44,243 nt of DNA. It comes from Oligoflexia bacterium. GTDB taxonomy: Bacteria > Bdellovibrionota > Bacteriovoracia > Bacteriovoracales > Bacteriovoracaceae. The notes beneath the pieces were generated by a model, which saw only the letters and a list, made by a program, of their open reading frames with translations, did no database searches and was not told the DNA's origin. The DNA is taken from contig JADGAN010000041.1 of assembly GCA_015231955.1 (NCBI GenBank), positions 1 to 44,243 of the forward strand, written 5' to 3'. Shown piece after piece: positions 1 through 44,243 of this stretch (within the stretch, counting starts at the first letter, position 1; each line of letters opens with the position of its first letter). A program made the position numbers and the translations under genes.

Positions 1-129
1 GCCGCTAACTGGCAACTGTCCCCGCTAGCTTCACACTGGAACTGCTAACAAATACTGCTACCAGCCACCCTGCTACCTGCTTGCTGGATTTGTAAAACTG
101 TTTTACTGGAATCCAGTTTAAACTTACCC
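1..129. repeat. Left copy of 129-bp inverted repeat
   Basis: This segment is the reverse complement of 44020-44148 with no gaps and about 4 mismatches by eye (near positions 23, 28, 66 and 74). It starts at the window edge, so its true outer limit is unknown. The repeat is rich in short CTGCTA/ACTGG words. It contains an imperfect hairpin at 84-116, with outer arms CTGGATT and AATCCAG and inner arms GTAAAAC and GTTTTAC around one T, followed by a GTTTAAAC palindrome. No gene lies inside it. It could be a transposon end, a recombination site or a dispersed intergenic repeat; the sequence does not decide. Confidence 0.93.
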
Positions 130-322
130 ACTATTTAATATTTTTATAAAAAGATATTCACAAACCTGTCCTTGGCTTTCAGATAGAATTATAGTTTTAA
201 TGAAAGGCTTATCTCAGATTGAACATAACTAATTGATCTGTTATCAAAAAAATTTTTCCTAAAGAACAGTTCAAGCTCTTTCTAAAGTAAATCTATGCAT
301 TAGAATGCGAATCATGGATTTA
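130..322. other. AT-rich non-coding stretch
   Basis: Between the left inverted repeat and the first possible reading frame I see only AT-rich sequence. There is no convincing gene, tRNA, promoter pair or terminator. If the doubtful reading frame at 323-661 is not real, the gene-free stretch reaches to about 832. Confidence 0.5.
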
Positions 323-661
323 CTACGATTGATAAAGACGAACAAACCACGACATTATTTTGCTTGAGCAACAGTCAATAATCTCTAGGCAAATACCAGA
401 GGTATTAGTAATCCGCAAAGTAGGTGCACTTTTGGCATTCACAGTAGGAAATGTCTTTATTATGGGTGGAAGCTCTTTAATTACAATCTCCCTGTTTTGA
501 AAATCTTCTCTTCTTGATCTTTTATTAATTTTTTTTCCCCATTGTGATGTGACCACATCCAAAGTGTGCCTGCCGAACCCTACGCCCTTGGCCCGTGCGT
601 TCAGAAGACCATTACTAACCTTCTCTGCCATCGTTCCTTTCAATTCTCGATGGGCGGCCAT
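323..661 (-). pseudogene. Doubtful ORF, possible serine-recombinase relic
   Basis: This 112-codon minus-strand frame has no usable ribosome binding site at its first ATG; an internal ATG at 631 has AAAGGA only 3 nt upstream. Residues 2-30 contain a stretch (AEKVSNGLLNARAKGVGFGR) that resembles the region joining the catalytic domain to the DNA-binding domain in serine resolvases, typically written E(R/K)xxxGLxxARAKGxxLGR. No catalytic serine domain is present and the rest matches nothing I know. If real, it is a truncated recombinase left beside the left inverted repeat. It may also be a chance open frame. Confidence 0.25.
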
Positions 662-832
662 TTTTTTTGGCAGTGAATGGCCATAAATAAATCTTATTTT
701 AGGATAGCTAACCTATTTGAATTGGTCAAAAAGGAAAAATATTTTCAAAAGTATTCTTTTGAGCAGAACGCTCGGTGATATCCTCGCTTTTCAATACAGA
801 TAATTCTAACTATGGGAGGAAACAGAATAGTT

Positions 833-3787
833 ATGAAAAAGAAAATTTTATTATCACTGTTATTATTGTCATGTTCAACGCTTGTTCGCGCTGGTGGCGA
901 TGAGGATGCTACTACCTATATAAAATCGAGGAGTGGTGTGCAAGAGGTTCCTCTTTCATGGTTACAGAATAAAGAGCGGGGAGCCGGGTCTCTTATTCTC
1001 GAAAAGTACTCTGATCCAGCAACCATTCCTCATTCTCCGGAGAAGGCAAAGTACTTTCCTATTACGGATAAGTCGCTAGATGTGATTCTCTCCTTTTTAA
1101 GCAGAGGTGAGATTGCCGGTAATGAGCTCTGTGATTCAAAACAACTGTGTGCAGATGTGGATGCCTGTAAGCTTTCTACAATGGCACCTCTTTTGCGTGC
1201 GGATATCCAAGAGAAAGAGCTACTAGAGAATTTCCCAAAACTACGCCCGCTATCGCAACTTTATCCAGAGGTGTATCAACGGATTTTACTGGCAGTCGCG
1301 GCAAAGAAAAATGATGCTAATTTTCTTCAGTACGTTATGAGTAAGCACAACACACAAGAGCAATATAAAATGTTGCATGCAAAGTCTGATCTTCAAGACT
1401 ATTTGAATAAGGATAAGAAAAATTTGGATTACCCACTGTCTGCCTCTGATTTTAGTAAATTTGCAAGCGGAGCTAGGGCCTCCATCGCAGACATGGTGCT
1501 CGCAGCGGAAGGTGATGCGGCCAAGACGGGTATTCGCCCGATGCTTTTGCAGCAAGGATTAATCACACCTCCCTTTAATGATCACGAGCGGATGAGTCTT
1601 GAGCGACTCAAGCAGATCGCCTTTGAACGCTGTCAGCATCCTTTTGAGAGACCGGAGATCGTCCCAATTCCTATCCTTGATCCGCCCAATTCGGCAGGAG
1701 TTCCAGGTGTAGGCATGGACTATAAGGCAGAGTTAGCAGTCACTGCTAGCAATGTCTTGGATCGCGATGGTTTTTACATGTATCCGAGGCCACGGGCCGC
1801 GGTTAATTCCCTTCCCATGGACATTTTTGTTGATACTGATAAATCGGGGATGTATCAGCGGAAGACTTGGGAGGATGTTAATCCAAATTTTTCATCACCG
1901 GATATTCAACCTCCCATTGATAAGAGCAAGATTCCACCAGAGGGAAGAGTTTTAACGGAACTCATCGTTGGCCATCAGGCGCCCAATGGTAAGGGTTGGC
2001 CACAACTCTTTGACATTCGTTCGAGTGCCTATGTGCGTTTTGCAGGTTATCCTCCGCAAGTGACTGGGGCATCGATGCGTTTAGGTGCTCATGGGATTTT
2101 TAGTAAGGGAGGTCCTGCTACTCCTAATGTTCGCGAGGATTTTCCTATCGTGCGTGCTGTTTTTGGTAAAATTAAGGATAGAAAAGTGAGCAATGTGCTC
2201 ATGTTGGTTGAGAGCGATCTCTTTTGTGGGGCCTTTGATGTGGACATGACCGAGGGTAAGGATGCTGAGATGATTGTGGACAGTAATTGGTACACCCGCA
2301 ATGACTTTAAGTGGAAAGAGGATCCTCATACTGCTCTCGTCGCCTACAGCAGTATGGTTTATAAAACAAAGGAAGATACCGTAGATAGGCCTTCAGGGCA
2401 GGCCCACGACTCTGATACACTGATTGTTAACTACGCGAATGGTGATGAGGAGCGAGTTGTCTTGGCCCCTCCAAAAAAGAAAGGAGAGGAGTTACGCCAA
2501 CACCAATTCAAAGCTAAAGCTCGCAGTAAGGGTGGTGTGAATGAATGGATCTTGGCCAATGAAGATAGAAATCCTGAACACTATGCTGATTTTAAACATG
2601 CATTAGGGGATACCAATTATGATAAGCGGGCCAGCTATAAAGTTAAGATCCTAGATACTAACATTAAGACGGGAGTGGGGTTGTACGAGGATTCACCTGA
2701 TGGAGAGTATGGGGATAATATTGTAGCGGCGTCAACTGTCCATCAAGATATCATGAAGGCGAAATCGCCTCAAGATTTTATTCATTTCAAGTACAAGACA
2801 ACGGCGTTTTATCCCAATCCCGCACTTAACCAAAAAGATGAGTGTGGTTTGATTCGCGATGGTATTGCCAAGTTACCAGCTAGCGGAGGAGAAGTCATTG
2901 TTCCAGCAGGAACCTACAATTGTACTTCTTCCATTGTCATCGATCGTGACAACGTTACTATCAAGGGTGCTGGAGAGGATAAGGTAACTATTCGCTTAGC
3001 AGATTATGTGCATCAACCACTGATGATTATTGGCGATCGTACGACGATCCAAGATGAAGCAGGTAATTACGTTACTGGTAAACCAGTCAAGAATGTTACC
3101 GTTTCTGGGATCACTCTCGATGGAAATAAGGCCAACCATGATGTGACAAAAGAGTGTGGAGAAGGAAGCTGTGATGGCGATGCGGGTGCCATTCGCAATA
3201 ATGGGATTACCATTCGTGGTGCAAGCAACGTTTTAATCGAAAACGTAACCACTCATGATATGATCTCTGGTGGACTAGTGACAGAGAAGTATTGTGATCA
3301 CTTAACAGTTCGCAATTTTAACTCTTATGGCAACTACTTCGATGGGTTTGCTGGGTATGAGACGAAAGAGAGTCTCTTTGAAAATCTCGACCTCCATCAC
3401 AATAACGGAGCAGGAATTTCCATTGACATTAACTTTAATAATAATGTGATCAAGGACTCTCACCTCCACCACAATAAGGATGTAGGGATCTTTGCTCGCC
3501 AGCTTCATGGAAATAAATTTGTTAAAGTTGATATTCTGAATAACGGGAATCATGGAGTCTTTATGGCCAAATCAGAGGGAGAGGACTCTTATGCTTACGA
3601 CAATACTTTTGACGCGGTAAAAATTAATGGTTCAAATGGTTATGGTATTTGGATTAGTGATAACTGCCAAGGAAATAAAGTCATTGGATCCTCTGACCTT
3701 AGTGGTAATACGAAGGGTGCTACAGGTTCAAGTATACAAGGAATCTTAGGCATCGATAATGGCGTTATCCTTACTCGCAACAATTAG
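833..3787 (+). CDS. Secreted right-handed parallel beta-helix protein (lyase/epimerase-like)
   Basis: This predicted exported protein has 984 residues. I chose ATG 833 because GGGAGGA (814-820) lies upstream and a clean signal peptide (MKKKILLSLLLLSCSTLVRA, cut before GGDED) follows; an ATG at 812 would bury that ribosome binding site. The first two thirds are unfamiliar and show no catalytic motif I recognise. From about residue 665 the chain becomes a pectate-lyase-3 or mannuronan-epimerase-like beta-helix: an Asn/Asp/Gly-rich ladder with repeated N-x-(V/I)-x-(I/V) turns such as NVTVSGITLDGNKAN and NVLIENVTTHD. It probably acts on polysaccharide outside the cytoplasm. It heads a carbohydrate locus with the GH35 and GH31 genes. 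Substrate and reaction (lyase, epimerase or hydrolase) are not known. Confidence 0.8.
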   Translation: MKKKILLSLLLLSCSTLVRAGGDEDATTYIKSRSGVQEVPLSWLQNKERGAGSLILEKYSDPATIPHSPEKAKYFPITDKSLDVILSFLSRGEIAGNELCDSKQLCADVDACKLSTMAPLLRADIQEKELLENFPKLRPLSQLYPEVYQRILLAVAAKKNDANFLQYVMSKHNTQEQYKMLHAKSDLQDYLNKDKKNLDYPLSASDFSKFASGARASIADMVLAAEGDAAKTGIRPMLLQQGLITPPFNDHERMSLERLKQIAFERCQHPFERPEIVPIPILDPPNSAGVPGVGMDYKAELAVTASNVLDRDGFYMYPRPRAAVNSLPMDIFVDTDKSGMYQRKTWEDVNPNFSSPDIQPPIDKSKIPPEGRVLTELIVGHQAPNGKGWPQLFDIRSSAYVRFAGYPPQVTGASMRLGAHGIFSKGGPATPNVREDFPIVRAVFGKIKDRKVSNVLMLVESDLFCGAFDVDMTEGKDAEMIVDSNWYTRNDFKWKEDPHTALVAYSSMVYKTKEDTVDRPSGQAHDSDTLIVNYANGDEERVVLAPPKKKGEELRQHQFKAKARSKGGVNEWILANEDRNPEHYADFKHALGDTNYDKRASYKVKILDTNIKTGVGLYEDSPDGEYGDNIVAASTVHQDIMKAKSPQDFIHFKYKTTAFYPNPALNQKDECGLIRDGIAKLPASGGEVIVPAGTYNCTSSIVIDRDNVTIKGAGEDKVTIRLADYVHQPLMIIGDRTTIQDEAGNYVTGKPVKNVTVSGITLDGNKANHDVTKECGEGSCDGDAGAIRNNGITIRGASNVLIENVTTHDMISGGLVTEKYCDHLTVRNFNSYGNYFDGFAGYETKESLFENLDLHHNNGAGISIDINFNNNVIKDSHLHHNKDVGIFARQLHGNKFVKVDILNNGNHGVFMAKSEGEDSYAYDNTFDAVKINGSNGYGIWISDNCQGNKVIGSSDLSGNTKGATGSSIQGILGIDNGVILTRNN

Positions 3788-3931
3788 TCGCAAAATCCCA
3801 ACTCACTACAGACAAGTACCTCGACACTTTGCTTGACAGCAACAGATTTTTCATGCCAAGAATTGACAGGAATGAGTTTTTCCTCTAGCCTTTTTTAAGA
3901 TTAACCAACATTAAAACGAATAGGATGCATC

Positions 3932-6367
3932 ATGTTTATGACATTGATTATTGCTTTGCTTGTTCATCTTGTGGGCGTGGTAGATTTGGCAGTTGCAGGT
4001 GTTGTTGAGATTAGAGGTGATCAGCTTTACATTGATGGAGGGCCTCGGCCGCAGCTTTGGGGGGCAGAGGTTCAATACTTCCGCTTGCGAGGTGGAAGTA
4101 ATCGCAATGTTCCTCGTGAGGTAGTGATCTCCCTTTGGGCGCAGGCCCTAGATCGTGCCGTAGAAGCACATATGAACACCATAAGCTTCTATATCCCTTG
4201 GGATTTTCATGAATACGCTGAAGGCAAATTTGACTTTGATGGTAGGGCGGACGAGGATGGGGATGGTCGTCCTGATTACCCTTCCCGTGACGTTCGAACA
4301 TTTATCAAAATGATCAAAGAACGAGGGATTGATAACATCATGGTACGGCCAGGCCCGTACATCAATGCTGAGTGGGGATTTTTGGGTTTTGGTGCGATCC
4401 CTCTTTGGTTTCATCAGAAGTATCCTAACAGTCATGCTCGAAACTCTAAAGGGCAGAGAACGACACTTTATAATTATGAAGACCCAGATTTTCTCCGTCA
4501 TACTCAATTGTGGTTCAAGAGCGTTTATCAACAAGTGCTTCGTGATGATATTGGACCTGGCAAAGCAATCTCTTTTCTTCAGATCGATAATGAAACCAAC
4601 TTAATGTGGCAATCCATTTACAATCACGATTATGGAGCATTGGCGGTGGAAGGGTATCAGCAGTACTTGCAGTCCCGCTATTCGACTCTAGCTGCACTCA
4701 ATGCTCACCACCAAAGACAATGGAGGAGTTGGGGAGAGATTCGCCCTCCGGCCGTACCTGGAAAGAAGATTAACGAAGACCAGGATTGGCATCGCTATCA
4801 AGATTATCGGATCTTTATCTATCTTGGGAAGATTCGCAAGATGTGGGAAAATTTAGGAGTGGTACAACCTACAGTTTTATTTACTCTTGCTGAAAGTTAC
4901 AATGCGGCCGAGAATGGATTGCTTCCTCACTATCAGTGGCGTAATTCGCCCTCGACGGGGATGATGACAGTTAACCTTTATCCTAAAACGTATGAGACAT
5001 GGGATCAGACACTGCTCAATTTACCCTTTAAGGCCGACCATGATGTTAAAGCGGCAGATGCGGCCTCTGATTTTTATTTAGGCAAAAAAGAAGAGTGGGT
5101 GATGGGGCCAGAGATTCAAGGAGGCTGGTGGAGAGGGATTAACGTCTCCGAAGAGGCCAGACGTCAGACCTACCTTACAACGCTTGGCCATGGGCTTAAG
5201 GGGCTACTCATTTATTACTTTAATGAGGGGGGTAATTGGCAGCATAATTGGATGAGGGAAGCGATTGCTCCTTACTTTTATCGTTTGAGCGCTGCTGGAG
5301 AGTATGAAGATTACAACGAACAAGCTCTTCCCGACCGCTTTTGGAGAGAGCTTGACACCATAGTCGCTGAAAATCTTTTAGTGGTTGATACGCGTGGAGT
5401 ATGGAGAAATGGTGGAACTCATCCAGAGACTCTTTACTTTGATGCTCCTCTTGGTGCCGATGCAAAACCTCGTCCTCCCTATAATTTAGTCAAGGAGATC
5501 GGAGAAAAGATTATTGCTCCTTATGGCAATTTTCTAGGCAGTGCTCACGCCTTAGAAGATCCAGTTTGTGTGATCAAGGATTCCTCTGCTCACGTTCCCT
5601 CTCCCATTCAAGGAGTGAATTCTCGGATTGTGCAATCGGATTGGACCGCAGGGCTGTTGGGAGTGCTTATGCACTCTGGGATCAATGCTAAGATCCATCA
5701 CTGGGGAATTGCGCCTACTTCAGATCTTTTAGATCGTGGCCGTTGTCGCTTGGTGATCTATCAGGATAATGGACTGGCCTCTCCTGAATTGACCTCTGTG
5801 CTTACAGAGGTGGTCACCAGTGGAGGAACACTCTTAAATTTCATTCACGATGGTGTTACTATGGCGATATTGAATAAAACGAAAACCTCACAAAACAGTT
5901 GTAGTCGACTTATTCCTGCTCCAATGGATGTTGTTGGTTATAGTTGTGCCATTGGAGCGGGCACTCTCTATCAGGCCAAAGTTCCTATTTATGACGTTTT
6001 TAATACCGACTTCTACTATCAGATTCACGATGCTAAAGAACGTCGTGCCTTCTTTGACCAGATTTTGATGAGCATGAATATCATTCCTCATGTAAGGATT
6101 AAAGGCGGTGGAGATCGCACTGTTCTCTTTGCAAGGGCCAATCCCTCTGAAGATAAAGTTTGGATTACGGTAAAGAGTGCTCGCCGTGATGGTTTTATGG
6201 GAAAAATCCAGTGGACTAAGGCCAACTCTTCGGAGCGCTACCTTGTCACCGACGTCTTGGGTGGAACGGCAACTTCTATTGAAGGAAGTGCGCTCAGGAG
6301 TGAAGGATTTCCAGTCACTCTTGGAGGGAGTGGGAGTGGTGCTTTTTTTATTGAAGCCAAGAGGTGA
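3932..6367 (+). CDS. Secreted GH35-like beta-galactosidase
   Basis: This 811-residue protein starts at ATG 3932 after AGGA (3922-3925) and has an N-terminal signal sequence of about 22 residues. A TIM-barrel glycosidase follows. Clan GH-A hallmarks of GH35 are present: an FYIPWDFHE strand, RPGPYINAEW, QIDNET with the presumed acid/base Glu near residue 221, and GPEIQGGWW with the presumed nucleophile Glu near residue 394. GH35 enzymes release terminal beta-galactose from oligo- or polysaccharides. The motifs are divergent (QIDNETN rather than QIENEYG), so another beta-glycoside could be the substrate. An EF-hand-like acidic stretch (DEDGDGRPD, near residue 107) may bind calcium. The gene ends 3 nt before the convergent GH31 gene. 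Confidence 0.82.
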   Translation: MFMTLIIALLVHLVGVVDLAVAGVVEIRGDQLYIDGGPRPQLWGAEVQYFRLRGGSNRNVPREVVISLWAQALDRAVEAHMNTISFYIPWDFHEYAEGKFDFDGRADEDGDGRPDYPSRDVRTFIKMIKERGIDNIMVRPGPYINAEWGFLGFGAIPLWFHQKYPNSHARNSKGQRTTLYNYEDPDFLRHTQLWFKSVYQQVLRDDIGPGKAISFLQIDNETNLMWQSIYNHDYGALAVEGYQQYLQSRYSTLAALNAHHQRQWRSWGEIRPPAVPGKKINEDQDWHRYQDYRIFIYLGKIRKMWENLGVVQPTVLFTLAESYNAAENGLLPHYQWRNSPSTGMMTVNLYPKTYETWDQTLLNLPFKADHDVKAADAASDFYLGKKEEWVMGPEIQGGWWRGINVSEEARRQTYLTTLGHGLKGLLIYYFNEGGNWQHNWMREAIAPYFYRLSAAGEYEDYNEQALPDRFWRELDTIVAENLLVVDTRGVWRNGGTHPETLYFDAPLGADAKPRPPYNLVKEIGEKIIAPYGNFLGSAHALEDPVCVIKDSSAHVPSPIQGVNSRIVQSDWTAGLLGVLMHSGINAKIHHWGIAPTSDLLDRGRCRLVIYQDNGLASPELTSVLTEVVTSGGTLLNFIHDGVTMAILNKTKTSQNSCSRLIPAPMDVVGYSCAIGAGTLYQAKVPIYDVFNTDFYYQIHDAKERRAFFDQILMSMNIIPHVRIKGGGDRTVLFARANPSEDKVWITVKSARRDGFMGKIQWTKANSSERYLVTDVLGGTATSIEGSALRSEGFPVTLGGSGSGAFFIEAKR

Positions 6368-6370
6368 TCT

Positions 6371-9300
6371 CTAGAGGGGACTTTGTGACTGAAAGATCGC
6401 GGCGGTTGCTTGGACGCCGACTTTATAGGCAAAGCCACCCCAACCGTTGGCGACCTTGATGAGCAAAGTATGAGCTCCTTTGGTTAATTTAACTTTCACT
6501 AAATCTGGATCAGTGTTTACTCCGCGCCAAACATCGTTAATGTGAATGACCTCTCCATCTAAAAAGAGCATCACCTGATCGTCAGAGTTGACTTCAAAGG
6601 TGACCTCTTGATCTTGTGAAGAGTTTAAGAAGGTTACCGCATAAGCAATGCGATTTTCCATTGGGAACTTAGAGCAAAGATCGAAAATCCCATTATCATT
6701 TTCATGAAAGGGTTGCCATCCAACAACTCCAGTCGCTCCATCAGGGTAACGGCGATTTAAGTCGACTCCACTTTTTTCGGGACCGTAAGCTTGTTTAGAG
6801 GCACCATAGCTAGGATCAAAGGGAAAGGGGCCTACCACTGACCACATCGTAAGCAGACTTGGAACCTCCTCTAAGCTCTTCTTCCATATGAGGTTGCTGC
6901 TGGATAGAGTGACGATCCGCTTACGCAATTGTCCGATAGGATTTGTTGACTCGGTAATGGGTATAGAGCAAATAGATTCCATCGAAGTACACTCCCCTTG
7001 TGTGACTGGGGAGGCGGTGTTAAAGATGATATCTTCTACTTTATATTGAACGCGACTGTCTGGGGCGTTCCCGCCAAAGATTTGCAAGAGGTCTTGTTTA
7101 TCGGGAAAGAGGTAGATGCCTCGCGAGCGTACTGTTGCACCGATATTATCGAGTGCTGCTAGCTCGCTTATGACTCCCTCCTCTTCCTCTGCAGATAAAT
7201 CTGCTATATAGTCTTGGATAGATTTTCCAGGACGATAATCTTTTTGGAGTAGTCCTAAGAGACGCCTCTCTCGCGCCAACTTTTGAGCTACTGTTGGATT
7301 CACCTCTTGTACTCCGGTGATGATGACTCGAAAGGCGCTCTCTATCGCCTGTGGAGGGATGGCGATCTTTAGGATGCGAAGTGAAGTGTCGTAGGTTGGG
7401 GTAAGCCTCTGCTGTGATCCATCGCTGGCGATGAGGATTGCTTGTGCTTGTGCTCCTGCTTGTTCTCTAGGGGAGATCTCGGGAAGTTCAATGAAATAGC
7501 TGCGAGTGGTGACTTTGCCGTTATACTGTCCGAGTCCAGGAAAAACCCCAATTTCAATAGACTCTTGACTACGGTAGTAGCTAAACTCAGTTTGAAAAGA
7601 TGCTCCACTTTGGTACTCCAAAGAGATCCCATCATCTTCATACAGGCTTGAATATTGCTTTTTTCCCATTGCTCCAGGGTAAGCACGAAGGATCAGCTTT
7701 TCTAACTTGGCGCTACTCATCCTGCTCTGAAAGGGTTGTTCGGGCAGAACCACTCCCGCACGAATAAAGATTGGAAACTCATCGAGTTCAGCACTAGCTA
7801 CTTGAGTTCTACTTCCGTTAAAACGCTCGCCGGTAAAATAGTTGTACCATGTGCCAGGAGGAAACCAAACTGTTTGATGAGCAAGTTTATTGCGCCCATG
7901 TCCTGGGGAGGTGATCGGTGCTACCAAGATGTGATCGCCAAAATAATATTGTTGAGGATTGGCGTAGGCCTCATCCAGTTCCGGATGGATAATATACATG
8001 GGCCGATTGAGGGGAACACTTTGATGATGAGCAATTGCGGCCGCAGTATAGATATAAGGAAAGAGTTTCGACCTGAGTTCACTCGCCTTTTTCATCGACA
8101 TTTTTGCAGGGTAACTGTAGGTCCATGGTCTACGATCCATGGATGCATCACGAGTGGAGTGGCTTCTTAAAGCAGCAGTGGTGGCCCCAAATTGCATCCA
8201 GCGAGTGTAAGACTCTTCATTTCTTCCACCTTGATGACCACCAATATCGTGTGACCAATAGAAAAGACCGACATTCCCTGCGGTAGCGGTCATTGGAACC
8301 TCAAAGTTAAGCATCTTAAAGGTGGTATAGGCGTCACCAGAAAAGTGAATAGGATTACGATGATCACCCAGTCCGCCCCAACGGCCAAAGGAGATCGGGC
8401 GTTTTCCATTTTTGCGTGACTGCAAAGAGTAGTAGTGGTTGAGCCAAGCACGATTGGGAAGATCGGGAATACTTCTGGTATAGTAAGATTGTTGCCAATC
8501 TAACCACCAAAAGTCGATTCCGTCTCGTTCACGCGCTCCATGGGCATAGGCAAACATCGTGTCCATGTATCGCTTGTTACCAGCATCGAAAGCAGTGGTC
8601 TTGCCTGAACGAGGATCTTCTCCCAATGCTTGCATAAATTCGGAATACATCTCTTCATGCGGCCCTACCCCATCGGCGGGATGGTCATTTAGCGTGACCA
8701 CCAACCCTTGTTGATGAAACCACTCGATTAAAGCTTCCGCATCGGGCAGCAGAGTGCGATTCCAGGAGTAACCTGTCCAACCCTCTTTATGCCAATCCAT
8801 ATCCATGACGATGACATCGAGGGGAAACCCGTGTTGCTGATACTCCAAAACGATCGATCGATAGTCATTGGAGGAGTAAGGCCAATAGCGGGAGTACCAT
8901 GCACCCATAACATATTTTCGAGGCAGAGGAACTTTTCCTCCAATCGTTGTAAGGGAGCGTAGAGCGGCACGATAGTCTGCTCCGTAAGCAAAGAGGTAGA
9001 GATCGGAATTTGCAGCTCCTGCAACTCTGCTTTTGATCCAGCCATTTTCCAGCAAATGGCCATAGCTGTCGTCGACGACCGACCACCCCTCTCGAGATAG
9101 AATCCCTTGGCCAAGATCGACTGGGCCACGAACACCATCGAGTGTGTGAATGGTTCCGCCCAAGTTTCCATGATTGATCTGTCCAGGCGTCCAGAGCGTG
9201 AGGGGTGAGGTCGATGTAGATGTAGATCTAGATCCAGGTTCTTTTTTATCCGAATTCAATATATAGACCCGCAAATTGTTTGTACTAAAGGGGTGGCCAT

Positions 9301-9610
9301 CAGGGCGATATTGTAAATGAATTTTATCGGTTAAGATCTCTAAGCTATCAGTTTTTCTTATCACTTTAGCAAAATTAAAGCGAGCGCTCCGATTAATAGC
9401 AAAAAGCGATGGTGAATCGATAAATTTTTCCTGATGGTTATATTCCATGCGAATTAACGTTGGGGTTATTACTGTGAAACGTGCACCCTTAAAGACGATT
9501 TGAGAATCATTAGCATAAACGTCAGAATTGAAGAGGTAATGTCCCATTAAAATAGCTAAACATAAGATCAAGGGAAGGAGATGGATGTTGGCAAAGGACT
9601 TCTTTTTCAT
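6371..9610 (-). CDS. Secreted GH31 alpha-glycosidase with C-terminal beta-sandwich
   Basis: This 1079-residue enzyme is read from the complement. I chose ATG 9610 because MKKKSFANIHLLPLILCLAI begins a signal peptide ending near DVYA; an upstream frame to 9718 adds an unlikely 36 residues. GH31 signatures are DMDWHKEGW, WWLDWQQ with the presumed nucleophile Asp about residue 371, HFSGDAY with the presumed acid/base Asp about residue 426, and WSHDIGGHQGG. GH31 enzymes hydrolyse alpha-glucosides, alpha-xylosides and related bonds with retention. The last 150 residues (from about FDPSYGASKQAYG to the end) look like a PA14/CBM-type beta-sandwich that could bind carbohydrate. An STSTSTS run is a local simple repeat. 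The locus suggests stepwise breakdown of a branched glycan. Confidence 0.87.
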   Translation of the reverse strand: MKKKSFANIHLLPLILCLAILMGHYLFNSDVYANDSQIVFKGARFTVITPTLIRMEYNHQEKFIDSPSLFAINRSARFNFAKVIRKTDSLEILTDKIHLQYRPDGHPFSTNNLRVYILNSDKKEPGSRSTSTSTSPLTLWTPGQINHGNLGGTIHTLDGVRGPVDLGQGILSREGWSVVDDSYGHLLENGWIKSRVAGAANSDLYLFAYGADYRAALRSLTTIGGKVPLPRKYVMGAWYSRYWPYSSNDYRSIVLEYQQHGFPLDVIVMDMDWHKEGWTGYSWNRTLLPDAEALIEWFHQQGLVVTLNDHPADGVGPHEEMYSEFMQALGEDPRSGKTTAFDAGNKRYMDTMFAYAHGARERDGIDFWWLDWQQSYYTRSIPDLPNRAWLNHYYSLQSRKNGKRPISFGRWGGLGDHRNPIHFSGDAYTTFKMLNFEVPMTATAGNVGLFYWSHDIGGHQGGRNEESYTRWMQFGATTAALRSHSTRDASMDRRPWTYSYPAKMSMKKASELRSKLFPYIYTAAAIAHHQSVPLNRPMYIIHPELDEAYANPQQYYFGDHILVAPITSPGHGRNKLAHQTVWFPPGTWYNYFTGERFNGSRTQVASAELDEFPIFIRAGVVLPEQPFQSRMSSAKLEKLILRAYPGAMGKKQYSSLYEDDGISLEYQSGASFQTEFSYYRSQESIEIGVFPGLGQYNGKVTTRSYFIELPEISPREQAGAQAQAILIASDGSQQRLTPTYDTSLRILKIAIPPQAIESAFRVIITGVQEVNPTVAQKLARERRLLGLLQKDYRPGKSIQDYIADLSAEEEEGVISELAALDNIGATVRSRGIYLFPDKQDLLQIFGGNAPDSRVQYKVEDIIFNTASPVTQGECTSMESICSIPITESTNPIGQLRKRIVTLSSSNLIWKKSLEEVPSLLTMWSVVGPFPFDPSYGASKQAYGPEKSGVDLNRRYPDGATGVVGWQPFHENDNGIFDLCSKFPMENRIAYAVTFLNSSQDQEVTFEVNSDDQVMLFLDGEVIHINDVWRGVNTDPDLVKVKLTKGAHTLLIKVANGWGGFAYKVGVQATAAIFQSQSPL

Positions 9611-9797
9611 CGCTGTTTTCTCTCTTGTTATCGTCATAAAGAACGAAGGTAAGCCTCTCGAAATATTTTGACTTACGAGGACTCTTATGACAATCCCAAA
9701 TGAACTTTCGAACAGCAATTATTGCTCATTTGATCCAACAATGATTTCTTGTTACCCTAGCAAGGAGGTATCTTATTAGAGCAAAGGATGATTGTTT

Positions 9798-10214
9798 ATG
9801 ATCAAAGCTAAAGATATTATGCAAAAAGAGGCCGTCTCGCTACAAGCAAATTCAACCATCTCTGAGATGATTGCTTTACTGGTCAAACATAAAATCACTG
9901 GAATTCCTATCGTTGATCCTAAAAATATTCTGATTGGAATTATTTCTGAAAAAGATCTATTGGGATGTATCTTTGCTCCTAATTTAGGGAATAAAGCAGT
10001 AAAAGATCTGATGGCCACCAAGGTGGTTTCCATGGATGAGGATGCTTCTATTATTGAAGTTTGCCTTTTGCTATCAGAAAAAAATTTTCGTAGAGTTCCT
10101 ATTGTAAACAAAAACCAAGAGCTCGTTGGAATCGTTTCTAGAAGCGACTTGATTGCATATGTCTATGAACAATTCAAAAAAGGTACACCCATCAAAATTC
10201 CACTTCATTGCTAA
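9798..10214 (+). CDS. Tandem CBS-domain protein
   Basis: The 138-residue protein is made almost entirely of two CBS motifs. The first starts at AKDIMQKEAVSLQANSTISE and ends at IIGIISEKDLL. The second starts at VKDLMATKVVSMDEDASIIE and ends at LVGIVSRSDLI. CBS pairs usually bind adenine nucleotides and sense energy state. ATG 9798 has AAAGGA at 9783-9788; an in-frame TTG at 9792 is less likely. No other domain is attached, so the partner is unknown. It is transcribed away from the GH31 gene and is 185 bp upstream of the receiver-kinase gene. Confidence 0.88.
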   Translation: MIKAKDIMQKEAVSLQANSTISEMIALLVKHKITGIPIVDPKNILIGIISEKDLLGCIFAPNLGNKAVKDLMATKVVSMDEDASIIEVCLLLSEKNFRRVPIVNKNQELVGIVSRSDLIAYVYEQFKKGTPIKIPLHC

Positions 10215-10399
10215 TATTTGTAACAAGGAATATGGATATCCAAATTTTTTTTGCTACTGCCGCAGCGAAAGTAAGGCCTTTTGGACTGCTACAATCTTTG
10301 GAAAAAAATACCAAGCTGTATTCATCTAATTAAGGGTGATATCTTTCTAAATGTGATTGCCTGTACTTTTTAGTAAAAAATAGGTTCCTAAGGAAAAAA

Positions 10400-12139
10400 A
10401 TGAATGCTTCTTATCGGCCGACAATCTTGATTCAAGATGATGAACCTATGATTCTTGCTTTATATAAGGCATATCTAAATGGGGAACAATATAACTTGCT
10501 TTGTTCGGCCAACCCCGAAGAAGGTGTCCTGCTTTTAAAAAAGAATAAGGTTGATATTATTATTACAGATATCTCCATGCCAAAAGGAAATGGGATTGAT
10601 TTTATTCATGTTGCAAAAAAGATGTATCCTGCGGTAGAGATCATTGTCTGTTCCGGTTTGGATCTAACACAATATTTAACTTCGGTTACTGATATTGGGA
10701 TTTTGGCAGTCTTAGAGAAGCCTTTTAAAAAGGATAAACTTGTTGATTTGATAAAGAACACAGTCATTAAATGCAAGTTCTTGTTTGAACAGCAAATTCA
10801 AAAATGTAACTCAGTTGTGATAAAGGTAGGATCAATAGATCCAGAAGTGATAAACGCTCTTCTTGAGCATGAAATTAAGATAGATATGCTTAACGATAAT
10901 TTAGAGATCCAGAAAAAAATCATGTTAGAAATGGCGTCAATTGTTATTCTGGATTATGAAAGTGCGCTAGAATTGCATAAGTGGGTCTTGGATTATAAAA
11001 TAGAAAATGATTTAGAGATTATTCTCTCTTTGAATAATAATGAATTTATTGATGCCAGCAAATACCCATGGTTTTCTGAAAATCAAGGAATTTTTGTTCT
11101 ACCTACGGGACTTAGTTCATCGGAGCTTTTACTGTTGCTTCTGTTTTTACTAAAAAATACATTGGCAAGAATCAATGCCAATATGAAGTTAAAGTATCAA
11201 AAGCAAGTCTCCTTGATAGATAGTGAGTCAAAAAACACACAAACAAAAGTTTTGAGTCAGTTTAATAAAAGGATCACCAAAGAGGCCGAATCTTTAAAAA
11301 CGTTAGTTAATGAAAAAGAAAAGTTATTGATTCATGCAGATCGACTGACTTCACTGGGAATTCTCTCGGCAGGAGTGGCCCATGAAATCAACAATCCCAA
11401 TACTTTCGTGCGTGGAAATTTGCAAATTTTAAAGCGCCAATGGGAAAGCATAAAAGAAATTATTCAGCTTTACTTAAAGGGAAATGAACAGGATTTTCAA
11501 GTGCAAAAGGCCTATGATTGTATTCCTGGGTTGATTGAGGATTCTCTTGATGGAACAGAGAGAATAAAGAAAATTGTGGTTGAACTCAAAGGTTTTGTCC
11601 ATAGTGGCAAGGATGAAAAAGAAATAGTTAATATCCAGGAGTTACTCGATCGAGCTTGTTTTATGACCAACAATAAGACGAAATACCACTGCACTATAGG
11701 AAAAAAATTTTTATCAGAATCGGTTCCTTTTGTTGAAGGTTATAAAATTGCCTTGGAGCAGATTTTTGTAAATTTAATTATCAATGCAGCAGATGCCATT
11801 GAAATGAGGAAAACTAGAGATAATGAAATGGGCATTGAGAGTTTACCAGGAAAAATTTCCATAGAGACAACTTTGGCCGACAACCAAAACGTAATGATAA
11901 GTATTGAGGACAATGGTCTTGGTATAGAAGAAAAAGACAGGGAAAAGATCTTTGATCCTTTTTTTACAACAAAACCAGTAGGAAAGGGAACAGGTCTGGG
12001 GCTAATGGTAGTTTATAATATTACCAAAGAACATGGGGGGAGAATTGAAGTGGAAAGTAAATATTTGCAGGGAAGTAATTTTAAAGTTTTACTTCCAGTT
12101 ATAAAAGGGAGCAAAAAGGAGAGTGCTAATGAATATTAG
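10400..12139 (+). CDS. Receiver domain-histidine kinase hybrid
   Basis: This 579-residue cytoplasmic protein has no membrane segment. Residues 8-125 form a receiver domain (QDDEP acidic pair, phospho-acceptor Asp57 in ITDISMP, Lys in LEKPF). Residues about 135-255 look like a second, degenerate receiver fold (VILDYESA, then an LSLNNN strand) lacking the usual acidic pocket. A coiled stretch leads to a HisKA motif (GVAHEINNPN, His328) and a HATPase_c domain (NLIINAADA, DNGLGI, GKGTGLGL). Such kinases with an N-terminal receiver usually take phosphate or signals from a partner kinase. It overlaps the next response-regulator gene by 11 nt and so shares an operon with it and with cheA. Confidence 0.9.
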   Translation: MNASYRPTILIQDDEPMILALYKAYLNGEQYNLLCSANPEEGVLLLKKNKVDIIITDISMPKGNGIDFIHVAKKMYPAVEIIVCSGLDLTQYLTSVTDIGILAVLEKPFKKDKLVDLIKNTVIKCKFLFEQQIQKCNSVVIKVGSIDPEVINALLEHEIKIDMLNDNLEIQKKIMLEMASIVILDYESALELHKWVLDYKIENDLEIILSLNNNEFIDASKYPWFSENQGIFVLPTGLSSSELLLLLLFLLKNTLARINANMKLKYQKQVSLIDSESKNTQTKVLSQFNKRITKEAESLKTLVNEKEKLLIHADRLTSLGILSAGVAHEINNPNTFVRGNLQILKRQWESIKEIIQLYLKGNEQDFQVQKAYDCIPGLIEDSLDGTERIKKIVVELKGFVHSGKDEKEIVNIQELLDRACFMTNNKTKYHCTIGKKFLSESVPFVEGYKIALEQIFVNLIINAADAIEMRKTRDNEMGIESLPGKISIETTLADNQNVMISIEDNGLGIEEKDREKIFDPFFTTKPVGKGTGLGLMVVYNITKEHGGRIEVESKYLQGSNFKVLLPVIKGSKKESANEY

Positions 12140-12551
12140 GATTTTAATAGTAGATGATGAGGTTCAGATTTTAAAACTATTAAAACAATCTCTTGATGGA
12201 CTCGGTTATGAAATTGAAACAACGGAAGATCCTTTGCAAGCCATGAAGATGATTGAAAGCCGCAATTATCATATTGTGATTACTGATATTGCCATGCCGG
12301 GCATGAATGGCGTTGATCTCATTAAAAAGATCAAAACCTACAATGGGATGATTCAAATTGTCATGATTACTGGTTATACCACAACGGTTAATGTTTTGGA
12401 TTCTCTACGTAGAGGGGCCTCTGATTTTTTCTTTAAACCTTTTGATGATATTTACAAGGTTGTAGATTCAATCAATAGTATTGTAGAGCGAATAAAACGT
12501 TGGAATTTTGAACTTGAAAAGATTGTCTTATCCAGTAAACAAAAAAAATGA
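12129..12551 (+). CDS. Single-receiver response regulator
   Basis: This 140-residue CheY-like protein has the acidic pair in VDDE, phospho-acceptor Asp53 in VITDIAMPGMNG, a Thr in MITGYT and Lys in FKPFDD. A short C-terminal helical extension follows the receiver domain and there is no DNA-binding domain. ATG 12129 is preferred because AAAGGAG ends 7 nt upstream; a GTG at 12123 is too close to it. The start lies inside the end of the upstream kinase gene, so the two are probably translationally coupled. It is a likely phospho-target of that kinase or of the adjacent CheA. Confidence 0.9.
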   Translation: MNIRILIVDDEVQILKLLKQSLDGLGYEIETTEDPLQAMKMIESRNYHIVITDIAMPGMNGVDLIKKIKTYNGMIQIVMITGYTTTVNVLDSLRRGASDFFFKPFDDIYKVVDSINSIVERIKRWNFELEKIVLSSKQKK

Positions 12552-12564
12552 AAGGATACAATTC

Positions 12565-14490
12565 ATGAAGGCATCGGAGATTGAAAACCAAGAAGTCATT
12601 AAGGATTTTTTGCAAGAAGCTCAAACGATTTTATTAGATTGTGAAAATATGGCCGTAGATTTGTCAGCTGATAAACTACAAAAAAATGCTGGTATTATTA
12701 ATACTGTTTTCGGTCATATTCATAGTATTAAAGGAAGTAGTGGTTTTTTTAATTTTGATAATGTCATTAATGTGGCCCACAAGTTCGAAACGCTGTTAGG
12801 CCAGATAAAGAATGGAGAGAAGGCGATCAATCAGGATCTGGTCACACTGATCTTGGAAGGGATTGACCATATCAAGCAGCAGATCCTTAAGCTTGATAGC
12901 AGTTTGGAACATACAGAATTAAGTGACGAAGATCGCGCTTTTATAAAAAAGATAGAAGAGATTAGCAGTGCTAAGATTGGTGATGAGGTTACGGAGGCTT
13001 TTCAAAAAACGTGGACAGATTTTGGGACTATGCTTAAGTGCCAGGACGCTAATCTTCTTAGAGCAATCGACCCCATAAAGCTCCATCAGATTATCGAGCA
13101 AGCAAAGGTCTTGGTTGATCTATTTAATCACAAAGTAAAAATAGGAGAAGTAGTAAGTAAACCCAATGAAGCTGAAGAAGCTGAAGAAGCTGAAGAAGCT
13201 AAAGAAGCTGAAAAAGCTGAAAAAGAAGAAAAAGCCGAAGATGCAAAAAAAGGAAAAGAAGAAAAATTTATTCGCATTAATCAAAACCATCTTGATCTTT
13301 TTCTCCATCAAATTGGGGAAATTTTGTTGCAAAAAGAGGTTATCTCGTATGTTCAGGGAAAAATTGCAGCTGGCAATCGTGTTGGTGCCGCCGCTGATTT
13401 TGCTAAGGAACTAAAAAATGCCATCGAAGTGATGGAACACTGTACGATTCAGCTGCAAACGAGTGCTATGACTTTGAGAAAGATGCCTGTAGGACAACTA
13501 TTTTCCAAATACAAAAGAGTGGTTCGTGATTTGTCCTTGAAACTTGACAAGGTTGTTGAAGTAGAAATGATTGGGGAGGAGATTTTAGTTGATAAAAATT
13601 TGCTAGACGGGCTAGATATGCCGCTTACCCATCTGGTTCGTAATTCCATTGATCATGGAATTGAAAATGCTACGGTAAGGGGCGCGAGAGGGAAGCGTCC
13701 TCACGGGAAAATTACTTTAAGAGCTGAAACGAACCAAGATTGGACAACAGTAGAGATTAGTGATGATGGGAACGGGCTTGATCTTGAAAGAATTCGCAGT
13801 AAAGCGGTATCGAAGGGCATAGTAAGTGATGCAGAGGCAAAAAAGCTATCACAGGAAGAGATCTATGCCTTGATCTTCAAACCAGGTTTTTCCACCAATG
13901 AAGTTGTTAATGAAATTTCTGGTAGAGGCGTAGGCATGGATGTGGTGAAAACTTCGATTGATAAATTAAATGGAAAAATTCAAATTCATTCCGTGCCTGA
14001 AAAAGGTAGTACCTTCATTTTGAAATTACCTAATACTTCCACGCTTATGACCAAGGACTCTATTATCTGTAAAATGGGACAGCAAGTTTTGGCCATACCT
14101 CTTGAAAATATTATTGAAGTGATAAAACTAAGGCCTGCTGATCTTCATGTGGCATCGGACAAACAAAGGATTTTTTGCTATCGGGATAAAATGATTTCCA
14201 TTGCTACACTTGCTGAGATCTTGAATTATGAGTACACTTCAGAAGACTCGACCCCAAGTACCTCCAGTGAACTTACGGCCATTATTTTATCCAACGGGAA
14301 AAATGATCGAGTAGCAGTGATCATTGACCGAACTTATGGGAAACAAAGTATTGTTATTCGAGTTCTCAACAAAAAGATGCTGAACTCTAGTGAGCTTTTT
14401 TTAGGGTCTGCCATCTTGGGTGATGGTCAGATCGTTTTAGTTATCAATGCGGAAACAATTTTGCAAACGATGCATCAGTCGATCAGATAG
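12565..14490 (+). CDS. cheA: CheA-type chemotaxis histidine kinase (first copy)
   Basis: The protein has 641 residues from ATG 12565, 13 nt after the preceding stop. Domain order is an Hpt/P1 domain with phospho-accepting His53 in HSIKGSSGF, a linker with an Ala-Glu-Lys low-complexity repeat (about residues 200-235), a dimerisation domain, a HATPase_c domain (HLVRNSIDHGIE, SDDGNGLD, GFSTNE, GRGVGMD) and a C-terminal CheW-like P5 domain. No clear P2 (CheY-docking) domain is visible. It would transfer phosphate to receiver proteins in response to a chemoreceptor array. The gene overlaps the convergent PAS-domain gene by 8 nt at the 3' end. It differs clearly from the second CheA at 23670. Confidence 0.93.
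   Translation: MKASEIENQEVIKDFLQEAQTILLDCENMAVDLSADKLQKNAGIINTVFGHIHSIKGSSGFFNFDNVINVAHKFETLLGQIKNGEKAINQDLVTLILEGIDHIKQQILKLDSSLEHTELSDEDRAFIKKIEEISSAKIGDEVTEAFQKTWTDFGTMLKCQDANLLRAIDPIKLHQIIEQAKVLVDLFNHKVKIGEVVSKPNEAEEAEEAEEAKEAEKAEKEEKAEDAKKGKEEKFIRINQNHLDLFLHQIGEILLQKEVISYVQGKIAAGNRVGAAADFAKELKNAIEVMEHCTIQLQTSAMTLRKMPVGQLFSKYKRVVRDLSLKLDKVVEVEMIGEEILVDKNLLDGLDMPLTHLVRNSIDHGIENATVRGARGKRPHGKITLRAETNQDWTTVEISDDGNGLDLERIRSKAVSKGIVSDAEAKKLSQEEIYALIFKPGFSTNEVVNEISGRGVGMDVVKTSIDKLNGKIQIHSVPEKGSTFILKLPNTSTLMTKDSIICKMGQQVLAIPLENIIEVIKLRPADLHVASDKQRIFCYRDKMISIATLAEILNYEYTSEDSTPSTSSELTAIILSNGKNDRVAVIIDRTYGKQSIVIRVLNKKMLNSSELFLGSAILGDGQIVLVINAETILQTMHQSIR
13171..13224 (+). repeat. In-frame 9-nt tandem repeat in cheA
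   Basis: Six near-identical 9-nt units based on GCTGAAGAA encode an AEE/AEK/AKE run in the CheA linker between the phosphotransfer and dimerisation domains. The units are in frame, so copy-number change would alter linker length without disrupting the protein. Similar charged linkers are common in CheA proteins. Confidence 0.9.
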
Positions 14491-16078
14491 GTAAAATCAT
14501 TTTCAGTATGCTGCTTTGCGATGATTTTTTTTCTTGGGTCTTTAATTGCGTATAAATTTGCACAAACCATTCTGTGATAAAAGTGAACGCCTTGGTCTCG
14601 TCTCGGAGTTCTTTTTTGTCATGAAGAAAGCAAGTGGAATTGATTTTAAAACACCCTATTTGTGTTCCATAGTGAATTAATGGGAATGAGATATGTTTTG
14701 TGTGAGGGCCGTTGAACTTGGCATGAAAGAAATCCTTTTTTTCAATCGACAAATGGCCGTAGATTGGAACTTTGAAAAGATCTATAGCACTTATAAAGTC
14801 GATAAAACTTAGACACATGTTTTTCAGGGTTGAGGTTTCGTCATTTAAATGGAAATTAAAAAACAAGAGAAACCTTTGAACAAGGCGGTCATATTGAAAA
14901 ACATGATCGTTTGAGTTTTGGTGTTCTGATGAGGGACGTTCGAGGCCTAGCATACAAACTTTACGATTATTTAAATCAAACTCCACTTTATGGATATTGA
15001 ATAATTTGGTGGCGTGATGTGATGAATTTTGTTCTTGCAGTAGGCAGGTCTTGCTGTTGCAAGGATGAGAATGACGGTCGGTGTTGATGAGATCGCTACA
15101 GCTTAATTGTAAAATTTCATTTTTAGAATAGTTTAAAAAAGAGTAAGCGCTATTGTTTGTATCTATTACCTTTTTACTCTCTTTGTCGATAAGCAATAAA
15201 ATTTCATCAATCACTTGTTCTTTGATTTTATATTGCAGTTGAAGTTTGTCGAAATTTTTCTGGAGCATTTTTTTTCTGGTTATATCTGTGGTGGAAATGA
15301 AAACACCAAGGATTTGTGAGGATTTGTTAGTATAGGGAATAAAAGTGTTTCTTACCCATAGCTCTGTAGATGAAATGTTTTTAATTATTTTATCTTTTCC
15401 TACTAGATGGAGGTTATCCCTGATGACTTTTCTGATCGAAGGAATGATTTCATCATCTAAGTATGCAATATTAAAATCCAGGAAATTTCGACCAATGATT
15501 TGAGGAAGCTTTAGCTTAAAGAGGTCTTCCCAAAATGCATTGGCAAAAATTATTCTCAAATTGAGATCAATTAAGATCAGACCGAACTTGTGATTGTGAA
15601 GAGCATGGCTCATAAAAGAATGCGCTATTGCATCATTGTTGTAGGCCAATGTTATCGTAGGTGTTTGTAAATCTGATGGTGTACAAGGGTGATCATTTTT
15701 TGGTGAAATAATAAGTTTGTTATCGGTTATTGTTTTTGAGAAAAAATAGGTGGCTTCCAAAGGGTTTAAGTGATCTATAAAGAGGAGATCAAGAAGCAGT
15801 TCTTTTGACGTTTCAATGGCCAGATAACCTTTTCTTTTCTCTCCGTTAAATTGAATCATGACTTCATGGATTTTATAGTGAAAATTTTTTAGATCAAGAT
15901 AGTGTTGTCGCTTGGAATTGTTTGATCCTTTGTTTTTTTTTATCCAGCGGCCAATGGAAGTATGATCGACATTAAGACCTCGAACCTTCAAAGTGGTTTC
16001 AATATCACGTAGAGTAAGTTTGTGGTGAGTATGCCAGTGTTCACAGAGGAAGATCAGGTCGGTATCTGTTTTTTTCAT
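14483..16078 (-). CDS. PAS/GAF sensor with IS6-transposase-like N-terminus
   Basis: The 531-residue protein joins two unrelated parts. Residues 20-110 follow the N-terminus of IS6/IS26-family transposases: LTLRDIETTL, then RGLNVDHTSIGRWIKK (HTH; IS6 form RGixVDHSTIxRWV), then a strand pattern matching DETxIKVxGKxxYLxRAVD. The Asp positions that are catalytic in the DDE enzyme appear here as His (IHEVMIQFNG) and Glu (LAIE), and the remainder of the catalytic core is missing, so transposition is not expected. Residues 155-275 are a PAS domain and 285-390 a second PAS, with a CNSKTC pair. Residues 400-520 look GAF-like. No kinase or GGDEF output is seen. I infer a DNA-binding sensor, transcribed divergently from the MCP operon. 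Confidence 0.72.
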   Translation of the reverse strand: MKKTDTDLIFLCEHWHTHHKLTLRDIETTLKVRGLNVDHTSIGRWIKKNKGSNNSKRQHYLDLKNFHYKIHEVMIQFNGEKRKGYLAIETSKELLLDLLFIDHLNPLEATYFFSKTITDNKLIISPKNDHPCTPSDLQTPTITLAYNNDAIAHSFMSHALHNHKFGLILIDLNLRIIFANAFWEDLFKLKLPQIIGRNFLDFNIAYLDDEIIPSIRKVIRDNLHLVGKDKIIKNISSTELWVRNTFIPYTNKSSQILGVFISTTDITRKKMLQKNFDKLQLQYKIKEQVIDEILLLIDKESKKVIDTNNSAYSFLNYSKNEILQLSCSDLINTDRHSHPCNSKTCLLQEQNSSHHATKLFNIHKVEFDLNNRKVCMLGLERPSSEHQNSNDHVFQYDRLVQRFLLFFNFHLNDETSTLKNMCLSFIDFISAIDLFKVPIYGHLSIEKKDFFHAKFNGPHTKHISFPLIHYGTQIGCFKINSTCFLHDKKELRDETKAFTFITEWFVQIYTQLKTQEKKSSQSSILKMILPI

Positions 16079-16230
16079 ACAAGGGTCACTTGATTTATAG
16101 GAACTAGGATGTCTCTTTAGTAACTACAGATGATTATGAAAAAAAATAATCATCGATTTATTTTTATCTGAAAAATTCTTCGATGGGAAGATAATAACCT
16201 GCTTGATGATTCTTTGCTTAAGAGCGTAGC

Positions 16231-16267
16231 TATGGTTGTTGCATATTTGTTGTTTGCAACAATCATA
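16231..16267. promoter_or_regulatory. 13-bp imperfect palindrome with TTGCA core
   Basis: Arms TATGGTTGTTGCA (16231-16243) and TGCAACAATCATA (16255-16267) are inverted repeats matching at 12 of 13 positions around an 11-nt spacer. It may be an operator or an RNA hairpin. There is no T-run to suggest a terminator. Confidence 0.5.
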
Positions 16268-16358
16268 ACAACTCAAGAAAAAATCTTGTTTACTACTCTC
16301 CTCGTGATTTGGAACGATTTACCGATTTGCAATGCGTTTAAATAAAGGAGAAAACGAC

Positions 16359-16388
16359 GTGAAATTTTTAGTTGTTGCAAATAAATAA
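16359..16388 (+). CDS. Possible 9-residue leader peptide
   Basis: GTG 16359 is preceded by AAAGGAG (16344-16350) at an 8-nt spacing and opens a nine-codon frame (VKFLVVANK) that ends within the loop of the next palindrome. The ribosome binding site is as strong as those of the real genes nearby. A leader peptide could couple translation to the hairpin, but so short a frame can arise by chance. Confidence 0.22.
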   Translation: MKFLVVANK

Positions 16389-16396
16389 TTTGCAAC
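16374..16396. promoter_or_regulatory. Perfect 9-bp palindrome GTTGCAAAT/ATTTGCAAC
   Basis: The arms GTTGCAAAT and ATTTGCAAC are perfectly complementary around the 5-nt loop AAATA. The same TTGCAA core occurs at 16327-16332 and, in split form, at 16231-16267. This is the best operator candidate in the divergent region. Confidence 0.55.
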
Positions 16397-16615
16397 AGAA
16401 AGGAGATGCAAAATTCTAATGAGGAACTTATAAAACATGTGTACATGAATGAGACAGAGATTTGCCTGATTGTTATTTATTTTATTCGATCTAAAATTAG
16501 TCTCAAGATCTTAAAGAATTTTTCGATACAGTGCCGGGAGCAAAGTTATGAAAATAGAATTTAAATTTTCTAGGCAAATAACAAACAGGAATAAAAAAAA
16601 TTAAAAGGAGTGTTT

Positions 16616-18628
16616 ATGTCAAAACTAGCAGTACCTGCATCTCATGAATTACACCATTCAAATCAAACAGAACATAAAGTCGAATCAAAAATGGGAAAAG
16701 TTCTTTCTTTGCATTCGACAGATCATAAAGTAGATGTCAAACATCAAAGTTCCCTTGATATGGCAGAACAGCGTAGACAGGCCAAAGAAAAGGCCGAGAA
16801 GAGGACACAATCTCGCACACTGGCCATGAGACAACAAGCGGCAGAGAGAATCGCCTCTGCGACAGAGGAGCTTGCAAGTGGAGTGGCCGAGGCCAATGCG
16901 GCCGCAGATCAGTTGTCACAAGCAATGGCCTCTATTTCTGCAGGAGCTGCTCAAGCTAGTAGCGCAGCTCAAGAGAGTCAAAGTGTGGCCCAGTCGCTCC
17001 TTAAAGGGGCCGAGGCCAATAGTGCGGCCGCCAGTCAGTCGCTTACCAAAGTGAACAACATTATTACCTTGGTACGAACCACTGCAGGCGATATTGATAA
17101 ACTCATCTCTGTTGTGGGAGTTGCTTCTGAACGCAATGTCGAGTCAGCGAAAATGATTTCAGAGCTTGAGGTTCAGGCCAATGAGATAGGTAATGTTGTA
17201 AAGGCGGTTGCAGGGATTGCAGATCAAACCAACTTACTCGCGCTTAATGCTGCGATTGAGGCCGCTCGTGCCGGAGAACATGGTCGAGGTTTTGCCGTGG
17301 TTGCTGATGAAGTGAGAAACTTGGCGGAAGTGGCAGAAAAATCTGCACGCGATATCAGTGAGCTCATCGTTAATATTCAAAAAGATGTCAATATGGTTGC
17401 CAAGGATACGGAAAAATCTGGAGTGACCGCCAAAGAAGAGGTGGAAAAGGGAAAAATCATCACCAAACAATTGATTCAAATTGAGTCGGAGATCAAGTCC
17501 GTGCAAGAGGGTACCGCAATTATCAATGATCGCAGCACAGAAATGTCTGCGGCCGTTAATCAATTTAAAAAAGGGGCGGAAATCATCGCCAGTGCGGCAG
17601 AAGAATCCTCCAGTGCTGCCAGAGAAGCAACTGCAACAACAGGGGAACAAAAAAAGGCCTTAAAAGATATAGAAAGCGCTACAGATGAGATTGCTCAAAT
17701 GGCAGAAGATTTAAAACATAATACTAATTCTGAAAAGAGTAGTGAGGCCTTGGCCTCGGCAGCGGAAGAGCTTTCTGCTACGATTCAACAAGCAAACGCT
17801 TCTGCACAACAAATCATGGCGGCCATCGGTCAAATTGCAAAGGGGGCAGAACAACAAGGCAATGCAACTCAAGAGTCATCGGCCGCCCTGAAACAAATTG
17901 AAAAGAATACCTTGGATATTGGAGATAAGAGCAAAATATCTCTGGAAAAAGTTAATACTTGCCAGAAATTGTTGGTCGAAAATAAAAAAGCAGTGGATCT
18001 TCTTATTGATGGAGTCAGTAAGGCCGCTCAATCGAGTAAAGAGTCGGGACAAAATGTGACCAACCTTCAGCAAAGAATTCGTCAAATTGATAAGATTGTC
18101 GATGCCATCACCAACACGGCCACGAAAACAGATATGCTTGCTATCAATGGAGGTATCGAAGCTGCACGTGCCGGTGATTTTGGAAAGGGTTTTGCCGTTG
18201 TCGCCGGAGATATTCGCTCCCTCGCCACTGATTCTGCAACTAATGCAGAAAAGATAAAAGATATGGTAAGAAATATTCAAGACAAAATTCACATTGTCTC
18301 GAAAGATATTTTCGAAGTTGGTGAAGCCGCTCAAAGAGAGGCCCAGAACGCTAAAAAATCGACTGATAGTCTTAATCAAATTGAAGCCGATGCGAGTGAA
18401 GTGCAAAAAGGTGTCCTCTCTATTCAGAATGCTTCTCAAGAGGCAGTAACGGCGGTTCAGCAAGCACAAAAAGGTGTGGAGCAAATCTCTTCGGCCGCTC
18501 AGCAATCTTCAAGTGCTGCTCAAGAAGCTTCTAGTTCGGCCGAACAACAGGGGAAGGGGATGCAAGAGTTGGCCAAGGCGGTTGAGGATATTGCTGCACT
18601 CGCAGATGAAATTCAAAATAAACCATAA
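16616..18628 (+). CDS. Soluble chemoreceptor with two fused MCP signalling domains
   Basis: The 670-residue protein begins at ATG 16616 with AAAGGAG 5 nt upstream. It has no transmembrane segment and no recognisable ligand-binding domain. After about 60 residues of polar leader there are two complete long helical MCP hairpins. The first tip (about residues 198-237) reads [20 protein letters not shown]. The second (about 496-537) reads [19 protein letters not shown] and is more divergent. Each is flanked by Ala/Gln/Ser-rich heptads of the methylation-helix type. It should form a cytoplasmic array with the CheW and CheA proteins of the same operon. The input signal is unknown; it could come from an interacting protein such as the nearby PAS sensor. 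Confidence 0.9.
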
Positions 18629-18672
18629 ACGCTCTTTGAGGATGATGTTTTAATAATTTCAAGGAGAAACTT

Positions 18673-20196
18673 ATGGCAACAAATCAAGAAATTGCTCTTG
18701 GCACAGATCAAATAGTGACCTTTCGCTTGGCCGAAGAAGAGTTGGCACTGCCCATTAATTCGGTTCAAGAGATTATAAAGGTACCTGATATCACCCATGT
18801 TCCAAATACACCTTCGTATGTTGATGGTATTGGAAATTTACGAGGAAAGATCCTTCCTATTGTGAACCTTCGAAAACGCTTAGGCCTTGCAGAGAAGGAA
18901 AAAGATGATGCTACCAGAATCGTGGTTTTAAATGTGAATGGGATCACCACAGGTTTTATCGTCGATAGCGTCTCGGAAGTCATGCATATCGAGAAGAGCT
19001 CTTTAGAAAAACCTCCGGAGTCGGTGGACGGTATTGAGGGACAATATCTTCGTAGCATTGCTAAAATTGACGAAGGCAAGAGATTGGTTCTTCTCTTGGC
19101 CGAAGAGCATGTTTTGCCTGAACTGGCAGAGCTCATTAAAGCACAAAAAGGGGATGGAAGTCAGACCAAGGAGAACATGGAGATGGAGAATACGACTAAT
19201 CATAAGCAAGAGGCCTCAGAACAAGTGGTGACGTTTAAAGTTGCCAACGAAGGCTTTGCTATTGATATTATGAGAGTGAAAGAGATTATCCGTGTAACTG
19301 AAATCACACCCGTGCCCAAAGCACCACAGTACATCGTCGGTGTAATGTCGCTTAGGAATCAATTGCTGCCCATTATGGATTTAAGGGTTTTGTTTAATCA
19401 AAAAAACTTACGGGAAGAGATGGGTGAAAAAATCTCTCAAGACAAAATCGATAGTCAGAGAATCATTGTTGTCGATATCGAGGGCGTGCTTACAGGTATT
19501 CAAGTGGATTCAGTGTCACAAGTCCTGGCCTTGGAAAAAAAATCGATTGAACCACCTCCGGCCATTATCAGTAGTGGCCAACAAAATCGTATCAGAGGTG
19601 TTGGTAAGCTGGAAAATGGTAAACGCCTACTGATGCTGCTAAACGAGGATAGTCTTGTGTCTCAACTAGAAAAACAACAAATCCTCGCCACCGCAGGTGC
19701 TGGAGTGATAGGTGCTGATAAAATAAAAAAAATCAGTGAAATGACAACCAATGATGAAATGCAGTTGGTTTGTTTTAAAATTGATCATGAAGAGTATGCG
19801 ATCAATATCATGAAAGTGCAGGAAATTATCAGGGTCAATGAGATCACCTCTGTTCCTAAAACGAAAGAGTACATGAAAGGTATTATCAATCTGAGAGGAA
19901 CCGTGGTTCCAGTTGTGGATATGAGAACCCGCTTTGGACTTAATGCTCTTGATGATAAAGAACAATGCCGGATTGTTGTGGTCAGTATCGATGGAAAAAT
20001 TACGGGACTGATTGTCGATTCAGTCACGGAAGTTTTAAGAGTTCCTAAAAATCAGATTGAAGCACCACCGGCCTCAGTTGCCAATGTCGATGGCAAATTC
20101 ATTGATGGCGTTGGTAAATTTAATGAGGGAAAGCGAATTATTGTCCTCATCAATGCCGATTGTATTCTTGCTGCTGATGAAGCTAAAGCAGCTTAA
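18673..20196 (+). CDS. cheW: Triple CheW-domain coupling protein
   Basis: Three CheW domains lie in series in 507 residues (about 10-165, 180-345 and 360-500). Each begins with a (V/L)xFxxxxEExxxxI-type strand, followed by an (L/M)xVxEIIxVxxITxVPxxPxYxxGxxxLRG block and an IVDSVxEV block. CheW normally links receptor tips to CheA. Fusing three may let one polypeptide bridge several receptor or kinase units in an array. ATG 18673 has AAGGAG 6 nt upstream. It follows the MCP gene by 44 nt and overlaps cheD by 20 nt. Confidence 0.94.
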   Translation: MATNQEIALGTDQIVTFRLAEEELALPINSVQEIIKVPDITHVPNTPSYVDGIGNLRGKILPIVNLRKRLGLAEKEKDDATRIVVLNVNGITTGFIVDSVSEVMHIEKSSLEKPPESVDGIEGQYLRSIAKIDEGKRLVLLLAEEHVLPELAELIKAQKGDGSQTKENMEMENTTNHKQEASEQVVTFKVANEGFAIDIMRVKEIIRVTEITPVPKAPQYIVGVMSLRNQLLPIMDLRVLFNQKNLREEMGEKISQDKIDSQRIIVVDIEGVLTGIQVDSVSQVLALEKKSIEPPPAIISSGQQNRIRGVGKLENGKRLLMLLNEDSLVSQLEKQQILATAGAGVIGADKIKKISEMTTNDEMQLVCFKIDHEEYAINIMKVQEIIRVNEITSVPKTKEYMKGIINLRGTVVPVVDMRTRFGLNALDDKEQCRIVVVSIDGKITGLIVDSVTEVLRVPKNQIEAPPASVANVDGKFIDGVGKFNEGKRIIVLINADCILAADEAKAA

Positions 20197-20665
20197 CACC
20201 GGTGATGCCGGGTTAGGATGTGATCAAGATATTTTAAGTACAGATGGAGTTGGGTCTTGTGTTGTGCTTTGTCTTTGGGATCCGATTAGAAAAATTGGCG
20301 CCATGGCACATATGTCTCAGGCCTCGACGGATAAAGGAGGTGCCATGAGACCCTTTTCTTTTGGCAGTTGTCCGGAGTTGGCCATCCCCTTCCTCTTGAA
20401 GAGGATGCTCGCCAGAGGTTCTTTGGCCTGTGACATTTGTGTACGAATTGTCGGGGGAGGGAACATGTTTTATGAGATTAAAGAGGGCTCTTTAATGGAC
20501 ATAGGGACACACATCGTTCATGCAACGCTAGAAACTTTAAATCAAGAAGGACTTCATCTTACGTCATCAGCTCTTGGTGGAAAATTTGGAAGAAGTGTAC
20601 AATTTTCTGTGGACTCAGGTCTTATAGAAATAACGGCGACAAATGGGGAAAAAGTTTTTCTTTAA
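20177..20665 (+). CDS. cheD: Chemoreceptor glutamine deamidase CheD
   Basis: The 162-residue protein starts at ATG 20177 inside the end of cheW; a longer upstream frame carries no CheD homology. The catalytic Cys lies in GVGSCV and the His in AMAHMSQ, with a Thr a few residues before the Cys, as in the CheD Thr-Cys-His triad. CheD converts receptor glutamines to glutamates and can be regulated by CheC or CheY-P in other bacteria. No CheC gene is present here. Overlap with cheW suggests translational coupling, since no separate ribosome binding site is evident. Confidence 0.92.
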   Translation: MKLKQLNTGDAGLGCDQDILSTDGVGSCVVLCLWDPIRKIGAMAHMSQASTDKGGAMRPFSFGSCPELAIPFLLKRMLARGSLACDICVRIVGGGNMFYEIKEGSLMDIGTHIVHATLETLNQEGLHLTSSALGGKFGRSVQFSVDSGLIEITATNGEKVFL

Positions 20666-20683
20666 AAGAGGAGTTTACTCAAG

Positions 20684-21769
20684 ATGAAACGCCTTAAAGT
20701 TTTAATTGTAGACGATTCTGCTCTAATGAGGAGAGAGATACGAAAAATTTTTGAAACAGATCCGGATATTGAAGTGGTTGCTGCCTCTCGAAACGGAGAA
20801 GAGGCCTTGGAACACGTGGCCCGCTTGGATCCAGATGTGATTACCTTGGATATCAATATGCCGGACATGGATGGTTTGACAGCACTTCAACATATCATGA
20901 TGCAATTTCCTCGTCCTGTGATTATGTTGAGTTCGCTTACGCAGGAAGGCTCGATTACAACCTATGAGGCCTTGGAATTAGGAGCTGTTGATTTTGTAGG
21001 AAAGCCCGGTGGCACGATTTCCAAGAACATTATGGAAGTGAGTAATGATCTTATTTTTAAAGTTAAAGCAGCAGCAGAGGCCAATTTATCAAAACTCGGC
21101 CACTCCAGAAAACGACGGCGAATGCAAGCTCAAACTGCGCCACTAAATAAAGGCCCAAAGCTTAATCGGAAAATGGGAAAAGAAGGAGATAAGATTGTGG
21201 TCTTCGGTCAATCCACAGGGGGGCCTAATACTATTTTTGAAATCATCCCTCATCTACCGGCGGATTTAGGTGTCCCAGTGATTATTGTTCAGCATATGCC
21301 TGGTTCTTTTACTTCGGGTTTTGCAAAACGGATTGATGAAAGCTGTGCCTTTCCTTTCAAGGAAGCTGCTGATGGCGATGTGCTTGAACCTGGTTGTGGC
21401 TATCTCGCCCCAGGAGATGTTCATACGGTTTTGGCAACAAGAGGTCTTGGCCAAAAAGGGTATCTTTTGAGAACGACAAAATACCCAGAGGGAACACTTC
21501 ACACACCCTCTGTTGATGTAACGATGGGTTCTGTTCTTGAAGCTTATGGCGGCCCTAATATCATCGCTGTTTTACTGACCGGGATGGGTGCCGATGGGGC
21601 CAATGCCATGGCCGATATCAGACGTAGTGGAGGAAGAACCATTGCGGAGTCGGAGGAGACGTGCGTGGTGTTTGGAATGCCCAAAGAGGCCATTTCCAGA
21701 GGTGGAGCAGAGTTTGTGCTTCCCTCCTATGATATTGCAAGCAAGATCGTTGAATTGGTAAAAAAATAA
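20684..21769 (+). CDS. cheB: Chemotaxis response regulator methylesterase CheB
   Basis: This 361-residue protein has a receiver domain (VDDSALMRR, Asp56 in TLDINMPDMDG, GKPGG region) joined by a basic linker (about residues 140-160) to a CheB methylesterase domain. The catalytic Ser177 lies in GQSTGGP, with a His in VQHMPGSFT and an Asp in GMGADGAN. It demethylates and deamidates receptor glutamates in opposition to CheR. AGAGGAG lies upstream of ATG 20684. It sits between cheD and a HEAT-repeat gene in the same operon. Confidence 0.95.
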   Translation: MKRLKVLIVDDSALMRREIRKIFETDPDIEVVAASRNGEEALEHVARLDPDVITLDINMPDMDGLTALQHIMMQFPRPVIMLSSLTQEGSITTYEALELGAVDFVGKPGGTISKNIMEVSNDLIFKVKAAAEANLSKLGHSRKRRRMQAQTAPLNKGPKLNRKMGKEGDKIVVFGQSTGGPNTIFEIIPHLPADLGVPVIIVQHMPGSFTSGFAKRIDESCAFPFKEAADGDVLEPGCGYLAPGDVHTVLATRGLGQKGYLLRTTKYPEGTLHTPSVDVTMGSVLEAYGGPNIIAVLLTGMGADGANAMADIRRSGGRTIAESEETCVVFGMPKEAISRGGAEFVLPSYDIASKIVELVKK

Positions 21770-21785
21770 CAGGGAAGAGAGAGTT

Positions 21786-22469
21786 ATGGTTCGAACGATT
21801 GAGGAACTTTGTATAGCGCTTAAAAATAAAGAGGAGTCTTACCGATGTGATGCCATCCTAGAGCTTAAAGAGCTCAATAGCTCGCTAGCGATTTCTCTGT
21901 TATTTAATCATTTAAGTGATGAATCTCCTCGGATAAGGGAAGTCACGGCAGATGCCTTGGTTGAGATCGGTGGAATCCAAGTCGCACTGATGTCACTCTG
22001 TTTGCTCCGATCAGAAAAGGTGGTACTACGAAATGTTGCCTTGGAGATTGTACAACAGCTTGGTATAGACGCCCTGTCTGTGCTTAAAGACAACATCACT
22101 TCTCCTATCTCTGATATTCGCATTTTCACCGTTGAAACCATTGGAAAAATAATTGCAAAAAGAAAGCTTGCTCTTGATCAAGAACTCCTTTCTGCTCTTA
22201 TTGAACGTCTTGGTGATGAAAATGTCAATGTCGCCGGTGTTGCGGCCGAGGCACTTGGTTTTGCCAAAGAAAACGCCGCAATCCCCGCTTTACTTCAATA
22301 TGTTGTTTCGGGCCGGAAATCTTCCTGGCTTCAATGTAATATCATTGTGGCATTATCGCGCATTGGAAGTGGAGATGCGCTCACTGCTATAAAAGGTCTT
22401 GATCGGAAAGTGCTCTCAGAAGAGGCAATCGTTTATTTAGAGATGGTCTTAAAAGGAGAGGTATTGTGA
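21786..22469 (+). CDS. HEAT-repeat protein in chemotaxis operon
   Basis: The 227-residue protein is built from helical repeats of the HEAT or PBS-lyase-like type. Examples are SYRCDAILELKEL, SPRIREVTADALVEIGG, DIRIFTVETIGKI and NVNVAGVAAEALGFAKENA. No catalytic residues are evident. It is a likely scaffold or adaptor. The gene ends 4 nt into cheR, so it is tightly coupled to the methylation system. HEAT proteins beside cheB and cheR are known in some uncharacterised chemosensory clusters, but I cannot assign a function. Confidence 0.85.
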   Translation: MVRTIEELCIALKNKEESYRCDAILELKELNSSLAISLLFNHLSDESPRIREVTADALVEIGGIQVALMSLCLLRSEKVVLRNVALEIVQQLGIDALSVLKDNITSPISDIRIFTVETIGKIIAKRKLALDQELLSALIERLGDENVNVAGVAAEALGFAKENAAIPALLQYVVSGRKSSWLQCNIIVALSRIGSGDALTAIKGLDRKVLSEEAIVYLEMVLKGEVL

Positions 22470-23293
22470 TTGGAGCGATTGAGTTAGAGAAAATAAGAGC
22501 ACTCATCTATAAAGAGACGGGGATGCTTTTTGAAGAAAAAAAAGATTACTATCTTATCAATAGACTGCAACAACGAATGAGTGAACTCGGGATCATCTCT
22601 TTTAATGAGTACTACAAAACTTTAATCTTTGAGGACAGGTCAAAGGAGCTTCAAAGCTTTATTGAATCCATTACTATTAATGAGACTTATTTTTTTCGTG
22701 ATTTTCCGCAATTGCAAGGTTTTGCAGAAAAAGTGTTACCCGCCTACTTAGAACAGAAACGCAAAAAATTCAACTCTGTTTTAAAAGTATGGTCTGCCGC
22801 TTGTTCTACAGGAGAGGAGGCCTATACTTTGTCCATTATATTACAAGAGATGATCGAGGACTATGCACACTGGAGCGTTTCCGTTGAGGCCACGGATATC
22901 GATCGCAATGTGATTGGCCATGCAGAAAAAGGCATTTATAGTGAGAGATCGATGAAAGATACACCGGAAGCTTATCGAAAAAAATATTTTGTTCCAATGG
23001 GAGAGGAGTGGCAGGTCTCGAAATTAAAAAAACACCCCATTGATTTTAAAACACTCAATTTTACAGATAAAGAGGCCATGAAAAAAATGAGAAATTTCGA
23101 TGTCATTTTTTGCCGGAATGTTCTCATCTATTTTGATGATCAGTCAAGAAAGTCAGTTGTGAATTTACTCTATGACTCTTTAATCCCTGGGGGACACTTG
23201 TTTTTAGGACATTCTGAAAATATTGGTAGAATTACCGCCGCTTTTGAGCTGCAAACACTTGGCGGTTTTATTTGCTATAGGAGACCTCTGTGA
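22466..23293 (+). CDS. cheR: Chemoreceptor methyltransferase CheR
   Basis: The 275-residue enzyme uses GTG 22466, overlapping the preceding stop, with AAGGAG about 9 nt upstream. The CheR N-terminal helical domain contains INETYFFRD. The SAM-binding domain contains KVWSAACSTGEEAY, EATDIDRNV and DVIFCRNVLIYF. It methylates receptor glutamates using S-adenosylmethionine. No C-terminal pentapeptide or TPR tether is seen. It overlaps the cheY-like gene by 4 nt. Confidence 0.95.
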   Translation: MIGAIELEKIRALIYKETGMLFEEKKDYYLINRLQQRMSELGIISFNEYYKTLIFEDRSKELQSFIESITINETYFFRDFPQLQGFAEKVLPAYLEQKRKKFNSVLKVWSAACSTGEEAYTLSIILQEMIEDYAHWSVSVEATDIDRNVIGHAEKGIYSERSMKDTPEAYRKKYFVPMGEEWQVSKLKKHPIDFKTLNFTDKEAMKKMRNFDVIFCRNVLIYFDDQSRKSVVNLLYDSLIPGGHLFLGHSENIGRITAAFELQTLGGFICYRRPL

Positions 23294-23664
23294 GTGTAAC
23301 AAAGAAGATCTTGCTGATTGATGATTCGAAAATGGTATTATCTTTTCATGCCAATATCTTAAGAAAACATGGTTTTGAGTGTTCTTGTGTAGAAAATGGC
23401 TTCATGGCCTTGGAAGAGTGCTTGCGAAAGCAATTTGATCTGATTTTAACAGATATTAATATGCCCAAAATGGATGGTTATGAGTTCACCAGAAAAATCA
23501 GAGAGGTTTTAAGTTATAAAGAGATCCCTATTATCATGATTTCAACGGAGCAAGAAGCACAGGACAAGAGCAAAGGGATGGAAGCTGGTGCCAATGTTTA
23601 TATTGTAAAACCTGTTCTGCCGGAGGATCTAATCATGCACCTTAAATTGCTGATCGGAGAATAG
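23290..23664 (+). CDS. cheY: CheY-like single receiver protein
   Basis: This stand-alone 124-residue receiver has an IDDS acidic motif, Asp55 in LILTDINMPKMDGYEF, MIST in the Thr/Ser position and Lys in IVKPV. GTG 23290 overlaps the cheR stop. The close linkage to cheA, 5 nt downstream, makes it the probable direct phospho-acceptor of that kinase. Whether it talks to a flagellar motor is unknown, because no flagellar genes are present in the window. Confidence 0.9.
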   Translation: MSVTKKILLIDDSKMVLSFHANILRKHGFECSCVENGFMALEECLRKQFDLILTDINMPKMDGYEFTRKIREVLSYKEIPIIMISTEQEAQDKSKGMEAGANVYIVKPVLPEDLIMHLKLLIGE

Positions 23665-23669
23665 AAGGA

Positions 23670-25688
23670 ATGCAAGCTCATCAAGTGCCCCCTGATTTAT
23701 TGGAACAATTTAAAATTGAGTCTCATGATAATATTGAACAGGCCGAGGTAGCGCTACTTTCCATCGAACAGGGAAGTAGTGTACAAGAAGAAATAAATGA
23801 AATTTTCAGAGCAATCCATACAATTAAAGGATCTGCTGCTTATCTTGAATTAACCGACATCAAAGAGCTATCGCATGCTTTTGAAAACACCTTGGATACC
23901 ATCCGCAAAAGCAAGCAAATAGAAATCCCCAAAGAAAAACGAGACCTTTTTTTTACAGTTCTGGATACCATTAAGTCCTTAATTTTTTTGTTTCATGGAG
24001 AAGCGCACGTTTTTGACATTAAGGAGATGATACGGTCGCTAGAGATTCCAGGCGAAGAGGAAAAAAGTGTACAATCTTCAGAAAATAAGTTTGGAAAATT
24101 TAAGGATAGATCTGCTAAGATTTTTTGTGAAAATGTGGATCAGCAGTTTGAAACATTAAAACGTCTTGGCAATAAAATTATTGAGGTCAATAGTTTTGAT
24201 GAGGATTCGTACACTATTGCTTGCCGTGCTGTTCAGGGTATAAAGAATGCCTGTCAATTTATTGGAGAGTTTGAGCTTGAAGAGACCTCTGTTGCTTTTA
24301 AAGAATGGCTTGAGAGTGGAAAAACAAGTAAAGAGGTGAAAATAGTTATCGAGCAGCAAGCTCGATACTTGAAGAAAGTAGAAGAGGTGCTTTGTAAATT
24401 CACAGAAGGTAATGGTGGAAAAAAAGAGGCAAAAAATCATCATCTTCTTCTTCAGCAGGAGATGGTTCCATTAAAAGCATCAAAAACCGTAAGAGTTGAT
24501 CAGGGCCTTTTAGATGAATTTATGAATTTAGTTGGAGAGCTTATCGTTTCTAAAAATGTGTTTGCTCACCTTCAGACAAAACTAATGACAAAAGGAAAAG
24601 AAGAAGATAGAGCAACAACGGTCAAGGAATTTAAGGAGTCTTCAAAATTTCTTAGTCGAATCACTGCAGAGTTGCAACAAAAAGTGATGAAACTTAGAAT
24701 GGTTCCAATCAGGACATTATTTCAAAAATATCCTCTGGTGGCACGTGATGTTGCCAGTAAAACGGGCAAGCTGGTTAATGTGCAATTCGAAGGAGAGGAG
24801 ACTGCCATTGATAAAGGGATCGCTGATCAGATTTCAGAACCCCTGCTTCATCTTGTTCGAAATGCCGTTGACCATGGCATTGAAACACCTGATGATCGTA
24901 AGAAGGTTGGAAAAACGGAAGCGGGAACGATCCTACTAAGAGCAGCTTATCAAGGAAATTTTATTATTCTTGAAATTTTAGATGATGGGAATGGAATCGA
25001 GATCGATAAAGTGAAGGCCAAGGCCATTGAAAAAAAATTTTTGACTGTAGCAGATGCAGAAAAAATAACAAAGCAGGAGATTCTCGATTATATTTTTGTT
25101 CCAGGACTCACTACTTCTTCTTCGATTACGGATATTTCCGGTCGTGGAGTTGGTCTTGATATTGTGAAAAATAATTTAAAAAAAATAAAGGGAAATGTTT
25201 CTGTTAACACAGAAGAAGGGGAGGGAACTTCGTTTAAAATAGAGGTTCCTTTAACCATGGCCATTATGCCGGCCCTTCTCGTGAAATCATGCGACTCTAT
25301 TTACGCACTTCCACTTGCTGAAGTCAGTGAGACCATTAAGATTCCTTTAAGTGAACTACAAACTTTATGTACGAAGAAGGCCATTGTTTTGAGAGGTAAT
25401 GTGGTTCCTGTTGAAGATCTTAACAAGGTATTGGGAGGTTTGGAACAACAGCAAGAGAGAAAACTGCTTCGTCTTTCTATCGTGATCTTAAACAGTAGTG
25501 GCAGTCAATTTGGCCTGATTGTTGATTCTGTTTGCGGTCAGGAAGAAATTGTTGTGAAACCACTACCAGAGACCTATTCCCATATTCAAGGGTTGTCCGG
25601 AACCTCTATTTTGGGAAATGGAAAAACTATTTTGATTTTAGACTGTGGTCAGCTGTATAATGTCTTAGTGGGAAGAACAGAGAATTAA
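23670..25688 (+). CDS. cheA: CheA-type chemotaxis histidine kinase (second copy)
   Basis: The 672-residue protein has an N-terminal Hpt domain (His50 in IHTIKGSAAYLE), then a poorly conserved helical section (about 135-255) that could be a second Hpt-like or docking module without its own His motif, followed by the dimerisation domain. A HATPase_c domain (HLVRNAVDHGIE, DDGNGIE, GRGVGLD, GEGTSF) and a C-terminal CheW-like domain complete it. It is in the same operon as receptor, CheW, CheD, CheB and CheR and is therefore the core kinase of this array. It is a distant paralogue of the CheA at 12565. Confidence 0.94.
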   Translation: MQAHQVPPDLLEQFKIESHDNIEQAEVALLSIEQGSSVQEEINEIFRAIHTIKGSAAYLELTDIKELSHAFENTLDTIRKSKQIEIPKEKRDLFFTVLDTIKSLIFLFHGEAHVFDIKEMIRSLEIPGEEEKSVQSSENKFGKFKDRSAKIFCENVDQQFETLKRLGNKIIEVNSFDEDSYTIACRAVQGIKNACQFIGEFELEETSVAFKEWLESGKTSKEVKIVIEQQARYLKKVEEVLCKFTEGNGGKKEAKNHHLLLQQEMVPLKASKTVRVDQGLLDEFMNLVGELIVSKNVFAHLQTKLMTKGKEEDRATTVKEFKESSKFLSRITAELQQKVMKLRMVPIRTLFQKYPLVARDVASKTGKLVNVQFEGEETAIDKGIADQISEPLLHLVRNAVDHGIETPDDRKKVGKTEAGTILLRAAYQGNFIILEILDDGNGIEIDKVKAKAIEKKFLTVADAEKITKQEILDYIFVPGLTTSSSITDISGRGVGLDIVKNNLKKIKGNVSVNTEEGEGTSFKIEVPLTMAIMPALLVKSCDSIYALPLAEVSETIKIPLSELQTLCTKKAIVLRGNVVPVEDLNKVLGGLEQQQERKLLRLSIVILNSSGSQFGLIVDSVCGQEEIVVKPLPETYSHIQGLSGTSILGNGKTILILDCGQLYNVLVGRTEN

Positions 25689-25733
25689 AAAACCTTAAAT
25701 TAGAGATTATGGATAATAGGGTGGCCTTTATGA

Positions 25734-26447
25734 ATGAATGAAAAGGGTTTCAGTAGTGCTGATTTTCGCGTATACGTTTTAAAGATCTTAATCCCCAAAC
25801 TTAAGAAATGTGTAAAAAATCTCAAAAAAGCAAAAAGGAAAAAAGAGTTGATCTACGAGTCTGGAGTAAAGGTGCTTGCTTTACTTTATGAGAACTGTCC
25901 CAGGTTTTTAATGCAGCTTGATTTAAGCCTGGGGGTGGACATTAAACAAAATTTAACAGCAGAAGAGTTAGATTTTTTTCTAGAGTGTCATGACCGCTTT
26001 AAAAAGAGACCTCATTACTTGGAACTGAATAAAGGCGATGAACATGATGATTATGGAGGGCAGTGCTTTGATGCTGCCTATGGATATATGCTGAGGCATC
26101 AGCACGATCCTCATGATCTGCGACTTGTCCATGGTTGGGTCTATAACCCGAGCATTGATAAATATATGGCCCATGCTTGGGTTGAAGAAAATGCTGAATA
26201 CGTCCACGATCTAACACAGAAAAAAGGGCTTAGGAAATTACTTTTTTCTTCTTTTTATGAGATGGCCATCACTTGTGACTGGGCCATTCGCAAATATTCT
26301 ATAAAAGAAATGAGTGCTTATGCAGAAGAGACCGGCGTCTATGGGCCTTGGGACAAGGTACTCTTTTATCAAGAGTTTCTGACAGTAGCAGCTTTTGAAG
26401 AGTGGACCGATTCTTACTCTGCCATTGGCAGCGGCACCTCCAAATAG
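25734..26447 (+). CDS. Uncharacterised protein with probable Cys-His-Asp hydrolase fold
   Basis: I do not recognise a named family in this 237-residue protein. The first 100 residues are Lys-rich and helical. The second half has the spacing of a transglutaminase/NlpC-type cysteine hydrolase: Cys111 in GGQCFDAAYG, His147 in AHAWVEE and Asp159 in YVHDLT, with an LVHGWV strand between. ATG 25734 is chosen because ATG 25730 runs into a stop at once. The gene is 45 nt after cheA on the same strand and may be the last gene of the operon. It might modify a receptor or partner protein, as CheD does, but that is inference. Confidence 0.62.
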   Translation: MNEKGFSSADFRVYVLKILIPKLKKCVKNLKKAKRKKELIYESGVKVLALLYENCPRFLMQLDLSLGVDIKQNLTAEELDFFLECHDRFKKRPHYLELNKGDEHDDYGGQCFDAAYGYMLRHQHDPHDLRLVHGWVYNPSIDKYMAHAWVEENAEYVHDLTQKKGLRKLLFSSFYEMAITCDWAIRKYSIKEMSAYAEETGVYGPWDKVLFYQEFLTVAAFEEWTDSYSAIGSGTSK

Positions 26448-26732
26448 GGGATAGGGGCATTGGGGCCAGCCGACTAATGGGACTCTGTAAGTCAATACAG
26501 TTAGTGCAGAGGTGTCTACTGACGTATTTGATGAGTTAAAAACGCAAGGATCAGTGCCTTCTGTGCCAGTTCTGTCATCGGAGAATCATTAAAAGATAAA
26601 TATTTAAGTATAAATATCAGAAAGACCTCTCACATTCACTTTTTTCGTCACTTTTAATTGGAGAGTTTTTTGCAATATCTAACCTCGACCATGCAATACA
26701 ACGATGGGTAACTAGCTTAAAGGAGATTTTCA
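26448..26732. other. Intergenic gap after the chemotaxis operon
   Basis: This 285-bp gap separates the chemotaxis cluster from the stress island. I see no gene or strong terminator. The last bases carry AAAGGAG for the DUF1540 gene. Confidence 0.5.
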
Positions 26733-27032
26733 ATGAAAAAAACAACTCTTGAAATGCCGACCGTCAATTGCAAAGTTAATGATTGTGTCTACAATTCGAG
26801 TGAAGCTTGTCATGCTCGGGCCATCACGGTTGGGGACTCCAACACTCCTCATTGTGATACTTTTTTAAAAAGCGCTATTCATGTCAAAAATAAGAGTACC
26901 CATGCAGGAGTCGGTGCCTGCAAGGTTTCAAATTGTAAATTTAACGAAGATTTTGAATGTATCACTGATGGCATCAATGTTAATGCAATGGATGGTAGTG
27001 TCCTTTGCAAGACCTATCATGACCGAAAATAA
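26733..27032 (+). CDS. Two-domain DUF1540 cysteine-rich protein
   Basis: This 99-residue protein consists of two DUF1540-like units. Each has Cys residues in a VxCxxxxCxYNxxxxCxAxxIxV-like pattern ending in C-x-T-F or C-K-T-Y. The cysteines could bind zinc or iron. The family has no established function. AAAGGAG precedes ATG 26733. It lies directly upstream of bacterioferritin, which fits a metal- or stress-related role without proving it. Confidence 0.85.
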   Translation: MKKTTLEMPTVNCKVNDCVYNSSEACHARAITVGDSNTPHCDTFLKSAIHVKNKSTHAGVGACKVSNCKFNEDFECITDGINVNAMDGSVLCKTYHDRK

Positions 27033-27108
27033 GAAATTAGATGTTAGAGTTCGCACACCATTTTTTTTCTTAGACCCACATTAACATTAGTAAAGATTGG
27101 AGAGTATA

Positions 27109-27576
27109 ATGAAAGGAAATACTAAACTTATTGAAACTTTAAATGCTCTTCTTGCGGATGAACTATCAGCGATCAATCAATACATGGTTCACTCCGAGAT
27201 GCTGGCAAACTGGGGTTATGAAAAGCTTCATCATCATGTTGAAAAAAGAGCTATTGATGAAATGAAGCATGCTGAGAAATTAATTGGACGGATATTATTT
27301 TTAGAGGGGATTCCAATTGTAAGCAACTTAAAAAAAATAAATATCGGATCGGATGTGCCTAAACAGCTAGCAAATGATCAATCTTCTGAGCAAGAAGCTA
27401 TTAATGGCTACAATACCGCTATAAGATTTACAACTGAGATTAGCGATTCTGCTACCAGAGAAATATTAGAGCATATTTTAATGGATGAAGATCGTCACCT
27501 TGATGACATAGAAGCCATGCTGGATCAGATCAATCAAATGTCATTGCAAATGTTTTTATCTACAAAAGTTTCATAG
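27109..27576 (+). CDS. bfr: Bacterioferritin
   Basis: The 155-residue protein starts at ATG 27109 with GGAG 6 nt upstream; an in-frame TTG at 27097 would add four residues outside the family pattern. All E. coli-type ferroxidase ligands are found at the same numbers: Glu18, Glu51, His54, Glu94, Glu127 and His130. Met52, the heme ligand at the subunit interface, is also present. It should form a 24-subunit shell that oxidises and stores iron and limits oxidative damage. No bacterioferritin-associated ferredoxin is seen next to it. Confidence 0.96.
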   Translation: MKGNTKLIETLNALLADELSAINQYMVHSEMLANWGYEKLHHHVEKRAIDEMKHAEKLIGRILFLEGIPIVSNLKKINIGSDVPKQLANDQSSEQEAINGYNTAIRFTTEISDSATREILEHILMDEDRHLDDIEAMLDQINQMSLQMFLSTKVS

Positions 27577-27641
27577 CTTGAGAGTTTGAAGTTCAATATT
27601 CTGTAGTTTTAGGAACAACGATTGCAGTAATAAAGAGAGCG

Positions 27642-27670
27642 TTGCTTCCTGCAGTTAGGATAGTACTAAG
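27642..27670. promoter_or_regulatory. TTAGG-ATAGT-ACTAA element, copy C
   Basis: A 29-bp block matches 26 of 29 positions of 35175-35203. Its core is TTAGG (27655-27659), spacer ATAGT, then ACTAA (27665-27669). It lies 80 bp before the small membrane protein and 298 bp before phosphoketolase. It is probably an operator or activator site shared by the stress island. Confidence 0.6.
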
Positions 27671-27749
27671 GGTAAACAGTGAATTCACTGGAGAAGGCAC
27701 GAATTCTAGGGCAACCCAGTAAGGAACACTCTAATTAAGGAGAACTACA

Positions 27750-27881
27750 ATGATGGATTATGTTAATGGATGGATTAATGGTTGGATGGGTACTGGCAAT
27801 GGAATGTGGATTTGGACTGTGGTCGGTCTACTTGTGGGAGTTTTACTGATCGTGGTGATTTATAAGCTGTCAAAAAAATGA
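27750..27881 (+). CDS. Small Trp-rich single-pass membrane protein
   Basis: This 43-residue protein is encoded from ATG 27750 after AAGGAG (27738-27743). A polar Gly/Trp/Met-rich N-terminus (MMDYVNGWINGWMGTGNGM) precedes one hydrophobic segment (TVVGLLVGVLLIVVIYKL) and a Lys-rich end that should stay in the cytoplasm. It resembles the membrane part of short SHOCT-type proteins but lacks the SHOCT motif. It is 86 bp upstream of phosphoketolase on the same strand and probably cotranscribed with it. Function is unknown. Confidence 0.7.
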   Translation: MMDYVNGWINGWMGTGNGMWIWTVVGLLVGVLLIVVIYKLSKK

Positions 27882-27920
27882 GATGGGGGGCGTAAACGTG
27901 AAGATGATAACCATTTTTGG

Positions 27921-27945
27921 CGCCTGCCTATGCGCCTCTCAGGCG
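27921..27945 (+). promoter_or_regulatory. GC-rich hairpin before phosphoketolase
   Basis: CGCCTG (27921-27926) and CAGGCG (27940-27945) can pair around a 13-nt loop. The hairpin ends just before the AAAAGGAGG binding site of phosphoketolase. It may affect mRNA stability or translation. There is no T-run, so it is not a standard terminator. Confidence 0.35.
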
Positions 27946-27967
27946 ACCTTAAAAGGAGGATTGAATT

Positions 27968-30337
27968 ATGATAACAAAAACTCTTTCCCCGGAACTACTC
28001 CACAAGATGGATGCCTATTGGCGTGCTGCCAACTATCTATCGGTAGGACAGATTTATCTTTACGACAATCCACTACTGAAGCGCCCACTGAAACTATCTC
28101 ATGTAAAACCACTGCTAGTCGGGCATTGGGGTACGGCGCCGGGGCAAAACTTCATCTATGTGCACTTGAATCGGATCATCAATAAGTATGATCTCAATAT
28201 GTTCTATATAGCGGGGCCTGGCCATGGAGGTCAGGCGATGGTGAGCAACACCTATCTCGAGGGCAGCTACAGTGAGATTTACCCTGAGATCACGGAGGAT
28301 GAAGCGGGGATGAAAAAACTGTTCACCCAATTCTCTTTTCCGGGAGGCATCTCCAGTCATGTAGCACCGACTACTCCAGGATCGATTCACGAGGGTGGTG
28401 AGCTGGGGTACTCGCTCTCCCATGCATTTGGTGCCGCCTTCGATAATCCTGACTTGATCGTTGCTTGTGTTGTTGGCGATGGTGAGGCAGAAACCGGACC
28501 ACTAGCAACCGCTTGGCACTCCAATAAATTTCTTAATCCCATTAGTGACGGGAGTGTACTTCCGATCTTACACCTCAATAGTTTCAAGATCAGCAACCCA
28601 ACTCTCCTCGCCCGTATCGAGCATGAGGAGTTGGAGCAACTCTTCCGAGGTTACGGTTGGACGCCATACTTTGTTGAGGGTGATGATCCGACCGAAATGC
28701 ATGAGATGATGGCCACCACGCTTGATAAAGTTACTGAGAGTATTTTGCAAATCCAAAGCAATGCTCGCAAGAATAACGATACCACTCGGCCCAGGTGGCC
28801 AATGATCATCCTTCGTTCACCCAAGGGGTGGACGGGACCAAAAGTTGTAGATGGTCTGCAAGTAGAAGGTACTTTTCGCGCGCACCAGGTTCCAATCTTA
28901 GTGGATGCCAAGCATTCGGAGCATCTGATGCTGCTTGAAAGTTGGATGAAGAGCTATAAAGCAGAAGAGCTGTTCGATGAGAATGGCAGACTTCTCCCGG
29001 AATTAGCAGAACTAGCACCTAAAGGCGATCGACGAATGGGCGCTAATCCTCACACCAATGGAGGCATTCTACTACGTGATCTACAGCTGCCAGACTTCCT
29101 TGAGTATGCAGTCAAGGTACCATCGCCTGGGGCCGTAGAGGAGCAAGATACGCTAGTGCTTGGCAAGTTCTTGCGTGACGTAGTGAAACTGAATCAGGAA
29201 CATCGTAACTTTCGTGTCTTTGCTCCCGATGAGACGCTTTCAAATCGTTTGAGTGCAGTCTTTGAAACAACCAATCGTCAGTGGGATGCCAGAACAGTAA
29301 GTGGCGATGAGTTCTTAGCACCCAGCGGACGGGTGGTAGATTCGATGCTCAGTGAGCACCAGTGCGAGGGTTGGCTGGAAGGATATCTGCTCACTGGACG
29401 CCACGGATTGTTTAATTGCTATGAGGCCTTTATTCACATCATCGATTCCATGTTCAACCAGCATGCCAAGTGGCTGAAGGTCACTGCTGAACTGCCATGG
29501 AGAAGAAAGATCGCCTCGCTGAACTTTCTGCTCACCTCTCACGTCTGGCAGCAGGATCACAACGGCTTTACTCACCAGGATCCCGGTTTCCTCGATCATG
29601 TCGTTAATAAGAAGGCGGATATCGTGCGTGTTTATCTTCCTCCAGATGCCAACTGCTTGCTGTCGGTTTTTGATCACTGCCTACGCAGTCGTCACTATGT
29701 GAACGTGGTGGTTGCAGGAAAACATCCCCTCCCTCAATGGTTGAATATGGAGGATGCCGCTTCTCATTGTGCTGAAGGGGTCGGCATCTGGCAATGGGCC
29801 AGCAACGATCAAGGTGTTGCCGAAGGACCAGATATTGTCATGGCCTGTTGTGGAGACACACCAACGCTAGAGATCTTGGCGGCCGTTTCCATCCTTCATC
29901 AATATTTACCTCATCTAAAAATCAGAGTGATCAACGTCGTCGATCTCATGAAGTTAGTGCCCAGTACGGAGCATCCGCACGGGCTGACCGATGAGGCCTA
30001 TGATGCTCTTTTCACCAAAGATAAACATATTATCTTTGGTTTTCATGGATATCCTTGGCTGGTTCATCGTCTAAGCTACCGCCGAACTAATCGCAACCTT
30101 CACGTTCGAGGTTACAAAGAAGAAGGCACCATCACCACCGCCTTTGATATGAGAGTACAAAACGATCTGGATCGCTTTCACCTAGTGAAAGATGTGGTTG
30201 ATCGCTTGCCCCATTTGGGTGCTAAAGAGATCCATCTAAAAAAGATAATGGATGAGAAGCTCATTGAACATAAGATGTACATCGATAAGCACGGCAAAGA
30301 TATGCCAGAGATCAGGAACTGGAAGTGGGATCATTAG
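27968..30337 (+). CDS. xfp: Phosphoketolase (xylulose-5-P/fructose-6-P)
   Basis: This is a full-length 789-residue thiamine-diphosphate enzyme that cleaves xylulose 5-phosphate (and often fructose 6-phosphate) with phosphate to give acetyl phosphate. Family motifs include [53 protein letters not shown], the central [23 protein letters not shown] and the C-terminal [22 protein letters not shown] replaces the commoner HLNGYKIANPT. ATG 27968 has AAAAGGAGG at a suitable distance. No acetate kinase follows; the downstream neighbour is convergent. A deleted relative lies at 36708. It probably supplies acetyl phosphate and ATP during stress or sugar limitation. Confidence 0.97.
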
Positions 30338-30356
30338 TGCACTTGTGGCATATTGA

Positions 30357-30674
30357 TTAAGCCGCACTTGATCTATCACTACCACGAAGGGTGCTCTTCC
30401 TTTTAGTCTTGAGGATGCGGATAAAATTCTCAAAGGCACTATCCAAGGCCGCATGTATATTTTTACCTCGTGATACTGCCAGTAAAAGTGGATTGTTTTG
30501 CGCAGGACATGTGATCATTACAGAGTGAATTTCTCCATCTTTCTCTAAAATCATATTGCAGCTATGGTGCAACTCTTGCCCAAAGTTTTGTAGGGTTTTG
30601 CCAACCTTACAAGTTATGGCGTTCATTACTTTTACACTTGGAAGAACATTGGTGAATTCGATTAACATTCTCAT
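30357..30674 (-). CDS. HPF/RaiA-family (sigma-54 modulation) protein, first copy
   Basis: This 105-residue protein has the layout of ribosome hibernation factors: an initial beta strand (MRMLIEFTNV), a central strand pair (CNMILEKDGEIHSVMITCP) and a C-terminal helix HAALDSAFENFIRILK. GGAGG lies 10 nt before the ATG at 30674. The basic end KTKRKSTL suits RNA binding. It is convergent to phosphoketolase and follows a shorter relative at 30722. It may reduce translation or protect ribosomes under stress. Assignment rests on pattern only. Confidence 0.65.
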   Translation of the reverse strand: MRMLIEFTNVLPSVKVMNAITCKVGKTLQNFGQELHHSCNMILEKDGEIHSVMITCPAQNNPLLLAVSRGKNIHAALDSAFENFIRILKTKRKSTLRGSDRSSAA

Positions 30675-30721
30675 AGGATCAAGACCTCCATTGGTGGTGT
30701 AAGTAGATCATAGTGCCTTAC

Positions 30722-30943
30722 TTACCCTAGCTTTTGTGTCAAAGATTGGATTAGCTGTTGCAAGTTTCCAGCTTTTAATTGAAGAAGTAACGTTCCCACT
30801 CCGGCGAGTACTGTTGCCGAATAGTATTGGCCCTCTTTTTTCAAAATGATTGAATGATGAAGAAAATTTCTAATTTTTTCTAGCACCATGCGCTTCTCTT
30901 TAGTTCCAGGTTTAAAGTTTTTAAATTTAATAAGACTACGCAT
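30722..30943 (-). CDS. Short HPF-like paralogue
   Basis: The 73-residue protein starts MRSLIKFKNFKPG, much like the adjacent MRMLIEFTNVLPS of the 30357 gene, and shares a later LLL-xx-x-NLQ/NIH block. A GAGGAGG site directly before ATG 30943 supports expression. It lacks about 30 residues relative to the neighbour, including the C-terminal helix-and-basic tail. The two form a tandem pair transcribed together. Its function could be a partner or a trimmed hibernation factor; this is inference. Confidence 0.55.
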   Translation of the reverse strand: MRSLIKFKNFKPGTKEKRMVLEKIRNFLHHSIILKKEGQYYSATVLAGVGTLLLQLKAGNLQQLIQSLTQKLG

Positions 30944-31074
30944 CTAAATCCTCCTCGTTGTAGGTGTTGCACATTCATAAATCTAGGATATATTGATAAT
31001 TCGACTTTGTAGATTTATAATTAACTTATGATCAGGTAAATACGAAACATTGGGCGCAAAAAGGCATCCTTAAT

Positions 31075-32058
31075 ATGGATAAGAAAAAACTTAAGAACAT
31101 TAACTGGAACTGGATCTACTCTTTCTACGAAGCAGCTAGGTTCTCTTCCATGAAAGAGGCCGCTAAAATGATGGGTGTTTCAATTTCCACCATTAGTGAG
31201 CAGATTGCGGCACTCGAAAAAGATATTAATGTAAAACTCTTTCACCGTTCTACACGAAAGATTGAATTAACCAATGAAGGTGTCTCACTGTACGCATACG
31301 CCAAGAGGATGTTTGAATATGGGCAAAAAATATTGGATAACGTTTCTCCAGATCTTCTAGGAGGCTACCCAGTAAGAGTTGGCATTCAAGAGGGTATTGC
31401 TAACGGATATAGTTTGAATTTTCTTATCCAGTATTGGGATTACTATCTCCCTTACGGTACAGTTAATACTGTAAGGATCTTCCATCCAGATGAGATGTAT
31501 AACCGCATATCAAGAGGAGAACTTGATTGGGGGATCGTGCATGAACAACAAGATTTAAGCAGAATCTACTCGAAGATCATTTGTAAGGCAAAGCTTCTCT
31601 TTTGTTGTTCTGCTAGGGTTTATCATAAATTTAAAGAGAAGAGAGATATCTTGACTTACATTCCTTTTGTTCAAAGTACATGGGATATTAATTTAAACAA
31701 GGCCGTCTCAGATCATTTTTCAAAGATAGCTTGCCGTCCATCTGAGATCATTGAATTGGATCATAAAGAACTTTGTATCGATCTGATCAAAAAACATCGA
31801 TGTGTTTCTTTACTTTCCGATATAACCATCAAGCAACTCTTTGCAGATAGTACAAGTGAGCTTGTGAGCTTTTATATCGATACTCCGATCTATTTAAATC
31901 TTTATGCAGTTTGGCCGAAGGGAAAGGACAATATGTTGCCAATAAAGAAATTGGGCGATCTATTAGAGGCAAACCCGTTAAACAATACCTTTGATCCAGA
32001 CTTACAATTTAAGGTTGGCGAGATTCCACAGACGATTCTTAAAGATAAAGAACAATAA
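31075..32058 (+). CDS. LysR-family regulator, NhaR-like
   Basis: The 327-residue protein has the LysR winged helix (NWIYSFYEAARFSSMKEAAKMMGVSISTISEQIAALEKDINVKLFHRSTRKIELT) followed by a two-lobed effector domain. The WNWIYSFYEAA start and the adjacency to a nhaD gene, 45 bp downstream, match NhaR regulators that sense Na+ and activate antiporter genes. No clear ribosome binding site is present before ATG 31075, which suggests low expression. The effector is not determined. Confidence 0.82.
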   Translation: MDKKKLKNINWNWIYSFYEAARFSSMKEAAKMMGVSISTISEQIAALEKDINVKLFHRSTRKIELTNEGVSLYAYAKRMFEYGQKILDNVSPDLLGGYPVRVGIQEGIANGYSLNFLIQYWDYYLPYGTVNTVRIFHPDEMYNRISRGELDWGIVHEQQDLSRIYSKIICKAKLLFCCSARVYHKFKEKRDILTYIPFVQSTWDINLNKAVSDHFSKIACRPSEIIELDHKELCIDLIKKHRCVSLLSDITIKQLFADSTSELVSFYIDTPIYLNLYAVWPKGKDNMLPIKKLGDLLEANPLNNTFDPDLQFKVGEIPQTILKDKEQ

Positions 32059-32103
32059 CAGTATCGTTAACTCCCTTTCCTAATATTTAGTGAGGATTGT
32101 TTT

Positions 32104-33381
32104 ATGGGCGAAATAACATTGGTTGTACTTTTCGTTTTCTTTTATTGCTTAATTATTTTTGAACACCTGATTAAGATCAATAAGGGTGCTGTTGCTATCT
32201 TGGCAGGATCAATGCTATGGATGCTTCTTCCATTTATAACCACACTCTCTAGCGACTTTATTCACCAGAAGCTCTTCCATCACCTAGTAGAAATTGCTTC
32301 CATTATTTTCTTTCTAAAGGGGGCCATGTCTATTGTTGAAATCATCGATTCTTGCCATGGGATCAGTTTAATTACCGATAAGATTAAGACCAGGAATTTT
32401 GTAAGCTTAATGTGGATTATCTCTGCGATTGCTTTCTTTTTGTCTCCAGTTCTGGACAACTTAACCACCGCCATCGTCATGATATCATTTATAAGAAAGA
32501 TCAATCTCAAGTCAATGGAAGTAAAAATATTGGCCAGTATTGTTATCATTGCGGCCAATGCTGGAGGAGCATGGTCTCCCATTGGTGATGTCACCACCAC
32601 TATGCTTTGGATCACAGATCGAATTAGTAGCGTACATGTAGTAAAGATGCTTTTTCTTCCAAGTATTGTCTCCTTACTGGCCCCTCTTATCGTTTTTTCA
32701 ATTCGCTATCGAAAAACACCCCTTACCCTAAATGAAGCACATACTCCTCATACCGATAGCATCAGTAGGAGAGCGAGTGCAATCGTATTATTAACAGGAG
32801 TCGTGTCGCTAATTCTTGTGCCGGTTATAAAGCAGCTCACGGGGCTTCCTCCCTTTGTCGGTATCTTCTTTGGGTTTGGGATAACTTGGATTATTTCGGA
32901 AGTATTCGTTGGAAGAAAACAGGATAACACTATCAATATTTCGGATGCACTTCAAAAGGTAGATCTTTCAAATCTCTATTTTTTTATTGGAATTTTGTTA
33001 TCAGTGGCAGCACTTGAAAGCACAGGCATTCTTCGGGGGGCGGCAACTACACTTTCTCATTCCTTCACTAACATGAACATCTTTGTTACCATTTTAGGGA
33101 TTTTATCCGCAATAATCGATAATGTTCCGTTGGTTGCTGGAACAATTAGTATGTACGACACTGCAACTTATCCTATGGATCACACACTATGGACGCTGCT
33201 GGCCTTTGCTGCGGGAACCGGTGGTAGCTTGCTGATTATCGGATCAGCGGCCGGAATAGCGATCATGAATATCGCGAAGATCGACTTCTTCTGGTACTTA
33301 AAGTGTGTTACCCCCCTTGCACTATTTGGGTATTTCATAGGGATTGCGGTTTACTTGCTGCAGATGCGGTTCTTTGTTTAA
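32104..33381 (+). CDS. nhaD: NhaD-type Na+/H+ antiporter
   Basis: This inner-membrane protein of 425 residues has about 11-12 hydrophobic segments. NhaD/IT-superfamily signatures are FLSPVLDNLTTAIVM, the highly conserved AANAGGAWSPIGDVTTTM, and IDNVPLVAG near the end, each with buried Asp, Asn and Thr residues likely to bind ions. It exports Na+ (or Li+) in exchange for protons. A LysR regulator precedes it and an MscS channel follows 22 bp later, consistent with an osmotic or salt-response operon. Confidence 0.92.
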   Translation: MGEITLVVLFVFFYCLIIFEHLIKINKGAVAILAGSMLWMLLPFITTLSSDFIHQKLFHHLVEIASIIFFLKGAMSIVEIIDSCHGISLITDKIKTRNFVSLMWIISAIAFFLSPVLDNLTTAIVMISFIRKINLKSMEVKILASIVIIAANAGGAWSPIGDVTTTMLWITDRISSVHVVKMLFLPSIVSLLAPLIVFSIRYRKTPLTLNEAHTPHTDSISRRASAIVLLTGVVSLILVPVIKQLTGLPPFVGIFFGFGITWIISEVFVGRKQDNTINISDALQKVDLSNLYFFIGILLSVAALESTGILRGAATTLSHSFTNMNIFVTILGILSAIIDNVPLVAGTISMYDTATYPMDHTLWTLLAFAAGTGGSLLIIGSAAGIAIMNIAKIDFFWYLKCVTPLALFGYFIGIAVYLLQMRFFV

Positions 33382-33403
33382 CCACTAACCAAAAGGAGAT
33401 AGC

Positions 33404-34453
33404 ATGCAATGCTTGAATGCACATTTCTATCGGTCTAACACTTATTTAGACCTGTTGATTTCCGTGGGAATTTTTCTTCTCTCTCTGGTAATTTTTATTG
33501 CAATCAAACGCATATTACTATCTCGCTTGAAAAAATATGCTGTGAAAACTCCTACTAAAATCGATGATGAGCTGGTCACTATTTTCGATAAATACTTAAT
33601 GCCAATCATACTGATGGGTGTTTTTTATTTTTCCTTTGCCCGAATAGATTTGAGCGAACTTACTACAAAATGGATTGATCGTGTCTCCATCCTACTAATT
33701 ACTTTTATTGCAACCAAGGCCCTCATCCGTGGAATCGTTTTTAGTATATTGACAAGTATTGCAAAAAAATCGGAACACTTAGAACATGAAGTGCAATATT
33801 CTGGATTTATGGCCTTATTAAAGACAATCATTTGGTCACTCTCCATTATTTTTATTTTGGATAATCTTGGTTTTAAAATATCCACTATGGTTGCTGGACT
33901 CGGTATTGGTGGTATTGCCATTGCCCTTGCTGCGCAAGCGTTCCTTGGGGACCTCTTTAATTATTTTGTGATCATCTTCGATGAACCCTTTAAGGTTGGT
34001 GACTTTATTATCTTTGGCGAGCATATGGGAAAGGTGGAGTCAGTAGGGATAAAAACCAGTAGAGTAAGATGCCTTGGTGGTGAACAAATTATTGTCTCTA
34101 ACACTTCCCTCATGTCTTGTGAAATTCGTAACTTTCAAAAGATGGAAGAGAGGAGAATAGTTTTCACTCTTGGAGTTGTGTACGAAACCACTCACGAGAA
34201 CTTAGAGATCATTCCTTCCCTCATCCAGAACGTAATATCTGAACAACATCCTAAAATTAGATTTGACCGTTGTAACTTTGCAAAGTTTGGTGACTTTAGT
34301 TTAATTTTTGAAACCGTCTATTATGTCCTCTCCGGGGATTATAACGAATACATGAGAATAAACGAGTTGATCAATTTGGGAATTCATAAAGAGTTCTCGA
34401 GTAGATGCATTGTCTTTGCTTTCCCCACCACAACCATTCACTTGGCAAAATAG
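33404..34453 (+). CDS. MscS-family mechanosensitive channel
   Basis: This 349-residue membrane protein has several N-terminal hydrophobic helices and then a pore helix with the typical Gly/Ala pattern GLGIGGIAIALAAQAFLGD. The beta domain follows with EPFKVGDFI and NTSLMSCEIRNFQKMEERR. MscS channels open on membrane tension and release osmolytes after downshock. AAAAGGAG precedes ATG 33404. It is 22 bp after nhaD and is probably cotranscribed. It is longer than E. coli MscS at the N-terminus and resembles YbdG/YnaI-size members. Confidence 0.92.
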   Translation: MQCLNAHFYRSNTYLDLLISVGIFLLSLVIFIAIKRILLSRLKKYAVKTPTKIDDELVTIFDKYLMPIILMGVFYFSFARIDLSELTTKWIDRVSILLITFIATKALIRGIVFSILTSIAKKSEHLEHEVQYSGFMALLKTIIWSLSIIFILDNLGFKISTMVAGLGIGGIAIALAAQAFLGDLFNYFVIIFDEPFKVGDFIIFGEHMGKVESVGIKTSRVRCLGGEQIIVSNTSLMSCEIRNFQKMEERRIVFTLGVVYETTHENLEIIPSLIQNVISEQHPKIRFDRCNFAKFGDFSLIFETVYYVLSGDYNEYMRINELINLGIHKEFSSRCIVFAFPTTTIHLAK

Positions 34454-34764
34454 ATATGTGACAATTACTATGATGGCCATTTACAACTCCTTTTCTATTT
34501 TTGTTAAAATAATTAATTGATTAGGTACTTGCTCTAAACCCAAGGTGGGATTGTTGGGAGAGCTTTTGCTGACCATTGATCTCTTCTCTGGGGTTACTGC
34601 AATTAGGTGAATCCTAAGCATCGGTCAAACGAAAGATAATGGTAGTTATCAGATTGTTCAGCTTCAATTACATTACGAGCAGTAAAGTCTTATGCCTTCT
34701 TAGAGAAGAGGGTGATTAGAGAGAACAAATGGAGAACTTGATGAAGATGTAAAGGAGATTGAAA
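34454..34764. other. Intergenic region before Spy-like gene
   Basis: This 311-bp gap holds repeat copy A (34596-34680) and, at its end, AAAGGAG for the Spy-like gene. I see no gene in the rest. Confidence 0.5.
34596..34680. repeat. About 85-bp regulatory repeat, copy A
   Basis: The core is TTAGG (34603-34607), spacer TGAAT, CCTAA (34613-34617). An ungapped, roughly 70 percent similar stretch continues to about 34680 and matches 35181-35265. It includes an internal near-palindrome at 34635-34650 (GATAAT GGTA GTTATC). It lies 85 bp before the Spy-like gene. Confidence 0.6.
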
Positions 34765-35163
34765 ATGAAAAGTTTAGTATTCATGATGGCAGTCTTATTC
34801 ATCTTTTACTCTTCATTTCTTGTTTCTGCCAATGCGGCGGGGTGGTACAGTAAGCCGACGGATTTCGAAAATGAGATATCAAAACATCTTATTGATATTG
34901 ACCTCGATGAAAAACAACAAGATTTCATCAATGACCTAAAGAGCAAGGTCATGAAAGAGACTATAAAAATTAGCGCAGACATTGATATTGCTCAAATCGA
35001 AATCAAAGATCTTCTTCGTCAAAAATCTGTAGATATAAAGACCATTGAGGCAAAATTGAGACAAATAGAAATGATGAATACGGAAATAAATCTTTCTCAA
35101 ATAAAGGCCATTGAAGAGTGTAAGAATAGACTAACCCCGGGACAAAGAAAGCAGTGGAAGTAA
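34765..35163 (+). CDS. Spy/CpxP-like periplasmic protein
   Basis: This 132-residue protein starts at ATG 34765 with AAAGGAG 7 nt upstream. A signal peptide (MKSLVFMMAVLFIFYSS to about SANA) is followed by an all-helical, highly charged chain. DLDEKQQDFINDLKS and a final LTPGQRKQWK resemble the LTxxQ motifs of Spy/CpxP chaperones and heavy-metal resistance proteins. Such proteins protect the periplasm against envelope, metal or solvent stress. It is probably controlled through repeat copy A upstream. Confidence 0.72.
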   Translation: MKSLVFMMAVLFIFYSSFLVSANAAGWYSKPTDFENEISKHLIDIDLDEKQQDFINDLKSKVMKETIKISADIDIAQIEIKDLLRQKSVDIKTIEAKLRQIEMMNTEINLSQIKAIEECKNRLTPGQRKQWK

Positions 35164-35174
35164 GGCAGTAACCA

Positions 35175-35265
35175 TTGCTTTCTGTAGTTAGGATAGTCCT
35201 AAGCATAGATCAGAGTGAAGATAACGATGGTTATCGTATCGTTCAATTTCCAGTACACTACGAAA
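35175..35265. repeat. About 90-bp regulatory repeat, copy B
   Basis: The core is TTAGG (35188-35192), spacer ATAGT, CCTAA (35198-35202). Its first 29 bp match copy C at 26 positions, and its rest matches copy A without gaps. It contains a perfect GATAAC-GATG-GTTATC hairpin at 35220-35235. It lies immediately before the phosphoglucomutase fragment, suggesting that the fragment was once a controlled gene. Confidence 0.6.
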
Positions 35266-35283
35266 CAGTATCTCTAAGGTTTT

Positions 35284-35853
35284 ATGTTGCTCAGTGATGT
35301 GAAATATATAGAGGCCCTTATTGGAATGGATACCCATGCTCTTTCCGTGCCGGCTTTTACGAGCGCGCTGGAAGTGCTGGCGGCAAATGGGATAGAGGTC
35401 ATGATCGCACAGAGAGATGAATGCACTCCAACCCCGGTTATCTCCCACGCTATTCTCGCTTACAATAGCGGGCGCAAGACAGGACTTGCCGACGGCATCG
35501 TCATTACTCCATCCCATAATCCTCCAAATGGAGAACCAGCAGAATCCTCTATCACTTCTGGGATTGAAGCAAAAGCAAACTCGTTTCTCGAGGATGGTCT
35601 GCTAGGGTTGAAAAGAATTTCTTTTAAGAAAGCTCTTCATGCTCCTACCACTCATCGGCACGACTATCTCAACTCTTATATTGCTGATCTCGGGAGTATC
35701 ATCGATATGGATGTCATTGCTGGTGCAAAGATAAAACTTGGAGTTGATCCACTTGCGGGCGCTGGCCGTAGCTATTCCACTGGAGGAGGCAAGAATCCTA
35801 TGGCAACGATGAAGAAAACAAATACAATCACCTGCCTGTTTCTTGATATTTGA
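35284..35853 (+). pseudogene. pgm: Phosphoglucomutase fragment
   Basis: The 189-codon frame matches the interior of alpha-D-phosphohexomutase phosphoglucomutase: IGMDTHALSVPAFTSALEVL, TPTPVISHAILAYN, GLADGIVITPSHNPP with the active Ser, THRHDYLNSYIADLGS and KIKLGVDPLAGAG. The first part of the enzyme (about 90 residues) and everything after the GVDPLAGAG strand are missing. SHNPPNG appears where the family normally has SHNPPEDGGFKYNPPNG, so about 10 codons between two NPP codings were lost. The tail after GAGRSY is unrelated. An intact Pgm would interconvert glucose 1- and 6-phosphate; this remnant should be inactive. Confidence 0.85.
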
Positions 35854-35905
35854 GGAGTCCTTCTTGATAAAATTAACGGAACTAAAAAACAAAAGAGGAG
35901 CGCTT

Positions 35906-36679
35906 ATGTTAATCAAGGCAAAAACAATAGAAGGGTACAAATTACTAGCACTAGATGGTGAGCTAGGAACGGTGGAAGAATTCTATTTCGATGACCACCA
36001 CTGGGGTATTCGCTATCTTGTCGCCAATACTGGAAACTGGCTGACAGGGAGGCAAGTACTGATATCTCCCTATGCGCTCATAGGTGTGAATAAGAAGGAA
36101 CAATCTATTTCCACCAGTTTGACAAAAAAACAAATTGAAGGGAGTCCATCCCTGGAGAGCGACAAACCAGTCTCGCAACAATTTGAGGATGTCTACTATG
36201 GATATTACGGATGGCCGACTTATTATAATGGTCCTTACTTGTGGGGATCAGAATTAGAAATTATGAAGGCCCATGACAAGCGGAAAGAATTTTCTAAAAG
36301 TAAGAGAGCATGGGATCCCCACTTGCGAAGTACTCAGGTGGTAAGTAGCTATCACATTCAAGCAACAGATGGAGAGATTGGTCATGTCGAGGATTTCATC
36401 ATTGATGACGAGACGACGTGGGCGATTCGTTATTTAGTTGTAGACACAAAGAACTGGTGGCTTGGAAAAAAAGTTTTAGTTTCTCCGGAGTGGATAAAAA
36501 AAATTAGTTGGGACGAATCGAAAATATTTGTCAATCTTACTCGCGAAAGCATCAAACAATCTCCAGAATACACAGATGAGTCTTTGTTAACTCGGGATTA
36601 TGAAACTGGGTTGTATAAACATTACAATCACCAAGGGTATTGGGAAAAAAAATCTTCCAGCAAGGAACATTCCCGCTAA
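35906..36679 (+). CDS. Double PRC-barrel domain protein
   Basis: The protein has 257 residues from ATG 35906, with AGAGGAG 5 nt upstream; the longer frame from 35843 has no support. Two PRC-barrel units (about residues 3-85 and 140-215) share the pattern of a GE(L/I)GxVEDFxxDD start, an IRYLVV/A strand, W(L)xG(K/R)xVL(V/I)SP and a closing strand. A Tyr/Gly-rich linker (YYGYYGWPTYYNGPYLW) joins them. PRC barrels act in photosynthetic reaction centres, RNA metabolism and stress proteins. Such tandem forms are common in salt- and phosphoketolase-linked islands, but the activity is unknown. Confidence 0.85.
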   Translation: MLIKAKTIEGYKLLALDGELGTVEEFYFDDHHWGIRYLVANTGNWLTGRQVLISPYALIGVNKKEQSISTSLTKKQIEGSPSLESDKPVSQQFEDVYYGYYGWPTYYNGPYLWGSELEIMKAHDKRKEFSKSKRAWDPHLRSTQVVSSYHIQATDGEIGHVEDFIIDDETTWAIRYLVVDTKNWWLGKKVLVSPEWIKKISWDESKIFVNLTRESIKQSPEYTDESLLTRDYETGLYKHYNHQGYWEKKSSSKEHSR

Positions 36680-36707
36680 GGCAGTAAGTAAAATGGAGAA
36701 TTAAATC

Positions 36708-39287
<2,580 letters not shown>

Positions 39288-39295
<8 letters not shown>

Positions 39296-39626
39296 TCTCA
39301 ATGATAAAAACAAGTTCACTCAAGAGGTGGGCGCAAAAGCAAAACGCAAACAGCGGGCCAGGCGCAACTCCTCCTCTCATGGAGTCTGGTTTGGTCTCGG
39401 CATGATGGGACTCATCGGCTGGTCGGTGGTTGTTCCAACCCTACTTGGAGCGATGTTAGGCATCTGGCTCGACAATCGCCATCTTGGAGTTCGTTCGGGA
39501 GTTCATTCGTGGACACTATCGCTGATGATTATCGGTCTTATTATAGGATGTTTGAATGCTTGGTATTGGGTCGATAAGGAAGATAAGGAAATGCGAGCAG
39601 AACAGGAGGACGATAAAGATGAGTGA
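39288..39626 (+). CDS. atpQ: N-ATPase accessory membrane protein AtpQ
   Basis: The 112-residue protein has a basic N-terminus (KRKQRARRN) and two hydrophobic segments joined by LDNRHLGVRSGVHSW, ending in a charged tail. It fills the position of atpQ (AtpI-like) in N-ATPase operons. The AtpQ/AtpR pair is proposed in the literature to help assemble the membrane sector or rotor ring; this sequence itself shows only topology. Confidence 0.85.
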
Positions 39627-39918
39627 AACATTTACTCTGATTTTTTCTTTTGTGATGGGTGTACTGCTTGGTGGGATTTTTTTCGGAGGACTTTGGTTAA
39701 CAGTTAAGAAGGGCCTCTCCTCCAAAAGGCCCGCACTTTGGTTCTTCGTCGGCATGTTGTTACGGATGAGTATTGTTCTGGCCGGTTTTTATTATTTTAT
39801 TTCAAGTGGACACTGGGAGCGGATGCTAGTGTGCCTGCTTGGATTTATGATAGTCCGGTTGTCTGTAACGTGGCCGGCCCACTCTGCTTCCACAAAGGAG
39901 GTCGGTGATGCAACTTAG
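39619..39918 (+). CDS. atpR: N-ATPase accessory membrane protein AtpR
   Basis: The protein has 99 residues from ATG 39619, preceded by AGGAGGA. Three hydrophobic segments are predicted, with an embedded Arg in FVGMLLRMSIVLAGFYYF. It overlaps atpQ by 8 nt and atpB by 11 nt. Order and size fit AtpR, which is specific to N-ATPase operons. Confidence 0.85.
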   Translation: MSETFTLIFSFVMGVLLGGIFFGGLWLTVKKGLSSKRPALWFFVGMLLRMSIVLAGFYYFISSGHWERMLVCLLGFMIVRLSVTWPAHSASTKEVGDAT

Positions 39919-40594
39919 TCCCGATGAGACACTCTTTTGGAAATATAGTTTTTTAAAACTAAACGCCACTATTGTTTTCACGTGGGCCGTGATGTTCATA
40001 CTGGCGGTTGGCTCAAAAATCATTACCCGCAATCTTTCCACAACCCTAGAACGTTCCCACTGGCAAAACCTGCTGGAAATTATCGTGACAGGCATCGAGA
40101 AACAAATTGAGGAAGTGGGATTAAGCAATCCACACAAATACCTTGGTTTTTTGGGCACGCTCTTTCTGTTTGTGGCCGTATCCACCCTCTGTACTATTAT
40201 TCCAGGGTTCGAGCCTCCCACTGGCTCGCTCTCAACGACGGCCGCTCTCGCGCTCTGTGTGTTTATAGCAGTGCCGTTTTTTGGCATTGAGGAACAGGGA
40301 CTTCGCGAATATTTGAAGTCCTATGTTAAACCGACTTTCATCATGTTGCCTTTTAATATCATCAGTGAGATTTCACGTACGCTTGCACTTGCTGTCCGCT
40401 TGTTCGGCAACATGATGAGTGGAGCGATGATTATTGCGATCTTACTCACGATCACACCCTTTATCTTTCCAATTATCATGACGGTGCTCGGACTGCTCAC
40501 TGGCATGGTACAGGCCTATATATTTAGCATCCTCGCAGCGGTCTATATTGCAGCGGCCACGCGGGTTCGAAAAGCAAAGGAGATAAAATCATGA
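39908..40594 (+). CDS. atpB: N-type ATPase subunit a
   Basis: This 228-residue integral membrane protein forms the ion half-channels. The essential Arg is Arg164 in LALAVRLFGNMMSG. ATG 39908 is chosen because AAAGGAGG lies 6 nt upstream; GTG 39905 is the alternative. It has five to six predicted hydrophobic segments. A second, inverted 43-nt fragment of this gene (42 of 43 identical to 40159-40201) appears at the window end. Confidence 0.95.
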   Translation: MQLSPDETLFWKYSFLKLNATIVFTWAVMFILAVGSKIITRNLSTTLERSHWQNLLEIIVTGIEKQIEEVGLSNPHKYLGFLGTLFLFVAVSTLCTIIPGFEPPTGSLSTTAALALCVFIAVPFFGIEEQGLREYLKSYVKPTFIMLPFNIISEISRTLALAVRLFGNMMSGAMIIAILLTITPFIFPIIMTVLGLLTGMVQAYIFSILAAVYIAAATRVRKAKEIKS

Positions 40595-40878
40595 GTATGG
40601 ACAGCACGACCACTATTGCGGTGGCATCAATCATCATCGCCGGCATTACCACAGGCTTTGGTACAATGGGGCCTGCACTGGCAGAAGGTAGAGCGGTGGC
40701 GACAGCGCTCACTTCGCTTGCCCAACAACCTGACGCTTCCGCCACTATCACCCGAACTTTATTCGTAGGACTGGCCATGATCGAGTCTACCGCCATCTAC
40801 TGCTTTGTGGTCTCGATGATTCTCATCTTTGCTAACCCGTTCTGGAACCACGTTATCGCCAAAGTAACAGGAGGGTAA
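40591..40878 (+). CDS. atpE: N-type ATPase subunit c (rotor ring)
   Basis: This 95-residue hairpin protein forms the rotor ring. The ion-binding helix has Glu65-Ser66-Thr67-Ala68-Ile69-Tyr70, the ESTxxY signature seen in Na+-translocating c subunits such as that of Ilyobacter tartaricus. The first helix has Glu32 where the Ilyobacter protein has Gln32, an extra carboxylate described for N-ATPase rings. Two carboxylates per site leave H+ versus Na+ use open. It overlaps atpB by 4 nt. Confidence 0.95.
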   Translation: MSMDSTTTIAVASIIIAGITTGFGTMGPALAEGRAVATALTSLAQQPDASATITRTLFVGLAMIESTAIYCFVVSMILIFANPFWNHVIAKVTGG

Positions 40879-40882
40879 ACCT

Positions 40883-41605
40883 ATGTTAATCGATTGGTTC
40901 ACCGTCATTGCACAGGCATGCAACTTTCTCATTCTCGTGTGGTTGATGAAACACTTCCTTTACCAACCGATCCTTCATGCGATCGATGAGAGGGAGAAAA
41001 AAATCGCAACTGAACTTACAAATGCCGAGCAAAAAAAGGCCGAGGCCCAAAAAGAGAGTGATGAGTTTAAACATAAAAATGAGAAGTTTGATCAAGAGCG
41101 TGCCGCGCTCTTAAGCAAAGCTACAGAGGAGGCACAAGCTGAGCGCAAGCGCCTTCTCGAGGAAGCACAAAGTGCCGCGGCTGCCTTGACATTAAAACGT
41201 CAAGAGACGCTTAAAAAAGATGAAGCTAACCTACATCAGTCGATTGTTCGCCGAACACAGCAGGAGGTCTTTGCAATCGCACGAAAGACACTCACCGATC
41301 TAGCAGAGACCAGTTTGGAAGAACGTATGATCAATGTCTTTATTCGTCGGTTGCACGAGGCAAGACTTGCACTCACAAGTGGACCAATGATCGTACGTAC
41401 CTGCTTCGACCTTCCATCAGCACAGCAGGCAGCAATCAAAGATATCCTAGGATCAGAAATCGACACCCAATTCGAAACTATTCCAGATCTAATCAGTGGG
41501 ATTGAACTCACCTCCAATGGACAGAAGGTAGCTTGGAGCATTTCAGATTATCTGACATTGCTGGAAAAAGGAGTCAATCAAGATGGAATTGAAAGCTCAA
41601 TATGA
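40883..41605 (+). CDS. atpF: N-type ATPase subunit b with delta-like C-terminus
   Basis: The 240-residue protein has one N-terminal membrane segment ([21 protein letters not shown]) and a long charged coiled coil. The C-terminal 100 residues (about 140-240) look delta-like. No separate delta gene (atpH) is present, as in other N-ATPase operons, so this subunit probably provides the peripheral-stalk contact to F1. It overlaps atpA by 23 nt. Confidence 0.9.
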
Positions 41606-43115
41606 CAAAGCATTTGCTGAAATAGTAAGGGTGCGAGAGGCCTTTACTCCTAAACTTCAGTCGCAGGAGGTAGGCACGATTTTGAGTGTTGCCACCGGAA
41701 TAGCTAAGGTCTCTGGGCTTCCCGGTGTGGGCCTTGATGAATTGGTAATATTTCCAGGCGATGTTCTCGGCATTGCTTTCAACATCGATGCCGAGGAAAT
41801 TGGAGTGATCCTCCTTGGTCCATACTGGCATCTGCAGGCCGGAGATGAGGTTAGACGTACAGGCAGAGTGATGGACGTGGCGGTGGGAGAGGGACTGCTT
41901 GGGCGGATTATTAATCCTCTCGGAAGACCTCTTGATGGTAACGGTTCAGTGGACTTCCATGAGCGTCTGCCGGTTGAACGTCCTGCTGCTGCCATCATGG
42001 ATCGTGCTCCAGTGACAGTACCTCTACAGACCGGCCTTAAAGTAATCGATGCCCTCATTCCAGTTGGGCGTGGCCAGCGCGAGTTGATTCTCGGCGATCG
42101 CCAGACCGGTAAGACCGCCATTGCCATCGATACCATCTTAAACCAGCGCGACCAAAATGTTTTGTGTGTTTACTGTGCTATCGGGCAGCGTGCTTCTGCT
42201 GTTGCCAAAGCAGTAGCAACTTTACGGGAAAAGGGTGCAATGGATTACACCGTCCTAGTTGTGACAGAGGGAAACGACCCACCAGGGCTTGCTTATATTG
42301 CACCTTACGCTGCCACTAGTATTGCAGAGTTTTTCATGGAAGCAGGTCGAGACGTGCTCATTGTCTACGATGATCTTACTCATCATGCACGCGCCTACCG
42401 GGAACTTTCCTTATTACTACGACGTCCACCTGGCCGCGAAGCTTTTCCAGGCGATATTTTTTATATTCACTCACGTCTGCTCGAACGGGCGACTCATTTA
42501 TCCAAGGAGCGCGGAGGTGGTTCACTAACAGCTCTGCCTATCATCGAAACTGAAGCACAAAATATTTCCGCTTATATTCCGACCAACTTAATCTCCATTA
42601 CCGATGGACAGATTTATCTCTCACCATCGCTATTTGAATTAGGGGTGATGCCAGCGGTTGATGTTGGTAAATCGGTTTCACGCGTCGGTGGTAAAGCACA
42701 ACTGGCCGCCTATCGTGCAGTGACCGGTAACTTAAAGCTTGCCTATGCTCAGTTCGAGGAACTGGAAACCTTTGCTCGTTTCGGTGCTCGCTTGGATGAT
42801 GATACAAGAAAGATCATTCTGCATGGACGACGAATTCGCGCCTGCCTAAAACAGCCGGAGTTCTCTCCAGTGTCCGTACCTGCACAAATAGCGGTGCTAC
42901 TCTCGCTCTCCACAAAACTCTTTGATGAGGTACCACTTGATCAGATGACAAATGCCGAACACGCTCTAATCGAGGCGTCGGTGGATATCCCCAAGGAAGT
43001 GCGAGAACGATTAGATACCGAAAAAAAATTAAGCGATGAGGATCTAGAAACCATTACAAAAATCGCCAGCAAATCACTTGCTCGCTTTAGAGGCAACCCC
43101 GAGGGAAAATCATGA
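41583..43115 (+). CDS. atpA: N-type ATPase subunit alpha
   Basis: The 510-residue protein has the F1 alpha beta-barrel ([20 protein letters not shown]), Walker A GDRQTGKT (residues 171-178), [10 protein letters not shown], and the [13 protein letters not shown] segment near the C-terminal helical domain. It binds nucleotide at non-catalytic sites and supplies the arginine finger region. ATG 41583 has AAGGAG upstream within atpF. It overlaps atpG by 4 nt. Confidence 0.96.
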
Positions 43116-44005
43116 GCGACACGATGGCGGGCATCCGTCGAAAGGTTAGCACCGCCACTGATCTCCAATCCGTCGTACGCACCATGAAGGCCTTGGCCGC
43201 TTCAAGTATTGGGCAATATGAGAAATCGGTAAGCGCCTTAGCTGATTACTATCGCACAGTGGAGCTAGGGCTTAGTGTATGCTTGCGGGAAAGTTGGTCA
43301 GCACCATTAGTTCCGTTAGCTAGAGAATCGAAAAAGGCAACAGCTTCTAAACGTACAATTGCTGCTGTTGTCTTCGGTTCAGACCAGGGGCTGGTAGGCC
43401 AGTTTAACGATGTGGTTACCGATTATGCAGTCAAAACGCTTACGAACACTAAACCCACAATCTGGGCGGTCGGTGAGCGCGTTCAAGCACGCCTGACTGA
43501 TGCTGGTTTTGCACCAAAAGGTCTCTTTATAGTTCCAAGCTCAGTGAAGGCCATCACCCGATTGGTTGGGCAGATTTTAGTAGAGATCGAAACACTCCAT
43601 GATGGCATAAGCGAACTCCATCTCTTCTATAATCGTCCTACAACAGGAGAGGTCTATGCGCCTGTTACTCAGCGGCCACTACCATTTGATGAAAGCTGGC
43701 GAAAGAAACTGGCCCTGCTCTCTTGGCCGACGAAAGAATTGCCTGAGGTTATTGGTAGCGGTGCCACGGTCTTGCGGATGCTCATCCGCGAATATCTTTT
43801 TATTTCGCTCTTTCGAGCTTGCGCCGAATCTCTCGCAAGTGAAAATGCCAGTCGTTTGGCAGCAATGCAAAGAGCAGACAAAAACATCGACGAGTTGTTA
43901 GAGGATCTCAATCGAACATTTCATCGTATGCGCCAGAGTGGCATCGACGAGGAACTCTTCGACGTCATCTCCGGTTTTGAAATGCTAAATCAAGAGAAGA
44001 AATAA
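43112..44005 (+). CDS. atpG: N-type ATPase subunit gamma
   Basis: This 297-residue central-stalk protein has an N-terminal coiled coil ([20 protein letters not shown]), a Rossmann-like middle ([13 protein letters not shown]) and a C-terminal coiled coil ([21 protein letters not shown]). The ends are shorter and less conserved than in standard F-ATPase gamma, as in N-ATPases. It is the last gene of the operon. The right inverted repeat begins 14 nt after its stop, so the hairpin within the repeat may act on the operon's 3' end. Confidence 0.94.
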
Positions 44006-44019
44006 TGGGAATGCGAATA

Positions 44020-44148
44020 GGGTAAGTTTAAACTGGATTCCAGTAAAACAGTTTTACAAATCCAGCAAGCAGGTGGCAGGGTAGCTGGTAGCAGTATTTG
44101 TTAGCAGTTCCAGTGTGAAGTTAGCTGGGACAGTTGCCAGTTAGCGGC
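44020..44148. repeat. Right copy of 129-bp inverted repeat
   Basis: This segment is the reverse complement of positions 1-129 with about 4 mismatches and no gaps. Its hairpin lies at 44033-44065. It starts 14 nt after atpG, so it closes the ATPase operon and could act as a hairpin at its 3' end, but no T-run follows. The pairing of both copies makes a 43.9-kb inverted-repeat-flanked segment. Confidence 0.93.
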
Positions 44149-44200
44149 CACCTAAATTTTGGTACATTCGGGGACATAGGTAACACTTTTTCTTTTTGTT
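44149..44200. mobile_element. Possible insertion-sequence end
   Basis: The stretch contains TTCGGGGACATAGGTAACAC (44167-44186), similar in my memory to terminal sequences of IS481- or IS21-type elements that read GTTACCTATGTCCCCG. It separates the inverted repeat from the atpB fragment and may mark where an element broke a second atpB gene. No transposase is visible here. Confidence 0.35.
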
Positions 44201-44243
44201 AATAATAGCACAGAGGGTGGATACGGCCACAAACAGAAAGAGC
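44201..44243 (-). pseudogene. atpB: Inverted fragment of a second atpB
   Basis: Read on the minus strand, these 43 bp match 40159-40201 of atpB at 42 positions and encode LFLFVAVSTLC(A)II before the sequence leaves the gene at 44200. The fragment continues beyond the window. It shows that a second copy of the a-subunit gene, broken at this point, lies outside the right inverted repeat in opposite orientation. Confidence 0.8.

Follow-up and report, generated by a model that had tools for sequence, protein, structure and literature searches.

A putative one-component PAS regulator with an IS6 transposase-derived DNA-binding domain, and candidate operators resembling IS6 terminal inverted repeats

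One-component HTH-PAS regulators, the domestication of transposases and regulators derived from TnpB (TldR) are all already known. In animals, new transcription factors are known to arise from the DNA-binding domains of transposases; for bacteria, the cases that we know of or could find are repressor-type factors borne on MGEs and the TnpB-derived, RNA-guided TldR proteins. TldR is a bacterial transposon protein that was turned into a regulator and has a dead nuclease. More specifically, the TldR proteins are transcription factors exapted from TnpB, a transposon nuclease (PMC13418256), and SETMAR is a host domain fused to the Hsmar1 transposase (PMC6326780). An HTH and PAS sensors are combined in one polypeptide in the HTH-PAS protein FG214 (PMC13060918) and in PpsR (PMC3949515), the HTHs of which are not described as transposase-derived. 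Transposases of the IS6 family possess a three-helix H-HTH, and Harmer and Hall noted an extra conserved D (E in two cases) between their catalytic residues (PMC6807381). The terminal inverted repeats (TIRs) of bacterial members of the IS6/IS26 family have the consensus GGTTCTGTTGCAAA and carry a bidirectional −35 motif (PMC6807381).

The protein considered here is encoded in a window of 44,243 nucleotides (contig JADGAN010000041.1, Oligoflexia bacterium, family Bacteriovoracaceae) by an intact ORF of 531 codons without internal stops (14483–16078, minus strand). It consists of an IS6-type H-HTH, half of an RNase-H fold, two PAS domains and a C-terminal region. With the IS6/IS26 transposases (NF033587; PF13610) it shares the H-HTH and the first beta-beta-beta-alpha unit of the catalytic fold, and the TGTTGCA core of their DNA ends recurs at its locus. 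Unlike these transposases, it has lost the first catalytic Asp, carries PAS domains in place of the rest of the DDE domain, lacks a flanking pair of GG-tipped TIRs and is present in a single copy. As in FG214 and PpsR, HTH and PAS sensors share one polypeptide, but in the fusion a remnant of the IS6 catalytic fold lies between them. Whereas TldR is RNA-guided and belongs to another protein family, the fusion joins the HTH of a DDE transposase, for which direct DNA binding is proposed, to sensor domains. SETMAR differs in that it combines a eukaryotic mariner element with a histone methylase and has transposon-end sites genome-wide.

The relationship of the N-terminal part to IS6 transposases was established at the sequence level. 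The IS6 transposase profile NF033587 matched the whole protein with an E-value of 9.3e-15 (residues 2–119, profile positions 4–120 of 202), and residues 1–126 alone with an E-value of 6.7e-16. The score (55–59 bits) is below the full-length cut-off of 125 bits, as expected from a match that covers about half of the profile length; the full-length match over H-HTH and DDE domain expected of an IS6/IS26 transposase is accordingly not met. Pfam family DDE_Tnp_IS240 (PF13610) matched weakly (residues 67–121, E 0.018). In pairwise BLAST comparisons with seven genuine IS6 transposases, resident in the genome or plasmid-borne, all seven displayed 23–30% identity. The best relative was transposase L012 (E 2e-16 in the database of seven sequences), with which the captured domain has the motif VDHTSI in common. 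No other family outscored IS6 in the sequence searches. Thus, residues 2–119 are homologous to the IS6 transposase, although this is homology and not membership of the family. The original prediction, which had aligned residues 22–115 with IS6/IS26 transposases and had proposed a profile search and structure prediction as checks, is borne out by these matches and by the predicted fold.

An AF2 model of residues 1–135, for which the input included four IS6 rows from viral contigs, reached a pLDDT of 75.6 and a pTM of 0.69. It contains the three helices of an H-HTH (3–18, 23–32 and 39–48), followed by a fourth helix and by a beta-beta-beta-alpha unit (68–118) that makes up the N-terminal half of an RNase-H fold. 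The helix-helix-turn-helix (residues 3–48, RGLNVDHTSIGRW; 15935–16072, minus strand) is therefore kept according to both the profile and the model; the earlier reading had noted a helix-turn-helix block within its IS6-like stretch. The RNase-H (DDE) half-fold spans residues 67–119 (15722–15880, minus strand), with strands at 68–77, 80–89 and 95–100 and a helix at 106–118. Structural comparisons were less specific. The HTH of the ISCth4 transposase superposed on residues 6–48 with 1.0 Å over 42 residues (Z 4.2), but HTHs of the DeoR/SorC type scored similarly; residues about 62–120 superposed on retroviral integrase cores, but with Z below 5; and Foldseek searches against PDB and BFVD gave nothing under an E-value of 0.001. 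The full-length model of the 531-aa protein was too poor (pLDDT 40) and was discarded.

It had been suggested that two Asp residues of the DDE core are replaced in this protein, by His and Glu, and that the region of the last catalytic Glu is missing. The first replacement stands: His71 (codon 15866–15868, minus strand) aligns with the first catalytic Asp, found in IS6 transposases in the motif MDETY. Glu89, on the other hand, falls at the Asp of 'AVD'; this acidic position is conserved without being catalytic. Since genuine IS6 transposases have an extra D, or E in two cases, between their catalytic residues, the change at Glu89 is not a catalytic lesion. The second catalytic Asp falls beyond the secure profile match, which ends at 119–121, and may correspond to Asp129 in the alignment. 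The E-DH---K motif, which bears the last catalytic Glu, is absent from the alignments, as predicted, and no complete DDE triad is present. With the first Asp replaced by His71 and the last Glu absent, the protein cannot work as a transposase.

There are signs that the DNA-binding part has been preferentially retained, although these amount to a trend only. Identity to transposases L006 and L012 is 41–43% over the H-HTH versus 21–25% over the catalytic half, and the H-HTH preserves its DH..I.RW signature while the catalytic Asp is lost. When L006, L012 and L013 were compared with each other, the H-HTH was not consistently the better conserved half. However, the contrast is weak with L013 (12/46 identical residues in the H-HTH, 10/52 in the catalytic half), and the invariant IS6 positions are kept at 8 of 20 sites in the H-HTH versus 7 of 25 in the catalytic half, a difference that is not significant (Fisher p 0.53).

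Both PAS domains lie in frame downstream of the IS6-like part. PAS domain 1 occupies about residues 155–267 (15278–15616, minus strand; PF00989 E 1.9e-12, PF13426 E 1.7e-12) and PAS domain 2, detected when the stretch was searched in isolation, residues 291–357 (15008–15208, minus strand; PF13426 E 1.4e-6). The two PAS domains of the original prediction are thus confirmed, but the GAF-like region that it placed after them is not: the last 147 residues (385–531; 14486–14926, minus strand) had no Pfam match in a profile search of the isolated stretch, the model there is of low confidence, and we assign this region to no family. Having a DNA-binding domain and PAS sensor domains in one polypeptide without a kinase domain, the protein meets the definition of a one-component PAS regulator.

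The fusion gene and a gene for an MCP-type protein are divergent and separated by 537 bp; the ATG of the latter, preceded by AAGGAG, is at 16616. Between them lie two putative operators, O1 (TGTTGCAAATAAATAATTTGCAACA, 16373–16397), a 10-bp perfect inverted repeat, and O2 (TGTTGCATATTTGTTGTTTGCAACA, 16237–16261). Both have the form TGTTGCA-N11-TGCAACA, and their centres are 136 bp apart, which corresponds to 13 helical turns at 10.5 bp. Sequences of the type TGTTGCA-N(9–13)-TGCAACA occur exactly twice in the 5.6-Mb genome, both times in this intergenic region, whereas the five N11 sites with one mismatch are all within long open frames. A count with a control pattern (60 versus 5) was set aside because the control was poorly matched and contains CG. 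No other 7-bp inverted repeat (gap 3–20) in the window has a second, same-arm copy within 500 bp, and none with such a copy arose in 30 dinucleotide shuffles. Among 124 genomes of the family, eight others contain the exact site, and all seven loci examined are inside long open frames. No good promoter was predicted at O1 or O2 in a promoter scan. The possibility that the sites act as −35 boxes of hybrid promoters was rejected, as no −10 box is found at the proper spacing and the scan yielded none.

The half-site TGTTGCA, although identified independently, is contained within the 14-bp IS6 TIR consensus GGTTCTGTTGCAAA. One arm of O1, CTTTCTGTTGCAAA (16389–16402, minus strand), matches this consensus at 12 of 14 positions, the terminal GG being the only difference. 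A match of 12/14 is by itself not rare in 44 kb, and the other three half-sites match at only 8–9 positions, the TGTTGCA core being common to all four. We estimate the chance of a given 7-mer lying in the TIR at about 0.001 (8 positions × 2 strands / 4^7 = 16/16384). The TIR of the L012 element is a perfect 18-bp GGTTCCGTTGCATTAACT at both ends and contains GTTGCAT, as does O2, and the TIR pairs located next to IS6 copies of other records follow the consensus pattern. The genome contains TCTGTTGCAAAT twice, one of the copies being at the O1/O2 locus. Matches to the TIR consensus with up to three mismatches include no pair flanking the fusion gene, and TIR-core sequences are found only upstream of it, as dyads without GG; the features of an IS6/IS26 insertion sequence (about 0.8 kb, TIRs starting with GG, 8-bp duplication) are therefore not met. 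The same genome harbours two near-identical intact IS6 copies (L006 and L007) with the TIR GGTTCTGTCGCACGATCC, and a decayed one (L008) with stop codons. Given that the resident IS6 is only 27% identical to the captured domain and that its TIR is slightly different, the domain was not recently derived from these elements.

Taking the fusion and the sites together, we consider it probable that the protein is a one-component PAS regulator whose IS6-derived DNA-binding domain binds the TIR-like operators, so that the protein regulates its own expression and probably that of the che operon. The fusion and the two sites are observed; binding, the signal and the direction of regulation are inferred, and there are no relatives that could show selection or conservation of the sites. 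Proteins with two PAS domains usually dimerise. In the proposed mechanism, an IS6-family transposase supplied the DNA-binding domain, which was joined to PAS sensors that would dimerise the protein and sense some signal. Each of the two TGTTGCA arms, which are 18 bp or nearly two helical turns apart, would be occupied by one H-HTH unit of a dimer, and dimers on O1 and O2, sharing one face of the helix, might cooperate or loop the DNA; binding would regulate the fusion gene and probably the che operon too. Autoregulation and control of the che genes through cooperative binding or looping are in keeping with a pair of in-phase dyads between divergent genes, and with no such palindrome elsewhere in the genome a regulon would not extend beyond this locus. 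The presence of two genome-unique TIR-core palindromes in its own divergent promoter region also supports the original view of the protein as a domesticated DNA-binding sensor encoded next to a chemosensory operon, with the regulation itself inferred. More tentatively, and with greater doubt than attaches to the regulator itself, the domain and the operators may both have been inherited from one IS6 element, the TIR core having been duplicated into dyads to give a ready-made regulator-operator pair that came under a PAS sensor and governs a chemosensory operon.

The fusion could instead be a non-functional read-through, in which a decaying IS6 fragment came by chance to lie in frame before a PAS gene and the H-HTH has no role. 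IS6 decay does occur elsewhere in this genome (L008), the H-HTH keeps only 8 of 20 invariant positions, and no relatives exist to show selection. Yet the frame of 531 codons has remained intact while its IS6 part drifted to 23–30% identity, and the DH..I.RW signature has outlived the catalytic Asp. Furthermore, GC3 is equal in the two parts of the fusion (0.352 and 0.361), which makes it probable that the join is not recent but old enough to have ameliorated. As the TIR-core palindromes also lie in the promoter region of the fusion gene itself, we regard a chance read-through as quite unlikely.

The remaining alternatives concern the palindromes. Even if the fusion protein is a regulator, these might belong to another transcription factor, their likeness to IS6 ends being fortuitous; short motifs do coincide, and the four half-sites share no more than the 7-bp core. 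However, the genome has no further such site, at the loci examined in the family the site is found only inside long open frames, and we put at roughly 1 in 1000 the chance that an unrelated factor would have its only two sites beside the fusion gene and that these would also carry the TIR core of exactly this transposase family, which makes this explanation unlikely. In an IS or MITE, a single TIR tipped with GG is found at either end, and 8 bp of the target are duplicated. Both sites here are complete dyads in themselves with a spacer of 11 bp, the two dyads are 136 bp apart and none of them has GG at the tip, so that relics of an inserted IS6 element or MITE would be a very improbable source of the sites, despite their sequence likeness to IS6 TIRs and the known existence of IS6 MITEs (PMC7986276).

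A search for the same fusion in other genomes had been proposed along with the original prediction, and no other copy was found. The fusion was not detected in 96 relatives, in 129 genomes of the family searched with the IS6 profile, in 369 genomes of the phylum, in two broad scans of genome contigs covering 84,980 species (which detect close relatives only), or among viral contigs, phages and 72,556 plasmids. Among the long frames with weak IS6 matches, those that resembled fusions were inspected; two of them (L026 and L022) are, on our reading of their sequences, IS66-type transposases. Within the family, the triple-CheW protein of the locus lacks close relatives (29% identity over its length at best), hence synteny revealed no older version of the locus. 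In line with the claim that no family of this architecture has been described, the literature searched, which was restricted to open-access sources, yielded no description of a fusion between an IS6 H-HTH and sensor domains.

The novelty of the locus lies in a DDE-transposase HTH fused to sensors, with candidate operators that still bear the transposon-end core. If binding is confirmed, this would provide a direct view of a transposon supplying both a regulator and its sites; as there is one locus with two sites, a single protein and a single 220-bp probe suffice to test the proposal. Elements of the IS6/IS26 type are of medical importance, and TIR recognition may be open to study with the captured domain as a catalytically dead model.

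The presumed target, for which regulation is inferred, is the divergent chemosensory cluster at 16616–25688 (plus strand), encoding an MCP-type protein, a triple CheW, CheD, CheB, HEAT repeats, CheR and CheA. In the MCP-type protein (16616–18628), the only Pfam matches are two MCP signalling stretches that are separate from each other. The next protein (18673–20196) contains three CheW domains, and its best full-length relatives in the family are 27–29% identical. On the other side, a CheA-like gene (12508–14490) converges on the fusion gene with an overlap of 8 bp and bears the low-complexity stretch EEAEEAKEAEKAEK. Further along the window, reading of the translations suggests that 35284–35853 encodes a seemingly truncated phosphoglucomutase, an N-terminal fragment, and that 36770–37480 is an apparent second, internally deleted copy of the phosphoketolase gene at 27968–30337.
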